Below are positions 1 through 55,490 of a stretch of 55,490 bases of DNA, one piece after another. The stretch comes from Clostridia bacterium. Its GTDB lineage: Bacteria; Bacillota; Clostridia; Christensenellales; CAG-138. Within the stretch, counting starts at the first letter, position 1, and every line of letters begins with the position of its first letter. The stretch covers positions 1 to 55,490 of the forward strand of contig JAFSLH010000011.1 in assembly GCA_017448545.1 (NCBI GenBank), written 5' to 3'. The notes beneath the pieces were generated by a model, which made no database searches, was not told the origin of the DNA, and was given only the letters and a program-made list of their open reading frames with translations. The position numbers and the translations under genes are program-made.

Positions 1-1026
1 CACATCACCGGAAAACTTGAAGATCGGGCTGATCGCATCCCAATTGTCATACCAACGCTTCATGGCGCGGGGATATTTTTCCTCCCAAGTTGCCGTGACT
101 TCATCCAACGCTTTTCGTCCTTCCGATTCGGATGGTGCATGGTAGATCGTTTTCAGGTCTTTGGCAAACGCCTTTCTGTCCTTGTCCGCAACATACTTCA
201 GCGTATTCCTCACCTGATGTACCAAGCAGCGTTGGTATTCTGTGTTCGGATATGCCGCTGCAATCGCTTCCTTGATCCCGGTCAGTCCATCGGCACAGAG
301 AATCAAGATATCCTTTACGCCGCGATTCTTCAATTCGTTCAGTACAGACAGCCAGTATTTGGAGCTTTCATTATCCCCGATCTGAATAGACAGGACTTCC
401 TTTCTGCCCTCGCAGTTGATTCCCAGGATCACATATGCTGCCATCTTCCGAATCACGTTGCTGTCTCTTACGGAATAGTGGATCGCGTCGATGAACACGA
501 CCGGATAGACGTCCTGCAATGGCCGCTTCTGCCATTCCTCGATCTGCGGCAGCAGTTTATCTGTAACATCCGAAATGAAGCCCTCAGATGCTTCAAAACC
601 ATAGATATCCATGAGCGTATCCGAAATCTGTCTTGTCGTCATGCCTTTGGCATACATCGATATGATCTTCTGATCGATCTCTGTAATATCCTTCTGCCGT
701 TTCTTCACAACCTTCGGTTCGAATGTGGATTTTCGATCCTGCGGCACTTCGATCTCCATTCCACCGTAGCTGGTTGTGATTCGCTTGCTCTTATACCCGT
801 TACGGGCATCCTCGCTATCCGACCGTGCCGACTTTTCATATCCCAGATGCTCTTCCATCTCGGTTTCCATCATCTCTTTGATCGTTCCGCCGAGCAAATC
901 TTTCAGCGCTTCCTGGATATCTGCTGCAGATTCGATATTATACTCCTGCAGCAGCCCTTGAATGATGTTCCGTTTCCCTTCTGTCATGGGTCCCGGCTTG
1001 TAATACTCTTTCTTTTTGTTTGCCAT
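1..1026 (-). CDS. IS256-family transposase, 3' end beyond window
   Basis: DDE transposase that moves its own insertion sequence. The frame is open from an ATG at 1026 to the window edge (342 codons, no stop), so the C-terminal part is missing. The start has a strong GGAGG site 9 nt upstream. Family marks: an N-terminal helical region, the HLGYEK block, the first catalytic Asp in VVFIDAIHYSVRD, the second Asp in ILCADGLTGIKEAI, and the YQRCLVHQVRNT stretch typical of IS256 Mutator-like enzymes. The catalytic Glu should lie beyond the left edge. The reading frame is intact over what is visible, so the element may be active. It sits at the outer end of an AT-rich island and may mark recent insertion there. 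Family assignment is confident; completeness cannot be judged. Confidence 0.93.
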   Translation of the reverse strand, partial: MANKKKEYYKPGPMTEGKRNIIQGLLQEYNIESAADIQEALKDLLGGTIKEMMETEMEEHLGYEKSARSDSEDARNGYKSKRITTSYGGMEIEVPQDRKSTFEPKVVKKRQKDITEIDQKIISMYAKGMTTRQISDTLMDIYGFEASEGFISDVTDKLLPQIEEWQKRPLQDVYPVVFIDAIHYSVRDSNVIRKMAAYVILGINCEGRKEVLSIQIGDNESSKYWLSVLNELKNRGVKDILILCADGLTGIKEAIAAAYPNTEYQRCLVHQVRNTLKYVADKDRKAFAKDLKTIYHAPSESEGRKALDEVTATWEEKYPRAMKRWYDNWDAISPIFKFSGDV

Positions 1027-1080
1027 TCTCTAAGGCCTCCTATGATAGTTTTTATCTTATCACAGAAGGTCTTCTTTTGC

Positions 1081-1110
1081 ACTTATTTACAGACTTTATT
1101 TCACAGACTC
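1081..1110. repeat. Probable end of the IS256-type element
   Basis: Just upstream of the transposase start, the minus strand reads GAGTCTGTGAAATAAAGTC followed by TGTAAATAAGTGC. The repeated GTCTGT(G/A)AAATAA pattern resembles the terminal inverted repeats of IS256 elements. The partner repeat lies outside the window, so the exact end and any 8-bp target duplication cannot be confirmed. Confidence 0.35.
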
Positions 1111-1315
1111 ATCCAACTCAGGCATCAGTATATGCTCGGCTTACCTTATATGACGCATCGTACAATTCCATTTCTTCTATTTATACAACATCTTCAAATC
1201 TCTTAATCAGCCTAAATAAAAGTATTATCTTGATGGTACATATCATCTTCGATTGAGCTTTACAGTGGATGGTATAACACATACAGCTGAAAAAACATAC
1301 AGCATTTAGCGATAA

Positions 1316-1345
1316 AAGGCGAACGCTACAGTCGGCGTTCGCCTT
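1316..1345 (-). terminator. Hairpin terminator after the AlbA_2 gene
   Basis: Perfect stem AAGGCGAACGC / GCGTTCGCCTT with a short loop. On the minus strand it is followed by TTTTATC. It lies about 115 nt downstream of the AlbA_2-type gene and directly after a possible small degenerate gene, so it probably ends that transcript. Confidence 0.55.
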
Positions 1346-1347
1346 AC

Positions 1348-1426
1348 TCAATCATTTAGCATATTAATGAGTTCATCTATAGAATAGTTACCTTGTAGAA
1401 ATCGACAAATTGCTTTTTAGTTTCAT
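1348..1426 (-). pseudogene. Short gene with strong RBS, possibly frameshifted in an A5 run
   Basis: On the minus strand GAGGAGGGCTCT precedes an ATG at 1426. The frame from this ATG closes after 12 codons at 1388. If one A is dropped from the A5 run near 1413-1418, the frame instead continues to a stop at 1348 and gives a 25-residue peptide ending GNYSIDELINMLND, which has normal protein composition. It lies between the AlbA_2 gene and its terminator, so it would be co-transcribed. It may be a decayed or slippage-expressed small protein. Function is unknown, and the call rests on the RBS and composition only. Confidence 0.3.
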
Positions 1427-1461
1427 AGAGCCCTCCTCATTCCAAATTCAGCAAGCATTCC

Positions 1462-2817
1462 TTAGAACACTTCCCAATATCCTGCTCTGCTTGAGCCAAT
1501 TCGTTTAATTTTTCCTTCACCAGATAATTTGTCAAGTGCTCTTTGTATGGTTCTTGCTGTTTTCCCTACCTTTATAGCCAAGTTTTCTCTTGTTTGCGTG
1601 GGATCCTCTTTCAAGAGCATATATACTTTTGTTGCTGTTGCAAATTTAACCTCATCATCTTTTTTTGCGACAGTTTCGGTGACATTTTGGGTGACATCTT
1701 TCATGCTCTTGTCCCTATAAAACACAAACGAAAACCCTCCGTTTTCTGACGAAGATCCAACCTTGACGTGATACTTGTCGCAGAAATAGAACACTTTTCT
1801 AAATCCACTTCCAAACATCTCCACGTCCTTGCTTTTATATAGAGCATTCAGAATGACTCGGTTTCTGGGCATGGATCTGATTTTTTGTCTTGCAAACATT
1901 TCTGGTGACAAGCCGGAAGGAAACTCACCCGGATTATAAACCTCAATCCGGGTTGGTGTTATATCGATTTCGTTTTCCGTTATACCCCTGAAATCTGCGT
2001 GTGCAAAGGAATTCACCACAATTTCTCTGATTGCATCGACAGGTATTTCTGGAATCTCTATACGTGAAGTACCTTCCCCTTTTTCCACCCTCCAGTCTAT
2101 ATGCTCTTTTATATACGAAAACCCTTTTCCTATCAGATTAAAGATGTTGTCATCAATTCTATCAATATCCGAAAAATTGATTCTCTCATCTGTAACATAA
2201 ACTGCTAGTTTTAATGTGACAGGTTTCCTGTTTGAAAACAGATAATACCCTGCATTATTCAGCTTACCATTTTCAAATAGGCCAAGGCCCGTCAGTAGAG
2301 TTTCACCATCATACTCTGCCATTCTTTCTAATCTTCCGCAGGAGACCGCTTTTTTGTAAAATGTTTCAAGAGCTTTTTCATCAACAGCTTCCATGCCGAA
2401 GTTGGTCTGATGATTCTCCCAATATGAAGAGCTGTCGGTTTCGGCCATCATTCTTTTCAATTCATCCGGGGTCATTTCTTCTGTACGATCAAATACTCTT
2501 TTATAGTACCTGCCGAAAGAAGAGTAGGGTTTCTCCTGGCCCGAAAAATCAACTCTGATAACATCTTTGCCGTCAAAGGTTTCTTTTTTGACTTCCGGAT
2601 ATATCATGGGCTTGATAGTCTCTTTGATCTTCCTTGCAACGTCATCGAGAGATGACGCGCTAATCTGCTGCCCTGTTACATCTCCGTTTGGGGAAACTCC
2701 AAAGTATAGTGTGCCGTGTCCATGCTTATTCAGCATGCTGGCGATATTATCCATTGCTTTTTCAATTTCACCGGTTGTTTTCTTAAACTCCAGGGTTTCA
2801 GACTCTATGCCAAGATT
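1462..2817 (-). CDS. Schlafen/AlbA_2-domain ATPase-like protein with C-terminal winged helix
   Basis: About 451 aa. Residues 1-130 form an AlbA_2 (Schlafen-type, formerly 'divergent AAA') domain: ESETLEFKKT, then GHGTLYFGVSPNGDVTG and the KPYSSFGRYYKR segment. The middle carries the RecG-related ATP-binding C-terminal region common in this family, with AIREIVVNSFAHADF (the N-box-like HATPase motif). The end (KVGKTARTIQRALDKLSGEGKIKRIGS) is a winged helix. An ATG at 2853 is possible but falls at the edge of the -10 box, so I choose the GTG at 2817, which has AAAGGAG 9 nt upstream. Such proteins act as DNA/RNA-binding regulators or nucleases and are common in mobile and defence regions. The specific role here is unknown. 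It is transcribed alone or with the tiny ORF after it. Confidence 0.85.
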   Translation of the reverse strand, partial: NLGIESETLEFKKTTGEIEKAMDNIASMLNKHGHGTLYFGVSPNGDVTGQQISASSLDDVARKIKETIKPMIYPEVKKETFDGKDVIRVDFSGQEKPYSSFGRYYKRVFDRTEEMTPDELKRMMAETDSSSYWENHQTNFGMEAVDEKALETFYKKAVSCGRLERMAEYDGETLLTGLGLFENGKLNNAGYYLFSNRKPVTLKLAVYVTDERINFSDIDRIDDNIFNLIGKGFSYIKEHIDWRVEKGEGTSRIEIPEIPVDAIREIVVNSFAHADFRGITENEIDITPTRIEVYNPGEFPSGLSPEMFARQKIRSMPRNRVILNALYKSKDVEMFGSGFRKVFYFCDKYHVKVGSSSENGGFSFVFYRDKSMKDVTQNVTETVAKKDDEVKFATATKVYMLLKEDPTQTRENLAIKVGKTARTIQRALDKLSGEGKIKRIGSSRAGYWEVF

Positions 2818-2851
2818 CACTTGTTTGTGCTCCTTTCGTATTTTTGATGAC

Positions 2852-2880
2852 ATTATATCATGCTTTTAGCAGAATGTCAC
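2852..2880 (-). promoter_or_regulatory. Promoter for the AlbA_2 gene
   Basis: Minus strand GTGACA, 17-nt spacer, TATAAT. The -10 overlaps the upstream candidate ATG at 2853, so transcription should begin inside that reading frame. This supports the GTG start at 2817. Confidence 0.65.
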
Positions 2881-2907
2881 CAATAATTTCACTAAAAATG
2901 TCTCTAA

Positions 2908-3045
2908 TTAAATTTGCCAATTCAAATGCTTCAATGTCAAAAGAGATTCGATATCAAGTTCCAGATTTAATAATCTATCAATAGCACCAACCGGGATAAA
3001 GTCCGTATTAAGAATGATTAACTGTTTATAAGATAGACTCTGCAC
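2908..3045 (-). pseudogene. 45-residue open frame, probable gene remnant
   Basis: Minus-strand frame from a GTG at 3045 to a stop at 2908, with protein-like composition (for example NTDFIPVGAIDRLLNL). There is no clear ribosome-binding site. Its 5' end lies inside the terminator hairpin of the HD-domain gene, which argues against expression as it stands. It is most likely the 3' end of a lost gene, or chance. The rest of 2,881-3,107 holds only the AlbA_2 promoter and this terminator. Confidence 0.2.
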
Positions 3046-3071
3046 ATTGCCTTAACAAATGCAGAGTCTAT
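3033..3071 (-). terminator. Hairpin terminator after the three-gene unit
   Basis: Perfect 12-bp stem ATAGACTCTGCA / TGCAGAGTCTAT with a 15-nt loop, 37 nt past the stop of the HD-domain gene. The following T tract is short (CTTATAAAC), so strength is uncertain, but position and stem support termination of the upstream minus-strand operon. Confidence 0.55.
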
Positions 3072-3107
3072 TATGAATGATAAAGCATCTACTTTTAAGA
3101 GTATTAA

Positions 3108-5960
3108 TCAAGCATTCCATTCAAAGCCGTGATGGGCTCTTAAAGGTTCTAAAAGATTCCTAATCTTCGGGCAGTCATTCGAGTCTAAATGCCCCTTGCT
3201 ATTCTTTTCATCAATTGAAAGTATAAAGCTGCCTTCATTACTCCATCTCCTGTCATGCTGCTTATGAATATAAAACTCATATTTGCCTTCAAACTCTGAT
3301 TCTTCGGTGATACATTCCAAAATAGTATCCTCCTTTTCAAGGTCTCCTAGGTATCTGATTGATAAGGTGTCATCCACATTGTCAATGGTGCGCGTCAGCT
3401 TGCCTTTTCTTCTTTTCACATTTTGGGCAGTAAAATAATAACTGCGTCTCTTTTTTGCTGTGTCCCACAACTTGATAAAAAGAGCATAATCAATGAAAAA
3501 GTCAATCCGATCATTAACGTTCTGTTTTAAAAGAATGTTACGTTTAACATCTTCATAATCCGAACGAGAGATATACTTGTCGACGCAAATACGAAGTTTA
3601 TCAGACATACAATAAAGGTTTTCATAAAAGATTCTATATAAATTCAAAAGCCGTATGTCTGTAACTGTATTCTTTTTATTGATATTTATATCATTAATTG
3701 TTTCAACGTGCTCTTTTATTACTGAATAACCTAGTAAATGTACCTGCTGAAGCATATAGTCTACAGCAAGGTTCTGCACAGTCTCTTTTTCAAGAGTTTT
3801 TGCGAAGACATACTCTGTTTTATCAATTTGAGTCAATACCGGTCCATTAATTGAGTCGTGAAGATATTTCTTCGCAATAGCAGTAAGACACTTTTGCATC
3901 ACTTTGTAAAAGCCTTCATAAATCTCCACAACTGACGTATTGGTATTGTTATAACTTGCGGATGCAAATTTCTTGAAAGAATCTATATCGTCTTTATAAA
4001 TTATGCATTTGTCGCCTTCTTCAATCGAAGTATCGCTATTGTTATGACCTGCGGAGGATTTCTTGGAAGGCTTTTTATTGTCATCATGAATTATAAGTAT
4101 GTCTTCATAATCTTTACCAAACTCTGTTATAAATGCGAGCCATAAATAACCAATACTACGTATATTGGGTAGCTTGTCAATAACTCGTTTGCATTTCTCG
4201 CAGAATTCTTTACCCGTTTTCCTAAGTACTAAATAAAACGATATATTTTTACGCCATTCTTCGACAATATTTTGCTTTGTCGCAATCGATAAGGTTTCTT
4301 TCATATTATCAGGATTGCTAATAAGTTTAACAAATCTATCAATTCCATACTCCTCCAGTATACGAATCTTAACGGTAAAAGGATTGCCGGATACAAATGC
4401 GTCAAATAGAACCGAATCAGTCATGCCTTGATATGAATGAAGTATCTTTAGCTGATTGATACACTCGGCTCTGACCTTAGCAAAAGAACTACTAAACATC
4501 ATAATGTTCAGTAATGCTCCGCTATCATAGTTGAGCACAAATCTTGTTCCGATAGAATTGTCTTTATCGTCCCTATCTTCTATTGTATCAACAGTCAATT
4601 CATCGCATGCGATAACATTGATGATTCTTCTGCTGACAAACCAACTCGTGTCATATATACCATCATCAGCATTGCGACAGCAACAGAAATACTTCCTTTC
4701 ACAAGGATCCACTCTATCGCTAATAAACAACCTTGTAATAGGTGTTCCGCATTCCGGACAAACTTTAATATTGTTTTGATCCGTTACTTCGAAATATACG
4801 CGATCCCACTCTTGAAGATCATCACACATTCTAAAAATGTGTGACAAAGGTTCTTTGTATATATCACTTCTAATGAGATCTGGTACTTTTTTCTTGTTGA
4901 TAATGGCAAATTTGTTGGTATGGTTGTAGATTATCAATGCAGCAACTTCGATTGCACAGTGCTGTAAAATAGAGAGATTTTGTCCATGTTGATAAAAATA
5001 CATCAAAAGTACTACCGCCGATTGAGCACCATGCTCTTCAGTATCTTCCATTCTATTCTTAATTCTATCAGATAGAGCAACATTGAACAGAAGACTTGTC
5101 TGAAGCGTCTGTTCAATAGCAGCATAATCATTACTTACGCTGGTAAGAAGCTGACAGATTGGAAGATTTTTACCAATACCAGTGCTGATTCTTCGAATAT
5201 AGCTGATAGGATAACCTATATCATGCACAAGAGCCGCAATGATAGTTGCAGAATAAACAATATAGTGAAACATCAGTTTTCGCATGGCTGCATGGTATTC
5301 TTCTGTTGTCTCACAGCAGCTCCCTGTCTGTGTATAGCCATTTAATTCAAGAATACTACGGTAGTATCTACGATCAGTATCTGTCAGCGAAAGCAACTCC
5401 TTCTCGATGGCTTCAAAAATATATGTTCCTACCCTGCTTTCAGGGTTAGAATAGGCATTCCAGCATTTATCATAGTATCCAAACTCATCAAGCAAAGTGA
5501 ACATTTCAAATAGATTCCTAATCTGATGAACATAATGATCCCGATAATATCTACTGTCATGTTTATTATAATCAATTTCAAGATGCATACCCCATTCATA
5601 TTCAAAATATGCAGGCGAAAAAAAGTCGCATAAGCCACTAATCCCAGTATAATCATATATAAAGCGATCGCGAACAAGATTTAGCATCTCTATGTACTCA
5701 TTGGTATATCGCCCAGCGTCTTTATAGACTTGTGCAATTCCCAATGCCGCAGAAGCTTCATCTCTATATGACAGATTATGGTTTGCACGACTATGAAATT
5801 GGGCATCAAGGATGTCGTTCCACAGATCATTATGCTCCATAGCAATCTGAGTACTTACTTTTTTTCTTGCTAATTCTTTGTTATACGCAAATAAATACTT
5901 ATGCTCAAATGCATCAAATCGTCTGAGAAACTCTAAACATTCCGTTTTATTCCATTTCAT
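3108..5960 (-). CDS. Large HD-domain protein with cysteine cluster, third gene of unknown three-gene unit
   Basis: About 950 aa, no known family recognised over the full length. Counting from M5960, HD-superfamily metal-binding residues are visible: H246-D247 in ALVHDIGYP, H310 in EEHGAQSA, H347 in IIYNHT, and D380/D381 in RMCDDLQEWDR. This spacing fits an HD phosphohydrolase. It is followed at once by CPECG (401-404) and a Cys-rich stretch ending CCCR (420-428), a likely zinc site. The remaining roughly 500 residues are helical and charged with no motif I can name. The ATG at 5990 lies inside a hairpin; the one at 5960 follows an AGGAGG site, though at long spacing, and is preferred. HD enzymes hydrolyse nucleotides, cyclic nucleotides or nucleic acid; the substrate here is unknown. 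It is separated from the ATPase gene by about 100 nt. Confidence 0.75.
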   Translation of the reverse strand: MKWNKTECLEFLRRFDAFEHKYLFAYNKELARKKVSTQIAMEHNDLWNDILDAQFHSRANHNLSYRDEASAALGIAQVYKDAGRYTNEYIEMLNLVRDRFIYDYTGISGLCDFFSPAYFEYEWGMHLEIDYNKHDSRYYRDHYVHQIRNLFEMFTLLDEFGYYDKCWNAYSNPESRVGTYIFEAIEKELLSLTDTDRRYYRSILELNGYTQTGSCCETTEEYHAAMRKLMFHYIVYSATIIAALVHDIGYPISYIRRISTGIGKNLPICQLLTSVSNDYAAIEQTLQTSLLFNVALSDRIKNRMEDTEEHGAQSAVVLLMYFYQHGQNLSILQHCAIEVAALIIYNHTNKFAIINKKKVPDLIRSDIYKEPLSHIFRMCDDLQEWDRVYFEVTDQNNIKVCPECGTPITRLFISDRVDPCERKYFCCCRNADDGIYDTSWFVSRRIINVIACDELTVDTIEDRDDKDNSIGTRFVLNYDSGALLNIMMFSSSFAKVRAECINQLKILHSYQGMTDSVLFDAFVSGNPFTVKIRILEEYGIDRFVKLISNPDNMKETLSIATKQNIVEEWRKNISFYLVLRKTGKEFCEKCKRVIDKLPNIRSIGYLWLAFITEFGKDYEDILIIHDDNKKPSKKSSAGHNNSDTSIEEGDKCIIYKDDIDSFKKFASASYNNTNTSVVEIYEGFYKVMQKCLTAIAKKYLHDSINGPVLTQIDKTEYVFAKTLEKETVQNLAVDYMLQQVHLLGYSVIKEHVETINDININKKNTVTDIRLLNLYRIFYENLYCMSDKLRICVDKYISRSDYEDVKRNILLKQNVNDRIDFFIDYALFIKLWDTAKKRRSYYFTAQNVKRRKGKLTRTIDNVDDTLSIRYLGDLEKEDTILECITEESEFEGKYEFYIHKQHDRRWSNEGSFILSIDEKNSKGHLDSNDCPKIRNLLEPLRAHHGFEWNA

Positions 5961-5986
5961 AGTATGATTGTCCAACCTCCTAATAA

Positions 5987-6008
5987 GCATCCCCTCACTT
6001 GAGGATGC
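5987..6008 (-). other. Intercistronic hairpin before the HD gene
   Basis: GCATCCTC / GAGG(GG)ATGC forms a short stem with a 4-nt loop and a two-base bulge, in the roughly 100-nt gap between the ATPase and HD genes. It has no T tract, so it is more likely an mRNA processing or translation element than a terminator. It buries the upstream ATG of the HD gene. Confidence 0.35.
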
Positions 6009-6057
6009 ATTTTTAGTTTTAATCCGTATATAAGCCTATAAAAGAGCGTTCTCTATC

Positions 6058-7140
6058 TTATCTGTCAAAAGTCTCTATCAAACCATTTGCTATTAATATA
6101 ACAGAACCATTGCTTGCGGCGGCGTGATACTGTTCATCATTACCCAATTGACAATAAGACAATCGTGACAATTCAAACGAAATATTAGAAAGCGCCTTTC
6201 CATATACATCGCTCATATTCTCAAAAGCGCCTTTAATCTTTTTAATCATCTCATCTTTAAGACTAAATCTAGTATTCGAATACGGACCAACATTGTGTAC
6301 ATAATAAACATTTTCTGCTGATGTCAGCCTCATAGTGTGGATATGTTCTATTGCCGCTTCCGTTGCTGTTCTGACATGAGCATTATCTGCGGTGGAAACG
6401 TAATAGATGTTGATTTTACAGTCCTGCTTATGTTTGTTTACAAATCCGAGTAAGCAATCAATAAGATGCTCGGAAAAAGCATCTGTTCCCGGCGGCATAT
6501 CGAATACGATATCTGTGTATTTATCGTTTAAGATATAGCCAAGCAACGTTTTTATTTTTGCTATATATGCGCCTACACCGACAGCTGATTTCCCAAAACT
6601 TTGATATAAGTTACCAAAAACACTTCGACCAGACGGAGATGGATCAGAGAAAATAAAATACGCCTTGCCTAAATAGTAATAATGACTATTAGGGGAAGGT
6701 TGTGCACTTTTTTCGTTTTCATCCAAACTGTTCGCATCTGCGGTATTGCTTTGACTTCTAGATATTGTTATTTGCTTAAGTTTAGCAGGAATCGCTAATT
6801 CGCTAACCTTCGAATAATAGCCCTTATATGGGTGCATAAACGAATTCAACGTGTGATTAAGGTGTTGACTTCGCTGCTCAATAGCATCATAAATATTACT
6901 CGAAAGCTGTGCCGGGTAAAACTCAAAGCAACATGTCTCTGAAGCATTAACACTTGTGTTTCCCGTCGCATAATTTAAAAGCATAGTTCTAGTTTCCGAA
7001 GCGTGAACATCTGCGTCAATATACAGTATCTTATTTGTGTGTTCTTTATCATCTGCAATCAGCTTCACTAATTGGTGTAAAGCAAAAGTTGTCTTCCCGC
7101 TGCCTCCTTTTACGGAACGCACAACATGAAATACAGTCAT
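6058..7140 (-). CDS. ParA/MinD/Mrp-type (SIMIBI) ATPase, second gene of unknown three-gene unit
   Basis: 360 aa. It starts at the ATG at 7140, seven nt after GGGAGG; an upstream ATG at 7176 overlaps the preceding gene and lacks a site. Visible ATPase motifs are the deviant Walker A KGGSGKTT (residues 11-18) with the signature Lys, the A' motif ILYIDADVHASET (38-50), and Walker B DIVFDMPPGTD (210-220), which resembles the Mrp/MinD form. The region at 100-165 is an insertion with low-complexity Ser/Asn/Asp and may be a partner-binding loop. SIMIBI ATPases dimerise on ATP and position or assemble partner complexes. Here both partners, the 743-aa and HD proteins, are encoded on either side. It is unlikely to be a plasmid partition gene: there is no ParB and no centromere-like repeats. 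Confidence 0.82.
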   Translation of the reverse strand: MTVFHVVRSVKGGSGKTTFALHQLVKLIADDKEHTNKILYIDADVHASETRTMLLNYATGNTSVNASETCCFEFYPAQLSSNIYDAIEQRSQHLNHTLNSFMHPYKGYYSKVSELAIPAKLKQITISRSQSNTADANSLDENEKSAQPSPNSHYYYLGKAYFIFSDPSPSGRSVFGNLYQSFGKSAVGVGAYIAKIKTLLGYILNDKYTDIVFDMPPGTDAFSEHLIDCLLGFVNKHKQDCKINIYYVSTADNAHVRTATEAAIEHIHTMRLTSAENVYYVHNVGPYSNTRFSLKDEMIKKIKGAFENMSDVYGKALSNISFELSRLSYCQLGNDEQYHAAASNGSVILIANGLIETFDR

Positions 7141-7163
7141 GTCCAACCTCCCTACAAGATGTG

Positions 7164-9395
7164 TTATTTGCAACAAACCGCAATTGTGCAGTCGTTGAAC
7201 CCAATTCTTTCACAAATAGTACCAAACTTCTTAAGGATCATACTCGGTTCGATGTTCCCGATATATCCTTCAACTGAATAATACAATTCGTTTCTGGCAT
7301 CGCTGAAGAATCTATATGGTTTTGAATTAATGCTGCTGATCGCATCCATAAATACATGGTTTATACTATGACGTCTTGCTATAAGAAGCGGATCTGTTTC
7401 CTCTCGTTCAAAAACACTTTTGATTTGACTATACCGCTTCTGATCGCAAATAACATCTTTGCAGACAAAGTCGCTCTGCAATTTCTGCGCGAGAATCATG
7501 TAAGAAAACATTAAGTGCTCAATGGTTTCAGCGTCGGCAATAATAGCGTTTGCTAAAATGTTTTTGCAAAACCACGTCGAACATTTATCATAGCAATTCC
7601 GATCAAAAACGATCTTCAGAACAGAACGAATGATTCTATTTGCGATATCCAAATAGACAGAACTATTTTCTTTATCATATTTAGAAATAATTGAATAGAA
7701 AACAGTATGTTTGCTATTCAAATACGAATAGTCAAATTCTACAACCGTTTCACAGCAGAACTTGATAAAATCTAAATCGGCAATTTCATTTTCATCCAAT
7801 CCCTGTGAATTGTGATGATGATATAACTCTAAAAAACCATTTGTATAGAAATAATCATCAATCGATTTCAGCATTTTCCAAAATCGAAAGGATAGTTTGT
7901 TCTTATATTCAGCATTGCATACATTTGAGAATAGTTCACTTTGCAAATTGAACTCATTCTTCTCTGTTCTCCTCCAATCATAAACCGTCAGTGCTATACC
8001 CTGGTAGTATTCCGTTCGGCAAAGGTTGTTGTACTGAAACTTCTTTTTCAATGCCTCTCCTCTACTCCTTGAGAGATATGTGAAAACAGACCGTCCCGGA
8101 ACAACCAATTGCTTAAGTTTGACAAGCGTTGCAAAGAGACGAGGATCAAATTCATATTGATGATTTTCTCCATAAAATGTAAATTCTATCCATTTCAAAT
8201 ATGACTTATATAGATTCTCATAAGATAAAATATCTACTCCATCACTCCCGTTCCTATCCTTTTGAACATTAATGATTCTAATGCATTCCAAAACATCCTC
8301 ATAGGGTGAACCTTTTGAAAAATCAATGCCACGGCATGTGTCGCTATAAAAGCAGCCCATATCAAGCAAACATGTGATATCGTACTTATCAGTTACCCTC
8401 TTTAAAAAGTTTACATCATGCAGATTGCCTGTGATTCTTTTATCAAAAGGAATACTCTCGTCATCCTCAACAAAATCAATCGACGCAGCATTCAAACTCT
8501 TTAATTTGAAGTGAACAACTTTAACATCGTACTGTTCAGATTGCGGATCATCTTTATTCTCCCGAAAGAATCCATCTTTTGCCAATGCCTCAATGTTTAG
8601 TTTGCCATCATCCGAAAAAGAACCAAATGCCGCGATCAATATTACGTTTTCATTGCTTGCGCGGCAGTATGCATTCTTATATTTCTTTTTATAAGCGATT
8701 TGATGCCATATCTTTTCAATTAGTCTTGCGCTGTCAATTCGGCTTAAAGATTGTGCATGCTGAAAAGGAATGGCATTTATGTAATTGCCATCATATGTCT
8801 TTAAGTCGTCCTTCAACGCGCTTCTTGTCGCAACATATCTTTCACCAGCATATGTAAACTGAGCAAAATCATTTATGACCTTGCGTAGAGTTAAAGATCT
8901 TGCCGCAATCAACTTTCGTAATAGGTAAGACTCCTTATCCGGGTTCTCTGCAATCTCGTTAAGCTTGCGAGACATCAACTCCATCTTATGGTTATTAAGC
9001 AGAATATTAATGCTTGTCGTGCCATTCACTCGAAGATATGTTTCCCCTGAATCAACATCATATTGCAAACAAGCTGTGTTGTCATTCTCCAGAACGTCAT
9101 TCGAGTTGTTGTATGTGGCATGATCGTCGAAGTATCCGAAAGCACTTAAGAATACTTCTTCTCCCCACGGGGCTCCAATAGAATACGGGTCTTTTGAATA
9201 CTTGTTGAATAAATCAACAGTTCTAGTATAGAACTGATAAAACCGCTGAGCCAAGGCAGAATCCGTCTGTTCTTGTTGATCAAAACCATTTACCAGTGAA
9301 GAAATGTATTCCAATATCGCTTGTTTATTTTTTGGTACGACAACAATGCTGCCTTCATCAGTCAGCATTGAATTATTTTTCTCTTTATCAGCCAT
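7164..9395 (-). CDS. 743-aa protein of unknown family, first gene of the three-gene unit
   Basis: I recognise no domain. The protein is soluble-looking, with no signal peptide or membrane segment, mixed alpha/beta at the N-terminus (residues about 1-350) and mostly helical later. Possibly functional segments are NENVILIAAFGSFSDDG (about 240-256), a beta-strand-then-loop pattern, and the acidic FVEDDESIPFDKR. Cysteines are scattered rather than paired, including the terminal CTIAVCCK. The ATG at 9395 has no strong Shine-Dalgarno site. It ends 23 nt before the ATPase gene, so the two are translationally close and certainly co-transcribed. Codon use and AT-richness match the rest of the island. 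It could be a sensor or scaffold for the ATPase and HD protein; this is inference from gene order only. Confidence 0.7.
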   Translation of the reverse strand: MADKEKNNSMLTDEGSIVVVPKNKQAILEYISSLVNGFDQQEQTDSALAQRFYQFYTRTVDLFNKYSKDPYSIGAPWGEEVFLSAFGYFDDHATYNNSNDVLENDNTACLQYDVDSGETYLRVNGTTSINILLNNHKMELMSRKLNEIAENPDKESYLLRKLIAARSLTLRKVINDFAQFTYAGERYVATRSALKDDLKTYDGNYINAIPFQHAQSLSRIDSARLIEKIWHQIAYKKKYKNAYCRASNENVILIAAFGSFSDDGKLNIEALAKDGFFRENKDDPQSEQYDVKVVHFKLKSLNAASIDFVEDDESIPFDKRITGNLHDVNFLKRVTDKYDITCLLDMGCFYSDTCRGIDFSKGSPYEDVLECIRIINVQKDRNGSDGVDILSYENLYKSYLKWIEFTFYGENHQYEFDPRLFATLVKLKQLVVPGRSVFTYLSRSRGEALKKKFQYNNLCRTEYYQGIALTVYDWRRTEKNEFNLQSELFSNVCNAEYKNKLSFRFWKMLKSIDDYFYTNGFLELYHHHNSQGLDENEIADLDFIKFCCETVVEFDYSYLNSKHTVFYSIISKYDKENSSVYLDIANRIIRSVLKIVFDRNCYDKCSTWFCKNILANAIIADAETIEHLMFSYMILAQKLQSDFVCKDVICDQKRYSQIKSVFEREETDPLLIARRHSINHVFMDAISSINSKPYRFFSDARNELYYSVEGYIGNIEPSMILKKFGTICERIGFNDCTIAVCCK

Positions 9396-9590
9396 TCAAT
9401 AGTTCCCGAACACCAAGCTGACCGCTTTGATCAGTTTTAGCTGCTCCTTTCCTTTCATAATAATATGATATGCTGTTTATGAACAACTTTGCTCATAACT
9501 CTGAGGGGGACCTCAAAAATCTGAACTAGCGCATAAACAATGCCGTAGCTATCCTAGACAAGAAAATCTAAACGATATAAGCTACACGTC

Positions 9591-9644
9591 TCAAAGAAAA
9601 GGCATCTGCTTTTTGATCAGGCGGCTTTGATCCCTACCCAGCAT
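9591..9644 (-). CDS. 17-residue ORF in the operon leader
   Basis: ATG at 9644 preceded by AGGAGG at ideal spacing; the peptide is short and basic and ends LIKKQMPFL. It follows a strong promoter and lies about 200 nt upstream of the 743-aa gene. It could be a leader peptide or the surviving 5' end of a lost gene. Apart from this ORF and its promoter, the 9,396-9,850 stretch shows no gene; it contains AGCT-ended half-palindromes (GTAGCT...AGCTAC) downstream of the tiny ORF. Confidence 0.35.
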   Translation of the reverse strand: MLGRDQSRLIKKQMPFL

Positions 9645-9686
9645 TCTCAAGACCTCCTATTACAAACGATAGACTCATTCGATATT

Positions 9687-9714
9687 ATTATATCAAGTGT
9701 TCTTAAGATTTCAA
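9687..9714 (-). promoter_or_regulatory. Strong promoter upstream of the three-gene unit
   Basis: Minus strand TTGAAA, 16-nt spacer, TATAAT (perfect -10). It drives the 17-residue ORF and is the only clear promoter I see before the 743-aa gene, giving a leader of roughly 280 nt. Confidence 0.6.
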
Positions 9715-9853
9715 CATCTATTTTTCAAAACAGATGCCGAAATTTTAAAATAATCGGTATATGTAAGACAATAGGTGGTACACATACCAGGAAATGCCAA
9801 TTATTTAGCCTTAGAGCCCTGTTAGAATCGCAATGCTCTTACAAGCAAAGCTT

Positions 9854-10040
9854 TTACCTTACATGATATTTATAGACGATAAATTTACCATCTTGGATTC
9901 CTCTGTCATTGAACATATTTTCATAATCAACGTTCGTTTATATCGGCTGTTCTGCTTTACTCTATTAGAACTTGCAGTATGTCAAAGATGCAGCCAAACT
10001 GCAGAGGGCTATTGCTAGAATATGCCATCAAATTTCTCAT
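9854..10040 (-). pseudogene. Remnant of a small gene of about 60 codons
   Basis: Minus strand AAAAGGAG, then two in-frame ATGs at 10040 and 10028, then 23 protein-like codons (SPLQFGCIFDILQVLIE) ending in a stop. After a frame change the sequence continues as a second protein-like piece, NVDYENMFNDRGIQDGKF to VYKYHVR and a stop at 9854. Read together they look like one small soluble protein broken by a nonsense codon and a frameshift. The family is not recognised. The relic supports decay within the island. Confidence 0.35.
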
Positions 10041-10101
10041 CTCCTTTTACCGGTTTTCTTTCCAGTTAATTCATTTACCATGCTGTTCAGTTTGAGCCTT
10101 T

Positions 10102-10197
10102 TTATTCGATGATATACCAGTCAATAATAGCTTGTGCCATCTTAGCGCCGAATGGCCATATCGTCACTGCCGTAAAGAAGATTTCACAGTAATCCAC
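10102..10197 (-). CDS. Small ORF abutting the metallo-hydrolase 3' end
   Basis: A 31-codon frame from a GTG at 10197 to a stop at 10102, with sequence such as TIWPFGAKMAQAIIDWYIIE. The same frame stays open upstream into the end of the metallo-hydrolase gene. It may therefore be the true C-terminus of that protein after a +1 shift rather than a separate gene. No ribosome-binding site is seen. Low confidence as an independent gene. Confidence 0.25.
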   Translation of the reverse strand: MDYCEIFFTAVTIWPFGAKMAQAIIDWYIIE

Positions 10198-10198
10198 T

Positions 10199-11350
10199 TT
10201 ATCTAACAATAAAGGATGCTTCACTTTCTTTTCTCTCGGTAACAATGTAAAATAGACAACCCTTAAATAGCATGTCTTTTATCACATAGTCATGAGGATG
10301 CCTATATCTATTATAAACTCCAACAGAAACAACATAGTATCTTGATTGATCATTTGTGAGTTCTTCGTTGTAATTATACTTTGATCCATGATGTGGCACT
10401 TGAATGCATCCTATCGATTCCCAATACTCTGAAAGTGCCCTTACTAAACCGTCCCATTTTCTCTTTCCGTTCGCATCATAATCTCCCATGTATAAACACC
10501 CCGGCTTTGCTATATGATCAAAACAGCATTCATTTGCACAGCATTTGAATCTTGTCGACCGAAAAACATCGTATTTAACTTGGACCATATTGTTTTTTGG
10601 TCCCGAAAACAATACCATAGAGTTGGTATTTAGACTTCCCGGTATCTTTTTAAAAGCATTTTTTATCTTTTCAATGTTATTAGGCTCGTTTTCAACAAGT
10701 CTTAAGATTTCATTTAGAGTCATTCGCTTTTTAAAAACTTTTTCCAGTTCAATTAGCAACTCATCATATCTCGTTTCCTGCTGAAAATTATAAGGAACAT
10801 AATGCCATTCATAAACAATTTCATTGTTATCGTTTGGTAAAAGTCGATAAGTAACATCTTCACCAGACGGAACAATTCTATTACTTTTATAATTCTCCTG
10901 ATCGTTCTTAAAGCTATCGCTTTGATATATTTGCACATAGTATATGGTAGTGTCCCATGGAATGAGCCCATGTAAGCTGTGAAAACTCTTGAAAAATGAA
11001 GAGAAGAATCTTTTATTTGAAGAAAATGAAAGACCAGTCAAACAAACTAATTGCAGATAACTCAATTCCTCTTCTGTGACCAAAGGAATAAAGAGGTTTT
11101 TAACCCTATAGTGCTCAAGTATATATGGGAGACCATTAATATGGTCCTCGTCAAAATGAGATATAAATACAGCGTGTATGTTCGAATGTTCCTTTATATT
11201 TTCTTTCAAACAAGCTATAAGTGTATCTACTGATGTCGACGAACCACAGTCATACAATACAGTAATATTTTGTCTTTCATCATCCTTCAAGTTAAATTTC
11301 TCAATATAACAAGCACCTTGCCCAACTGGTAAAAAACTTCTTATCATCAT
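10199..11350 (-). CDS. ComEC/Rec2-like metallo-beta-lactamase-fold hydrolase
   Basis: 383 aa counting from the ATG at 11350; the GTG at 11362 is an alternative. The metal ligands of the MBL fold are visible: SHFDEDHINGL (His65, Asp67, Asp69, His70), GD at about 289-290 in CLYMGDYD, the PHHGS motif at 319-323, and RHPHD near 351. PHHGS and the fused D-E-D-H form are typical of the ComEC-type MBL branch found in stand-alone 'competence-like' hydrolases. There is no membrane segment, so it is cytoplasmic and not a DNA-uptake channel. The residues between 85 and 270 are an unusual long insertion. Such proteins occur often in defence and mobile regions, sometimes paired with helicase- or ATPase-like genes. 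Whether it belongs with the three-gene unit 800 nt downstream is unclear. Confidence 0.8.
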   Translation of the reverse strand: MMIRSFLPVGQGACYIEKFNLKDDERQNITVLYDCGSSTSVDTLIACLKENIKEHSNIHAVFISHFDEDHINGLPYILEHYRVKNLFIPLVTEEELSYLQLVCLTGLSFSSNKRFFSSFFKSFHSLHGLIPWDTTIYYVQIYQSDSFKNDQENYKSNRIVPSGEDVTYRLLPNDNNEIVYEWHYVPYNFQQETRYDELLIELEKVFKKRMTLNEILRLVENEPNNIEKIKNAFKKIPGSLNTNSMVLFSGPKNNMVQVKYDVFRSTRFKCCANECCFDHIAKPGCLYMGDYDANGKRKWDGLVRALSEYWESIGCIQVPHHGSKYNYNEELTNDQSRYYVVSVGVYNRYRHPHDYVIKDMLFKGCLFYIVTERKESEASFIVR

Positions 11351-11729
11351 GTTTTGCCCCACCCCGATTCTTAATCGCTCTCAATACTTCTATATTTCGA
11401 AAACAATGCAAAAGCGTTTGTTTCCTAATTCTGACACCTGCTAGAAAGTGTTCAAACGAAGGATTGTTTCGTCATTTTATTGTATAAAGAAGACGAAAAC
11501 ATTCTTAGATGATTCCATACTGTTTTTCCTTTCAAGGAGTTCTATATATAAAGAAACCACAATATGCAAAAAAATCCATTGTAAAAATAATATATTATTT
11601 CAAAGCAATTTTTCTTCACTAATAATCGCAATCTCTCTATCGTTATTACCCTGTTTGACATAAAACTAGCAATCATGCGCATAATATTTCTCAATTGAAA
11701 ATCCTTATCCGTGAAATTGCTATTTTATT

Positions 11730-11765
11730 TTGACTAACTTTTTGACTAACTTTTGACTAACTTTC
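11730..11765. repeat. Triple TTGACTAACTTT direct repeat near the island end
   Basis: Three copies of TGACTAACTTT at 11-12 nt spacing, followed by GTGGAC twice (11,769 and 11,788) and GGACTAAAAC. Short direct repeats beside an attachment site are the usual arm-type binding sites of tyrosine integrases, which is the likely meaning here. The rest of 11,351-11,893 shows no gene: it is AT-rich, with only short chance frames on both strands. Confidence 0.5.
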
Positions 11766-11833
11766 CTGTGGACGAAATGGGCTTTTTGTGGACTATATGG
11801 ACTAAAACGGGGTCGTGCGGAATTACAAAAAAC

Positions 11834-11867
11834 GCCCTAAAATAGGCACTTTTCAGTGATTTAGGGC
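11834..11867. other. Nested hairpin next to the attachment site
   Basis: Outer stem GCCCTAAA / TTTAGGGC encloses a second stem CACT / AGTG. It lies about 30 nt from the tRNA scar and has no T tract. It may be a recombination accessory structure (Xis or bending-protein region). Confidence 0.35.
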
Positions 11868-11893
11868 AGAATGAACAGATTGTTGGAATGCAA

Positions 11894-11938
11894 CTCCTAA
11901 GCGAAAGGTCGCGCGTTCAAGTCGCGCCAGGGACGCCA
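11894..11938 (+). other. 3' half of tRNA-Arg(CCU): attachment-site scar of the island
   Basis: From C32 of the anticodon loop to the CCA end the sequence fits a tRNA exactly: loop CTCCTAA (anticodon CCT, U33 present), variable AGGTC, T-stem GCGCG / CGCGC around TTCAAGT, acceptor CAGGGAC, discriminator G, CCA. Upstream of the anticodon loop the match stops: the 27-31 positions do not pair with 39-43, and no acceptor 5' strand (GTCCCTG) appears 70 nt back. This is what remains when an element integrates at a tRNA 3' end with crossover at the anticodon loop. The intact tRNA should be at the other, left, end of the element, outside the window. Confidence 0.78.
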
Positions 11939-11969
11939 AACCCCCGAAAACAGTGCGTTTTCGGGGGTT
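11939..11969 (+). terminator. Native terminator of the tRNA-Arg gene
   Basis: Perfect 13-bp stem AACCCCCGAAAAC / GTTTTCGGGGGTT immediately after CCA. Its presence shows that the original chromosomal 3' side of the tRNA gene is retained here. Confidence 0.75.
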
Positions 11970-11987
11970 CCATTTTCCTGCTATTTA

Positions 11988-12222
11988 CTACGTTTCTTTT
12001 ATAAACAACAAAACGGTTTCTTCGGCATTCAGATGAAAGACTTCCGGCGAGTATGGTGCTGCTACCTTGTTCCAAAGCTGTTTTGCAGCAACATTCTTTT
12101 CATTATACTTGATCTCCCACTGTCCGGGATGCTTTTCCAGTATTACGTTTGCGGCGGCAAAAGCAAAATGTCTTCTGCGATACGCAGGAAAAATAGTGAA
12201 CTCTGCCATGGTATGATCCGGG
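11988..12222 (-). pseudogene. C-terminal half of a GNAT acetyltransferase
   Basis: About 78 codons matching the end of a GNAT family N-acetyltransferase: AEFTIFPAYRRRHFAF (acetyl-CoA region variant with RRR), then GQWEIKYNEKNVAAKQLWNKV, the usual last strand and helix. The upstream half, with the rest of the acetyl-CoA fold, is absent. The coding match stops at the first REP-like palindrome (12,223), and no N-terminal half lies on the other side of the transposase. It is therefore a remnant created by deletion or insertion, not a working enzyme. Confidence 0.65.
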
Positions 12223-12304
12223 AACACAGGGGGACGGTTCTTCTGTGTTCTGTTCTCTCACACGCATGGCAGCGTTCACACAGCAAGAACCGTCCCCGCT
12301 GTGT
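12223..12304. repeat. Pair of inverted REP-like palindromes, 3' of the transposase
   Basis: Two 27-nt units in opposite orientation (12,223-12,249 and 12,278-12,304). Each has ACACA-type ends that pair with each other around the core GGGGACGGTTCTT. The second reaches into the end of the transposase gene. They are REP/BIME-type elements recognised by the neighbouring Y1 transposase. Confidence 0.7.
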
Positions 12305-12305
12305 G

Positions 12306-13058
12306 TTACCGTGCTTTGTACTTTCGCACGATCTCCGTCGAAACTCCCGTAATCCGCGCGATTTGTCTGATTGACAGTTTCTCGCGCATCCGTTCGATCG
12401 CTCTCACTTGCTTCTCATACGGAAGCTTCTGAAACGCACTCGGCTGATCGCACTTGCAAATGCCCTTCATGATCTCCCGCGCTTCTTCATCCGTCTTTCT
12501 GCCAGACTCCGCTATTTCAAGGCACTCAAATTCCGTCGGTGTATTGAAAAACGTCTCAAGATCCTCGCCTTCCATCATTGCCTTGATGTCTTCCGTCTGT
12601 GCATACGGCGCTTTTCGAAGGTCTAAATACTCCTGTATGCTACTGTACGGATACTCTTCGCATCGCTTGCAGATTCCCGCCTTTACCGGATTCCGATGCA
12701 CGTATCGCACTACAGCAATCAAATATGCGTCATCTTCCACCGGCTCGCTTCCGTATCGGTCTTGAAACAGGTGCCCGCAGCGTTTATACTTCCAGTTGTA
12801 CCAGTAAACGAAGCGTACTCCGATCCGCTTTATGATCTGTTCAAGCGGCTCATTTCCTTCCTTCAATACGAGATGCACGTGATTCCCCATCAGACAATAT
12901 GCGTACAATGTAAATTCGCTGATTGCACGACTGTCCGATACTGCCTGCAAAAACCGTTCTGCATCTTCGGCGTCGATAAAAATCTGCTGTCGGTTAATTC
13001 CTCGCAGCGTAACGTGGTAGACGCCCGTTTTGCTCTTCTTTCTTGCTGTTCTCGGCAT
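12306..13058 (-). CDS. REP-associated tyrosine transposase (RAYT, IS200/IS605 Y1 type)
   Basis: 250 aa. The N-terminal 150 residues are a Y1 transposase domain: TGVYHVTLRGINRQQIF, the metal-binding HUH motif GNHVHLVL, and FQDRYGSEPVEDDAYLIAVVRYVHRNP, where the helix carrying the catalytic Tyr is expected. The C-terminal 45 residues (YEKQVRAIERMREKLSIRQIARITGVSTEIVRKYKAR) are a DnaA-like helix-turn-helix for sequence recognition. Single-strand nicking and joining of REP palindromes is the family role. It is complete and framed by four copies of its presumed target palindrome. It lies in the host-like sequence, just outside the tRNA scar. Confidence 0.92.
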   Translation of the reverse strand: MPRTARKKSKTGVYHVTLRGINRQQIFIDAEDAERFLQAVSDSRAISEFTLYAYCLMGNHVHLVLKEGNEPLEQIIKRIGVRFVYWYNWKYKRCGHLFQDRYGSEPVEDDAYLIAVVRYVHRNPVKAGICKRCEEYPYSSIQEYLDLRKAPYAQTEDIKAMMEGEDLETFFNTPTEFECLEIAESGRKTDEEAREIMKGICKCDQPSAFQKLPYEKQVRAIERMREKLSIRQIARITGVSTEIVRKYKAR

Positions 13059-13108
13059 GAAAGCACCCCCTTCATGCCTTGATTCTACTCGTTTTTCATC
13101 GTCCTGTC

Positions 13109-13163
13109 AACACAGAAGAACCGTCCCCTTGTGTTGAACACAGAAGAACCGTCCCCTTGTGTT
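13109..13163. repeat. Two tandem REP-like palindromes 5' of the transposase
   Basis: Two identical 27-nt copies one base apart (13,109-13,135 and 13,137-13,163), with AACACA/TGTGTT ends and core AAGAACCGTCCCC. They are direct repeats here, whereas the pair on the other side is inverted. Confidence 0.75.
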
Positions 13164-13189
13164 GTTGATTCCACATAAAACGTTGAAGA

Positions 13190-13259
13190 ACCAAAAAAAG
13201 AAGCCCCGAAGGGGCAATGAAAGATTCACGCATGGGGCTGTTCAGCGGAACAGCCCCAT
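13190..13259 (-). terminator. Terminator region of the guaA-glmS-pyrG-dapF-dapL operon
   Basis: Two hairpins follow dapL on the minus strand. The first, ATGGGGCTGTTC / GAACAGCCCCAT (13,232-13,259), is 7 nt past the stop. The second is GCCCC-TTCG-GGGGC followed by TTCTTTTTTT (13,190-13,216), a classic intrinsic terminator. Confidence 0.8.
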
Positions 13260-13266
13260 AGTTTTT

Positions 13267-14448
13267 TCATCGGAGCAGTTGTTCGAGGCGCTCGGCGGCG
13301 ACAGCGGTGTCTTCGCGGCTGCCGAAGGTGGAGAAGCGGAAATAGCCTTCACCGCAGGGGCCGAAGCCGACGCCGGGGGTTCCGACCACCTGCACGCGGT
13401 GCAGCAGCTCGTCGAAGAACGTCCAGCTGTCCATGCCGCTCGGGCACTTCATCCAGAGATACGGGCCGTTCCTGCCGCCGGTATACCAGACGCCGGCGCG
13501 ATCCAGCGCGTCGGTCAGCAGCTTGGCGTTGCCCTTGTAGAACCGAATCTGCGCCGCGATCTGCGCCTGCCCCTCCGGCGTAAACGCCGCCGCGCCGCCG
13601 CGCTGCAGGATGTAGGAGACGCCGTTCGTCTTGGTCGTGCGGTTGCGCACCCACATGGCGTTCAGCGACATCCCCTCCCGCACGAGCGCTTTCGGGACGA
13701 CGGTGTAGCCGAGCCGCGTGCCGGTGAACCCGGCCGTTTTCGACAGGGAGCAAATCTCGATTGCGCAGGTCTTTGCGCCGGACAGTTCGAAAATGCTGTG
13801 CGGGATGTCCGCGTCCGCAATATATGCTTCGTACGCCGCGTCGAACAGGATCACCGCGCCGCAGTCGTTGGCATAGTTGACCCACTGCTGCAGCTGCGCG
13901 CGCGTATAGGCCGCGCCGGTCGGGTTGTTCGGCGAGCAAAGATAGATCAGATCGGTCTTTTCGCCCTTTGGCGGCATCGGCAGAAAGCCGTTCGACTCGT
14001 CCGCCGAGAGCCGGACGACGGCGCGCCCCGCCATCACGCTCGCGTCGATGTAGGCGGGATAGGCCGGTTCCATGATCATCGCCGTATTCGACCGGTCGAA
14101 CAGATCGAGCAGATCGCCGAGCTCGTCGCTCGCGCCGCTCGACACAAACACTTCTTCCGGTTCCAACGATACGCCGCGCGAGGCGTAATGGCCGGCGATC
14201 GCCTTCCGAAGGAACGGCGCGCCGCATTCCGGCTGATAGCCCTGAAAGGTTTCCGCGTGCGCCTGCTCGTCCACGGCCTTGTGCAGCGCCGCAATGACCG
14301 CGTCGCAAAGCGGCAGCGTCACGTCGCCGATTCCCATGCGGTACAGTTTCTGCTCCGGATGCGCTTCGCGGTAGGCGGCGACCTTGGCCGCGATGCCTGC
14401 GAACAGGTACGAATCCTTCAGTTCGGCATACGCTTTGTTCGGAATCAT
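13267..14448 (-). CDS. dapL: LL-diaminopimelate aminotransferase
   Basis: 393 aa, PLP-dependent class I aminotransferase that makes LL-diaminopimelate from tetrahydrodipicolinate and glutamate in one step, for lysine and peptidoglycan. Visible features: the N-terminal AELKDSYLFAGIAAKVAAY typical of DapL, YRMGIGDVTLPLCDAV, the SSGASDELGDLLDLF cofactor-phosphate segment, CSPNNPTGAAY, and the PLP lysine in CSLSKTAGFTGTRLGY. The start is the ATG at 14448, overlapping the dapF stop by ATGA. A longer open frame upstream is dapF overlap, not this gene. It is the last gene of the operon. Its pairing with dapF places the aminotransferase pathway of DAP synthesis here. Confidence 0.95.
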   Translation of the reverse strand: MIPNKAYAELKDSYLFAGIAAKVAAYREAHPEQKLYRMGIGDVTLPLCDAVIAALHKAVDEQAHAETFQGYQPECGAPFLRKAIAGHYASRGVSLEPEEVFVSSGASDELGDLLDLFDRSNTAMIMEPAYPAYIDASVMAGRAVVRLSADESNGFLPMPPKGEKTDLIYLCSPNNPTGAAYTRAQLQQWVNYANDCGAVILFDAAYEAYIADADIPHSIFELSGAKTCAIEICSLSKTAGFTGTRLGYTVVPKALVREGMSLNAMWVRNRTTKTNGVSYILQRGGAAAFTPEGQAQIAAQIRFYKGNAKLLTDALDRAGVWYTGGRNGPYLWMKCPSGMDSWTFFDELLHRVQVVGTPGVGFGPCGEGYFRFSTFGSREDTAVAAERLEQLLR

Positions 14449-15236
14449 TCGATCGTCTCTCCTTCGTAAACAAATTCGGCAGGGCCGGTCATGCGGACTT
14501 TGCCGTCCTCCGAGACGGTGATGCAAAGGTCTCCCCCGTCCAGCCGCACCGTAATCGGCGCTCCCGCACGGCAAAGCCCCACGGCGACCGCAGCCGCCGC
14601 GCTCGCGCAGGCGCCGGTTCCGCAGGCCATCGTGATCCCGCTGCCGCGCTCCCAGACGCGCATCCGCAGCGTTTGCGGGCCGAGCACCTGCACAAATTCC
14701 GCGTTGATGCGGTCGGGAAACGCTCTGTGACGCTCGATGCGCGGCCCGACTTCGGCCAGCGGCACCGCTTCCGCGTCCTCCGTGAAGATGACGGCGTGCG
14801 GGTTCCCGACCGAGACCGGGACGCAGCGGAACACGCCGGACTCCGTTTTCAGCGTTTTCTTTTTGCCCACTTCGGCGGTTCCCATCTCGACCGTGACCGC
14901 GCGGACGCGCTTCCCGTCCAATTCGAGCGACAGCGATTTAATGCCGGACAGCGTTTCCACGGTAAGCTGCCGCTTGTCCGTATAGCCCTTTTCATACACA
15001 TACTTGCCGACGCAGCGGACGCCGTTGCCGCACATTTTGCCCTCGCTGCCGTCCGCATTGAAAATCCGCATCCGAAAATCGGCGAAGTCGGATTCCGAAA
15101 TGTAGATCATGCCGTCCGAGCCCGCGCCGAAATGGCGGTCGGACAGTTTTTTGCAAAGCAATTCGATTTCGGGCGGTACCGGCCCGAACACATACAGATA
15201 GTCGTTGCCGAGACCGTGCATTTTCGTGAACCGCAT
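14445..15236 (-). CDS. dapF: Diaminopimelate epimerase
   Basis: 263 aa, converts LL- to meso-diaminopimelate without cofactor, using two cysteines. Both are visible: MCGNGVRC (about residue 75) and ACGTGAC (about 205), each in the conserved Gly-rich context. The start MRFTKMHGLGNDYLYV is canonical. It overlaps dapL by 4 nt and lies 15 nt behind pyrG, so translation is probably coupled. Confidence 0.96.
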   Translation of the reverse strand: MRFTKMHGLGNDYLYVFGPVPPEIELLCKKLSDRHFGAGSDGMIYISESDFADFRMRIFNADGSEGKMCGNGVRCVGKYVYEKGYTDKRQLTVETLSGIKSLSLELDGKRVRAVTVEMGTAEVGKKKTLKTESGVFRCVPVSVGNPHAVIFTEDAEAVPLAEVGPRIERHRAFPDRINAEFVQVLGPQTLRMRVWERGSGITMACGTGACASAAAAVAVGLCRAGAPITVRLDGGDLCITVSEDGKVRMTGPAEFVYEGETIE

Positions 15237-15251
15237 ACCGACGCCCTCCGC

Positions 15252-18697
<3,446 letters not shown>

Positions 18698-18713
18698 ACT
18701 TTTGTCATCCTCC

Positions 18714-18747
18714 AAACTGTAAACTCTAAACTGTAAACTCAAAACTC
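18714..18747. repeat. Tandem AACTGTAAACTC repeat between guaA and glmS
   Basis: AAACTGTAAACTCT then AAACTGTAAACTC then AAAACTC, filling most of the 53-nt intercistronic gap. It has the look of the short-unit intergenic repeats seen elsewhere in this window. No function is evident. Confidence 0.5.
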
Positions 18748-18750
18748 CCG

Positions 18751-20286
18751 TTACTCCCATTCCACCGTCGCCGGCGGCTTGGACGTGATATCGTAAACGA
18801 CGCGGGAAACCTGCCGGACCTCGTTCGTGATGCGCGTGCTGACGGATTCGAGCACGTCGAACGGCAGTCTGCTCCACGCCGCGGTCATGAAATCGTCCGT
18901 GGAAACGGCGCGGATCGCGACCGTGTACCCATAGGTGCGGGCATCGCCCATCACGCCGACGCTGCGCTGATCGGTCAGCACCGCAAAATACTGGTTCGGC
19001 CGCTCCGTAAGCGGCAGCGCGGCGTCGATCTCCTCCCGCAGGATGGCGTCCGCCTGCTGCAATAGGTCGCGCTTTTCGGGCGTGATTGCGCCGAGGATGC
19101 GCACCGCGAGCCCCGGGCCCGGGAACGGCTGCCGGTAAACGAGCCCGGCCGGAAGCCCGAGCCGAAGCCCGACTTCCCGCACCTCGTCCTTGAACAGGTT
19201 CCGAAGCGGCTCGACGATCCCCGCAAACGGCAGCACGGCCGGAAGACCGCCGACGTTGTGATGGCTCTTGATGACCGCCGACGCGCCGGCGCCGCTTTCG
19301 ATCACGTCCGGGTAGATCGTCCCCTGCGCGAGCATGTCGATCGTGCCGAGCTTCTTTGCCTCGGCGGCAAAAACGGTAATGAATTCTTCCCCGATGCTTT
19401 TCCGCTTCTGTTCCGGTTCCGTCACACCGTTCAGCCGCGCAAAGAACCGTTCTTCTGCGTTGACGCGGATCAGCTGCAGCCCGAAGCGGCTGCGGAACGC
19501 GGCTTCGATCGCATCCGCTTCGTCCTTGCGCAGCAGGCCGTGATCGACAAAGATGCAGATCAGTCGGTCGCCGATCGCCCTATGCAGCAGCGCCGCGGCA
19601 ACGGCGGAATCCACGCCGCCCGACAGCGCCAGCAGAACGCGCTTGCCGGCCAGCTCGCGGCGGTATCGCTCTATGGATTGCTCGATGAAGTCCTCCATGT
19701 TCCAGTCCGCCTGCAAACGGCAGACCGAGAACAGGAAATTGCGCAGAATCTGCTGTCCGAACGCTGTATGCGACACTTCCGGGTGGAACTGCACGCCGTA
19801 CAGGCGGCGGTCATCGTCGGCGATCGCGGCGTTGGGACACGCTTCGGTATGCGCGATCGAGTGAAACCCCTGCGGCAGCGTCAGCACCGAATCGTTGTGG
19901 CTCATCCAGCAAACGCTGCGGGCCGGAACGCCCGTAAACAGCGGACTGTCCTCCGCGACAAGCCCGGCCTTGCCGAACTCGCTGCCCGCACCGGCCGGGC
20001 CGATCCGCCCGCCCGCGAGATACGCGAGCAATTGATTGCCGTAGCAAATGCCGAGAATCGGGACGCCGAGCGACAGGATCGCGGGGTCGAACCGCGGCGC
20101 TGTCTCGTCGTATACGCTGTTCGGCCCGCCGGTGAAAATCACCGCGCCGTACCCGGCTTGTTGGATTTGTTCCGCCGTGATCCGATCATAGCGCACGATT
20201 TCCGCGTACAGATGCTCGGCGCGCACCCGCCGTGCGATCAGCAGGTTGTACTGCCCGCCGAAATCCAGAATCAATACCCGATCCAT
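18751..20286 (-). CDS. guaA: GMP synthase (glutamine-hydrolysing)
   Basis: 511 aa. Converts XMP to GMP using glutamine and ATP. The N-terminal class I amidotransferase has GICYGNQLLAYLAGG with the nucleophilic Cys and VQFHPEVSHT. The ATP-pyrophosphatase domain has the PP-loop LSGGVDSAVAAALLHRAIG. The C-terminal dimerisation domain ends ITSKPPATVEWE. The start MDRVLILDFGGQYN at 20286 has GGGAG upstream; earlier in-frame codons lie in the leader terminator. First gene of the operon guaA-glmS-pyrG-dapF-dapL. The leader carries a promoter, an AAAGGC-hexaloop hairpin and an intrinsic terminator, so expression is probably attenuated. Confidence 0.96.
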   Translation of the reverse strand: MDRVLILDFGGQYNLLIARRVRAEHLYAEIVRYDRITAEQIQQAGYGAVIFTGGPNSVYDETAPRFDPAILSLGVPILGICYGNQLLAYLAGGRIGPAGAGSEFGKAGLVAEDSPLFTGVPARSVCWMSHNDSVLTLPQGFHSIAHTEACPNAAIADDDRRLYGVQFHPEVSHTAFGQQILRNFLFSVCRLQADWNMEDFIEQSIERYRRELAGKRVLLALSGGVDSAVAAALLHRAIGDRLICIFVDHGLLRKDEADAIEAAFRSRFGLQLIRVNAEERFFARLNGVTEPEQKRKSIGEEFITVFAAEAKKLGTIDMLAQGTIYPDVIESGAGASAVIKSHHNVGGLPAVLPFAGIVEPLRNLFKDEVREVGLRLGLPAGLVYRQPFPGPGLAVRILGAITPEKRDLLQQADAILREEIDAALPLTERPNQYFAVLTDQRSVGVMGDARTYGYTVAIRAVSTDDFMTAAWSRLPFDVLESVSTRITNEVRQVSRVVYDITSKPPATVEWE

Positions 20287-20319
20287 GGTTGTTCTCCCTG
20301 CCTTTTTCGGCCTTCCCCC

Positions 20320-20360
20320 AAAAATGAAACAATGCGGCTCTCGGTTCGGAGGCCGCATTG
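20320..20360 (-). terminator. Intrinsic terminator in the guaA leader
   Basis: Stem CAATGCGGC / GCCGCATTG followed on the minus strand by TTTCATTTTT, ending about 35 nt before the guaA ATG. A full terminator inside the leader, downstream of the promoter at 20,463, implies regulated read-through. Confidence 0.7.
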
Positions 20361-20386
20361 TTCCGGTTGGGCTTATGAAGAAAGAC

Positions 20387-20424
20387 AAAGGCGCTCCGAA
20401 TAGAATCCAAGACGCCTTTGCCTT
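20387..20424 (-). promoter_or_regulatory. ANTAR-type hairpin module in the guaA leader
   Basis: Minus strand AAGGC-AAAGGC-GTCTT (20,409-20,424) is a 5-bp stem with hexaloop AAAGGC, which has A at loop position 1 and G at position 4 as in known ANTAR RNA targets. Its loop and 3' arm are also the 5' arm of the competing stem AAAGGCG / CGCCTTT (20,387-20,419). It is the same design as in the glnN and glutamate synthase leaders. Confidence 0.55.
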
Positions 20425-20434
20425 TCAAGAATAT

Positions 20435-20463
20435 ATTTTACTCTTCGGATCGGGGTTTGTCAA
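20435..20463 (-). promoter_or_regulatory. Promoter of the guaA operon
   Basis: TTGACA, 17-nt spacer, TAAAAT on the minus strand. It gives a leader of about 140 nt before guaA. Confidence 0.75.
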
Positions 20464-20488
20464 TTCCAATGTGCAAATTTTACGCGGT

Positions 20489-20653
20489 TCAGTCCCACGT
20501 CGTCGTGTTCTGCGTGTCTTCCGAAATCGCGACGTGAGCGTCCTCGAAAAACGTGTGCACATAGAGCGCGGCGGGATGGTCTTCCACCAAAAGATGGTCG
20601 TGGATCATGTCGTCAAAAAAGATCGTGTGCGCGGTCAAGGCTGTGCTTTCCAT
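20489..20653 (-). CDS. 54-residue acidic small protein downstream of glnN
   Basis: ATG at 20653, 36 nt after the glnN stop, with AAAGG about 14 nt upstream; stop at 20489, close to the guaA promoter. The product is acidic and His-rich (IFFDDMIHDHLLVEDH, FFEDAHVAIS, ending NTTTWD), with no signal or membrane segment. It is placed as the last gene of the glnN transcript, with no terminator between. A regulator of glutamine synthetase activity is conceivable, because small GS-binding inhibitors are encoded this way in other bacteria, but no homology is recognised. Confidence 0.5.
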   Translation of the reverse strand: MESTALTAHTIFFDDMIHDHLLVEDHPAALYVHTFFEDAHVAISEDTQNTTTWD

Positions 20654-20689
20654 CGTGTTTGTTCCATCCTTTCTTCGGCTTTGGGGTTG

Positions 20690-22786
<2,097 letters not shown>

Positions 22787-22801
22787 AGATCCTCCTGTCT
22801 G

Positions 22802-22849
22802 CAAAAGAGCAGGCGCCTTCCCGAAACAACGGAAAGACGCCTTTGCCTT
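22802..22849 (-). promoter_or_regulatory. glnN leader, second ANTAR-type hairpin/terminator module
   Basis: Minus strand AAGGC-AAAGGC-GTCTT hairpin (22,834-22,849), identical to the guaA one. Its loop and 3' side overlap a larger stem beginning GGCGTCTTTCCG and closing CGGGAAGGCGCC, followed by TGCTCTTTTGC. The larger hairpin contains a second 6-nt loop (TTGTTT). It sits just before the glnN ribosome-binding site. Confidence 0.55.
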
Positions 22850-22865
22850 TTGGTATTCAAAACGG

Positions 22866-22912
22866 AAAAAGGACGCTTCGAGGATGGGGTTCCTCAAAGA
22901 CGTCCTTGCCTT
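22866..22912 (-). promoter_or_regulatory. glnN leader, first ANTAR-type hairpin/terminator module
   Basis: Minus strand AAGGC-AAGGAC-GTCTT (22,897-22,912), hexaloop with A1 and G4. The following stem CTTTGAGGA / TCCTCGAAG has hexaloop ACCCCA. Extension of that stem by GGACG / CGTCC plus TTTTT forms an intrinsic terminator that competes with the first hairpin. It starts about 10 nt after the promoter. Confidence 0.62.
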
Positions 22913-22921
22913 ATATGCGCT

Positions 22922-22950
22922 ATTTTATATACGATTTCCCGGTTTGTCAA
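22922..22950 (-). promoter_or_regulatory. Promoter of glnN
   Basis: TTGACA, 17-nt spacer, TAAAAT on the minus strand, reading into the two leader modules. Confidence 0.75.
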
Positions 22951-23034
22951 CTCCGAATTTGATTTTTTACGTTTTCTTTGAAAAATCTGCTTGTAAAATC
23001 CATCCAAAAAGACAGGGCTTTGGGCCCGCTTCTC

Positions 23035-23063
23035 TTGACAAATTATATAGAAAGATGTATAAA
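23035..23063 (+). promoter_or_regulatory. Promoter of the glutamate synthase operon
   Basis: TTGACA, 17-nt spacer, TATAAA on the plus strand, reading into an antiterminator/terminator leader. Divergent from the glnN promoter about 85 nt away; the 22,951-23,034 stretch between them shows no gene. Confidence 0.78.
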
Positions 23064-23069
23064 CGATGC

Positions 23070-23129
23070 ATGAGCAAAGGCGTTCATTTCGGGACGGAAC
23101 CATCCGTTCTGCAATGAGCGTCTTTTTTT
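23070..23129 (+). promoter_or_regulatory. ANTAR-type antiterminator and terminator before glutamate synthase
   Basis: First hairpin ATGAGC-AAAGGC-GTTCAT (23,070-23,087): 6-bp stem, hexaloop AAAGGC with A1 and G4. Second hairpin CGGGACGG-AACCAT-CCGTTCTG: 8 bp, hexaloop starting with A but with C at position 4. The terminator pairs GGCGTTCATT with AATGAGCGTC around the second hairpin and ends in seven Ts. The first hairpin and the terminator share GTTCAT, so they exclude each other: the standard layout of dual-hexaloop ANTAR antitermination. Confidence 0.7.
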
Positions 23130-23152
23130 GACAGCCGGAGGAAACCAAAACT

Positions 23153-24256
23153 ATGAGAAAAGAAGGCGAAATACGAATCCCGTCCGGATGCGCGATCGCA
23201 GCCATGATCTCGAAAAGCGGGGATCGCATGTGCGGTGAGCGCATTGTGGCTTCGATGCGGCCGATGCACGACCGTTCCAACGGGCTCGGCGGCGGCTTCG
23301 CGGGGTACGGCATCTATCCCGAATACAGGGATTTTTATGCATTCCATCTGTTCTTCGACAGCCGCAGCACCCGAAAGGAATGCGAAGCGCTGCTGAAAGA
23401 GCAATTCGAAGTCGTCAAGGGCGAGCTGATCCCGATCCGCAAGACGGCGGCCATCACGGACGAGCCGATCATCTGGCGCTACTTCGTCGCGCCGCTGCCC
23501 TCGGTGCTGCGCGATCTGCAGCTCGACGCGGATGAGCTCGTCGTGCGCACGGTCATGAAGATCAACACGTCGCTGAACGGCGCGTACGTCTTTTCAAGCG
23601 GAAAGAACATGGGTACGTTCAAGGCGGTCGGGTATCCGGAGGACGTCGGCGCGTTCTATCGCCTCGACGAATACGAGGGCTATTGCTGGACGGCGCACGG
23701 GCGCTATCCGACGAACACGCCCGGCTGGTGGGGCGGCGCGCACCCGTTTACGCTGCTCGACTGTTCCGTCGTGCACAACGGCGAGATTTCCTCGTACGAC
23801 GCGAACCGCCGGTTTATCGAGATGTTCGGCTACAAATGCACGCTGCAGACGGATACCGAGGTCATTACCTACATTCTGGACTACCTGATGCGGGTGCAGA
23901 AGCTGACGGCGGAGGAAGCCGCGCAGATCATTGCCGCCCCGTTCTGGAGCACGATCGCGCGCGTTTCCGACCCGGCGCAGAAAAAGCAGCTGCAATACCT
24001 GAGGACGATGTTTTCGAGTCTTCTGATCACCGGCCCGTTTTCGATCGTGCTCGGGTTCAACGGCGGCCTGATGGCGCTGAACGACCGGCTGAAGCTGCGG
24101 TCGATGGTCGTCGGCGAAAAGGCGGATCGCGTCTACATTGCGAGCGAGGAAGCGGCGATCCGCGTGATGGAACCGGACGTGGATACGATCTGGTCGCCTT
24201 CGGGCGGCGAACCGGTCGTCGTTCGGGTGACGGGAGGACAGGCAGATGGGCGTTGA
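23153..24256 (+). CDS. Glutamate synthase, class II glutamine amidotransferase subunit
   Basis: 367 aa. Releases ammonia from glutamine for glutamate synthase. Cys13 (IPSGCAIAAMIS) is the expected N-terminal nucleophile after removal of a short propeptide. Further motifs are RPMHDRSNGLGGGFAGYGIYP, the WTAHGRYPTNTPG substrate loop, VVHNGEISSY, and TDTEVITYIL. The length covers only the glutaminase domain, so this is the separate-subunit (split) form of GltB seen in anaerobes and archaea. GGAGG precedes the ATG by 11 nt. It overlaps the next gene by 11 nt. Control is by the leader terminator at 23,079-23,129. First gene of the nitrogen operon. Confidence 0.9.
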   Translation: MRKEGEIRIPSGCAIAAMISKSGDRMCGERIVASMRPMHDRSNGLGGGFAGYGIYPEYRDFYAFHLFFDSRSTRKECEALLKEQFEVVKGELIPIRKTAAITDEPIIWRYFVAPLPSVLRDLQLDADELVVRTVMKINTSLNGAYVFSSGKNMGTFKAVGYPEDVGAFYRLDEYEGYCWTAHGRYPTNTPGWWGGAHPFTLLDCSVVHNGEISSYDANRRFIEMFGYKCTLQTDTEVITYILDYLMRVQKLTAEEAAQIIAAPFWSTIARVSDPAQKKQLQYLRTMFSSLLITGPFSIVLGFNGGLMALNDRLKLRSMVVGEKADRVYIASEEAAIRVMEPDVDTIWSPSGGEPVVVRVTGGQADGR

Positions 24257-25751
24257 ATTGTTTTATCCGGAATTTGAAGTCGTACGCAACTACGACCGCT
24301 GCATTGCGTGCCGCGTCTGCGAACGGCAGTGCGCCAACGAGGTACATTCCCTGCTGGAAAGCAAGGGGATCATGATCAGCGACGAGTCGAAATGCGTGAA
24401 CTGTCAGCGGTGCGTCGCGCTGTGTCCGACGCGCGCGCTGAAGATCGTCAAGAGCAACTGCACGCTGCGCGAAAACGCGAACTGGCAGAACGACACGATC
24501 CGCGAAATCTACAAGCAGGCGCAGAGCGGCGGCATTCTGCTCTCCTCGATGGGCAACCCAAAGCCGCTGCCGGTCTATTGGGACAAGATTCTGATCAACG
24601 CGTCGCAGGTCACGAACCCGCCGATCGACCCGCTCCGCGAGCCGATGGAGACGCGCGTGTTCCTCGGCAAAAAGCCGGAGCGCGTACAGCGCGACGAAAC
24701 CGGCGCGCTAAAATGCGAACTGCCGCCGCAGCTCGAACTGACAATGCCGATCATGTTCTCGGCGATGAGCTACGGCTCGCTCAGCTACAACGCGCACGCT
24801 TCGCTGGCGCGGGCGGCCGAAAAGCTCGGCATCCTGTACAACACGGGTGAAGGCGGTTTACACGAAGACTTTCTGCGGTACGGCAAAAACACGATCGTTC
24901 AGGTCGCGTCCGGCCGCTTTGGCGTACACGAAGGGTATCTGCGCTCCGGCGCGGCGATCGAAATCAAGATGGGCCAGGGCGCGAAGCCGGGCATCGGCGG
25001 GCATCTGCCCGGCACGAAGATTGTGGGCGACGTGTCGCGCACGCGCATGATCCCGGAGGGCACCGACGCGATCTCTCCCGCCCCGCATCACGACATCTAT
25101 TCGATTGAGGACCTCAGGCAGTTGGTGTTTTCGCTGAAGGAAGCGACGGAATACCAGAAGCCGGTCATCGTCAAGGTGGCGGCGGTGCACAACATCGCCG
25201 CGATTGCGAGCGGCATTGCGCGCAGCGGCGCGGACATCATTGCGATCGACGGGTTCCGCGGCGGGACCGGCGCGGCGCCGACGCGCATCCGCGACAACGT
25301 GGGCATTCCGATCGAACTCGCGCTTGCCGCGGTCGATCAGCGGCTGCGCGACGAGGGCATCCGCAACAGCATTTCGCTCGTCGTCGGCGGCAGTATCCGA
25401 AACGCGTCGGACGTTGTCAAAGCGATTGCGCTCGGCGCGGACGCGGTGTACATCGCGACGGCGGGACTGATCGCGCTCGGCTGCCACTTATGCCGCACCT
25501 GTCAGACGGGGCGGTGCAATTGGGGCATCGCGACGCAGCGGCCCGACCTCGTGCGGCGGCTGAACCCGGACATCGGCTGCGAACGGCTCGTGAACCTGCT
25601 GACCGCATGGCAGCACGAGATCATGGAGATGATGGGCGGCATGGGTATCAACTCGATCGAAGCGCTGCGCGGAAACCGGTTGATGCTGCGCGGCATCGGA
25701 CTGACCGGGAAGGAACTCGAAATTCTCGGCATCGCGCATGCGGGGGAGTGA
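24246..25751 (+). CDS. Glutamate synthase FMN/iron-sulfur core subunit
   Basis: 501 aa. Residues 15-75 are a bacterial ferredoxin domain with two 4Fe-4S motifs (CIACRVCERQC and CVNCQRCVALCP). The rest is the FMN-binding glutamate synthase core: AMSYGSLSYNAHASLARAA, IEIKMGQGAKPGIGGHLPG, DAISPAPHHDIYSIEDL, GFRGGTGAAPT, and the cluster motif CHLCRTCQTGRCNWG. Reductive transfer of ammonia to 2-oxoglutarate takes place here. Ammonia would come from the preceding subunit and electrons through the ferredoxin and FAD proteins that follow. The start at 24246 has GGGAGG upstream and lies inside the end of the previous gene. Confidence 0.92.
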   Translation: MGVELFYPEFEVVRNYDRCIACRVCERQCANEVHSLLESKGIMISDESKCVNCQRCVALCPTRALKIVKSNCTLRENANWQNDTIREIYKQAQSGGILLSSMGNPKPLPVYWDKILINASQVTNPPIDPLREPMETRVFLGKKPERVQRDETGALKCELPPQLELTMPIMFSAMSYGSLSYNAHASLARAAEKLGILYNTGEGGLHEDFLRYGKNTIVQVASGRFGVHEGYLRSGAAIEIKMGQGAKPGIGGHLPGTKIVGDVSRTRMIPEGTDAISPAPHHDIYSIEDLRQLVFSLKEATEYQKPVIVKVAAVHNIAAIASGIARSGADIIAIDGFRGGTGAAPTRIRDNVGIPIELALAAVDQRLRDEGIRNSISLVVGGSIRNASDVVKAIALGADAVYIATAGLIALGCHLCRTCQTGRCNWGIATQRPDLVRRLNPDIGCERLVNLLTAWQHEIMEMMGGMGINSIEALRGNRLMLRGIGLTGKELEILGIAHAGE

Positions 25752-25755
25752 TTGC

Positions 25756-26196
25756 ATGAAACGGGTTTATGTGAATGAACAATGGTGCCTCGGCTGCCAT
25801 CTGTGCGAATACTATTGCGCGTTTGCCAATTCGGGGCTTTCGGATATGGCGACGGCGCTGAAAGGAACGCGGATCGTTCCGCGCATCCATGTGGAAGGCG
25901 ACAATTCCGTTTCGTTTGCGGTTTCCTGCCGCCACTGCAAGGACCCGATCTGCATGCAGAGCTGCATCGCGGGCGCGATCTATCGGGAAGACGGCGTCGT
26001 GCGCATCCGGAAGGAAAAATGCGTCGGCTGCCTGACCTGCATTCTCGTTTGCCCGTACGGCTCGCTGACGCCGGACGAAACCGGCATCGCGCAGAAATGC
26101 GAGCTGTGCCTGCAGAACGGAAGCGGCGCGCCGGCCTGTGTGCGCGGCTGCCCGAACCGGGCGATCGTTTATGAAGAAAGGGAGGACGCTGTATGA
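25756..26196 (+). CDS. 4Fe-4S dicluster ferredoxin-like electron-transfer subunit
   Basis: 146 aa. Cysteine sets are CLGCHLCEYYCAFANSG, CRHCKDPICMQSCIAGAIY, CVGCLTCILVCPYGSL, and C-x2-C in KCELCLQNGSG plus CVRGCP: four-cluster (DMSO reductase B/HycB-like) architecture. It most likely passes electrons to the glutamate synthase core. The ATG at 25756 has GGGGGAG upstream. It overlaps the FAD gene by ATGA. No signal peptide, so cytoplasmic. Confidence 0.9.
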   Translation: MKRVYVNEQWCLGCHLCEYYCAFANSGLSDMATALKGTRIVPRIHVEGDNSVSFAVSCRHCKDPICMQSCIAGAIYREDGVVRIRKEKCVGCLTCILVCPYGSLTPDETGIAQKCELCLQNGSGAPACVRGCPNRAIVYEEREDAV

Positions 26197-27422
26197 ATCC
26201 GTATCTGATTATCGGCAACGGCGTCGCGGCAGCCGGCTGCATCGAAGGCATCCGCAGCGTGGATCCGGACGACGCGATCACCGTCGTTTCCGCGGAGAAG
26301 CATCCCGTTTACAGCCGCCCGCTGATTTCCTACTATCTCGAGGGCAAAACCGACCTGAACCGGATGCAGTACCGCAGCGAAGACTTTTATGAAACGAACT
26401 GCTGCACCGTCATCCCGGGGCAGGCGGAAGAAATCGATCCCGTTGCCGGGAGCGTGCGGCTCTCCGACGGAACGACGCTGCCGTACCGGAAGCTGTGCCT
26501 TGCGACCGGGTCTTCCCCGTTCGTTCCGCCGATGGCGGGGCTGGACGGCGTTCGCAAAAAGAGCTGCTTTATGACCGTGGACGACGCGCTGCTGCTCGAA
26601 TCGTACGTTACGAAACAGTCCGACGCGCTGATCATCGGCGCGGGACTGATCGGCCTGAAATGCGCGGAAGGGCTGCGCGACCGGGCGAACAGCATTACGG
26701 TCTGCGATTTAGCCGACCACGTTCTGTCGAGTATCTTAGACGGCGACAGCGCCGCGATCGTGCAGCGGCATTTGGAAGCAAACGGGCTGCGGTTCCGCCT
26801 CGGCGACAGCGTCCGGCAGTTTTCCGGCAGCGTCGCCACGCTGCAGAGCGGCGAAACGATCCCGTTCGACGTGCTGGTGCTGGCGGTCGGCGTTCGCGCG
26901 AACACCGCGCTTTTGCGTTCGATCGGCGGCGAAGTCGGGCGCGGCATCGTCGTCAATGCGCGGATGGAGACCTCGATCCCGGACATTTTTGCCGCGGGCG
27001 ACTGCACGGAAGGGTTCGAAATGACCTCGGGCCAGAACCGCGTCGTCGCGATTCTGCCGAACGCGTACCGGCAGGGGTTTGCGGCCGGCGTGAACATGGC
27101 CGGCGGCGACGCCGCGTTTACGAAAAATATCCCGATGAACTCGATCGGGCTGTTCGGGCTGCACATTATGACGGCCGGTTCCTACACCGGCGCGCCGACC
27201 GAGGAGCGAACGGAAACGACGCTGAAGCGGTTCTACACGGACGCGGGGCTGTTGAAGGGATTTATCCTGGTCGGACACACGGAACGGGCGGGCATCTATA
27301 CGTCGCTGATCCGGGAGCAGACGCCGCTGGACACGATCGACTTTGAAGCGATGAAAAAAATTGCTTCGACGAGCTATTTTTCGAGCGACGTCCGTAGAAA
27401 AAAATTCGGAGGTGTAGTATAA
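26193..27422 (+). CDS. FAD-dependent NAD(P)H oxidoreductase, glutamate synthase electron donor
   Basis: 409 aa pyridine nucleotide-disulfide oxidoreductase fold of the NADH-rubredoxin/nitrite reductase type. The FAD Rossmann motif is IIGNGVAAAGCIEGI at the N-terminus, then HPVYSRPLISYYL, the LATGSSPF strand, the NAD(P) motif IIGAGLIGLKCAEGL (about 145-160), and VNARMETSIPDIFAAGDCTEG for the FAD ribityl contact. There is no redox-active CxxC disulfide, consistent with an electron-transfer role. The C-terminal part matches the rubredoxin-reductase group. It fits as the NAD(P)H-oxidising subunit, replacing GltD in this split enzyme. Confidence 0.88.
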   Translation: MNPYLIIGNGVAAAGCIEGIRSVDPDDAITVVSAEKHPVYSRPLISYYLEGKTDLNRMQYRSEDFYETNCCTVIPGQAEEIDPVAGSVRLSDGTTLPYRKLCLATGSSPFVPPMAGLDGVRKKSCFMTVDDALLLESYVTKQSDALIIGAGLIGLKCAEGLRDRANSITVCDLADHVLSSILDGDSAAIVQRHLEANGLRFRLGDSVRQFSGSVATLQSGETIPFDVLVLAVGVRANTALLRSIGGEVGRGIVVNARMETSIPDIFAAGDCTEGFEMTSGQNRVVAILPNAYRQGFAAGVNMAGGDAAFTKNIPMNSIGLFGLHIMTAGSYTGAPTEERTETTLKRFYTDAGLLKGFILVGHTERAGIYTSLIREQTPLDTIDFEAMKKIASTSYFSSDVRRKKFGGVV

Positions 27423-27423
27423 T

Positions 27424-28143
27424 ATGAGAATCGACGCGACAGAGCTGGACTTTTCGGCGTTGAACCGCGCGATCCGCACATCCGAACCGGCGTGTGAAAT
27501 CACCGGCTGTCTCGGGCAGCGCTTCATTGCAGCCGGGATGGACGATATCGACGTGACGATCGAGGGGATTCCGGGCAACGCGCTCGGCGCGTACCTGAAC
27601 GGCGGGACGATCACCGTGCGCGGCAACGCGCAGGATGCGGTCGGCGACACGATGAACGCCGGACGCATCGTCATCCACGGCAACGTGGGCGACGCGGCCG
27701 GCTACGCGATGCGCGGCGGGGAGATCTATATCCGCAAAAACGCCGGATACCGCGCCGGCATCCACATGAAGGCGTACCGGGACAAGGTGCCGGTCATGAT
27801 CATCGGCGGCGTTGCCGGGAGCTTCCTCGGCGAATACCAGGCGGGCGGGCTGATTCTGGTACTCGGTCTGGAGCGCGGGAACCGGCGGATCGTGCACAAT
27901 TTCCCCTGCACGGGGATGCACGGCGGAAAAATGATCCTGCGCGACGAGTGCCAAGACGTGATCTTTCCGTCGCAGGTCGACGTGCGCAAAGCGGACGAAC
28001 AGGACCGCGCCGAGATCCGCGCCGTGCTTACGCCGTATTGCGCGTGCTTCGGGCTCGATCTCGACGATATGATGGACGCGCCGTTTACGGTCGTGACGCC
28101 GAGCGGCACAAACCCGTACCAGCAGCTTTATATTGCGAATTAA
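27424..28143 (+). CDS. Glutamate synthase GXGXG-motif subunit
   Basis: 239 aa right-handed beta-helix corresponding to the C-terminal domain of GltB. The repeating G-x-x-G pattern is plain: GIPGNALGAYLNGG, VRGNAQDAVGDTMNAG, HGNVGDAAGYAMRGG, IGGVAGSFLGEYQAGG. The domain holds the central domains together and lines the ammonia channel. GGAGG lies 11 nt before the ATG, one base after the previous stop. With the two earlier subunits it completes a three-piece GltB. Confidence 0.92.
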   Translation: MRIDATELDFSALNRAIRTSEPACEITGCLGQRFIAAGMDDIDVTIEGIPGNALGAYLNGGTITVRGNAQDAVGDTMNAGRIVIHGNVGDAAGYAMRGGEIYIRKNAGYRAGIHMKAYRDKVPVMIIGGVAGSFLGEYQAGGLILVLGLERGNRRIVHNFPCTGMHGGKMILRDECQDVIFPSQVDVRKADEQDRAEIRAVLTPYCACFGLDLDDMMDAPFTVVTPSGTNPYQQLYIAN

Positions 28144-28161
28144 CCGAACAGGAGGATTGCC

Positions 28162-29367
28162 ATGCAGTATTCAAAGGAAGAAGTTCTGCAATATGTCGCC
28201 GAGGAGGATGTGAAGTTCATCCGCCTCGCCTTTTGCGATGTCTTCGGCAAGCAAAAAAACATCTCGATTATGCCGGAGGAATTGCCGCGCGCCTTTGCAT
28301 ACGGCATCGCGTTCGATGCGTCGGCGATCGACGGGTTCGGCGACGAAGCGCATTCCGACCTTCTGCTGCACCCGGAGCCCGAAACGCTGATTCCGCTGCC
28401 GTGGCGGCCCGAGCACGGCCGCGTCGTGCGTATGTTCTGCAGCATTTCCTACCCCGACGGTACGCCGTTCGCCTGCGATACGCGCAGTCTGCTGAAAAAA
28501 GCCGTTGCCGAAGCGGAGCAGGCCGGGGTCGAATTCCGGTTCGGCGCGGAACAGGAATTCTATCTGTTTACGCTCGACGAAAACAATCAGCGCACCGATA
28601 CGCCGTACGACCGCGCGGGATACATGGACATTGCGCCGGAGGATCGCGGGGAAAACATCCGCCGCGAAATCTGCCTGACGCTGGAGCAGATGGGCGTCCG
28701 CACCGAAAGCTCGCACCACGAGGAGGGCCCGGGCCAGAACGAGATCGACTTCCGCTATTCCGATCCGCTGACTGCCGCCGATCAGACGATGACGTTTCAG
28801 ACGGTCGTCCGGACGGTCGCGCGCCGGAACGGCCTCTTTGCCGACTTTTCGCCCAAGCCGCTGCCGGATATGCCGGGCAACGGATTCCACATCAATCTTT
28901 CCGTCAACGACCAGGGCGAAAACGGGCTGTACCATCTGATCGCCGGGATTTTGGACAAGGTCGCGGAGATCACCGCGTTTCTGAACCCCGCGGAAGCGTC
29001 CTATCGCCGCCTCGGGCAGCGGAAAGCGCCGGGGTACATTTCCTGGTCGCATGAAAACCGCTCGCAGCTCGTGCGGATTCCCGCCGCCGTCGGCGAATAC
29101 CGCCGGGCCGAGCTGCGCTCCCCCGATCCGCTTGCGAACCCGTATCTGGCGTTTGCGCTGCTGATCTACGCCGGGCTCGACGGGCTGCGCAAGCAGATGA
29201 TTCCGCCCGCGCCGGCGAACGTGAATCTGTTCAAGGCGCCGCCGGAAGTCCTCGCGCAGTATCCGAAGCTGCCCGGCAGTCTGCCGGAAGCAAGGGCGCT
29301 CGCAGCCGAAAGCGCGTTCGTGAAGGCGCACATTCCGCAGGAAATTCTGGACATCTACTGCAAGTAA
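28162..29367 (+). CDS. glnA: Glutamine synthetase, type I, short form
   Basis: 401 aa, about 40 shorter than Bacillus GlnA. Motifs: VKFIRLAFCDVFGKQKNI, AIDGFGDEAHSDLLLHP, FGAEQEFYLF (metal Glu), EEGPGQNEIDF, MPGNGFHINLSV (replacing the usual NGSG-MH), and RRAELRSPDPLANPYLAFA. The adenylylation-loop region of enterobacterial GS is absent. AGGAGG precedes the start. It lies in the same operon as glutamate synthase, so both halves of the GS-GOGAT cycle are co-expressed, and a second, type III GS is divergent. Substitution in the NGSG motif may mean altered substrate or kinetics; a gamma-glutamylamide synthetase role cannot be excluded. Confidence 0.88.
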   Translation: MQYSKEEVLQYVAEEDVKFIRLAFCDVFGKQKNISIMPEELPRAFAYGIAFDASAIDGFGDEAHSDLLLHPEPETLIPLPWRPEHGRVVRMFCSISYPDGTPFACDTRSLLKKAVAEAEQAGVEFRFGAEQEFYLFTLDENNQRTDTPYDRAGYMDIAPEDRGENIRREICLTLEQMGVRTESSHHEEGPGQNEIDFRYSDPLTAADQTMTFQTVVRTVARRNGLFADFSPKPLPDMPGNGFHINLSVNDQGENGLYHLIAGILDKVAEITAFLNPAEASYRRLGQRKAPGYISWSHENRSQLVRIPAAVGEYRRAELRSPDPLANPYLAFALLIYAGLDGLRKQMIPPAPANVNLFKAPPEVLAQYPKLPGSLPEARALAAESAFVKAHIPQEILDIYCK

Positions 29368-29403
29368 CGCAAAGCAAAATCCGACGGGAAGGAGGCAAAC
29401 CGA

Positions 29404-29982
29404 ATGGAATGGAAGATACGCGTCTACCGCGTGTTGGTGGTTTCCGCGTCCGCCGAGTTCCGGCGTTCCGTTACGGCGCTGCTCCCCTCGTCCAGATTTG
29501 CCCCGATTGCCTACGCCTCGAACGTCAGCGCCGCGAAACGCGCCGTTTCCGAGCGCGACTTTGATTTCGTGATCGTCCATACGCCGCTGCCGGACGACGT
29601 CGGGCTGCGGTTTGCCTTTGACCTCGCCGGGAAAAAGAACACGGTCACGCTGCTGATCCTTCCGCCGGATCTTTACGAAAACGCCGCCGGGCAGGCCGAA
29701 GAACAGGGCGTTTTCGTGCTGTCGAAACCGCTGTCGAAGCCGCTCGTTCTGACCGCGATCAGCTGGATGACGAGCGCGCGGGAGCAGCTCCGGAAGGCCG
29801 AGCAGAAAACGCAGTCGGTCGAGGAAAAAATGGAGGAAATCCGCCTGATCAACCGCGCCAAGTGGAAGCTGATCGGCGAAAAGAACCTGACCGAGGCCGA
29901 AGCGCACCGGTACATTGAGAAGCTCGCGATGGATCGCTGCGTCACGCGGCGGGCGATCGCGCAGGAGATTCTGTCCGACTGA
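29404..29982 (+). CDS. ANTAR-domain RNA-binding response regulator with degenerate receiver
   Basis: 192 aa. Residues 1-120 resemble a CheY receiver fold, but the phospho-acceptor position is His, not Asp (DFVIVHTPLP), and the acidic pair after strand 1 is missing (VVSASAEF). The late Lys is present (FVLSKPL). A coiled coil (about 123-145) leads into a C-terminal ANTAR domain (EIRLINRAKWKLIGEKNLTEAEAHRYIEKLAMDRCVTRRAIAQEIL). ANTAR proteins bind paired hexaloop hairpins and prevent termination. The leaders of guaA, glnN and this operon carry matching hairpins, so this is the likely regulator. It probably senses a ligand or partner rather than phosphorylation. Confidence 0.9.
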   Translation: MEWKIRVYRVLVVSASAEFRRSVTALLPSSRFAPIAYASNVSAAKRAVSERDFDFVIVHTPLPDDVGLRFAFDLAGKKNTVTLLILPPDLYENAAGQAEEQGVFVLSKPLSKPLVLTAISWMTSAREQLRKAEQKTQSVEEKMEEIRLINRAKWKLIGEKNLTEAEAHRYIEKLAMDRCVTRRAIAQEILSD

Positions 29983-29988
29983 CCTGTT

Positions 29989-30564
29989 ATGAATATTCGG
30001 GAAGCGACCGCCGCCGATGCGGCACAACTGCAAAGAATTTATGCGCCGTATGTCGAGCATACGGCGATTACGTTTGAATATGACGCACCGGACGCAGAGG
30101 CGTTTGCGCGCCGGATCGAACAAACCCGGCAGACGTATCCCTACCTCGTCGCCGAGCAGGACGGCGTGATCGTCGGCTATGCGTACGCGGCGCCGCTGAA
30201 AACGCGCGAAGCCTACCGGTATGCGGCGGAAGCGTCCGTCTATCTCGATGCGGCGCAGACGGGCCGCGGCGTCGGAACGCTGCTCTATGAAGCGCTCGAA
30301 CGGGTGCTTGTCCGGCAGAACGTCTGCCTGCTCTACGCCTGCATTACCGAGCCGCGCTTTGAAAACGATCCCTATGTGACCGACGGCAGCATCCGGTTCC
30401 ACACCGCCATGGGGTACGCCGCGGTGGGCCGGTTCCCGCGCTGCGGCTATAAGTTCGGCGCGTGGTACAGCGTGGTCTGGATGGCGAAGGAGCTCATGCC
30501 GCGCCCCGAAACCCCGCCGCCGTTCGTTCCGTTCGCGGCGCTCATTAGGCCGCTGCCGCTGTAA
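29989..30564 (+). CDS. GNAT N-acetyltransferase, phosphinothricin-acetyltransferase-like
   Basis: 191 aa. It starts 6 nt after the ANTAR gene with no strong site, so translation is probably coupled. Family marks: MNIREATAADAAQLQRIYAPYVEHTAITFEYD, acetyl-CoA loop QTGRGVGTLLYEALE, FHTAMGYAAVGRFPRCGYKFGAWYSVVWM. This is the PAT branch, whose natural substrates include methionine sulfoximine-like glutamine synthetase inhibitors. Placement in a GS/GOGAT operon makes detoxification of a GS inhibitor an attractive but untested role. No evidence for drug resistance is claimed. Confidence 0.87.
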   Translation: MNIREATAADAAQLQRIYAPYVEHTAITFEYDAPDAEAFARRIEQTRQTYPYLVAEQDGVIVGYAYAAPLKTREAYRYAAEASVYLDAAQTGRGVGTLLYEALERVLVRQNVCLLYACITEPRFENDPYVTDGSIRFHTAMGYAAVGRFPRCGYKFGAWYSVVWMAKELMPRPETPPPFVPFAALIRPLPL

Positions 30565-30574
30565 GTGCATAAGA

Positions 30575-30611
30575 AACCGGGAGGGTATCGGCGCCCTCCC
30601 GGTTGGTTTTT
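30575..30611. terminator. Bidirectional terminator between nitrogen operon and secreted-protein gene
   Basis: Perfect 11-bp stem AACCGGGAGGG / CCCTCCCGGTT, followed by GGTTTTT on the plus strand. The two flanking genes converge, so it may serve both. Confidence 0.85.
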
Positions 30612-30635
30612 GTCAATTGGTTTTCGGAATGCGGC

Positions 30636-33509
30636 TTACTTCATGCGGTCGCACTCGAACAGGACTTCGGCTTTGAACAGATGCGCGATCAGCTCGGCGG
30701 CGACTTCCTCGGCATAGAGGCATTCGAGGTAGGCCTGCCGCGCTTCGACGAGCTTGTCGAGCGCGATGCGCTCCGCGGCGATCAGCTTCTTCGTGTCGGC
30801 GTCCGCGTTCTTGTAGGCCGCGTTCACCATCTGATCCAGCTCGACCTGCCACAGCTTCTGCGTGCGCTTCCAGGCGACGACGCGGGCCGACGGGGATTCC
30901 GCCGCCTCCAGCAGCGCATTTTGGGCCGGGATCACGTCGCGGTGGTCGGTGCAGAGGATTTCGCCGTAGTTCGCATCCGATTCGCCGATCTCGATCACGA
31001 CGTTCACGCACTTCGGGTAATCCATCGTTTCGTTCAGCGTTTCATGCTCCGCAAAGACGCTGTCCGGTCGCGGCTCGCCCGCCTTGTGCAGGTCGTAGCA
31101 CAGATCGGCGCAGCGGTTCATCAGCAGTTCCGCAATCTCTCGTTCGAGCATCCACGCTTCGATTTCATCGCCCTTGCGCAGCTTTTCATACGCGTCCACG
31201 TAAGCGTAGAACGCATTCTTTTCGCGCAGCACGGCGGTGCGCGCTTCGTAGTTCGCGGCGGCGTAGGCGGCCTCGTACATCTTTTCGAGCTCCTCGGCCC
31301 ACTTGACTCTCGCAATCTTCCACGCCGCAAGAATCGCCGCTTCGTTCGTGTTCTCGGCTTCTTCGATCAGCGCGTTCAGTTCGTCGGCCAGCGCGTCATG
31401 CGTGCTGCACAGGTGCAGCGAATAGCTTGCGGCCATTTCGCCTTCCAGCAGCAGCGTGCGGACGCAGTAATCCTCGCCCTCGCTCAGCTGCCAGCGTACC
31501 GGCGGGATCAGGCCCGGAATCGTGTCGCCGCACTTGCTCCAGACCTCGTTCGACTCGCTCTCATAGTAGTTCTGCGCTTCATCATCGTCGATCGTCCAAT
31601 ACGAATACGCATAGTTCACGACGTTGCCGACGTCCACATCGTCCTTGGTCACGGTATACTTGTAGGTATAGGTCCGCGAATTGCCCGGCATCAGGTTTTC
31701 AAACGCGCCGATCTCGCCGAAGCCTTCCTTCTTCAGCCAATCGTACACGATTCCCTCGACGATCTTCACTTCGCCGGTGTTGGTCACGGTGATCTTGTAT
31801 TCGATCGTTTCGCCTTCCTCGTAGTATTCGCCGTTCGTCGGCTTGCTGACCTCTTCCTTCACAATTGCAAGGTCCCAGATCACGTCGTACGCTTCGCTGC
31901 CGCACGGCACCTCGACGTCGTTGGAGTACACGAAGATCGGGTTGCCGTATTCGTCCTCGCCCGACGCCCACGAAACGTTGCCGAAGTAACCGATTTCGGC
32001 GTCATACGCCGTGACGGTATAATGGACTTCGTACGTTCCGTCCTCGCCCGGACCGACGTCCTCGATCGTCGTAACCGGCAAATCGCCGAGCGCCGGCGTG
32101 TCGTGGATCGTCAGATCATGAACGTGCACGGGCGTGTTGTTCTTGACGTAGATTTCAAAGACGACTTCCTCGCCTTCGACATAGAACAGGCCGTTCGCCG
32201 GCGTGCTCTTTTCGGACTTGGTCAGCAGGATATTGGCCTTGTTGATCGTCGGAACGATGACCGTGTTGGACGGTTCGAGATGGTGGTTGCCGAGCTCCTC
32301 GTCGCCCCATTCGACGTACGCAATATTCTCGACATAGTGGTTCAGGACGTCGTCCATTGTGACGATATGATCGTATCCGAAATACACGATCTGACCGGGC
32401 TCCAGCGCCTGCTCGTACAGGGATTTCCGGTCCTCTTCCTCTCCGCTCGAACAGTCGATCAGGTAGAACCGATCAATGGTTTCCCCGCCGACGTTCTCCA
32501 CCGCAACCACATAGCAGATCGATTCGCCGAGCTGATAGCCGTTCGGATTTGCCGGCGTGCTGTCCTCCCATTTTTCGACAAAGACCGCGGTATCGTCCGG
32601 AATCTCCCAACCGGTGATCAGCTCGTCGTCAATGACCGTCCATTCCATGACGACGGTGTTGGACAGGCAGACGGGTTCGCCGTTGTCATAGCCGATAAAG
32701 TACCAATCACTGCGGACGGTTCCGACCACATCGTCGTGCGCGGAGCTTGTGTCAATAAATTGATTCCAGCAGACCAACAGGTAATTGACATCGAGAACTT
32801 CGCCGGGCTGCAGCCAGGTCGGCGCGTACACATCGTCAACCTCCCCGTAGAGACCGTCCCATTCCTTCTGAACCAAAACAGCTTTGCTGCCGACGTTGAT
32901 GAGCTTCGCATCCACAAAGACCCATGCGGGATCGCCTTCGCCGCCCGGATCGCCGAAATACTGCTTGTAGAGAATCGGATCATACGGATCGAGGATCAGC
33001 TTCAGATCATAGTCCCGGTACTGTACGAGCGGCGGAATCGGGCGCTGCTCGATGATGCCGCAGCGTTTGCACTCATGCTGCTCGAGGCCCTCGGCTTCGA
33101 GCGTCGGCTCCTTGATGACGTGCCATTCTCCCCAGTCGTGGCCGAGCGGCTCGATCGACTGCGTCTTGGTCAGGCCGCAGCGTTTGCAGGTGTGCTTTTT
33201 CACGCCGGGTTCGGTGCAGGTCGGTTCCGTCTGCACCTTCCAGCTGCCCCAGTTGTGGCCGAGCGCCGCAAGAACCTGCGTCTTCTGATAGCCGCAGTAC
33301 ATGCAGCGGTAGACGACCTCGCCGTTCTGCGTGCAGGTCGGCTCGGTCCGGTGGTCTTCCACGAAATAGTGCTGGTGTTGGTTGCGCTCGGACGGACAGT
33401 AGGTGTCGGTCGGCTCCTCGCTTGTTGCGGCAAGCGTGAGGCCCGGAAGCGTTCCGAGCAGCATCAGCGCCGCCAGCAGCAGGGCGAATAGACGTGCGGT
33501 TTTCTTCAT
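30636..33509 (-). CDS. Large secreted multi-domain protein
   Basis: 957 aa. Residues 1-28 are a signal peptide (KKTARLFALLLAALMLLGTLPG ends LAA). Residues 35-165 hold three repeats of a C-x2-C element (CMYCGYQKT, CKRCGLTKT, CKRCGIIEQ), each preceded by a CT(Q/E) or E-P-T turn, as in many Clostridia surface proteins. From about 170 to 640 are several Ig-like DUF11/DUF7507-type domains with phrases such as GEVVFEIYVKNNTP and YEEGETIEYKITVTNTGEV. The last 300 residues are helical and contain two LprI-like segments (AILAAWKIARVKWAEELEKMYEAAY and AWKRTQKLWQVELDQMVNAAYK). No LPXTG or membrane anchor is present, so it is probably released or attached non-covalently. Function unknown. Terminator at 30,575; promoter at 33,755. 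Confidence 0.8.
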   Translation of the reverse strand: MKKTARLFALLLAALMLLGTLPGLTLAATSEEPTDTYCPSERNQHQHYFVEDHRTEPTCTQNGEVVYRCMYCGYQKTQVLAALGHNWGSWKVQTEPTCTEPGVKKHTCKRCGLTKTQSIEPLGHDWGEWHVIKEPTLEAEGLEQHECKRCGIIEQRPIPPLVQYRDYDLKLILDPYDPILYKQYFGDPGGEGDPAWVFVDAKLINVGSKAVLVQKEWDGLYGEVDDVYAPTWLQPGEVLDVNYLLVCWNQFIDTSSAHDDVVGTVRSDWYFIGYDNGEPVCLSNTVVMEWTVIDDELITGWEIPDDTAVFVEKWEDSTPANPNGYQLGESICYVVAVENVGGETIDRFYLIDCSSGEEEDRKSLYEQALEPGQIVYFGYDHIVTMDDVLNHYVENIAYVEWGDEELGNHHLEPSNTVIVPTINKANILLTKSEKSTPANGLFYVEGEEVVFEIYVKNNTPVHVHDLTIHDTPALGDLPVTTIEDVGPGEDGTYEVHYTVTAYDAEIGYFGNVSWASGEDEYGNPIFVYSNDVEVPCGSEAYDVIWDLAIVKEEVSKPTNGEYYEEGETIEYKITVTNTGEVKIVEGIVYDWLKKEGFGEIGAFENLMPGNSRTYTYKYTVTKDDVDVGNVVNYAYSYWTIDDDEAQNYYESESNEVWSKCGDTIPGLIPPVRWQLSEGEDYCVRTLLLEGEMAASYSLHLCSTHDALADELNALIEEAENTNEAAILAAWKIARVKWAEELEKMYEAAYAAANYEARTAVLREKNAFYAYVDAYEKLRKGDEIEAWMLEREIAELLMNRCADLCYDLHKAGEPRPDSVFAEHETLNETMDYPKCVNVVIEIGESDANYGEILCTDHRDVIPAQNALLEAAESPSARVVAWKRTQKLWQVELDQMVNAAYKNADADTKKLIAAERIALDKLVEARQAYLECLYAEEVAAELIAHLFKAEVLFECDRMK

Positions 33510-33538
33510 AAACGGACTCCTTTCTTACTTATGACGGT

Positions 33539-33667
33539 TCAGTTGTTCCAAAGCTCGTAGGTCTCGACGGTCTTGGTTTCGATCAGGTACGCAAGGTACT
33601 GTTCGACGGCCTCGGTCTCGTCGCCGAAGATCGCGGACAACACCGCGCCGACTTTGACTCGTTTCAT
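33539..33667 (-). CDS. 42-residue small protein upstream of the secreted-protein gene
   Basis: ATG at 33667, stop at 33539, 29 nt before the secreted-protein start, so probably co-transcribed. Sequence KRVKVGAVLSAIFGD, then an amphipathic helix (ETEAVEQYLAYLIETKTVE). ACAGGAC upstream is a weak ribosome site. No family recognised. The basic N-terminus and short helix could bind membrane or a partner. Confidence 0.5.
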   Translation of the reverse strand: MKRVKVGAVLSAIFGDETEAVEQYLAYLIETKTVETYELWNN

Positions 33668-33726
33668 GGTTACGTCCTGTTCGGGGCGTCGTGCAAAAGC
33701 GCACATGCTCCCATGATTATAGGATC

Positions 33727-33755
33727 AGTATACCATTTCTTTCGATGTTTGTCAC
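33727..33755 (-). promoter_or_regulatory. Promoter for the small ORF and secreted-protein gene
   Basis: GTGACA, 17-nt spacer, TATACT on the minus strand, 60 nt before the 42-residue ORF. Confidence 0.65.
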
Positions 33756-33857
33756 GCCTTACTTTTCCGAAAACGGTCCGAGAACGATCAAAAATGCTTT
33801 TCCAAAATGCGTAAAATGCGCTTCAGACCCACAGCGGACGTTTTTTTCAAAACGGTA

Positions 33858-33886
33858 TTGCATTTTGGAAGCGGATGCGGTATAAT
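33858..33886 (+). promoter_or_regulatory. Promoter of tRNA-Ser
   Basis: TTGCAT, 17-nt spacer, TATAAT on the plus strand, ending 19 nt before the mature tRNA 5' end. Confidence 0.75.
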
Positions 33887-33905
33887 CCATCCGTTGAGCC
33901 AAAAT

Positions 33906-33994
33906 GGAGAGATGTCCGAGAGGTCGATGGTGCAGCACTCGAAATGCTGTGTCCCCTAAAGGGACCCTGGGTTCGAATCCCAGTCTCTCCGCCA
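33906..33994 (+). tRNA. tRNA-Ser(CGA)
   Basis: Class II tRNA of 89 nt with encoded CCA. Acceptor GGAGAGA / TCTCTCC, anticodon stem GCA / TGC extended by CA/TG around loop CTCGAAA (anticodon CGA, serine UCG), long variable arm (GTCCC / GGGAC), and T-arm CTGGG-TTCGAAT-CCCAG. Single-gene transcript with its own promoter and terminator. Confidence 0.96.
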
Positions 33995-34026
33995 TGAAAA
34001 AACAGCCGAAAGGCTGTTTTTTCATG
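33993..34026 (+). terminator. Terminator after tRNA-Ser
   Basis: Stem AAAAAACAGCC-GAAA-GGCTGTTTTTT, extended by CATG on both sides; a strong intrinsic terminator overlapping the CCA end. Confidence 0.88.
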
Positions 34027-34027
34027 G

Positions 34028-34098
34028 CGGAATGAAGTCGCCTTGCGGCGAATGAAGGAATGAAGAAATGAAGTCGCTGCGCGAATGAAGGAATTTCG
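34028..34098. repeat. Array of AATGAAG-headed hairpin units
   Basis: AATGAAG occurs six times in about 65 nt, partly separated by small palindromes (TCGCC-TTGC-GGCG and TCGC-TGC-GCG). It is the same design, constant head plus variable mini-hairpin, as the array at 43,592-43,788. No coding potential. Confidence 0.6.
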
Positions 34099-34165
34099 AC
34101 AAACGGGCGTTCCGGTACGATCGGATCGAGCGGGATTCCGGGGTTGTTTCCGAATATAATCATAC

Positions 34166-34200
34166 GGGGCTGCTCAAAGGAAAATGCTTTGAACAGCCCC
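34166..34200 (-). terminator. Hairpin downstream of the DUF4956 gene
   Basis: GGGGCTG(T/C)TCAAAG paired stem with a 7-nt loop and one mismatch, about 85 nt past the DUF4956 stop. The minus-strand tail is only weakly T-rich, so this may be a weak terminator of the CotH-VTC-DUF4956 operon. Confidence 0.45.
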
Positions 34201-34286
34201 TTGTGTATTTTCTTTGCGTTCCGTGCTTTTGATTTCCTGCTGTTTTACAATCCTCCTTTCCACAAGGAGGGCTTTCACCGAAACCG

Positions 34287-34943
34287 TCAGACGCCGGTCT
34301 TGGTGTTGTAGGAAACGACATCGACGCTGCGTACGCCGGGCTTTTGCGTCAGGGCGCGGAGCGTTTCGATCTGCTTCGGGGTGAGCTTCATTTCGGTCAC
34401 GGATTCCTGCACGCCCTCTGCGGAGGAGCAGGATTTCAGCTTGCCCCCGGACAGCAGCGGCGCGACCTCGGAAAGGGAGACGGTTTCGTCGGCGCGGACG
34501 ACGACCAGATACAGATCCTGCTGGGCGACTTTGCCGAAATAATAGACGGCCAAAATCAGGATGCCGATGCCGAGCGAAGCAAGCACGGCGATCAGCACGA
34601 ACCCCGCGCCGCAGATGATGCCGTTGACGATCGCCCAGAACATGAACACCGTGTCCATCACGTCCTTGACTGCGGTGCGGAACCGCACGATCGACAGCGC
34701 GCCGACCATGCCGAGCGACAGCACGACATTCGACGAGATCGCCAGGATCACGACCGAGGTGACCAGACTCAGCACGATCAGCGAGAGTGAGAACCGCTTG
34801 GAATACTGCACGCCCGCGTACACGAGCCGGTACACAAAGACGATGTACAGACTGATCGCAAAGCTCAGGCCGACGCACAGCAGCAGATGGCTCACGCTGA
34901 CCGCGCTGAGTTCCGTTGCAAATAATTCCGAAATTCGTTCCAT
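34287..34943 (-). CDS. DUF4956 membrane protein
   Basis: 218 aa. Four or so hydrophobic segments (about 20-42, 52-75, 98-120, 122-142) with the family core VLSLGMVGALSIVRFRTAVKDVMDTVFMFWAI. The C-terminal 70 residues are a soluble, ferredoxin-like regulatory fold. DUF4956 genes regularly follow a VTC-domain polyphosphate polymerase and may handle its product at the membrane. It starts 21 nt after the VTC gene with GAGGTAGGAT upstream. Biochemical role unknown. Confidence 0.9.
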   Translation of the reverse strand: MERISELFATELSAVSVSHLLLCVGLSFAISLYIVFVYRLVYAGVQYSKRFSLSLIVLSLVTSVVILAISSNVVLSLGMVGALSIVRFRTAVKDVMDTVFMFWAIVNGIICGAGFVLIAVLASLGIGILILAVYYFGKVAQQDLYLVVVRADETVSLSEVAPLLSGGKLKSCSSAEGVQESVTEMKLTPKQIETLRALTQKPGVRSVDVVSYNTKTGV

Positions 34944-34964
34944 ATCCTACCTCTTTTGACAATA

Positions 34965-35654
34965 TTATTCGACGCCGTTCAGTCGGGCGAAGGAAAGCGC
35001 ATACTTAGAGAAGGATTGCTGCTGCCGCGGCACCGTTTCGAGCACGCGGCTGAGGGACGCCGGAATCCGGTCGTCCGTTTTGACTTCGAGGATCGCGACC
35101 CCGTTTTCGAGCACCGGGAACGGCGGCCGCAGCGGGGAGAAGAACGTGCGCGCAGCGCCCGCGTAAACCTCGGTATCCAGCGTGATCCGCACGTTGTCGA
35201 TCCGGTACGTATACGGGACGCGCCGGTAGTCCACGACGACGGACGGCAGAAGCCGTTCCGCCTTTGCTTCGGCATAGAACGCGCGGCACAGCGGATCGTC
35301 CGCCTCCATGAGCCGGTCGCAGACGCCCTCCTGCAGAGCCCGCGCCGTGGGTTCGTCGATCGCCGCCTGCGTTTTGCGCGTGAGGTCGCCGATCTTCTCC
35401 TTCTTCTCCAGCCGGATAAACGACAGATCGCCGTTGTAGAACCGCAGCCGGTACTTGCTGCGCTCCGCTTCGCCGTTCATCTTGTCCCAGAACGCGTCCG
35501 CGTCGGGCGTGTCGAAATAGAGACTGCGAATCCGGTACGCGCCGCTTTTCGCCTGCCGGTCCACGGTCATAAACGGCGCAAGGCGCTCCCGCAATTCCAG
35601 CGCGGCGTCCGGCCCGACGATGTATTTCTTTTCTGTGCGAAATCCGTTCTGCAT
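34965..35654 (-). CDS. VTC-domain (polyphosphate polymerase-like) protein
   Basis: 229 aa from the ATG at 35654, which has GGTGGG 9 nt upstream and lies 4 nt after the CotH stop. VTC domain signs: FRTEKKYIVG at the N-terminus (basic entrance), SGAYRIRSLYFDT, SKYRLRFYNGDLSFIRLEKKEKIGDLTRKTQAAI with the Arg/Lys residues that line the tunnel and hold phosphate, RVPYTYRIDNVRITLDTEVYAG, and ILEVKTDDRIP with the metal-binding Glu. Expected to make inorganic polyphosphate from nucleotide triphosphate on the cytoplasmic side. In operon with CotH and DUF4956. Confidence 0.9.
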   Translation of the reverse strand: MQNGFRTEKKYIVGPDAALELRERLAPFMTVDRQAKSGAYRIRSLYFDTPDADAFWDKMNGEAERSKYRLRFYNGDLSFIRLEKKEKIGDLTRKTQAAIDEPTARALQEGVCDRLMEADDPLCRAFYAEAKAERLLPSVVVDYRRVPYTYRIDNVRITLDTEVYAGAARTFFSPLRPPFPVLENGVAILEVKTDDRIPASLSRVLETVPRQQQSFSKYALSFARLNGVE

Positions 35655-35658
35655 CGTC

Positions 35659-38600
35659 TTACCCACCGAAATACGCCTGATATTCCGCATTCGTGAGCCG
35701 AAGCTCCGTTTTTGCGCTCTGCTTCAGTTCCTTCACGCGATCCGCCTTCAGAAGGCGCTGCATCTGATTGTAATTGTACTGATAATCCCGGTCGCCGAGC
35801 TTCCAGCGCTTGAAATGCCGCACCGTTTCCTCGCGCACGGCGTCGTCGTACCAATAAAACAGCGTGAGCACGTCCTCCTGCCGGAATGTGTTTTCACAAT
35901 GGTACGCGAGCCGTTTGAGGAACCGATCCCGGAACGTCGCGTTTTTCAGCAGCGCGTTCAGAAACGTGGCGGTCTGCCCCGAATGCAGCACGTAATCGAA
36001 CCCGGCCGCCGATTTGAGTCCGCATTCGAGATCGTACAGAACGAAGTGCCAGCGGCCGTCCGTATCCGTGCTTTTGAAATAACGAATGTTGCCGGAGAGG
36101 TCGTCGTTGCAGCAGTACGCCTCGAAGATCGCCCAGTCGATCACGCTGTCCAGATCGAGATGCGCTTCGATATACGCATAGTTCTCTTCCTTCCTGAGGT
36201 CGTTCTTCTGCACATACTGCCAAAGCTGATAGATTTCCAGATGGGAATGTTCCGGATACATGTAGCCCCGGTACATCGTGATGCTGTCCGTGCGCACGCC
36301 GAGCCGATCCGCCAGTGTTTCCCTGCTCAGCGATTCCATAAACTGATAGATCCCGAAATACTCGCCGTTGATGTACAGCACGCACGGCACGGAATCCTGC
36401 ACGAACGTCGTCTCGCGGTACGGAAGCGCGAGCTGCTGGATCAGCGGCTCCCGGTAGATGCCGTACTTGCTGTCGAGCCCGGCGCGAATCTGCAGCTCGG
36501 GAAACGACGTCTGGTCGCAGTCATCCCCGAACAGATCGCAGCAGAGCCGTCCGCCGTAGTGATCGGTAAAGTAAATCTTGTAAGACTTTTGCGGTCGGCC
36601 GCGGGACGTCTGGCCGCTGACGCTGACGCCGCAGTTGTGCGTGATCGTCCCGTTGGCGTCCGTATAGACGATGCACGCGTCGCGCTGCCACGTCTGCCGC
36701 GGATGGCTGTAGATTCCGCGGCGCTCGCCCGTGAAATCCTCCGGCGCGATGATCAGATTCAGCACCGGCAGCGTATGCCCCTCGTTGAGCGTGTACGCGA
36801 GCGTGAGCACGTCGCTCATGCGCTTGTCGGGCTGCAGCGCCGCCGCACGGACGACCGAGGTGCGGGAAATCGTGATCGGCTCGGTATACACGGGGGACTG
36901 TTCGGTCGGGACGGAGCCGTCCGTCGTATAGTACACGGTTCCCGCGCCGTCCAGCGTCACGGTAAAGCTGTCGACGTCCTCGAACACGCCGGACGCCATG
37001 CTTGCCGTCGGCATATCGGACGGCTGCGTCACCGCCGTCCCGCCGGTATTCTTCTTGCCCGGCGTCGGCGAGGAGAAGAAATACACGCCGTTTTCCGCGC
37101 TGCGGCGGCCGATGCTGCCGTCCGTCGGAACACGGGACACATGCAGATAATCCACAAGCTGTCCGTCCGCGTCATAGAGATAGACCCGGTCTTCGCCGCC
37201 GTTCAGCTTGAACGGGCAATGGTAGCCGTTCCGGTCGGTCAGCGATTCATCGCCGGAGCAATACACGAGGAAGTATTCGCCGCTCTTGAGCGTGACGTCG
37301 GGCAGCCGGTACCGATCGGGCTGTTCGGGGTTGTCGGTGAGGCAGTAATCGCCGAGCTGCACGGACTCCGCCGAATCGTTGCCGAGCTCGACCCAGTCGA
37401 AGTAATCGCCGTGGTTGCGGGAGACCGTGCGGTTGGACGGCATGACCTCGCTGATGTACAGCGCCGGATGCGACTGCGCGGCCATAAACGCACGATAGCC
37501 CGCGCCGGTATTGGCAAAGCCGGGCGTCGGACAATCCGTTTCGGCGAACGTCCCGGCCTCCGCGCGGCAATAGGAGCGATCCCGCTCCGCCGCCGGATAG
37601 TCGGCACGATCGACAAGCTCGCCGGTCGCCGCAGACAACAGCACCGAGCCGCCCTTGCTGCTGAGGCCGAACGGCGCGCAGATTTCCCCGGCGGTCGCCG
37701 AAAGCTCCTTGCTGCAGAGAATCAACACGTATTCGCCCGGTGCGAGCGAGACGGTCGGCAGCCGGAAGCGATCCCACTCGATCTCGCGGTCGGACAGGCA
37801 GAAGTCGCCGAGGTTGATCGAGGCCGTGCCCGCGTTATACAGCTCGACCCAATCGACGAAATGGCCGTCGAACGTGGCGATCGTGCTTGCGTTGGAAGGC
37901 ATGAGCTCGCTGATGACCAGCCCCTTCTGCACGGCGGGCCTCGACGCGCGATACGCCGCAAGCCCGGCTTCGTCATTCGAAAAGCCCGGCGTCGGCTGCC
38001 CCGAAACGGTTGCGGCGCCGTCGGCATAGATCAGGGATTGATCGGTTTCGGTGCGGACGGTGACGGCTGCGTCGCAAAGCGTTCCGTCCGGACAGGTCAG
38101 GTACACCGTTTCCCCGCCCGCGGCGGCGAGACTGAACCCGGCGGCGTTTGCCGTCAGCCCGGTTTCGTCGCACGCGACGACAAGGCAGCCGCCCGGCGCG
38201 AGCACGGTCCCTTCGGGGAACGCATAGCGCACGGAAGAAGCGGTGTCGGACAGGCCGCAGCCGGAAAGATCGACCGGCTCGGCGGAAGCGTTATACAGTT
38301 CCACCCAGTCCGGCGCGGTTCCGTCCGGGAACAGGACGGTCCGGTTTGCGGACATGGTCTCGCTGATGCGAACCGCGCTCTGCGCCGCATAGGCGCGCAG
38401 GCACGCGACGCGGCCTTCCTCCGTATTCGGGAAGCCCGGCGTGGAGAACGCAAGCGTTGTGAGCGCTCCGTTTTCGCGCACGATCGCGCCGTTCTTGCCG
38501 CACGGGACGGTCGTCCAGTAATCGGTCAGCTGCCCGTCGGTATTGTACAGGAGCAGCAACTCCCCGCCGTTCCGCGACAGGGCAAAGTCGGCGTACCCGC

Positions 38601-39372
38601 CGGTCGCTTCGGCGCGCGCGCAATAAATCAGATAATAGTCCCCCGGCGCAAGCACGGTCCCGGCCGGAACCGTGAACCGCTCGCCGTCGATTCCGTTCTG
38701 CAGCACATAGCCGCCGACGTCCTGCGCCGCGTCGGAACCGTTGCACAGCTCCACGAGGTCCGCGACGCGCCCGTTCGCGTCGGCATACAGCGTATTGCCG
38801 GGGATCACCTCGGAAATCGCAATCGGGCCCGCGACGGCGTGCAGCACCGGTTCCGTCGCCATCGCCGTTCCGGCGGCGGCGCCCGGCGTCGGCTGCATCG
38901 AAACGCGGAACAGACCGTCTTCCCCGCGCTCGGCGGACGCGTTTTCCGGCAGGGAAATCGTCGTGACGGAATCGATCAGCACGTTGCGCTGATTGAGCAG
39001 GTACAGCTTTTCGCCCCCGGCGCGCGAAATGCCGAAGTCCGCATACCCGTCCCCGCCGGAGCGCTGACAGTAAATCACATAATAACCGCGGCCCGGCAGA
39101 ACCGTTCCGGCCGGGACGGTGTACCGCGCTTTCCGGTTCTGATCCGCAAGCCGGAAGCCGCCGATCGAGATCGCGGAATCGGAGGAATTATACAACTCGA
39201 CCCAATCGGCGCAAACGCCGTTTTCGTCCGGGTAAAGCGAATTGGACGCCATGTATTCCTGAATCTGCACCGGGAAGCCCGAAACGCTCCGGTTGGTCTG
39301 CAGCACGGCGGAAATGCGCAGCCCGAAAATGGCGAGTCCTCCCAAAAGGATCGCCGAACCGATCAGCAGCAA
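35659..39372 (-). CDS. CotH-kinase protein with five lamin-tail domains; start frameshifted
   Basis: The open frame encodes about 1,237 aa. The true start is probably the ATG at 39397 (GGAGG 4 nt upstream), but an A6 run directly after it is one A too long; with A5 the protein would begin MKKRTKILLLLIGSAIL, a normal signal anchor. Within the frame as given there is only a TTG start. Domains in order: anchor helix; five lamin-tail domains (repeated ISE-x-M-x-S-N and DWVELYN); a chitobiase-like sandwich (VYYTTDGSVPTEQSP); then CotH kinase (CGVSVSGQTSRGRPQKSYKI, VPCVLYINGEYFGIYQFMESL, HFVLYDLECGL). CotH proteins phosphorylate partners outside the cell or in spore coats. Linked to VTC and DUF4956 genes. 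Confidence 0.85.
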   Translation of the reverse strand: MLLIGSAILLGGLAIFGLRISAVLQTNRSVSGFPVQIQEYMASNSLYPDENGVCADWVELYNSSDSAISIGGFRLADQNRKARYTVPAGTVLPGRGYYVIYCQRSGGDGYADFGISRAGGEKLYLLNQRNVLIDSVTTISLPENASAERGEDGLFRVSMQPTPGAAAGTAMATEPVLHAVAGPIAISEVIPGNTLYADANGRVADLVELCNGSDAAQDVGGYVLQNGIDGERFTVPAGTVLAPGDYYLIYCARAEATGGYADFALSRNGGELLLLYNTDGQLTDYWTTVPCGKNGAIVRENGALTTLAFSTPGFPNTEEGRVACLRAYAAQSAVRISETMSANRTVLFPDGTAPDWVELYNASAEPVDLSGCGLSDTASSVRYAFPEGTVLAPGGCLVVACDETGLTANAAGFSLAAAGGETVYLTCPDGTLCDAAVTVRTETDQSLIYADGAATVSGQPTPGFSNDEAGLAAYRASRPAVQKGLVISELMPSNASTIATFDGHFVDWVELYNAGTASINLGDFCLSDREIEWDRFRLPTVSLAPGEYVLILCSKELSATAGEICAPFGLSSKGGSVLLSAATGELVDRADYPAAERDRSYCRAEAGTFAETDCPTPGFANTGAGYRAFMAAQSHPALYISEVMPSNRTVSRNHGDYFDWVELGNDSAESVQLGDYCLTDNPEQPDRYRLPDVTLKSGEYFLVYCSGDESLTDRNGYHCPFKLNGGEDRVYLYDADGQLVDYLHVSRVPTDGSIGRRSAENGVYFFSSPTPGKKNTGGTAVTQPSDMPTASMASGVFEDVDSFTVTLDGAGTVYYTTDGSVPTEQSPVYTEPITISRTSVVRAAALQPDKRMSDVLTLAYTLNEGHTLPVLNLIIAPEDFTGERRGIYSHPRQTWQRDACIVYTDANGTITHNCGVSVSGQTSRGRPQKSYKIYFTDHYGGRLCCDLFGDDCDQTSFPELQIRAGLDSKYGIYREPLIQQLALPYRETTFVQDSVPCVLYINGEYFGIYQFMESLSRETLADRLGVRTDSITMYRGYMYPEHSHLEIYQLWQYVQKNDLRKEENYAYIEAHLDLDSVIDWAIFEAYCCNDDLSGNIRYFKSTDTDGRWHFVLYDLECGLKSAAGFDYVLHSGQTATFLNALLKNATFRDRFLKRLAYHCENTFRQEDVLTLFYWYDDAVREETVRHFKRWKLGDRDYQYNYNQMQRLLKADRVKELKQSAKTELRLTNAEYQAYFGG

Positions 39373-39424
39373 TAAGATTTTTGTTCTCTTTTTTCATAAC
39401 GCCTCCGTGCAGCGTTGTTTCCTG

Positions 39425-40324
39425 TTATGACCGGTTGCGGCGCGCCGCGCAGAATTCGAGCAGCTTTGCGATCAGCGGGTTGTCATTGTCCCGGTTCCAG
39501 ATCGCCGCCGCCTGCAGCGCCGTTTCGTGCCCGATCAACGGGCGCGTCGAAAGATGCAACGACGGCTGGATCTGCCCGCAGAGGTAGTTCGGGATCAGCG
39601 CGTAGCCGAGCCCCGTCGCTGCCGCGAGCATATTCGTCCCGATGTCCTCCGATCGGAACACAATTTCCGGCGTAAAGCCGGCTTCCCGGAAAAACCGCTT
39701 GACGACCGCGTCTTCCCCGCTGTCGTCCACAACCGTATGGGTCATAATCATGCGATAGCCCTCGAGGTCCTTCGGATGGATCGCGGGCAGGTCCGCCAGC
39801 GGATGATCCTCCCGGCAGACGACGAGCAGCGGATACGTATCGAGCGGCCAGAAGTCGAGGTCCTTTCGGTTCTCCCAGAACCGGAGCGCAAAGATCACGT
39901 CGACCATGCCGCTGCGCAGCGCCCGATACAGTTCCGAAGACGAGCCGCGCAGGAACGAAAGCTGCACCCCCGGCATCCAGGTATGGAAGTCATGCAGCGC
40001 GGTCGCATACCATTCTTCCTCAAAGCCGCGCAGCGAACCGACCCGCAGCGTGCCGTGCATGTTGTCGGTCAGCGAACGCACCCGCGTTTCCGCCTCGCGC
40101 ATGTGCTTGATGATCAGGCGCGCGTCGTCGTACAGCATCCGGCCGGCAGGCGTAACCGAAACGCTGCGCCGCGTCCGCTCGAACAGCTTCGTATTCAATT
40201 CCTCCTCGAGCACCTTGATCTGCTGCGTCACCGCCGTTTGCGAAACGTAGAACGCTTCGGCCGTGCGCGTGAAGTTCAGCGTGTCGCACAGCGAAACGAA
40301 GTATTCGAGCTGCCGTATCTGCAT
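39425..40324 (-). CDS. LysR-family transcriptional regulator
   Basis: 299 aa. N-terminal winged helix MQIRQLEYFVSLCDTLNFTRTAEAFYVSQTAVTQQIKVLEEEL, linker helix, then a substrate-binding domain (TLRVGSLRGFEEEW at 90-105, VVCREDHPLADLP, FRSEDIGTNMLAAATGLGYALIPNYL). Ligand unknown. GGGGGAAATC precedes the ATG. It lies 27 nt upstream of the CotH start in the same direction and is divergent from the GH3 gene, so it could control either. Confidence 0.93.
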   Translation of the reverse strand: MQIRQLEYFVSLCDTLNFTRTAEAFYVSQTAVTQQIKVLEEELNTKLFERTRRSVSVTPAGRMLYDDARLIIKHMREAETRVRSLTDNMHGTLRVGSLRGFEEEWYATALHDFHTWMPGVQLSFLRGSSSELYRALRSGMVDVIFALRFWENRKDLDFWPLDTYPLLVVCREDHPLADLPAIHPKDLEGYRMIMTHTVVDDSGEDAVVKRFFREAGFTPEIVFRSEDIGTNMLAAATGLGYALIPNYLCGQIQPSLHLSTRPLIGHETALQAAAIWNRDNDNPLIAKLLEFCAARRNRS

Positions 40325-40364
40325 GATTTCCCCCGCATTGTCTTCTTGCTATAAGTTTCAGTTA

Positions 40365-40394
40365 TTATAGCACATCCAAATCTTATTTTACAAG
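40365..40394 (-). promoter_or_regulatory. Promoter of the LysR gene
   Basis: TTGTAA, 18-nt spacer with extended TGC, TATAAT on the minus strand. A palindromic patch GTCTTCC / GGAAGAC lies nearby (about 40,452-40,470) and could be an operator. Confidence 0.6.
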
Positions 40395-40494
40395 CATTTT
40401 TCCTTCTTTTATAATGAAATCGAGAGATATAAAAGGAAAAGAAGCGTCTTCCGCGGGGGAAGACATCGGAGGAGACTCTCCGTTATAGGGAAAA

Positions 40495-40606
40495 TAATGA
40501 AAAATGAAAATTGAAAAATGAAGTATGAATGATTCATGTGGATTTTCCGACGGAAAATCATCGTCAGTTTTTCATGATTAAGTCTTCAGTATTCATTTTT
40601 CAGTTT
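40495..40606. repeat. Inverted pair of ATGAA-rich repeat arrays around a palindrome
   Basis: Left arm has repeated (A)TGAA units; right arm contains their complement (TTCAGTATTCATTTTTCAG). The centre is the palindrome GATTTTCCGACGGAAAATC. It occupies most of the gap between LysR and GH3; no gene is seen here. Same general architecture as the array at 43,592-43,788. Confidence 0.55.
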
Positions 40607-40658
40607 TTCCTTGCGGGAGAGAAAGGGTTATGAAAAAGAAGGAGGAGAAAAGCAGCAA

Positions 40659-43523
40659 ATGAAAAGTAACAAATTAAACGCGATCCTGATTCCGATCGTC
40701 GCCGTTCTGGTGGTCCTTGTTTTGGGCGCCAACATTGCGGCGGGCATGTTCGATTCGTTCCTCGATCACTATCTCGGCGGCAACCCGCTGGAAATCCGGC
40801 TGGCCGAGGGCAGTGAAAACTGGGATACGAACTACTACAAGGGAAAATATGCTTCCAAGGAAGAAGCCACCAAAGCCGGTGAGGAATTCGTAACCAAGAT
40901 CGGCGACGAAGGCATCGTCCTGCTCAAGAACAACGGCGCGCGTCCGCTCTCCACGAGCGAGAAGATCAGCCTGATCGGCCGCTATGCGGCAGACCCCATC
41001 TACGGCGGCGCCGGTTCCGGTACGGTCGATCCCACGACCTGCTCGAACTTCTACAAGGGCATCTCCGCGGCGGGCTTTGCGATCAACGACACCGCTTACA
41101 ACTGGATCGACGGCAACTATGCGAACTATCCGAAAGCGAACATCGTCATGGACAGCCCGCAGACCTCCGCTTACTACATCGGTGAGATTCCGTTTGCGGA
41201 CTACTCGGCCGACGCGCAGGCGTCCCTGAAGGGCACGACCGCGGTCGTCGTTCTCGGCAGAGGCGGCGGCGAAGGCGGCGACCTAAGCCGCGACCTTCTC
41301 GGCACGCTGAACTCCGGCATCTCCGAGAACTTCACACCGAACGCGGAGACCGCAAACTACGTCGAAGGCCAGCATCAGCTGGAGCTGAACAAAGAGGAGC
41401 TCGACCTCATCGCGGCCGCGAAAGCGAACTGCGACAAGGTTATCGTCGTGCTGAACGCTTCGACGACGATGGAGCTCGGCCCGCTGATGGCCGGCGAATA
41501 TGAAGTCGACGCGATCCTTGCCGCCGGTTCCATCGGCTCAACCGCCGCGAACTCGGTCGGTCATGTGCTGGCCGGTACCGTGAACCCGTCGGGCCGCACG
41601 GTCGACACCTGGGCTGCGGACTTCACGAAGGACCCGACGTTCTATAACTTCGGCTCCAACCCGTACACCGACGTTTCCGGCTACTATCCGGCGAATGAAG
41701 GCGATACGGCGTACTTCATCGAGTACGAAGAAGGCATCTATCTCGGCTACCGTTACTATGAGACCGCTTACGTCGAAGCGCTTGCGGGCAACTACCCCGG
41801 CTTCGACTATGACGCGGCGGTCGTCTTCCCGTTCGGGTACGGCCTCAGCTACACGACCTTTGAAAAGACGCTGAACGATGTGAAGCAGGACGGCGACAAC
41901 ATCGTTGCGACCGTGACCGTCAAAAACGCCGGCGCCGTCGCGGGCAAGGACGTTGTGGAACTGTACTACTCTGCGCCGTACACGAAGGGCGGCACGGAAA
42001 AGAGCGCGGTCGTCCTCGGCGCGTTTGAAAAGACCTCCCTGCTGGCGCCCGGCGCAAGCGAGACGATTACGCTGACCTATCCGGTCAAGGCGATGTCCTC
42101 GTGGAACCTCGCGAAAGCCGCTTATGTGCTCGACGCGGGCGAATATGTGATCTCGCTGCGCAACAACAGCCATGACGTCGTTGCCGAAAAGGCGCTGTCG
42201 TTCGGCGAAACCGTCTATGCGACCGACGAAGCGACCGGAACCGCCTATTCCGCGCTGTTCCAGGATATGACCGACTATATGCAGAACTACTGCACAAACC
42301 TGAGCCGCGCGGACTTTGCGGGCACGTTCCCGACCAAGCCCGAAGCAAAGACCGCCGCTTCCGTCGGCCTGACCTTTGAACAGTATGATCCCGCCAAGTA
42401 TGCCGATCCGAACGACACCATGCCGACGACCGGCGCAAGCAATGGCGTCCCGCTGATCGACCTCCGCGGCAAAGATAAGGACGATCCGCTGTGGGAAGAG
42501 CTGCTCGATGAGATCACTGTGGACGAAATGGTCGCGGTCATCAACGACGGCGCATACAACACCGCGGCGATCGCCTCCATCGGCAAGCCCGCCACGTCCG
42601 ACCCGGACGGCCCGCAGGGCTTCACCTCGCTGTTCGGCACGACCGGCAACTGCGCGTACTGTTCCGAAGTCCTGATGGCGCAGACCTGGAACAAGGAACT
42701 CATGCACGAGCTCGGCAACATGATCGGCGAAGAAGCGCTGGCTTCCGGCTACAACGGCTGGTACGCGCCGGCCGCCAACACGCACCGTTCGCCGTTCGCA
42801 GGCCGTAACTTCGAGTACTATTCCGAAGACGGCACGCTGGCCGGTTACATGATGGCCGAAACCGTTTCCGGCGCCGCCGACAAGGGCTGCTACGGCTATA
42901 TCAAGCACTTCTGCATGAACGACATGGAGACCACGCGTACCGCACACATCTGCACCTGGGCAAACGAGCAGGCGGTTCGTGAAATCTACCTGAAGCCGTT
43001 CGAACTCTGCGTCAAGAACGCGAAGACGACGCTGAAGTACCTCGAAAACGGCGTGCTGAAAGAGAAGGAATTCCCGGGCTGCACCGCGGTCATGAGCTCC
43101 TTCAACTACGTCGGCGCCGTCTGGGCTGGCGGCCGCGAGTCCCTGATGACCGGCATCCTCCGCAACGAGTGGGGCTTTAAGGGCTTTGCGATCACCGACT
43201 TCAACCTCTATTCCTACATGCACAAGAACCAGGGCATCGCAGCCGGTACCGACCATATGCTGACCTACTCCGCATGGTCCGGCCCGATCGCCGACACGAC
43301 GAGCGCAACGGCGGTCAAGAACCTGCGCAAGTCGATGCACAACATCCTGTTCACCGTCGTCAACTCCAACGCGATGAACAAGGTCGCGCCGGGTTCCAAG
43401 TTCATTTACCATCCGGCGACCTGGCAAATCCTGCTCTGGATCGGCTCCGCCGTCCTCTGCCTCGTTGCGGCGTTCCTCGTCTTCCTGATGATCCGCCGCA
43501 AGCTGAAGGAAAAGAAAGCCTAA
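40659..43523 (+). CDS. GH3-family protein, domain-permuted, membrane anchored
   Basis: 954 aa. Residues 8-35 form a transmembrane or signal anchor (AILIPIVAVLVVLVLGANIAAG), and a second helix lies at the C-terminus (TWQILLWIGSAVLCLVAAFLVFLMI) before a basic tail. The order of GH3 domains is inverted: the C-terminal-type sandwich domain comes first (GDEGIVLLKNNGARPLS, VVVLGRGGGEGGDLSRDLL), then a fibronectin-III-like domain (FPFGYGLSYTTFE...VKNAGAVAGKDVVELYYS), then the (beta/alpha)8 part (GPQGFTSLFGT, YAPAANTHRSPFAGRNFEYYSEDG, IKHFCMND), with the expected nucleophile Asp in GFAITDFNLY. Substrate unknown (beta-glycosides likely). The ATG at 40659 has GGAGGAG upstream at long spacing. Confidence 0.85.
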   Translation: MKSNKLNAILIPIVAVLVVLVLGANIAAGMFDSFLDHYLGGNPLEIRLAEGSENWDTNYYKGKYASKEEATKAGEEFVTKIGDEGIVLLKNNGARPLSTSEKISLIGRYAADPIYGGAGSGTVDPTTCSNFYKGISAAGFAINDTAYNWIDGNYANYPKANIVMDSPQTSAYYIGEIPFADYSADAQASLKGTTAVVVLGRGGGEGGDLSRDLLGTLNSGISENFTPNAETANYVEGQHQLELNKEELDLIAAAKANCDKVIVVLNASTTMELGPLMAGEYEVDAILAAGSIGSTAANSVGHVLAGTVNPSGRTVDTWAADFTKDPTFYNFGSNPYTDVSGYYPANEGDTAYFIEYEEGIYLGYRYYETAYVEALAGNYPGFDYDAAVVFPFGYGLSYTTFEKTLNDVKQDGDNIVATVTVKNAGAVAGKDVVELYYSAPYTKGGTEKSAVVLGAFEKTSLLAPGASETITLTYPVKAMSSWNLAKAAYVLDAGEYVISLRNNSHDVVAEKALSFGETVYATDEATGTAYSALFQDMTDYMQNYCTNLSRADFAGTFPTKPEAKTAASVGLTFEQYDPAKYADPNDTMPTTGASNGVPLIDLRGKDKDDPLWEELLDEITVDEMVAVINDGAYNTAAIASIGKPATSDPDGPQGFTSLFGTTGNCAYCSEVLMAQTWNKELMHELGNMIGEEALASGYNGWYAPAANTHRSPFAGRNFEYYSEDGTLAGYMMAETVSGAADKGCYGYIKHFCMNDMETTRTAHICTWANEQAVREIYLKPFELCVKNAKTTLKYLENGVLKEKEFPGCTAVMSSFNYVGAVWAGGRESLMTGILRNEWGFKGFAITDFNLYSYMHKNQGIAAGTDHMLTYSAWSGPIADTTSATAVKNLRKSMHNILFTVVNSNAMNKVAPGSKFIYHPATWQILLWIGSAVLCLVAAFLVFLMIRRKLKEKKA

Positions 43524-43548
43524 ACCGCAGTTCCTGTCAACTGCTTCG

Positions 43549-43589
43549 AAAGCGGGACCCGCCGATTGCTCGGCGGGCTTCGCTTTTTT
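43549..43589 (+). terminator. Terminator after the GH3 gene
   Basis: Stem AAGCG...CCCGCCGA-TTGC-TCGGCGGG...CGCTT followed by TTTTG. Confidence 0.8.
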
Positions 43590-43591
43590 GG

Positions 43592-43788
43592 GTGAATTGC
43601 GGTGAAAGCCGCGTGAATTGGCTTTGCCGTGAATTGCGACTTTGTCGCGTGAATTGACAACTGCGTTGTCGTAGTAAAAAGGTTCCATTCGTATTGTTTC
43701 TCTTTACGACGGCGCAGGCGTCAGTTCACGTGCCGCAAGGCACGTTTCACGTCTGAAGAATCCTTCACGGAGCGAAGCGGGAATTCAC
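43592..43788. repeat. Two facing arrays of four GTGAA-headed hairpin units
   Basis: Left array, plus strand: four units of 16-22 nt, each GTGAATTG followed by a small palindrome (GGC-TTT-GCC; GCGAC-TTT-GTCGC; GACAAC-TGC-GTTGTC). Right array, minus strand: four units of 18-22 nt starting GTGAA (GTGAATTC, GTGAAGGA, GTGAAACG, GTGAACTG). The two innermost units correspond with each other, including compensatory changes (CAACTGCGTTG versus CGCCTGCGCCG), and both end GTA(GT)AAA. The whole forms a large imperfect inverted repeat. The 343-nt stretch 43,524-43,866 holds only this array and the GH3 terminator. Confidence 0.7.
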
Positions 43789-43866
43789 AAAAATACACAT
43801 TTTTTGCCGGTCATAATTCCGCCGAAAACATTTGCAAAATGTGTGTAAAACTTTCGGAAAAGTGCC

Positions 43867-43895
43867 TTGACAGGCCGGATTCGGTGTGTTACCAT
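43867..43895 (+). promoter_or_regulatory. Promoter of rpoB-rpoC
   Basis: TTGACA, 17-nt spacer, TACCAT. The leader of about 170 nt contains two small hairpins (CGGGCG / CGCCCG and GATGC-GAAA-GCATC) before the rpoB start. No rplJ/rplL genes precede rpoB here. Confidence 0.65.
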
Positions 43896-44075
43896 ATCAA
43901 ACTGCATTATGATAGCTAAACTGTCTTATTATGCCCAAAAGTCTGTGAATCACGTGTTGCGAGAAGACAGACTATGGTGCAAAAACGGGACAGGGGGTTC
44001 TGCAATGTGCCCCGACGGGCGGGGGATTCGCCCGAAATTATCTGGATGCGAAAGCATCGGCAAGGAGTGAATGCG

Positions 44076-47837
<3,762 letters not shown>

Positions 47838-47861
47838 TGTGCGGAAGGAGAAACAGCATAG

Positions 47862-50800
47862 ATGTTTGATTTAACGGATTTTGACGCTCTGCAAATCGGT
47901 CTGGCGTCGCCGGAAAAGATCCTTGAATGGTCGCACGGCGAGGTCAAGAAGCCCGAAACGATCAACTACCGCACGCTGAAGCCCGAAAAGGACGGCTTGT
48001 ACTGCGAACGCATTTTCGGGCCGACGAAGGACTGGGAGTGCCATTGCGGACGGTATAAGCGCGGCCGCTATAAGGGCATTGTCTGCGACAAGTGCGGCGT
48101 GGAAGTCACCCGCGCAAAGGTGCGCCGCGAACGCATGGGCCACATTGAGCTGGCCGTTCCGGTTTCGCACATCTGGTATTTCAAGGGCATCCCCTGCCGG
48201 ATGAAGATGCTGCTCGACATGAGCCCGCGCGAACTGGAGCAGGTTCTGTATTTTGCGGCATACGTCGTCGTCGATCCCGGCGAAACGACGCTGCTGAAGA
48301 AACAAATCCTCACGGAAAAGGAATACCGTGAGTATCAGGAGCAGTTCGGTCCGAAGTCGTTCCGTGCCGGCATGGGCGCGGAAGCGATCCGCGAGCTGCT
48401 GAGCGAGATCGATCTGGAGCAGCTTGACAACGAGCTGCGCGACGAGATCGCGCATTCCGGCGGGCAGAAGCGCGCCAACGCGGTGAAGCGTCTCGAGGTC
48501 GTGGAAGCGTTCCTCAAGAGCGGCAACCGCCCCGAATGGATTATCCTGACCGTGCTGCCGGTGCTCCCGCCGGAGCTTCGCCCGATGGTGCAGCTCGACG
48601 GCGGCCGGTTCGCAACGAGCGACCTGAACGACCTGTATCGCCGGGTCATCAACCGCAACAACCGCCTGAAGCGGCTTCTGGAGCTGCGCGCGCCGGACAT
48701 CATCGTCCGCAACGAAAAGCGCATGCTGCAGGAAGCGGTCGACTCCCTGATCGACAACGGCCGTCGTTCCCGTCCGGTCACCGGCCCCGGCAACCGCGCG
48801 TTAAAGTCGCTGTCCGACATGCTGCGCGGCAAGCAGGGACGGTTCCGTCAGAACCTTTTAGGCAAGCGCGTCGACTATTCCGGCCGTTCGGTTATCGTCG
48901 TCGGTCCGGACCTCAAAATGTATCAGTGCGGTCTGCCGAAGGAAATGGCGCTCGAGCTGTTCAAGCCGTTCGTGATGAAAGAGCTCGTCAAGGGCGGCCT
49001 TGCGCAGAACGTCAAGGGCGCAAAGCGCATGGTCGAGCGCAGCGCGACGGAAGTCTTCGGCGTGCTCGAAAAGGTCATCAAGGATCACCCGGTCATGCTG
49101 AACCGTGCGCCTACGCTGCACCGTCTCGGCATCCAGGCGTTTGAGCCGGTGCTGGTCGAGGGCCGCGCGATCCGTCTGCATCCGCTCGTGTGTACCGCAT
49201 TCAACGCGGACTTCGACGGCGACCAGATGGCGGTCCACGTACCGCTGTCCGTGGAAGCGCAGGCGGAAGCACGCTTTTTGATGCTCGCCTCCAACAACAT
49301 TCTGAAGCCGCAGGACGGCAAGCCGGTCGTCATTCCGACGCAGGACATGGTCATGGGCTGCTACTATCTGACGCAGCAGCGCGACGGCGTCAAGGGCGAA
49401 GGCAAGGCGTTCGCTTCCGAGGAAGAAGCCATTATGGCGTACCAGACCGGCGAAGTCGCGCTCCACGCGAAGGTCAAGATCCGTCTTGCCCGCGAGTGGG
49501 AAGGCAAGACCTATCGCAAGGTCGTCGAAACCTCGGTCGGCAGAGTGATTTTCAACAACGCGATCCCGCAGGATCTCGGGTTTGTCCCGCGTGACTGCGC
49601 AGACGACGCCTTCCGCCTTGAGGTGGATCGGCTCATCAAGAAAAAGGATCTCGGTATCATCGTCGACGCGGTCTACCGCAAGCACGGCCCGACGGTGACG
49701 AGCGAAGTGCTCGACCGGATCAAGTCGCTCGGTTATTCGTACTCCACGAAGGGCGGCATCACGGTCGGCTTCCAGGATATCCAGGTTCCGGCCGAAAAGA
49801 AGGTCCTCATTCGCGAAGCCGAGCAGAAGGTCGTCGAGATCGACAACTACTTCCGCATGGGTCTTCTGTCCAACGCCGAGCGCCGGCAGCGCGTGATCGA
49901 AGTCTGGGAAAAGACGACGGACGACGTTGCCAAGGTCCTGATGGATTCGCTCGACGAGTACAACCCCATCTACATGATGGCGGACTCCGGCGCGCGCGGC
50001 AGCAAGGCGCAGATTCGTCAGCTGGCCGGTATGCGCGGCCTGATGGCGGACCCGTCCGGTCAGATCATCGAAGTGCCGATTCGCGCAAACTTCCGCGAAG
50101 GTCTGACGGTTCTGGAATTCTTCGTTTCCTCGCACGGCGCGCGCAAAGGTCTGGCCGATACCGCGCTTCGTACCGCGGACTCCGGTTACCTCACGCGGCG
50201 TCTGGTCGACGTTTCGCAGGAGGTGATCATCCGTGAGGAAGACTGCTTCGAGTCCCGCGGCGACACGCCGAAGGGCATGTGGATCTCTGCGATCAAGGAC
50301 GGCAACAAGCTGATCGAAACGCTGGCGGCCCGCATCGAAGGCCGTTACGCGATCGACCCGGTGTTCCATCCGGCGACCGGCGAGCAGCTTTGCGAAGGCG
50401 ACCACATGATCACGCTCGAAGAAGCGAAGGCGATCGAGGCAGCCGGCATTGAAGAAGTGCTGTGCCGTTCGGTCTTCACCTGCCGCTGCGAGCACGGCGT
50501 GTGCTGCAAGTGCTACGGCGCGAACCAGGCGACGGGCGGTTTCGTCGATATCGGCGAAGCGGTCGGCATCATCGCCGCGCAGGCGATCGGCGAGCCCGGT
50601 ACGCAGCTGACGATGCGTACGTTCCACACCGGCGGCGTTGCTTCCGCGGAGGACATCACGCAAGGTTTGCCGCGTGTTGAGGAGCTGTTCGAAGCGAGAA
50701 AGCCGAAAGGTCTTGCGACGATTACCGAGATTTCCGGTACCGTCACGATCGACGAGGCGAAGCACCGTGCGATCATCTCGAACGAGGACGGCGACGAAAG

Positions 50801-51443
50801 CTACCTGATTCCGTTCGGCTCCAAGCTGAAGGTCAAGACCGGCGATCACGTCGAAGCGGGCGATGAACTCACCGAAGGTTCCGTCAACCCGAACGACATC
50901 CTGAAGATCAAGGGCATCAAGGGCGTTCAGGCGTATCTGCTGAAGGAAGTCCAGAGCGTATACCGTCTGCAGGGCGTTGAGATTTCCGATAAGCACATCG
51001 AAGTCATCATTCGCCAGATGCTGCGCAAGGTTCAGGTCGAGGACGCGGGCGATACGAGTCTGCTGCCCGGCGAACTGTGCGACATCTTCCACTTCGAGGA
51101 AGAGAACGAGAAACTGATCAACGCCTACGAAGCTGCGCTGGCCAAGGCGCAGGAGGAAGGCACGGAAGAGCCGCAGGAGCCGGTGCTCGCCAAGGCGAAG
51201 CGCAAGCTGCTCGGTATCACGAAGGCCGCTCTTGCGACCGATTCGTTCCTCTCCGCCGCGTCGTTCCAGGAGACCACGCGCGTGCTGACCGAAGCCGCCA
51301 TCAAGGGCAAGATCGATCCGCTCGTCGGCCTCAAGGAGAACGTCATCATCGGCAAGCAGATTCCGGCCGGCATCGGTCTGCGCCGCTATCGGAACGTCGA
51401 GGTTTCCGAAGTCAACCCGTCGAAAGACCAGTTTGTTCGGTAA
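47862..51443 (+). CDS. rpoC: RNA polymerase beta' subunit
   Basis: 1,193 aa. N-terminal zinc finger [20 protein letters not shown], active-site [16 protein letters not shown] with the three catalytic aspartates, trigger-loop region [25 protein letters not shown], second zinc site CRSVFTC...CCKCYG, and the terminal EKVI-type segment ([17 protein letters not shown]). Complete and normal in length for a Firmicute. GGAAGGAG precedes the ATG. The next gene starts 3 nt after the stop. Confidence 0.97.
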
Positions 51444-51446
51444 TGT

Positions 51447-52223
51447 ATGGAACACACAACCGTCAAAACGAATACCGCGTGCGTCCTGCATAACAGCAGG
51501 ACGTGCGCGCTGTTAAATCAGCGCATGTGCGAGGACTGCCCCGTTCACCGGAACGGTCCCGAAAGCGCGGAGCAGACCGCGCAGTTTGTCGAACAGTTCG
51601 AATCCCTGCTGCCGGAAGGCGGCGTCGCGCCGCTGTTCGAGAGCAAGACCTGCACGCTCTGCAAGACCGAGCCGAAGGGCAAGCGCAGTTCGTACGCGAT
51701 CATCGATTTCGGCCATTCCGAGCCGAAGCAGCTCGTGCATCGGCGGCTGCTGCAAAAGCAGGGCGTCGGTTTCATGGTGCCGCTGCAGTTCGCCTGCTGC
51801 CATAAATGCCGGAGACGGTTTTTGCTGCACGCATACCTTCCCCTGCTCGCGCCGGTCGTTCTGGTCGCGCTGACGCTGCCCGCGCTGATGATTCCGCACT
51901 GGATCGAATCGCTGCGCGCCGCCGCGTCGTGGCTGCCGCTGCTGATCGCGGTGCTTGCCGCCGGGATCGGGTATGCCGTCGGCAAGATTCTGCAGCGCGA
52001 GCTCGGAAAGCGGTTTGAACAGGAGATGTATTTCGATCTTCTGCAGCATCCCGCTTCGCAGGCGATGCTGGAAAAAGGCTGGTTCCCGCTGTTCGGAGAG
52101 AAGAAGCCCCGGCCCGTGTTCAGCCGGAAACGCATCCGGTATGGGCTCGGCAATGCGCCTTCGAGCCGTAAAATTGCGGAAAACAGCGAAAATATCCCCG
52201 AAAACGGGGCAGAATCCGATTGA
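51447..52223 (+). CDS. Cysteine-rich membrane protein between rpoC and rpsL, unknown function
   Basis: 258 aa. The N-terminal 110 residues hold paired cysteines (CVLHNSRTC, CEDCPVH, CTLCKTE, and CCHKC at about 115-119), suggesting one or two zinc or metal sites. Two transmembrane helices follow (about 128-150 and 162-185), then a basic C-terminal tail of 75 residues. No signal peptide, so the Cys-rich part is probably cytoplasmic. It begins 3 nt after rpoC, so it is co-transcribed with RNA polymerase. The usual occupant of this place is an L7Ae-like ribosomal protein (RplGB); this is not that protein. Family not recognised. Confidence 0.72.
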   Translation: MEHTTVKTNTACVLHNSRTCALLNQRMCEDCPVHRNGPESAEQTAQFVEQFESLLPEGGVAPLFESKTCTLCKTEPKGKRSSYAIIDFGHSEPKQLVHRRLLQKQGVGFMVPLQFACCHKCRRRFLLHAYLPLLAPVVLVALTLPALMIPHWIESLRAAASWLPLLIAVLAAGIGYAVGKILQRELGKRFEQEMYFDLLQHPASQAMLEKGWFPLFGEKKPRPVFSRKRIRYGLGNAPSSRKIAENSENIPENGAESD

Positions 52224-52248
52224 CAGACGGACCTTTTTCTGTTAAACT
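52220..52248 (+). promoter_or_regulatory. Promoter of rpsL-rpsG-fusA-tuf
   Basis: TTGACA, 17-nt spacer, TAAACT, overlapping the end of the preceding gene. Confidence 0.72.
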
Positions 52249-52260
52249 ATGTTTTCGGGT

Positions 52261-52278
52261 GTGCATGGGTTCATGCAC
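52261..52278 (+). other. Leader hairpin of the str operon
   Basis: GTGCATG-GGTT-CATGCAC, a perfect 7-bp stem about 120 nt before rpsL, followed after 11 nt by TTTTTT. It may be a weak attenuator or a protein-binding leader structure. Confidence 0.4.
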
Positions 52279-52399
52279 CGTTTTGTGCGTTTTTTGAGAA
52301 ACGCCCCAAACTCGGACAATATCCTCTACAGTTGGGTTGCAGAGGGATTGAAAGATATATCACTATTATTTCATATTATTCTTTAGGAGGAAATTCTGA

Positions 52400-52780
52400 A
52401 TGCCGACCATTAACCAGTTGGTTCGCAAAGGCAGAGAGCAAGTGGAATACAAGTCCACCGCGCCTATTCTGAAGCAGTGCCCGCAGCGTCGCGGCGTCTG
52501 CACCGCAGTCCGTACGATGACGCCGAAAAAGCCGAACTCCGCACTGCGTAAAATCGCTCGTGTCCGTCTGACCGACGGCCTCGAAGGTACCGCTTATATC
52601 CCCGGTATCGGCCACAACCTGCAGGAGCACTCCGTCGTTCTGATCCGCGGCGGCCGTGTCAAGGACCTGCCGGGCGTCCGTTACCACATCATCCGCGGCG
52701 CATTGGATTGCGCCGGCGTCGCAAACCGGAAGCAGAGCCGTTCTCTGTACGGTGCGAAGCGTCCGAAGGGAGGAAAATAA
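52400..52780 (+). CDS. rpsL: Ribosomal protein S12
   Basis: 126 aa with AGGAGG upstream. Canonical [12 protein letters not shown] start, [31 protein letters not shown] with the Lys linked to streptomycin sensitivity in place, [30 protein letters not shown] (Asp methylthiolation site), and basic C-terminus. First gene of the str operon. Confidence 0.98.
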
Positions 52781-52783
52781 TTT

Positions 52784-53254
52784 ATGCCGAGACGTGGTTT
52801 TATTCCGAAGCGGGAAGTTCTTTCCGACCCGATGTATAAGAGCACTGTCGTGACGAAGCTGATCAACCAGGTCATGCTGGACGGCAAGCGCGGCGTTGCA
52901 CAGAAGGCCGTTTACGATGCGTTCGACATGGTCGCGGCAAAGAGCGGCAAGGACGCGCTGGAAGCGTTCGAGCAGGCGATGAACAACATCATGCCGGTTC
53001 TCGAAGTCAAAGCGCGCAGAGTCGGCGGCTCGACCTACCAGGTCCCGATCGAGATCCGTGCAGATCGCAGACAGACCCTCGGTCTCCGTTGGCTCGTGAG
53101 CTATGCGCGCGCGCGCAGCGAGCGCACGATGGCGGAACGCCTTGCGGGCGAGATTCTCGACGCCTGCAACGAACAGGGCAACGCCGTCAAGAAGAAAGAA
53201 GATACGCATCGCATGGCTGAGGCCAACAAGGCGTTTGCGCATTATCGCTGGTAA
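52784..53254 (+). CDS. rpsG: Ribosomal protein S7
   Basis: 156 aa, starting [18 protein letters not shown]. Conserved [22 protein letters not shown] and [37 protein letters not shown] upstream; 3 nt after rpsL. Its stop overlaps the fusA ATG by one base. Confidence 0.98.
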
Positions 53255-55329
53255 TGCGGGATACATCGCTGTCACTGACACGCAATATCGGCATCATGGC
53301 GCACATCGATGCCGGCAAAACCACAACGACCGAACGCATTCTGTTCTATACGGGCAAAATCCATAAGGTCGGCGAGGTACACGAAGGCGCGGCCACCATG
53401 GACTTCATGGTGCAGGAGCAGGAACGCGGGATCACGATCTGCTCCGCCGCGACCACCGCGTACTGGAGAGGACACCGCATCAACATCATCGACACGCCGG
53501 GTCATGTGGACTTCACCGTTGAGGTCGAACGCAGCCTGCGCGTGCTGGATGGCGCCGTTGCGGTTTTCTGCGCCAAGGGCGGCGTTGAGCCGCAATCGGA
53601 AACCGTATGGCGTCAGGCGATGAAGTACGGCGTTCCGTGCATTGCGTATGTCAATAAAATGGACATCACGGGGGCGGATTTCTTCCACGTGATGGATATG
53701 ATGCGCGACCGGCTCCATGCGAATCCGATCGCCGTGCAGCTCCCGATCGGCAAGGAAGCCGATTTTCGGGGCATCATCGACCTCGTTACCATGCGCGCCG
53801 AAGTCTATTACAACGACGACGGCACCGATATCCGGGAGGAAGACATTCCTGCCGACCTGCTCGAAGAAGCGGAAGCGCGCCGTGCCGAACTGATCGAAAC
53901 GGTCGTCGAGCAGGACGAGGACCTGATGGAAAAATACCTCGAAGGCGAATCGCTGACGACGGAGGAGATTATCTCCTGCATCCGCAAGGCAACGATCGCA
54001 CTGGCCGCCGTTCCGGTTTGCTGCGGTACTTCCTACCGCAACAAGGGCGTGCAGCCGCTTTTGAACGCGATCGTCGATTATCTGCCCTCGCCGCTGGACG
54101 TTCCGCCGGCAAAGGGCACCGATCGGTACGGCGAAGGCGAGATCGAAGCGAAGCCGGACGACGAAGCGCCGTTTGCGGCGCTGGCGTTCAAGATCGTTTC
54201 CGATCCGTACGGCAAGCTGGCGTTCATCCGCGTTTACAGCGGTGTGCTGAAAGCCGGTACGTACGTGTACAACGTCAACAAGCAGAAGCGGGAACGCGTG
54301 AGCAAGATCCTTTTGATGCACGCGAATACGCGCACCGAGGTCGAAGAAGTGCACGCGGGCGATATCTGCGCGCTGGTCGGTCTCCGCGAGACGACGACCG
54401 GTGAAACGCTGACGACCGAAAACCGGCAGATGCTGCTGGAATCCATGGTCTTCCCCACCCCCGTCATCCAGGTTGCGATCGAGCCGAAAACGAAGGCCGG
54501 TCAGGAAAAGATGATGGCGGCGCTGCAGAAGCTCGGCGAAGAGGACCCGACGTTCCGCACCTATACGGATCAGGAAACGGGCCAGACGATCATCGCCGGC
54601 ATGGGCGAGCTGCATCTGGAGATCATCGTGGATCGGCTGATCCGCGAGTTCCGCGTGGAAGCGACCGTCGGCAAGCCGCAGGTCAGCTACAAGGAGACCA
54701 TCGAGCGGCCCGTCCGCCACGAAACGCGCTACGTTCGCCAGACCGGCGGACACGGGCAGTTTGCCCACGTTGTCGTCGAGTTCGCGCCGAACGAACCCGG
54801 TTCGGGCTATGCGTTCGAAAGCAAGATCGTCGGCGGCGTGATTCCGAAGGAATTCATTCCGGCGGTCGAGGCCGGTATCCGCGACGCGCTGCAGTCCGGC
54901 CCGCTCGGCGGGTACGAGCTGATCGACGTCAAGGCAACGCTGATCGACGGCTCCTATCACGAAGTCGATTCGAGCGACGTTGCGTTCCGGATCGCCGGTT
55001 CGCTGTCCGTCAAGGAAGGCCTGACGAAGGACAACGGCGTATTGCTGGAGCCGATGATGACGGTCGAAATCTTCGTTCCGGACGAATACCTGGGCGATAT
55101 CGTCGGCAGCATCAATTCGAAGCGCGGCAAAATCGGCGGCATGGAAACCTCGCAGGGCGGCACTACGGTCAAGGCCGTCGTTCCGCTTTCGGAAATGTTT
55201 GGCTACGCGACCGATCTGCGCTCCCGTACACAGGGACGCGGAACGTTCGCGATGCAATTCGCTCATTACGAGCGTGTACCCGAGGCGATCCGGGAACGAA
55301 TCCTCGGGCGATATAACTACCGGTTCTAA
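53254..55329 (+). CDS. fusA: Elongation factor G
   Basis: 691 aa translocation GTPase. G1 [16 protein letters not shown]2 region [16 protein letters not shown]3 DTPGHVDF, G4 NKMD, then domain II, domain III, domain IV ([37 protein letters not shown]) and domain V ending RYNYRF. The start overlaps the rpsG stop (TAATG). Length is normal. Confidence 0.97.
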
Positions 55330-55362
55330 AACCCAATTTCAATTATTTTAAGGAGAAACAAC

Positions 55363-55490
55363 ATGGCAAAGCAAAAATTCGAACGTACGAAGCCGCATGT
55401 GAACATCGGCACGATCGGACACGTAGACCACGGCAAGACGACGCTGACGGCGGCGATCACGATGGCCCTGAGCCAGAGCGGTCAGGCGGC
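55363..55490 (+). CDS. tuf: Elongation factor Tu, 5' end only
   Basis: The first 42 codons are visible before the window ends: [29 protein letters not shown] includes the G1 GHVDHGKT loop. AAGGAG precedes the ATG, 33 nt after fusA. Complete gene expected beyond the right edge. Confidence 0.96.

What the first reader, a model, noticed from the sequence alone, without database searches (positions are those of the whole stretch)
3108..9395. Unrecognised three-gene unit: 743-aa protein, ParA/MinD-like ATPase, HD-domain protein
Seen: three minus-strand genes with 23- and roughly 100-nt gaps, one upstream promoter and one terminator. The ATPase has KGGSGKTT and DMPPGTD; the HD protein has the H-HD-H-H-D set; the first protein has no recognisable domain. 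Known: SIMIBI ATPases assemble or position partners, and HD proteins are common nucleotide or nucleic-acid hydrolases in immune systems. Inference: the first protein could sense or scaffold, the ATPase switch, and the HD protein act as effector, making a candidate defence or conflict system carried on a tRNA island. I know of no described system with this composition.
Basis: partly seen in the sequence, partly recalled or inferred. Interest (0 to 1): 0.82.

Follow-up and report, generated by a model that had tools for sequence, protein, structure and literature searches.

The report
Uncharted three-gene ATPase–HD unit
Three neighbouring genes in this bacterium form a set that recurs in the same order in other, distantly related bacteria, and look like a stripped-down cousin of known DNA-restricting immune systems in which the DNA pump seems to have been swapped for a chromosome-segregation-type ATPase and an HD-type hydrolase.

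Summary
Minus-strand genes 7164-9395 (743 aa), 6058-7140 (ParA/MinD-type ATPase, 360 aa) and 3108-5990 (HD protein with a four-Cys zinc ribbon) are real; no library family names the first or third above cut-off. A scan with the HD protein gave 21 loci. All 19 with a whole HD gene have the ATPase gene directly upstream; 18 of 19 have a large protein before that. Divergence of the three proteins is correlated (Mantel r 0.93-0.97, 14 units). Two layouts exist: three genes (window plus 5 loci) and five genes (13 loci), where genes resembling SspF and SspG of phosphorothioate-linked restriction modules come first. The five-gene large protein sits where SspH/DndH would sit and is probably its remote relative, without FtsK pump or recognisable nuclease core; the 743-aa protein links to it through intermediates. 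The island ends in a truncated tRNA-Arg. Best reading: an SspFGH/DndFGH-related counter-invader system in which a SIMIBI ATPase and an HD effector replace pump and nuclease. The unit is shown; defence and mechanism are inferred.

The parts
7164..9395 (-). gene 1, 743-aa large protein (three-gene family; probable H-subunit-like scaffold)
   Evidence: ORF; relatives in 5 three-gene loci; the six together match the large protein of 13 five-gene loci, E 1.6e-11; the window protein alone does not (E 0.27)
8346..8381 (-). conserved motif D339-x5-D345-x4-Y350 of the large protein (DITCLLDMGCFY)
   Evidence: D339 and D345 in 19 of 19, Y350 in 18 of 19 aligned large proteins
6058..7140 (-). gene 2, 360-aa ParA/MinD-type (SIMIBI) P-loop ATPase
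   Evidence: sub-threshold AAA_31/CbiA; family profile matches Mrp/ApbC and ParA structures, E 2e-8
7090..7116 (-). deviant Walker A SVKGGSGKT with signature lysine K11
   Evidence: S9, K11, G12, G13, G15, K16 in 20 of 20
6487..6501 (-). DMPPG motif (D214-G218) of the ATPase
   Evidence: D214 20 of 20, P217 and G218 19 of 20
3108..5990 (-). gene 3, HD-domain protein, 960-aa ORF (950 aa from the ATG at 5960)
   Evidence: ORF; 21 related loci
4806..5543 (-). HD domain core (residues 150-395: RDHxxH, HDIGYP, EHGxxSA, NHT, CDDLQEW)
   Evidence: metal-site residues 20 of 20; weak Pfam HD in 6 of 20 members, best E 0.067
4677..4760 (-). zinc-ribbon-like insert after the HD core (C411, C414, C436, C438)
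   Evidence: four Cys in 20 of 20; weak zinc-ribbon matches
9687..9714 (-). promoter-like site TTGAAA-16-TATAAT with TG
   Evidence: 11 of 12 consensus matches; number of sites in region near chance
3033..3071 (-). hairpin downstream of gene 3, possible terminator
   Evidence: MFE of the 91-nt stretch -23.4 kcal/mol, z -3.68; no U-run

Best explanation
The three genes encode a mobile, probably counter-invader system related to the F-G-H restriction modules (SspFGH, DndFGH). The 743-aa protein is a remnant of the H subunit: a scaffold that touches DNA or an invader component but carries neither the HerA/FtsK pump nor a recognisable REase core. The ParA/MinD-type ATPase takes the place of the pump: ATP-bound dimers load the scaffold on target DNA (as ParA loads on nucleoid or plasmid DNA) and act as the checkpoint. 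The HD protein, with a two-metal-type HD site plus a zinc ribbon, is the effector, most likely a phosphodiesterase/nuclease on DNA or RNA, less likely on a nucleotide. In five-gene relatives, SspF- and SspG-like subunits supply extra sensing and DNA binding; the window's three-gene form does without. Shown: genes, motifs, conserved order, co-divergence, an SspF-like partner in the five-gene form. Moderately supported: the H-subunit relation and the SspG-like partner. Inferred: defence, loading, switch and cleavage.
For: Gene order kept in 19 of 19 (ATPase-HD) and 18 of 19 (large-ATPase-HD) loci. Co-divergence r 0.93-0.97, 0 of 2000 permutations as high in each of three comparisons; two MAGs carry both layouts (L017/L028, L018/L031). 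All 13 five-gene loci have two further genes first; the first matches PADLOC SspF in 3 of 3 loci tested (E 9e-23, 3e-14, 3e-20), the second SspG in 1 of 3 tested (L023, E 3.5e-11). The five-gene large protein occupies the H slot; its profile aligns colinearly with haloarchaeal H proteins over 578 columns (E 3.7e-4, score 45.9; nine column-shuffled or reversed controls at most 21.3, seven other families at most 26.3), and the joint large-protein profile does so at E 9.8e-7 over 219 columns. Apart from D345 itself no E, D or K column at 80% or more lies from D345 onward (19 proteins), so no PD-ExK core is conserved, as far as this divergent alignment can tell. DndH HerA/FtsK domains are known to be captured repeatedly from different sources (PMC10853773, sections 21-22). 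Island edge at a truncated tRNA-Arg.
Against: The three-gene large proteins give no direct match to H (haloarchaeal set E 0.63; joint H set E 0.0034, SspH set E 0.0075); their H relation rests on the five-gene ones. Those in turn do not match the bacterial SspH set (E 0.19), and the joint large-protein profile does not either (E 0.11); adding two H proteins weakened the haloarchaeal match to E 0.018, and one pair with no expected relation reached E 0.003. PADLOC names no SspH among the 6 three-gene proteins, the C-terminal parts of 12 five-gene ones or 3 whole five-gene ones. The HD protein could as well act on nucleotides: outside relatives carry RyR domains. Neighbours of the 19 loci, read by eye only, were not visibly rich in defence genes. 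No activity data.
Confidence: 0.48

Rival explanations
1. Nucleotide-centred conflict system: the HD protein hydrolyses a nucleotide (signal or dNTP) and the ATPase plus large protein gate it in response to infection; DNA is not the substrate.
For: The HD core is of the same family as HD proteins of the same order (shared RDHxxH, HDxGYP, [DE]HxxxSA, CD[DE]LQxW), three of which were scanned and carry a RyR domain; one locus without the large protein (L020) lies near a SMODS-like gene (E 4.6e-5, below cut-off).
Against: The RyR-type proteins lack the four-Cys ribbon (by eye, and listings); the F/G/H-type partners of the five-gene form are DNA-directed in the literature. Two extra conserved His (H320, H357) suggest a two-metal phosphodiesterase-type site (recalled, not tested).
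Confidence: 0.28
2. Partition or maintenance module of the integrated element: ParA-like ATPase with element-specific adaptor and an HD protein serving element stability, not defence.
For: ATPase is closest to ParA/Mrp (PHROG 'ParA-like partition protein' E 8e-6); island ends in a tRNA fragment.
Against: No match in 72,556 plasmids for the window's three proteins or L023's large protein, nor in 50,697 phages for the 743-aa protein; no relatives in viral contigs for five queries; SspF/SspG-type gene pair in 13 of 18 relatives with a large protein; no ParB-like gene recognised beside them (by eye; no search made).
Confidence: 0.12
3. Chance neighbours: three unrelated genes in one low-GC stretch.
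For: Unrecognised proteins, single MAG contig.
Against: Same order in 18 of 19 relatives, with large proteins down to 15% identical among the five-gene loci, and r 0.93-0.97.
Confidence: 0.01

Closest known systems
SspFGH (phosphorothioate-linked restriction module; PMC8092258)
   Same: Five-gene relatives carry an SspF-like gene and a gene in SspG position (SspG match in 1 of 3 tested) before the large protein, which takes the SspH place.
   Different: SspH and six plasmid relatives have 1621-1811 aa and, by annotation, FtsK in six of seven; here the large protein has 694-1042 aa, no FtsK match, and an ATPase plus HD gene follow. The window lacks F and G. DUF4007 (as in SspB, recalled) found in 2 of 17 host genomes.
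DndFGH and 'HerA/FtsK capture' systems (PMC10853773)
   Same: Modular H subunit whose motor is exchanged between lineages; triple-wHTH G and P-loop F partners.
   Different: That paper's main text has no 'HD domain', 'MinD' or 'SIMIBI', and 'para' only as part of other words; a ParA/MinD-type ATPase plus HD protein instead of REase-HerA/FtsK is not described in the sections read (19-22, 25).
Haloarchaeal DruA/DUF4338-F-G-FtsK operons (plasmids L037, L041, L045, L047; L044 unannotated)
   Same: F-, G- and H-like genes; the H of L037, L044 and L045 gives the best remote match to the five-gene large protein.
   Different: DruA or DUF4338 is present in the four annotated ones and FtsK is kept, fused or as a separate gene; no gene is annotated HD (many are 'hypothetical' and the tables are incomplete).
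HD+RyR proteins of the same bacterial order (L013-L015; L003 alike by eye)
   Same: Same HD core family.
   Different: RyR domain, no four-Cys ribbon by eye, no such gene unit beside them; L014 does have a KGGSGRST ATPase gene about 2 kb away on the other strand, with only E 0.094 to the window's ATPase.

Membership tests
SspFGH/DndFGH restriction module | F subunit (P-loop) | tested here: not met
   no F-like gene beside the window unit; in five-gene relatives 13 of 13 have a P-loop gene in this place, SspF profile match in 3 of 3 tested
SspFGH/DndFGH restriction module | G subunit (wHTH) | tested here: inconclusive
   no such gene beside the window unit; no SspG profile match in the own genome, but that search rang in no control; in five-gene relatives 1 of 3 tested matches SspG
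SspFGH/DndFGH restriction module | H subunit with HerA/FtsK ATPase | tested here: not met
   no SspH or FtsK match in the large proteins scanned; no SspH match in the 60%-complete own genome
SspFGH/DndFGH restriction module | N-terminal/middle part of H | tested here: inconclusive
   five-gene proteins: remote match to haloarchaeal H (E 3.7e-4; joint profile 9.8e-7), none to SspH; three-gene proteins: no direct match
SspFGH/DndFGH restriction module | REase (PD-ExK) core in H | tested here: not met
   no conserved E/D/K column after D345 in 19 aligned large proteins; alignment is divergent
SspFGH/DndFGH restriction module | coupling to phosphorothioate modification | tested here: inconclusive
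   DUF4007 in 2 of 17 genomes holding relatives, many of them MAGs by title; not searched in the window's own genome
ParA/MinD (SIMIBI) ATPases | deviant Walker A with signature lysine, Walker B-type DxxPG | tested here: met
   20 of 20 for both lysines and three glycines of Walker A; PDB profile hits E 2e-8
HD superfamily | H...HD...D metal ligands plus extra His pair | tested here: met
   20 of 20; Pfam HD only weakly, no HD structure among PDB matches
ParABS partition | ParB and parS partner | not tested
   no dedicated search made

The most novel reading that the evidence does not exclude
A previously undescribed immune architecture in which a chromosome-segregation-type ParA/MinD ATPase, not a HerA/FtsK pump, drives an H-subunit scaffold onto invading DNA and licenses an HD zinc-ribbon nuclease; it exists both as an add-on to SspF/SspG-like sensors and as a free-standing three-gene system, here carried on a tRNA-associated island.
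Probability: 0.32. Interest if true: 0.85.

Novelty: new variant of a known kind. Interest (0 to 1): 0.67.

Why it matters
If right, the phosphorothioate-type restriction modules are more modular than thought: the DNA pump, held to be their common motor, can be replaced by a segregation-type ATPase, and the nuclease by an HD protein. That gives a compact three-gene test bed for how ParA-type ATPases could be used in immunity, and adds an unlisted candidate system, found mainly in Clostridia-type genomes, to the defence catalogue.

Tried and rejected
Single-sequence searches with the 743-aa protein found nothing but itself. The HD+RyR proteins of the order were set aside as another branch of the HD family. 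In L012/L022 I first suspected one P-loop gene split by an in-frame stop (note); the other loci show two separate genes, so this was dropped. A cross-phylum spread was considered because L023 is titled 'Calditrichales' and L020 'Rikenellaceae'; L023's contig has the length of G348's, which the tool places in the window's own class, so the titles are not trusted and no cross-phylum claim is made. The MBL gene (10199-11362) and the AlbA_2 gene (1462-2853) have no relative in the fetched loci at E 1e-3 and are not counted as parts. Bacterial SspH as a direct homologue of the large protein: not significant. PDB sequence search with the HD core: no hit. The statement that the unit is undescribed rests on searches of an open-licence library only; one search was swamped by unrelated words. 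Papers: PMC8092258 passages and outline with abstract; PMC10853773 outline with abstract, passages and sections 19, 20, 21, 22, 25; all others search listings only.

Full report
1. What is there. The window is one whole contig (G000:C23) of a 1.5-Mb, 60%-complete genome. The gene-bearing part of the first 12 kb has 34-40% G+C, against 60% beyond 13.1 kb. Pfam, NCBIfam and PADLOC give nothing above cut-off for genes 1 and 3 (for PADLOC nothing at E 1) and only sub-threshold P-loop families for gene 2; PHROGs gives only 'ParA-like partition protein', E 8e-6, for gene 2.

2. Relatives. The HD protein as single query hit 8 of 200 genomes of the order, itself included, the seven others only over the HD core, and 2 of 398 of the phylum, itself and G613 (E 9e-38). 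G613 has the same neighbours: a 1042-aa protein, a KGGAGKTT ATPase and an HD protein. An alignment of the two HD proteins used on the species-genome collection gave 21 loci (of 49 pattern matches). L035 is cut by the contig start and L036 is a remnant; the other 19 (L016-L034; L022 is G613's locus again) have a whole HD gene, and in 19 of 19 the gene directly upstream is the ATPase. In 18 of 19 the next gene upstream is a large protein (694-1042 aa); L020 has two small genes instead. No relative was found in viral contigs with five queries, in plasmids with four or in phages with one.

3. Two layouts. Three-gene: window, L016, L017, L018, L019, L021. Five-gene: L022-L034 (13 loci), with a P-loop protein of 514-557 aa and a protein of 492-527 aa first. 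In the HD tree the five-gene loci form one side of a branch with support 100/100, the three-gene loci plus L020 the other. Two MAGs hold one of each (L017/L028 in G956; L018/L031 in G957). After removing near-copies, 14 of 19 units (window included) were compared: distances of HD against ATPase r 0.931, HD against large protein 0.967, ATPase against large protein 0.956, 0 of 2000 permutations as high in each; within the five-gene loci alone r 0.94-0.96 (n = 8, at most 1 of 2000 as high), within the three-gene ones alone r 0.94-0.98 (n = 6, at most 17 of 2000). Shared organism history could add to this; the two-copy genomes argue that the units move as wholes.

4. Are the large proteins one family? 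Window against L016-L018: E 6.5e-20; these four against L019 E 1e-8 and against L021 E 6e-5; L019+L021 against the five-gene large proteins E 7.2e-7; the four against the five-gene ones only E 0.0012, and the window's protein alone E 0.27. All six against the five-gene ones: E 1.6e-11 over 476 columns, score 105.8, whereas nine column-shuffled or reversed controls scored at most 20.4. So the link runs through intermediates. The three-gene protein corresponds to roughly the C-terminal half of the five-gene one (columns 385-890 of 984).

5. Identity of the partners. The first gene of the five-gene form matches PADLOC SspF in three of three loci tested; the second matches SspG in one of three (L023). 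On plasmids the first gene led to an SspFGH locus (Microvirga L038, with cysteine desulfurase, DUF4007, PAPS-reductase-like genes and an FtsK-bearing H) and to haloarchaeal F-G-FtsK operons, four with DruA or DUF4338 annotated. The five-gene large protein thus stands where H stands. By profile it aligns colinearly with the haloarchaeal H of three plasmids over 578 columns (E 3.7e-4; score 45.9 against at most 21.3 in nine shuffled or reversed controls and 26.3 in seven other families); the joint profile of all large proteins gives E 9.8e-7 over 219 columns, and the five-gene profile against the joint H set E 5.3e-5. Against: no match to the bacterial SspH set (E 0.19; joint profile 0.11); adding two more H proteins weakened the haloarchaeal match to E 0.018; the three-gene proteins match no H set directly (E 0.63, 0.0034, 0.0075); and one pair with no expected relation reached E 0.003. 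I hold the H relation at about 0.65 for the five-gene proteins, and a little less for the window's.

6. Active sites. HD: R150, H152, H155, H256, D257, H320, H357, D390, D391 in 20 of 20, zinc-ribbon Cys 411, 414, 436, 438 in 20 of 20. ATPase: K11, K16, D42, D44, D214, D252 in 20 of 20. Large protein (19 rows): D339 and D345 in 19, Y350 and P140 in 18; other than D345 itself, no D, E or K column at 80% lies from there on, so a PD-ExK nuclease core is not conserved in this alignment, which is divergent and may hide a weak one. In the H proteins printed, ExK motifs are visible by eye (Haloplanus, Microvirga); that is my reading. What D339/D345 do is open.

7. Function. [quoted passage not shown]). 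SspFGH damages unmodified DNA, and deleting any of its three genes abolished protection (PMC8092258, passages). In the present unit the parts that would be missing from H, nuclease and motor, are matched by two other genes: an HD hydrolase and a ParA/MinD ATPase. Hence the proposed mechanism: scaffold recognises, ATPase loads and checks, HD effector cuts. That two extra His make a two-metal site typical of phosphodiesterases and Cas3-like nucleases, rather than of SAMHD1-like dNTPases, is recalled. Phosphorothioation is probably not a general self-mark here: DUF4007 was found in 2 of 17 host genomes (many are MAGs by title, so absence is weak).

8. Setting. The low-GC stretch ends at a tRNA-Arg(CCT) that lacks its 5' half (11894-11938). 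Same-genus genomes G978 and G977 have the whole gene, followed by the same hairpin-like sequence. G981 shows the same foreign left flank and no tRNA call, which suggests that related elements used this site more than once; G099's copy gave no tRNA call either, and a second, 81% similar place on C25 of the window's genome was not examined. The island's other end lies beyond the contig, which begins in a Mutator-type transposase; no integrase was found among the island proteins scanned.

9. Frequency and co-occurrence. In 391 genomes of the class the HD profile (E 1e-8) and the large-protein profile (E 1e-5) each hit the same 2 genomes, both of which are profile members. The unit is rare in this sample, and no large protein without HD was found in it.

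10. Verdict. A real, conserved, apparently undescribed unit; a new variant around F-G-H restriction modules; defence likely (about 0.7, my estimate), mechanism open (about 0.35 for the details as stated).

Noticed in passing
window 11894-11938 (+): 3' half of a tRNA-Arg(CCT) without its 5' half, at the edge of the low-GC island; intact copies in two same-genus genomes, and the same foreign flank in G981.
   Followed up: yes
window 11728-11762: Three close copies of TTTTGACTAACT just inside the island edge, possibly recombinase arm sites (by eye).
   Followed up: no
window 10199-11362 (-): Metallo-beta-lactamase-fold protein of ComEC/LmuA/Avs1a type (PADLOC LmuA E 7e-17), without a visible partner.
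   Followed up: partly
window 1462-2853 (-): AlbA_2/Schlafen-type protein with a RecG-like HATPase stretch and a weak winged-helix match at its end.
   Followed up: no
window 1-1026 (-) and 12306-13058 (-): Mutator-family transposase cut by the contig start, and an IS200-like Y1 transposase just beyond the tRNA remnant; the + ORF at 139-1206 is antisense to the first.
   Followed up: partly
L020 7901-14704: ATPase-HD pair without the large protein, with two small unknown genes upstream and a SMODS-like gene (E 4.6e-5, below cut-off) downstream; the gene at 12284-12850 looks CYTH-like by eye.
   Followed up: partly
L014 1-7649: HD+RyR gene near a divergent operon with a KGGSGRST ATPase (PADLOC PDC-M28B E 9e-9) and a 628-aa protein.
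   Followed up: no
L039 6550-17971: Plasmid operon with a protein annotated as kinase that contains an SspF-like part (E 1.6e-9), a gene in G position and an 1858-aa gene in H position, near an N-6 methylase.
   Followed up: no
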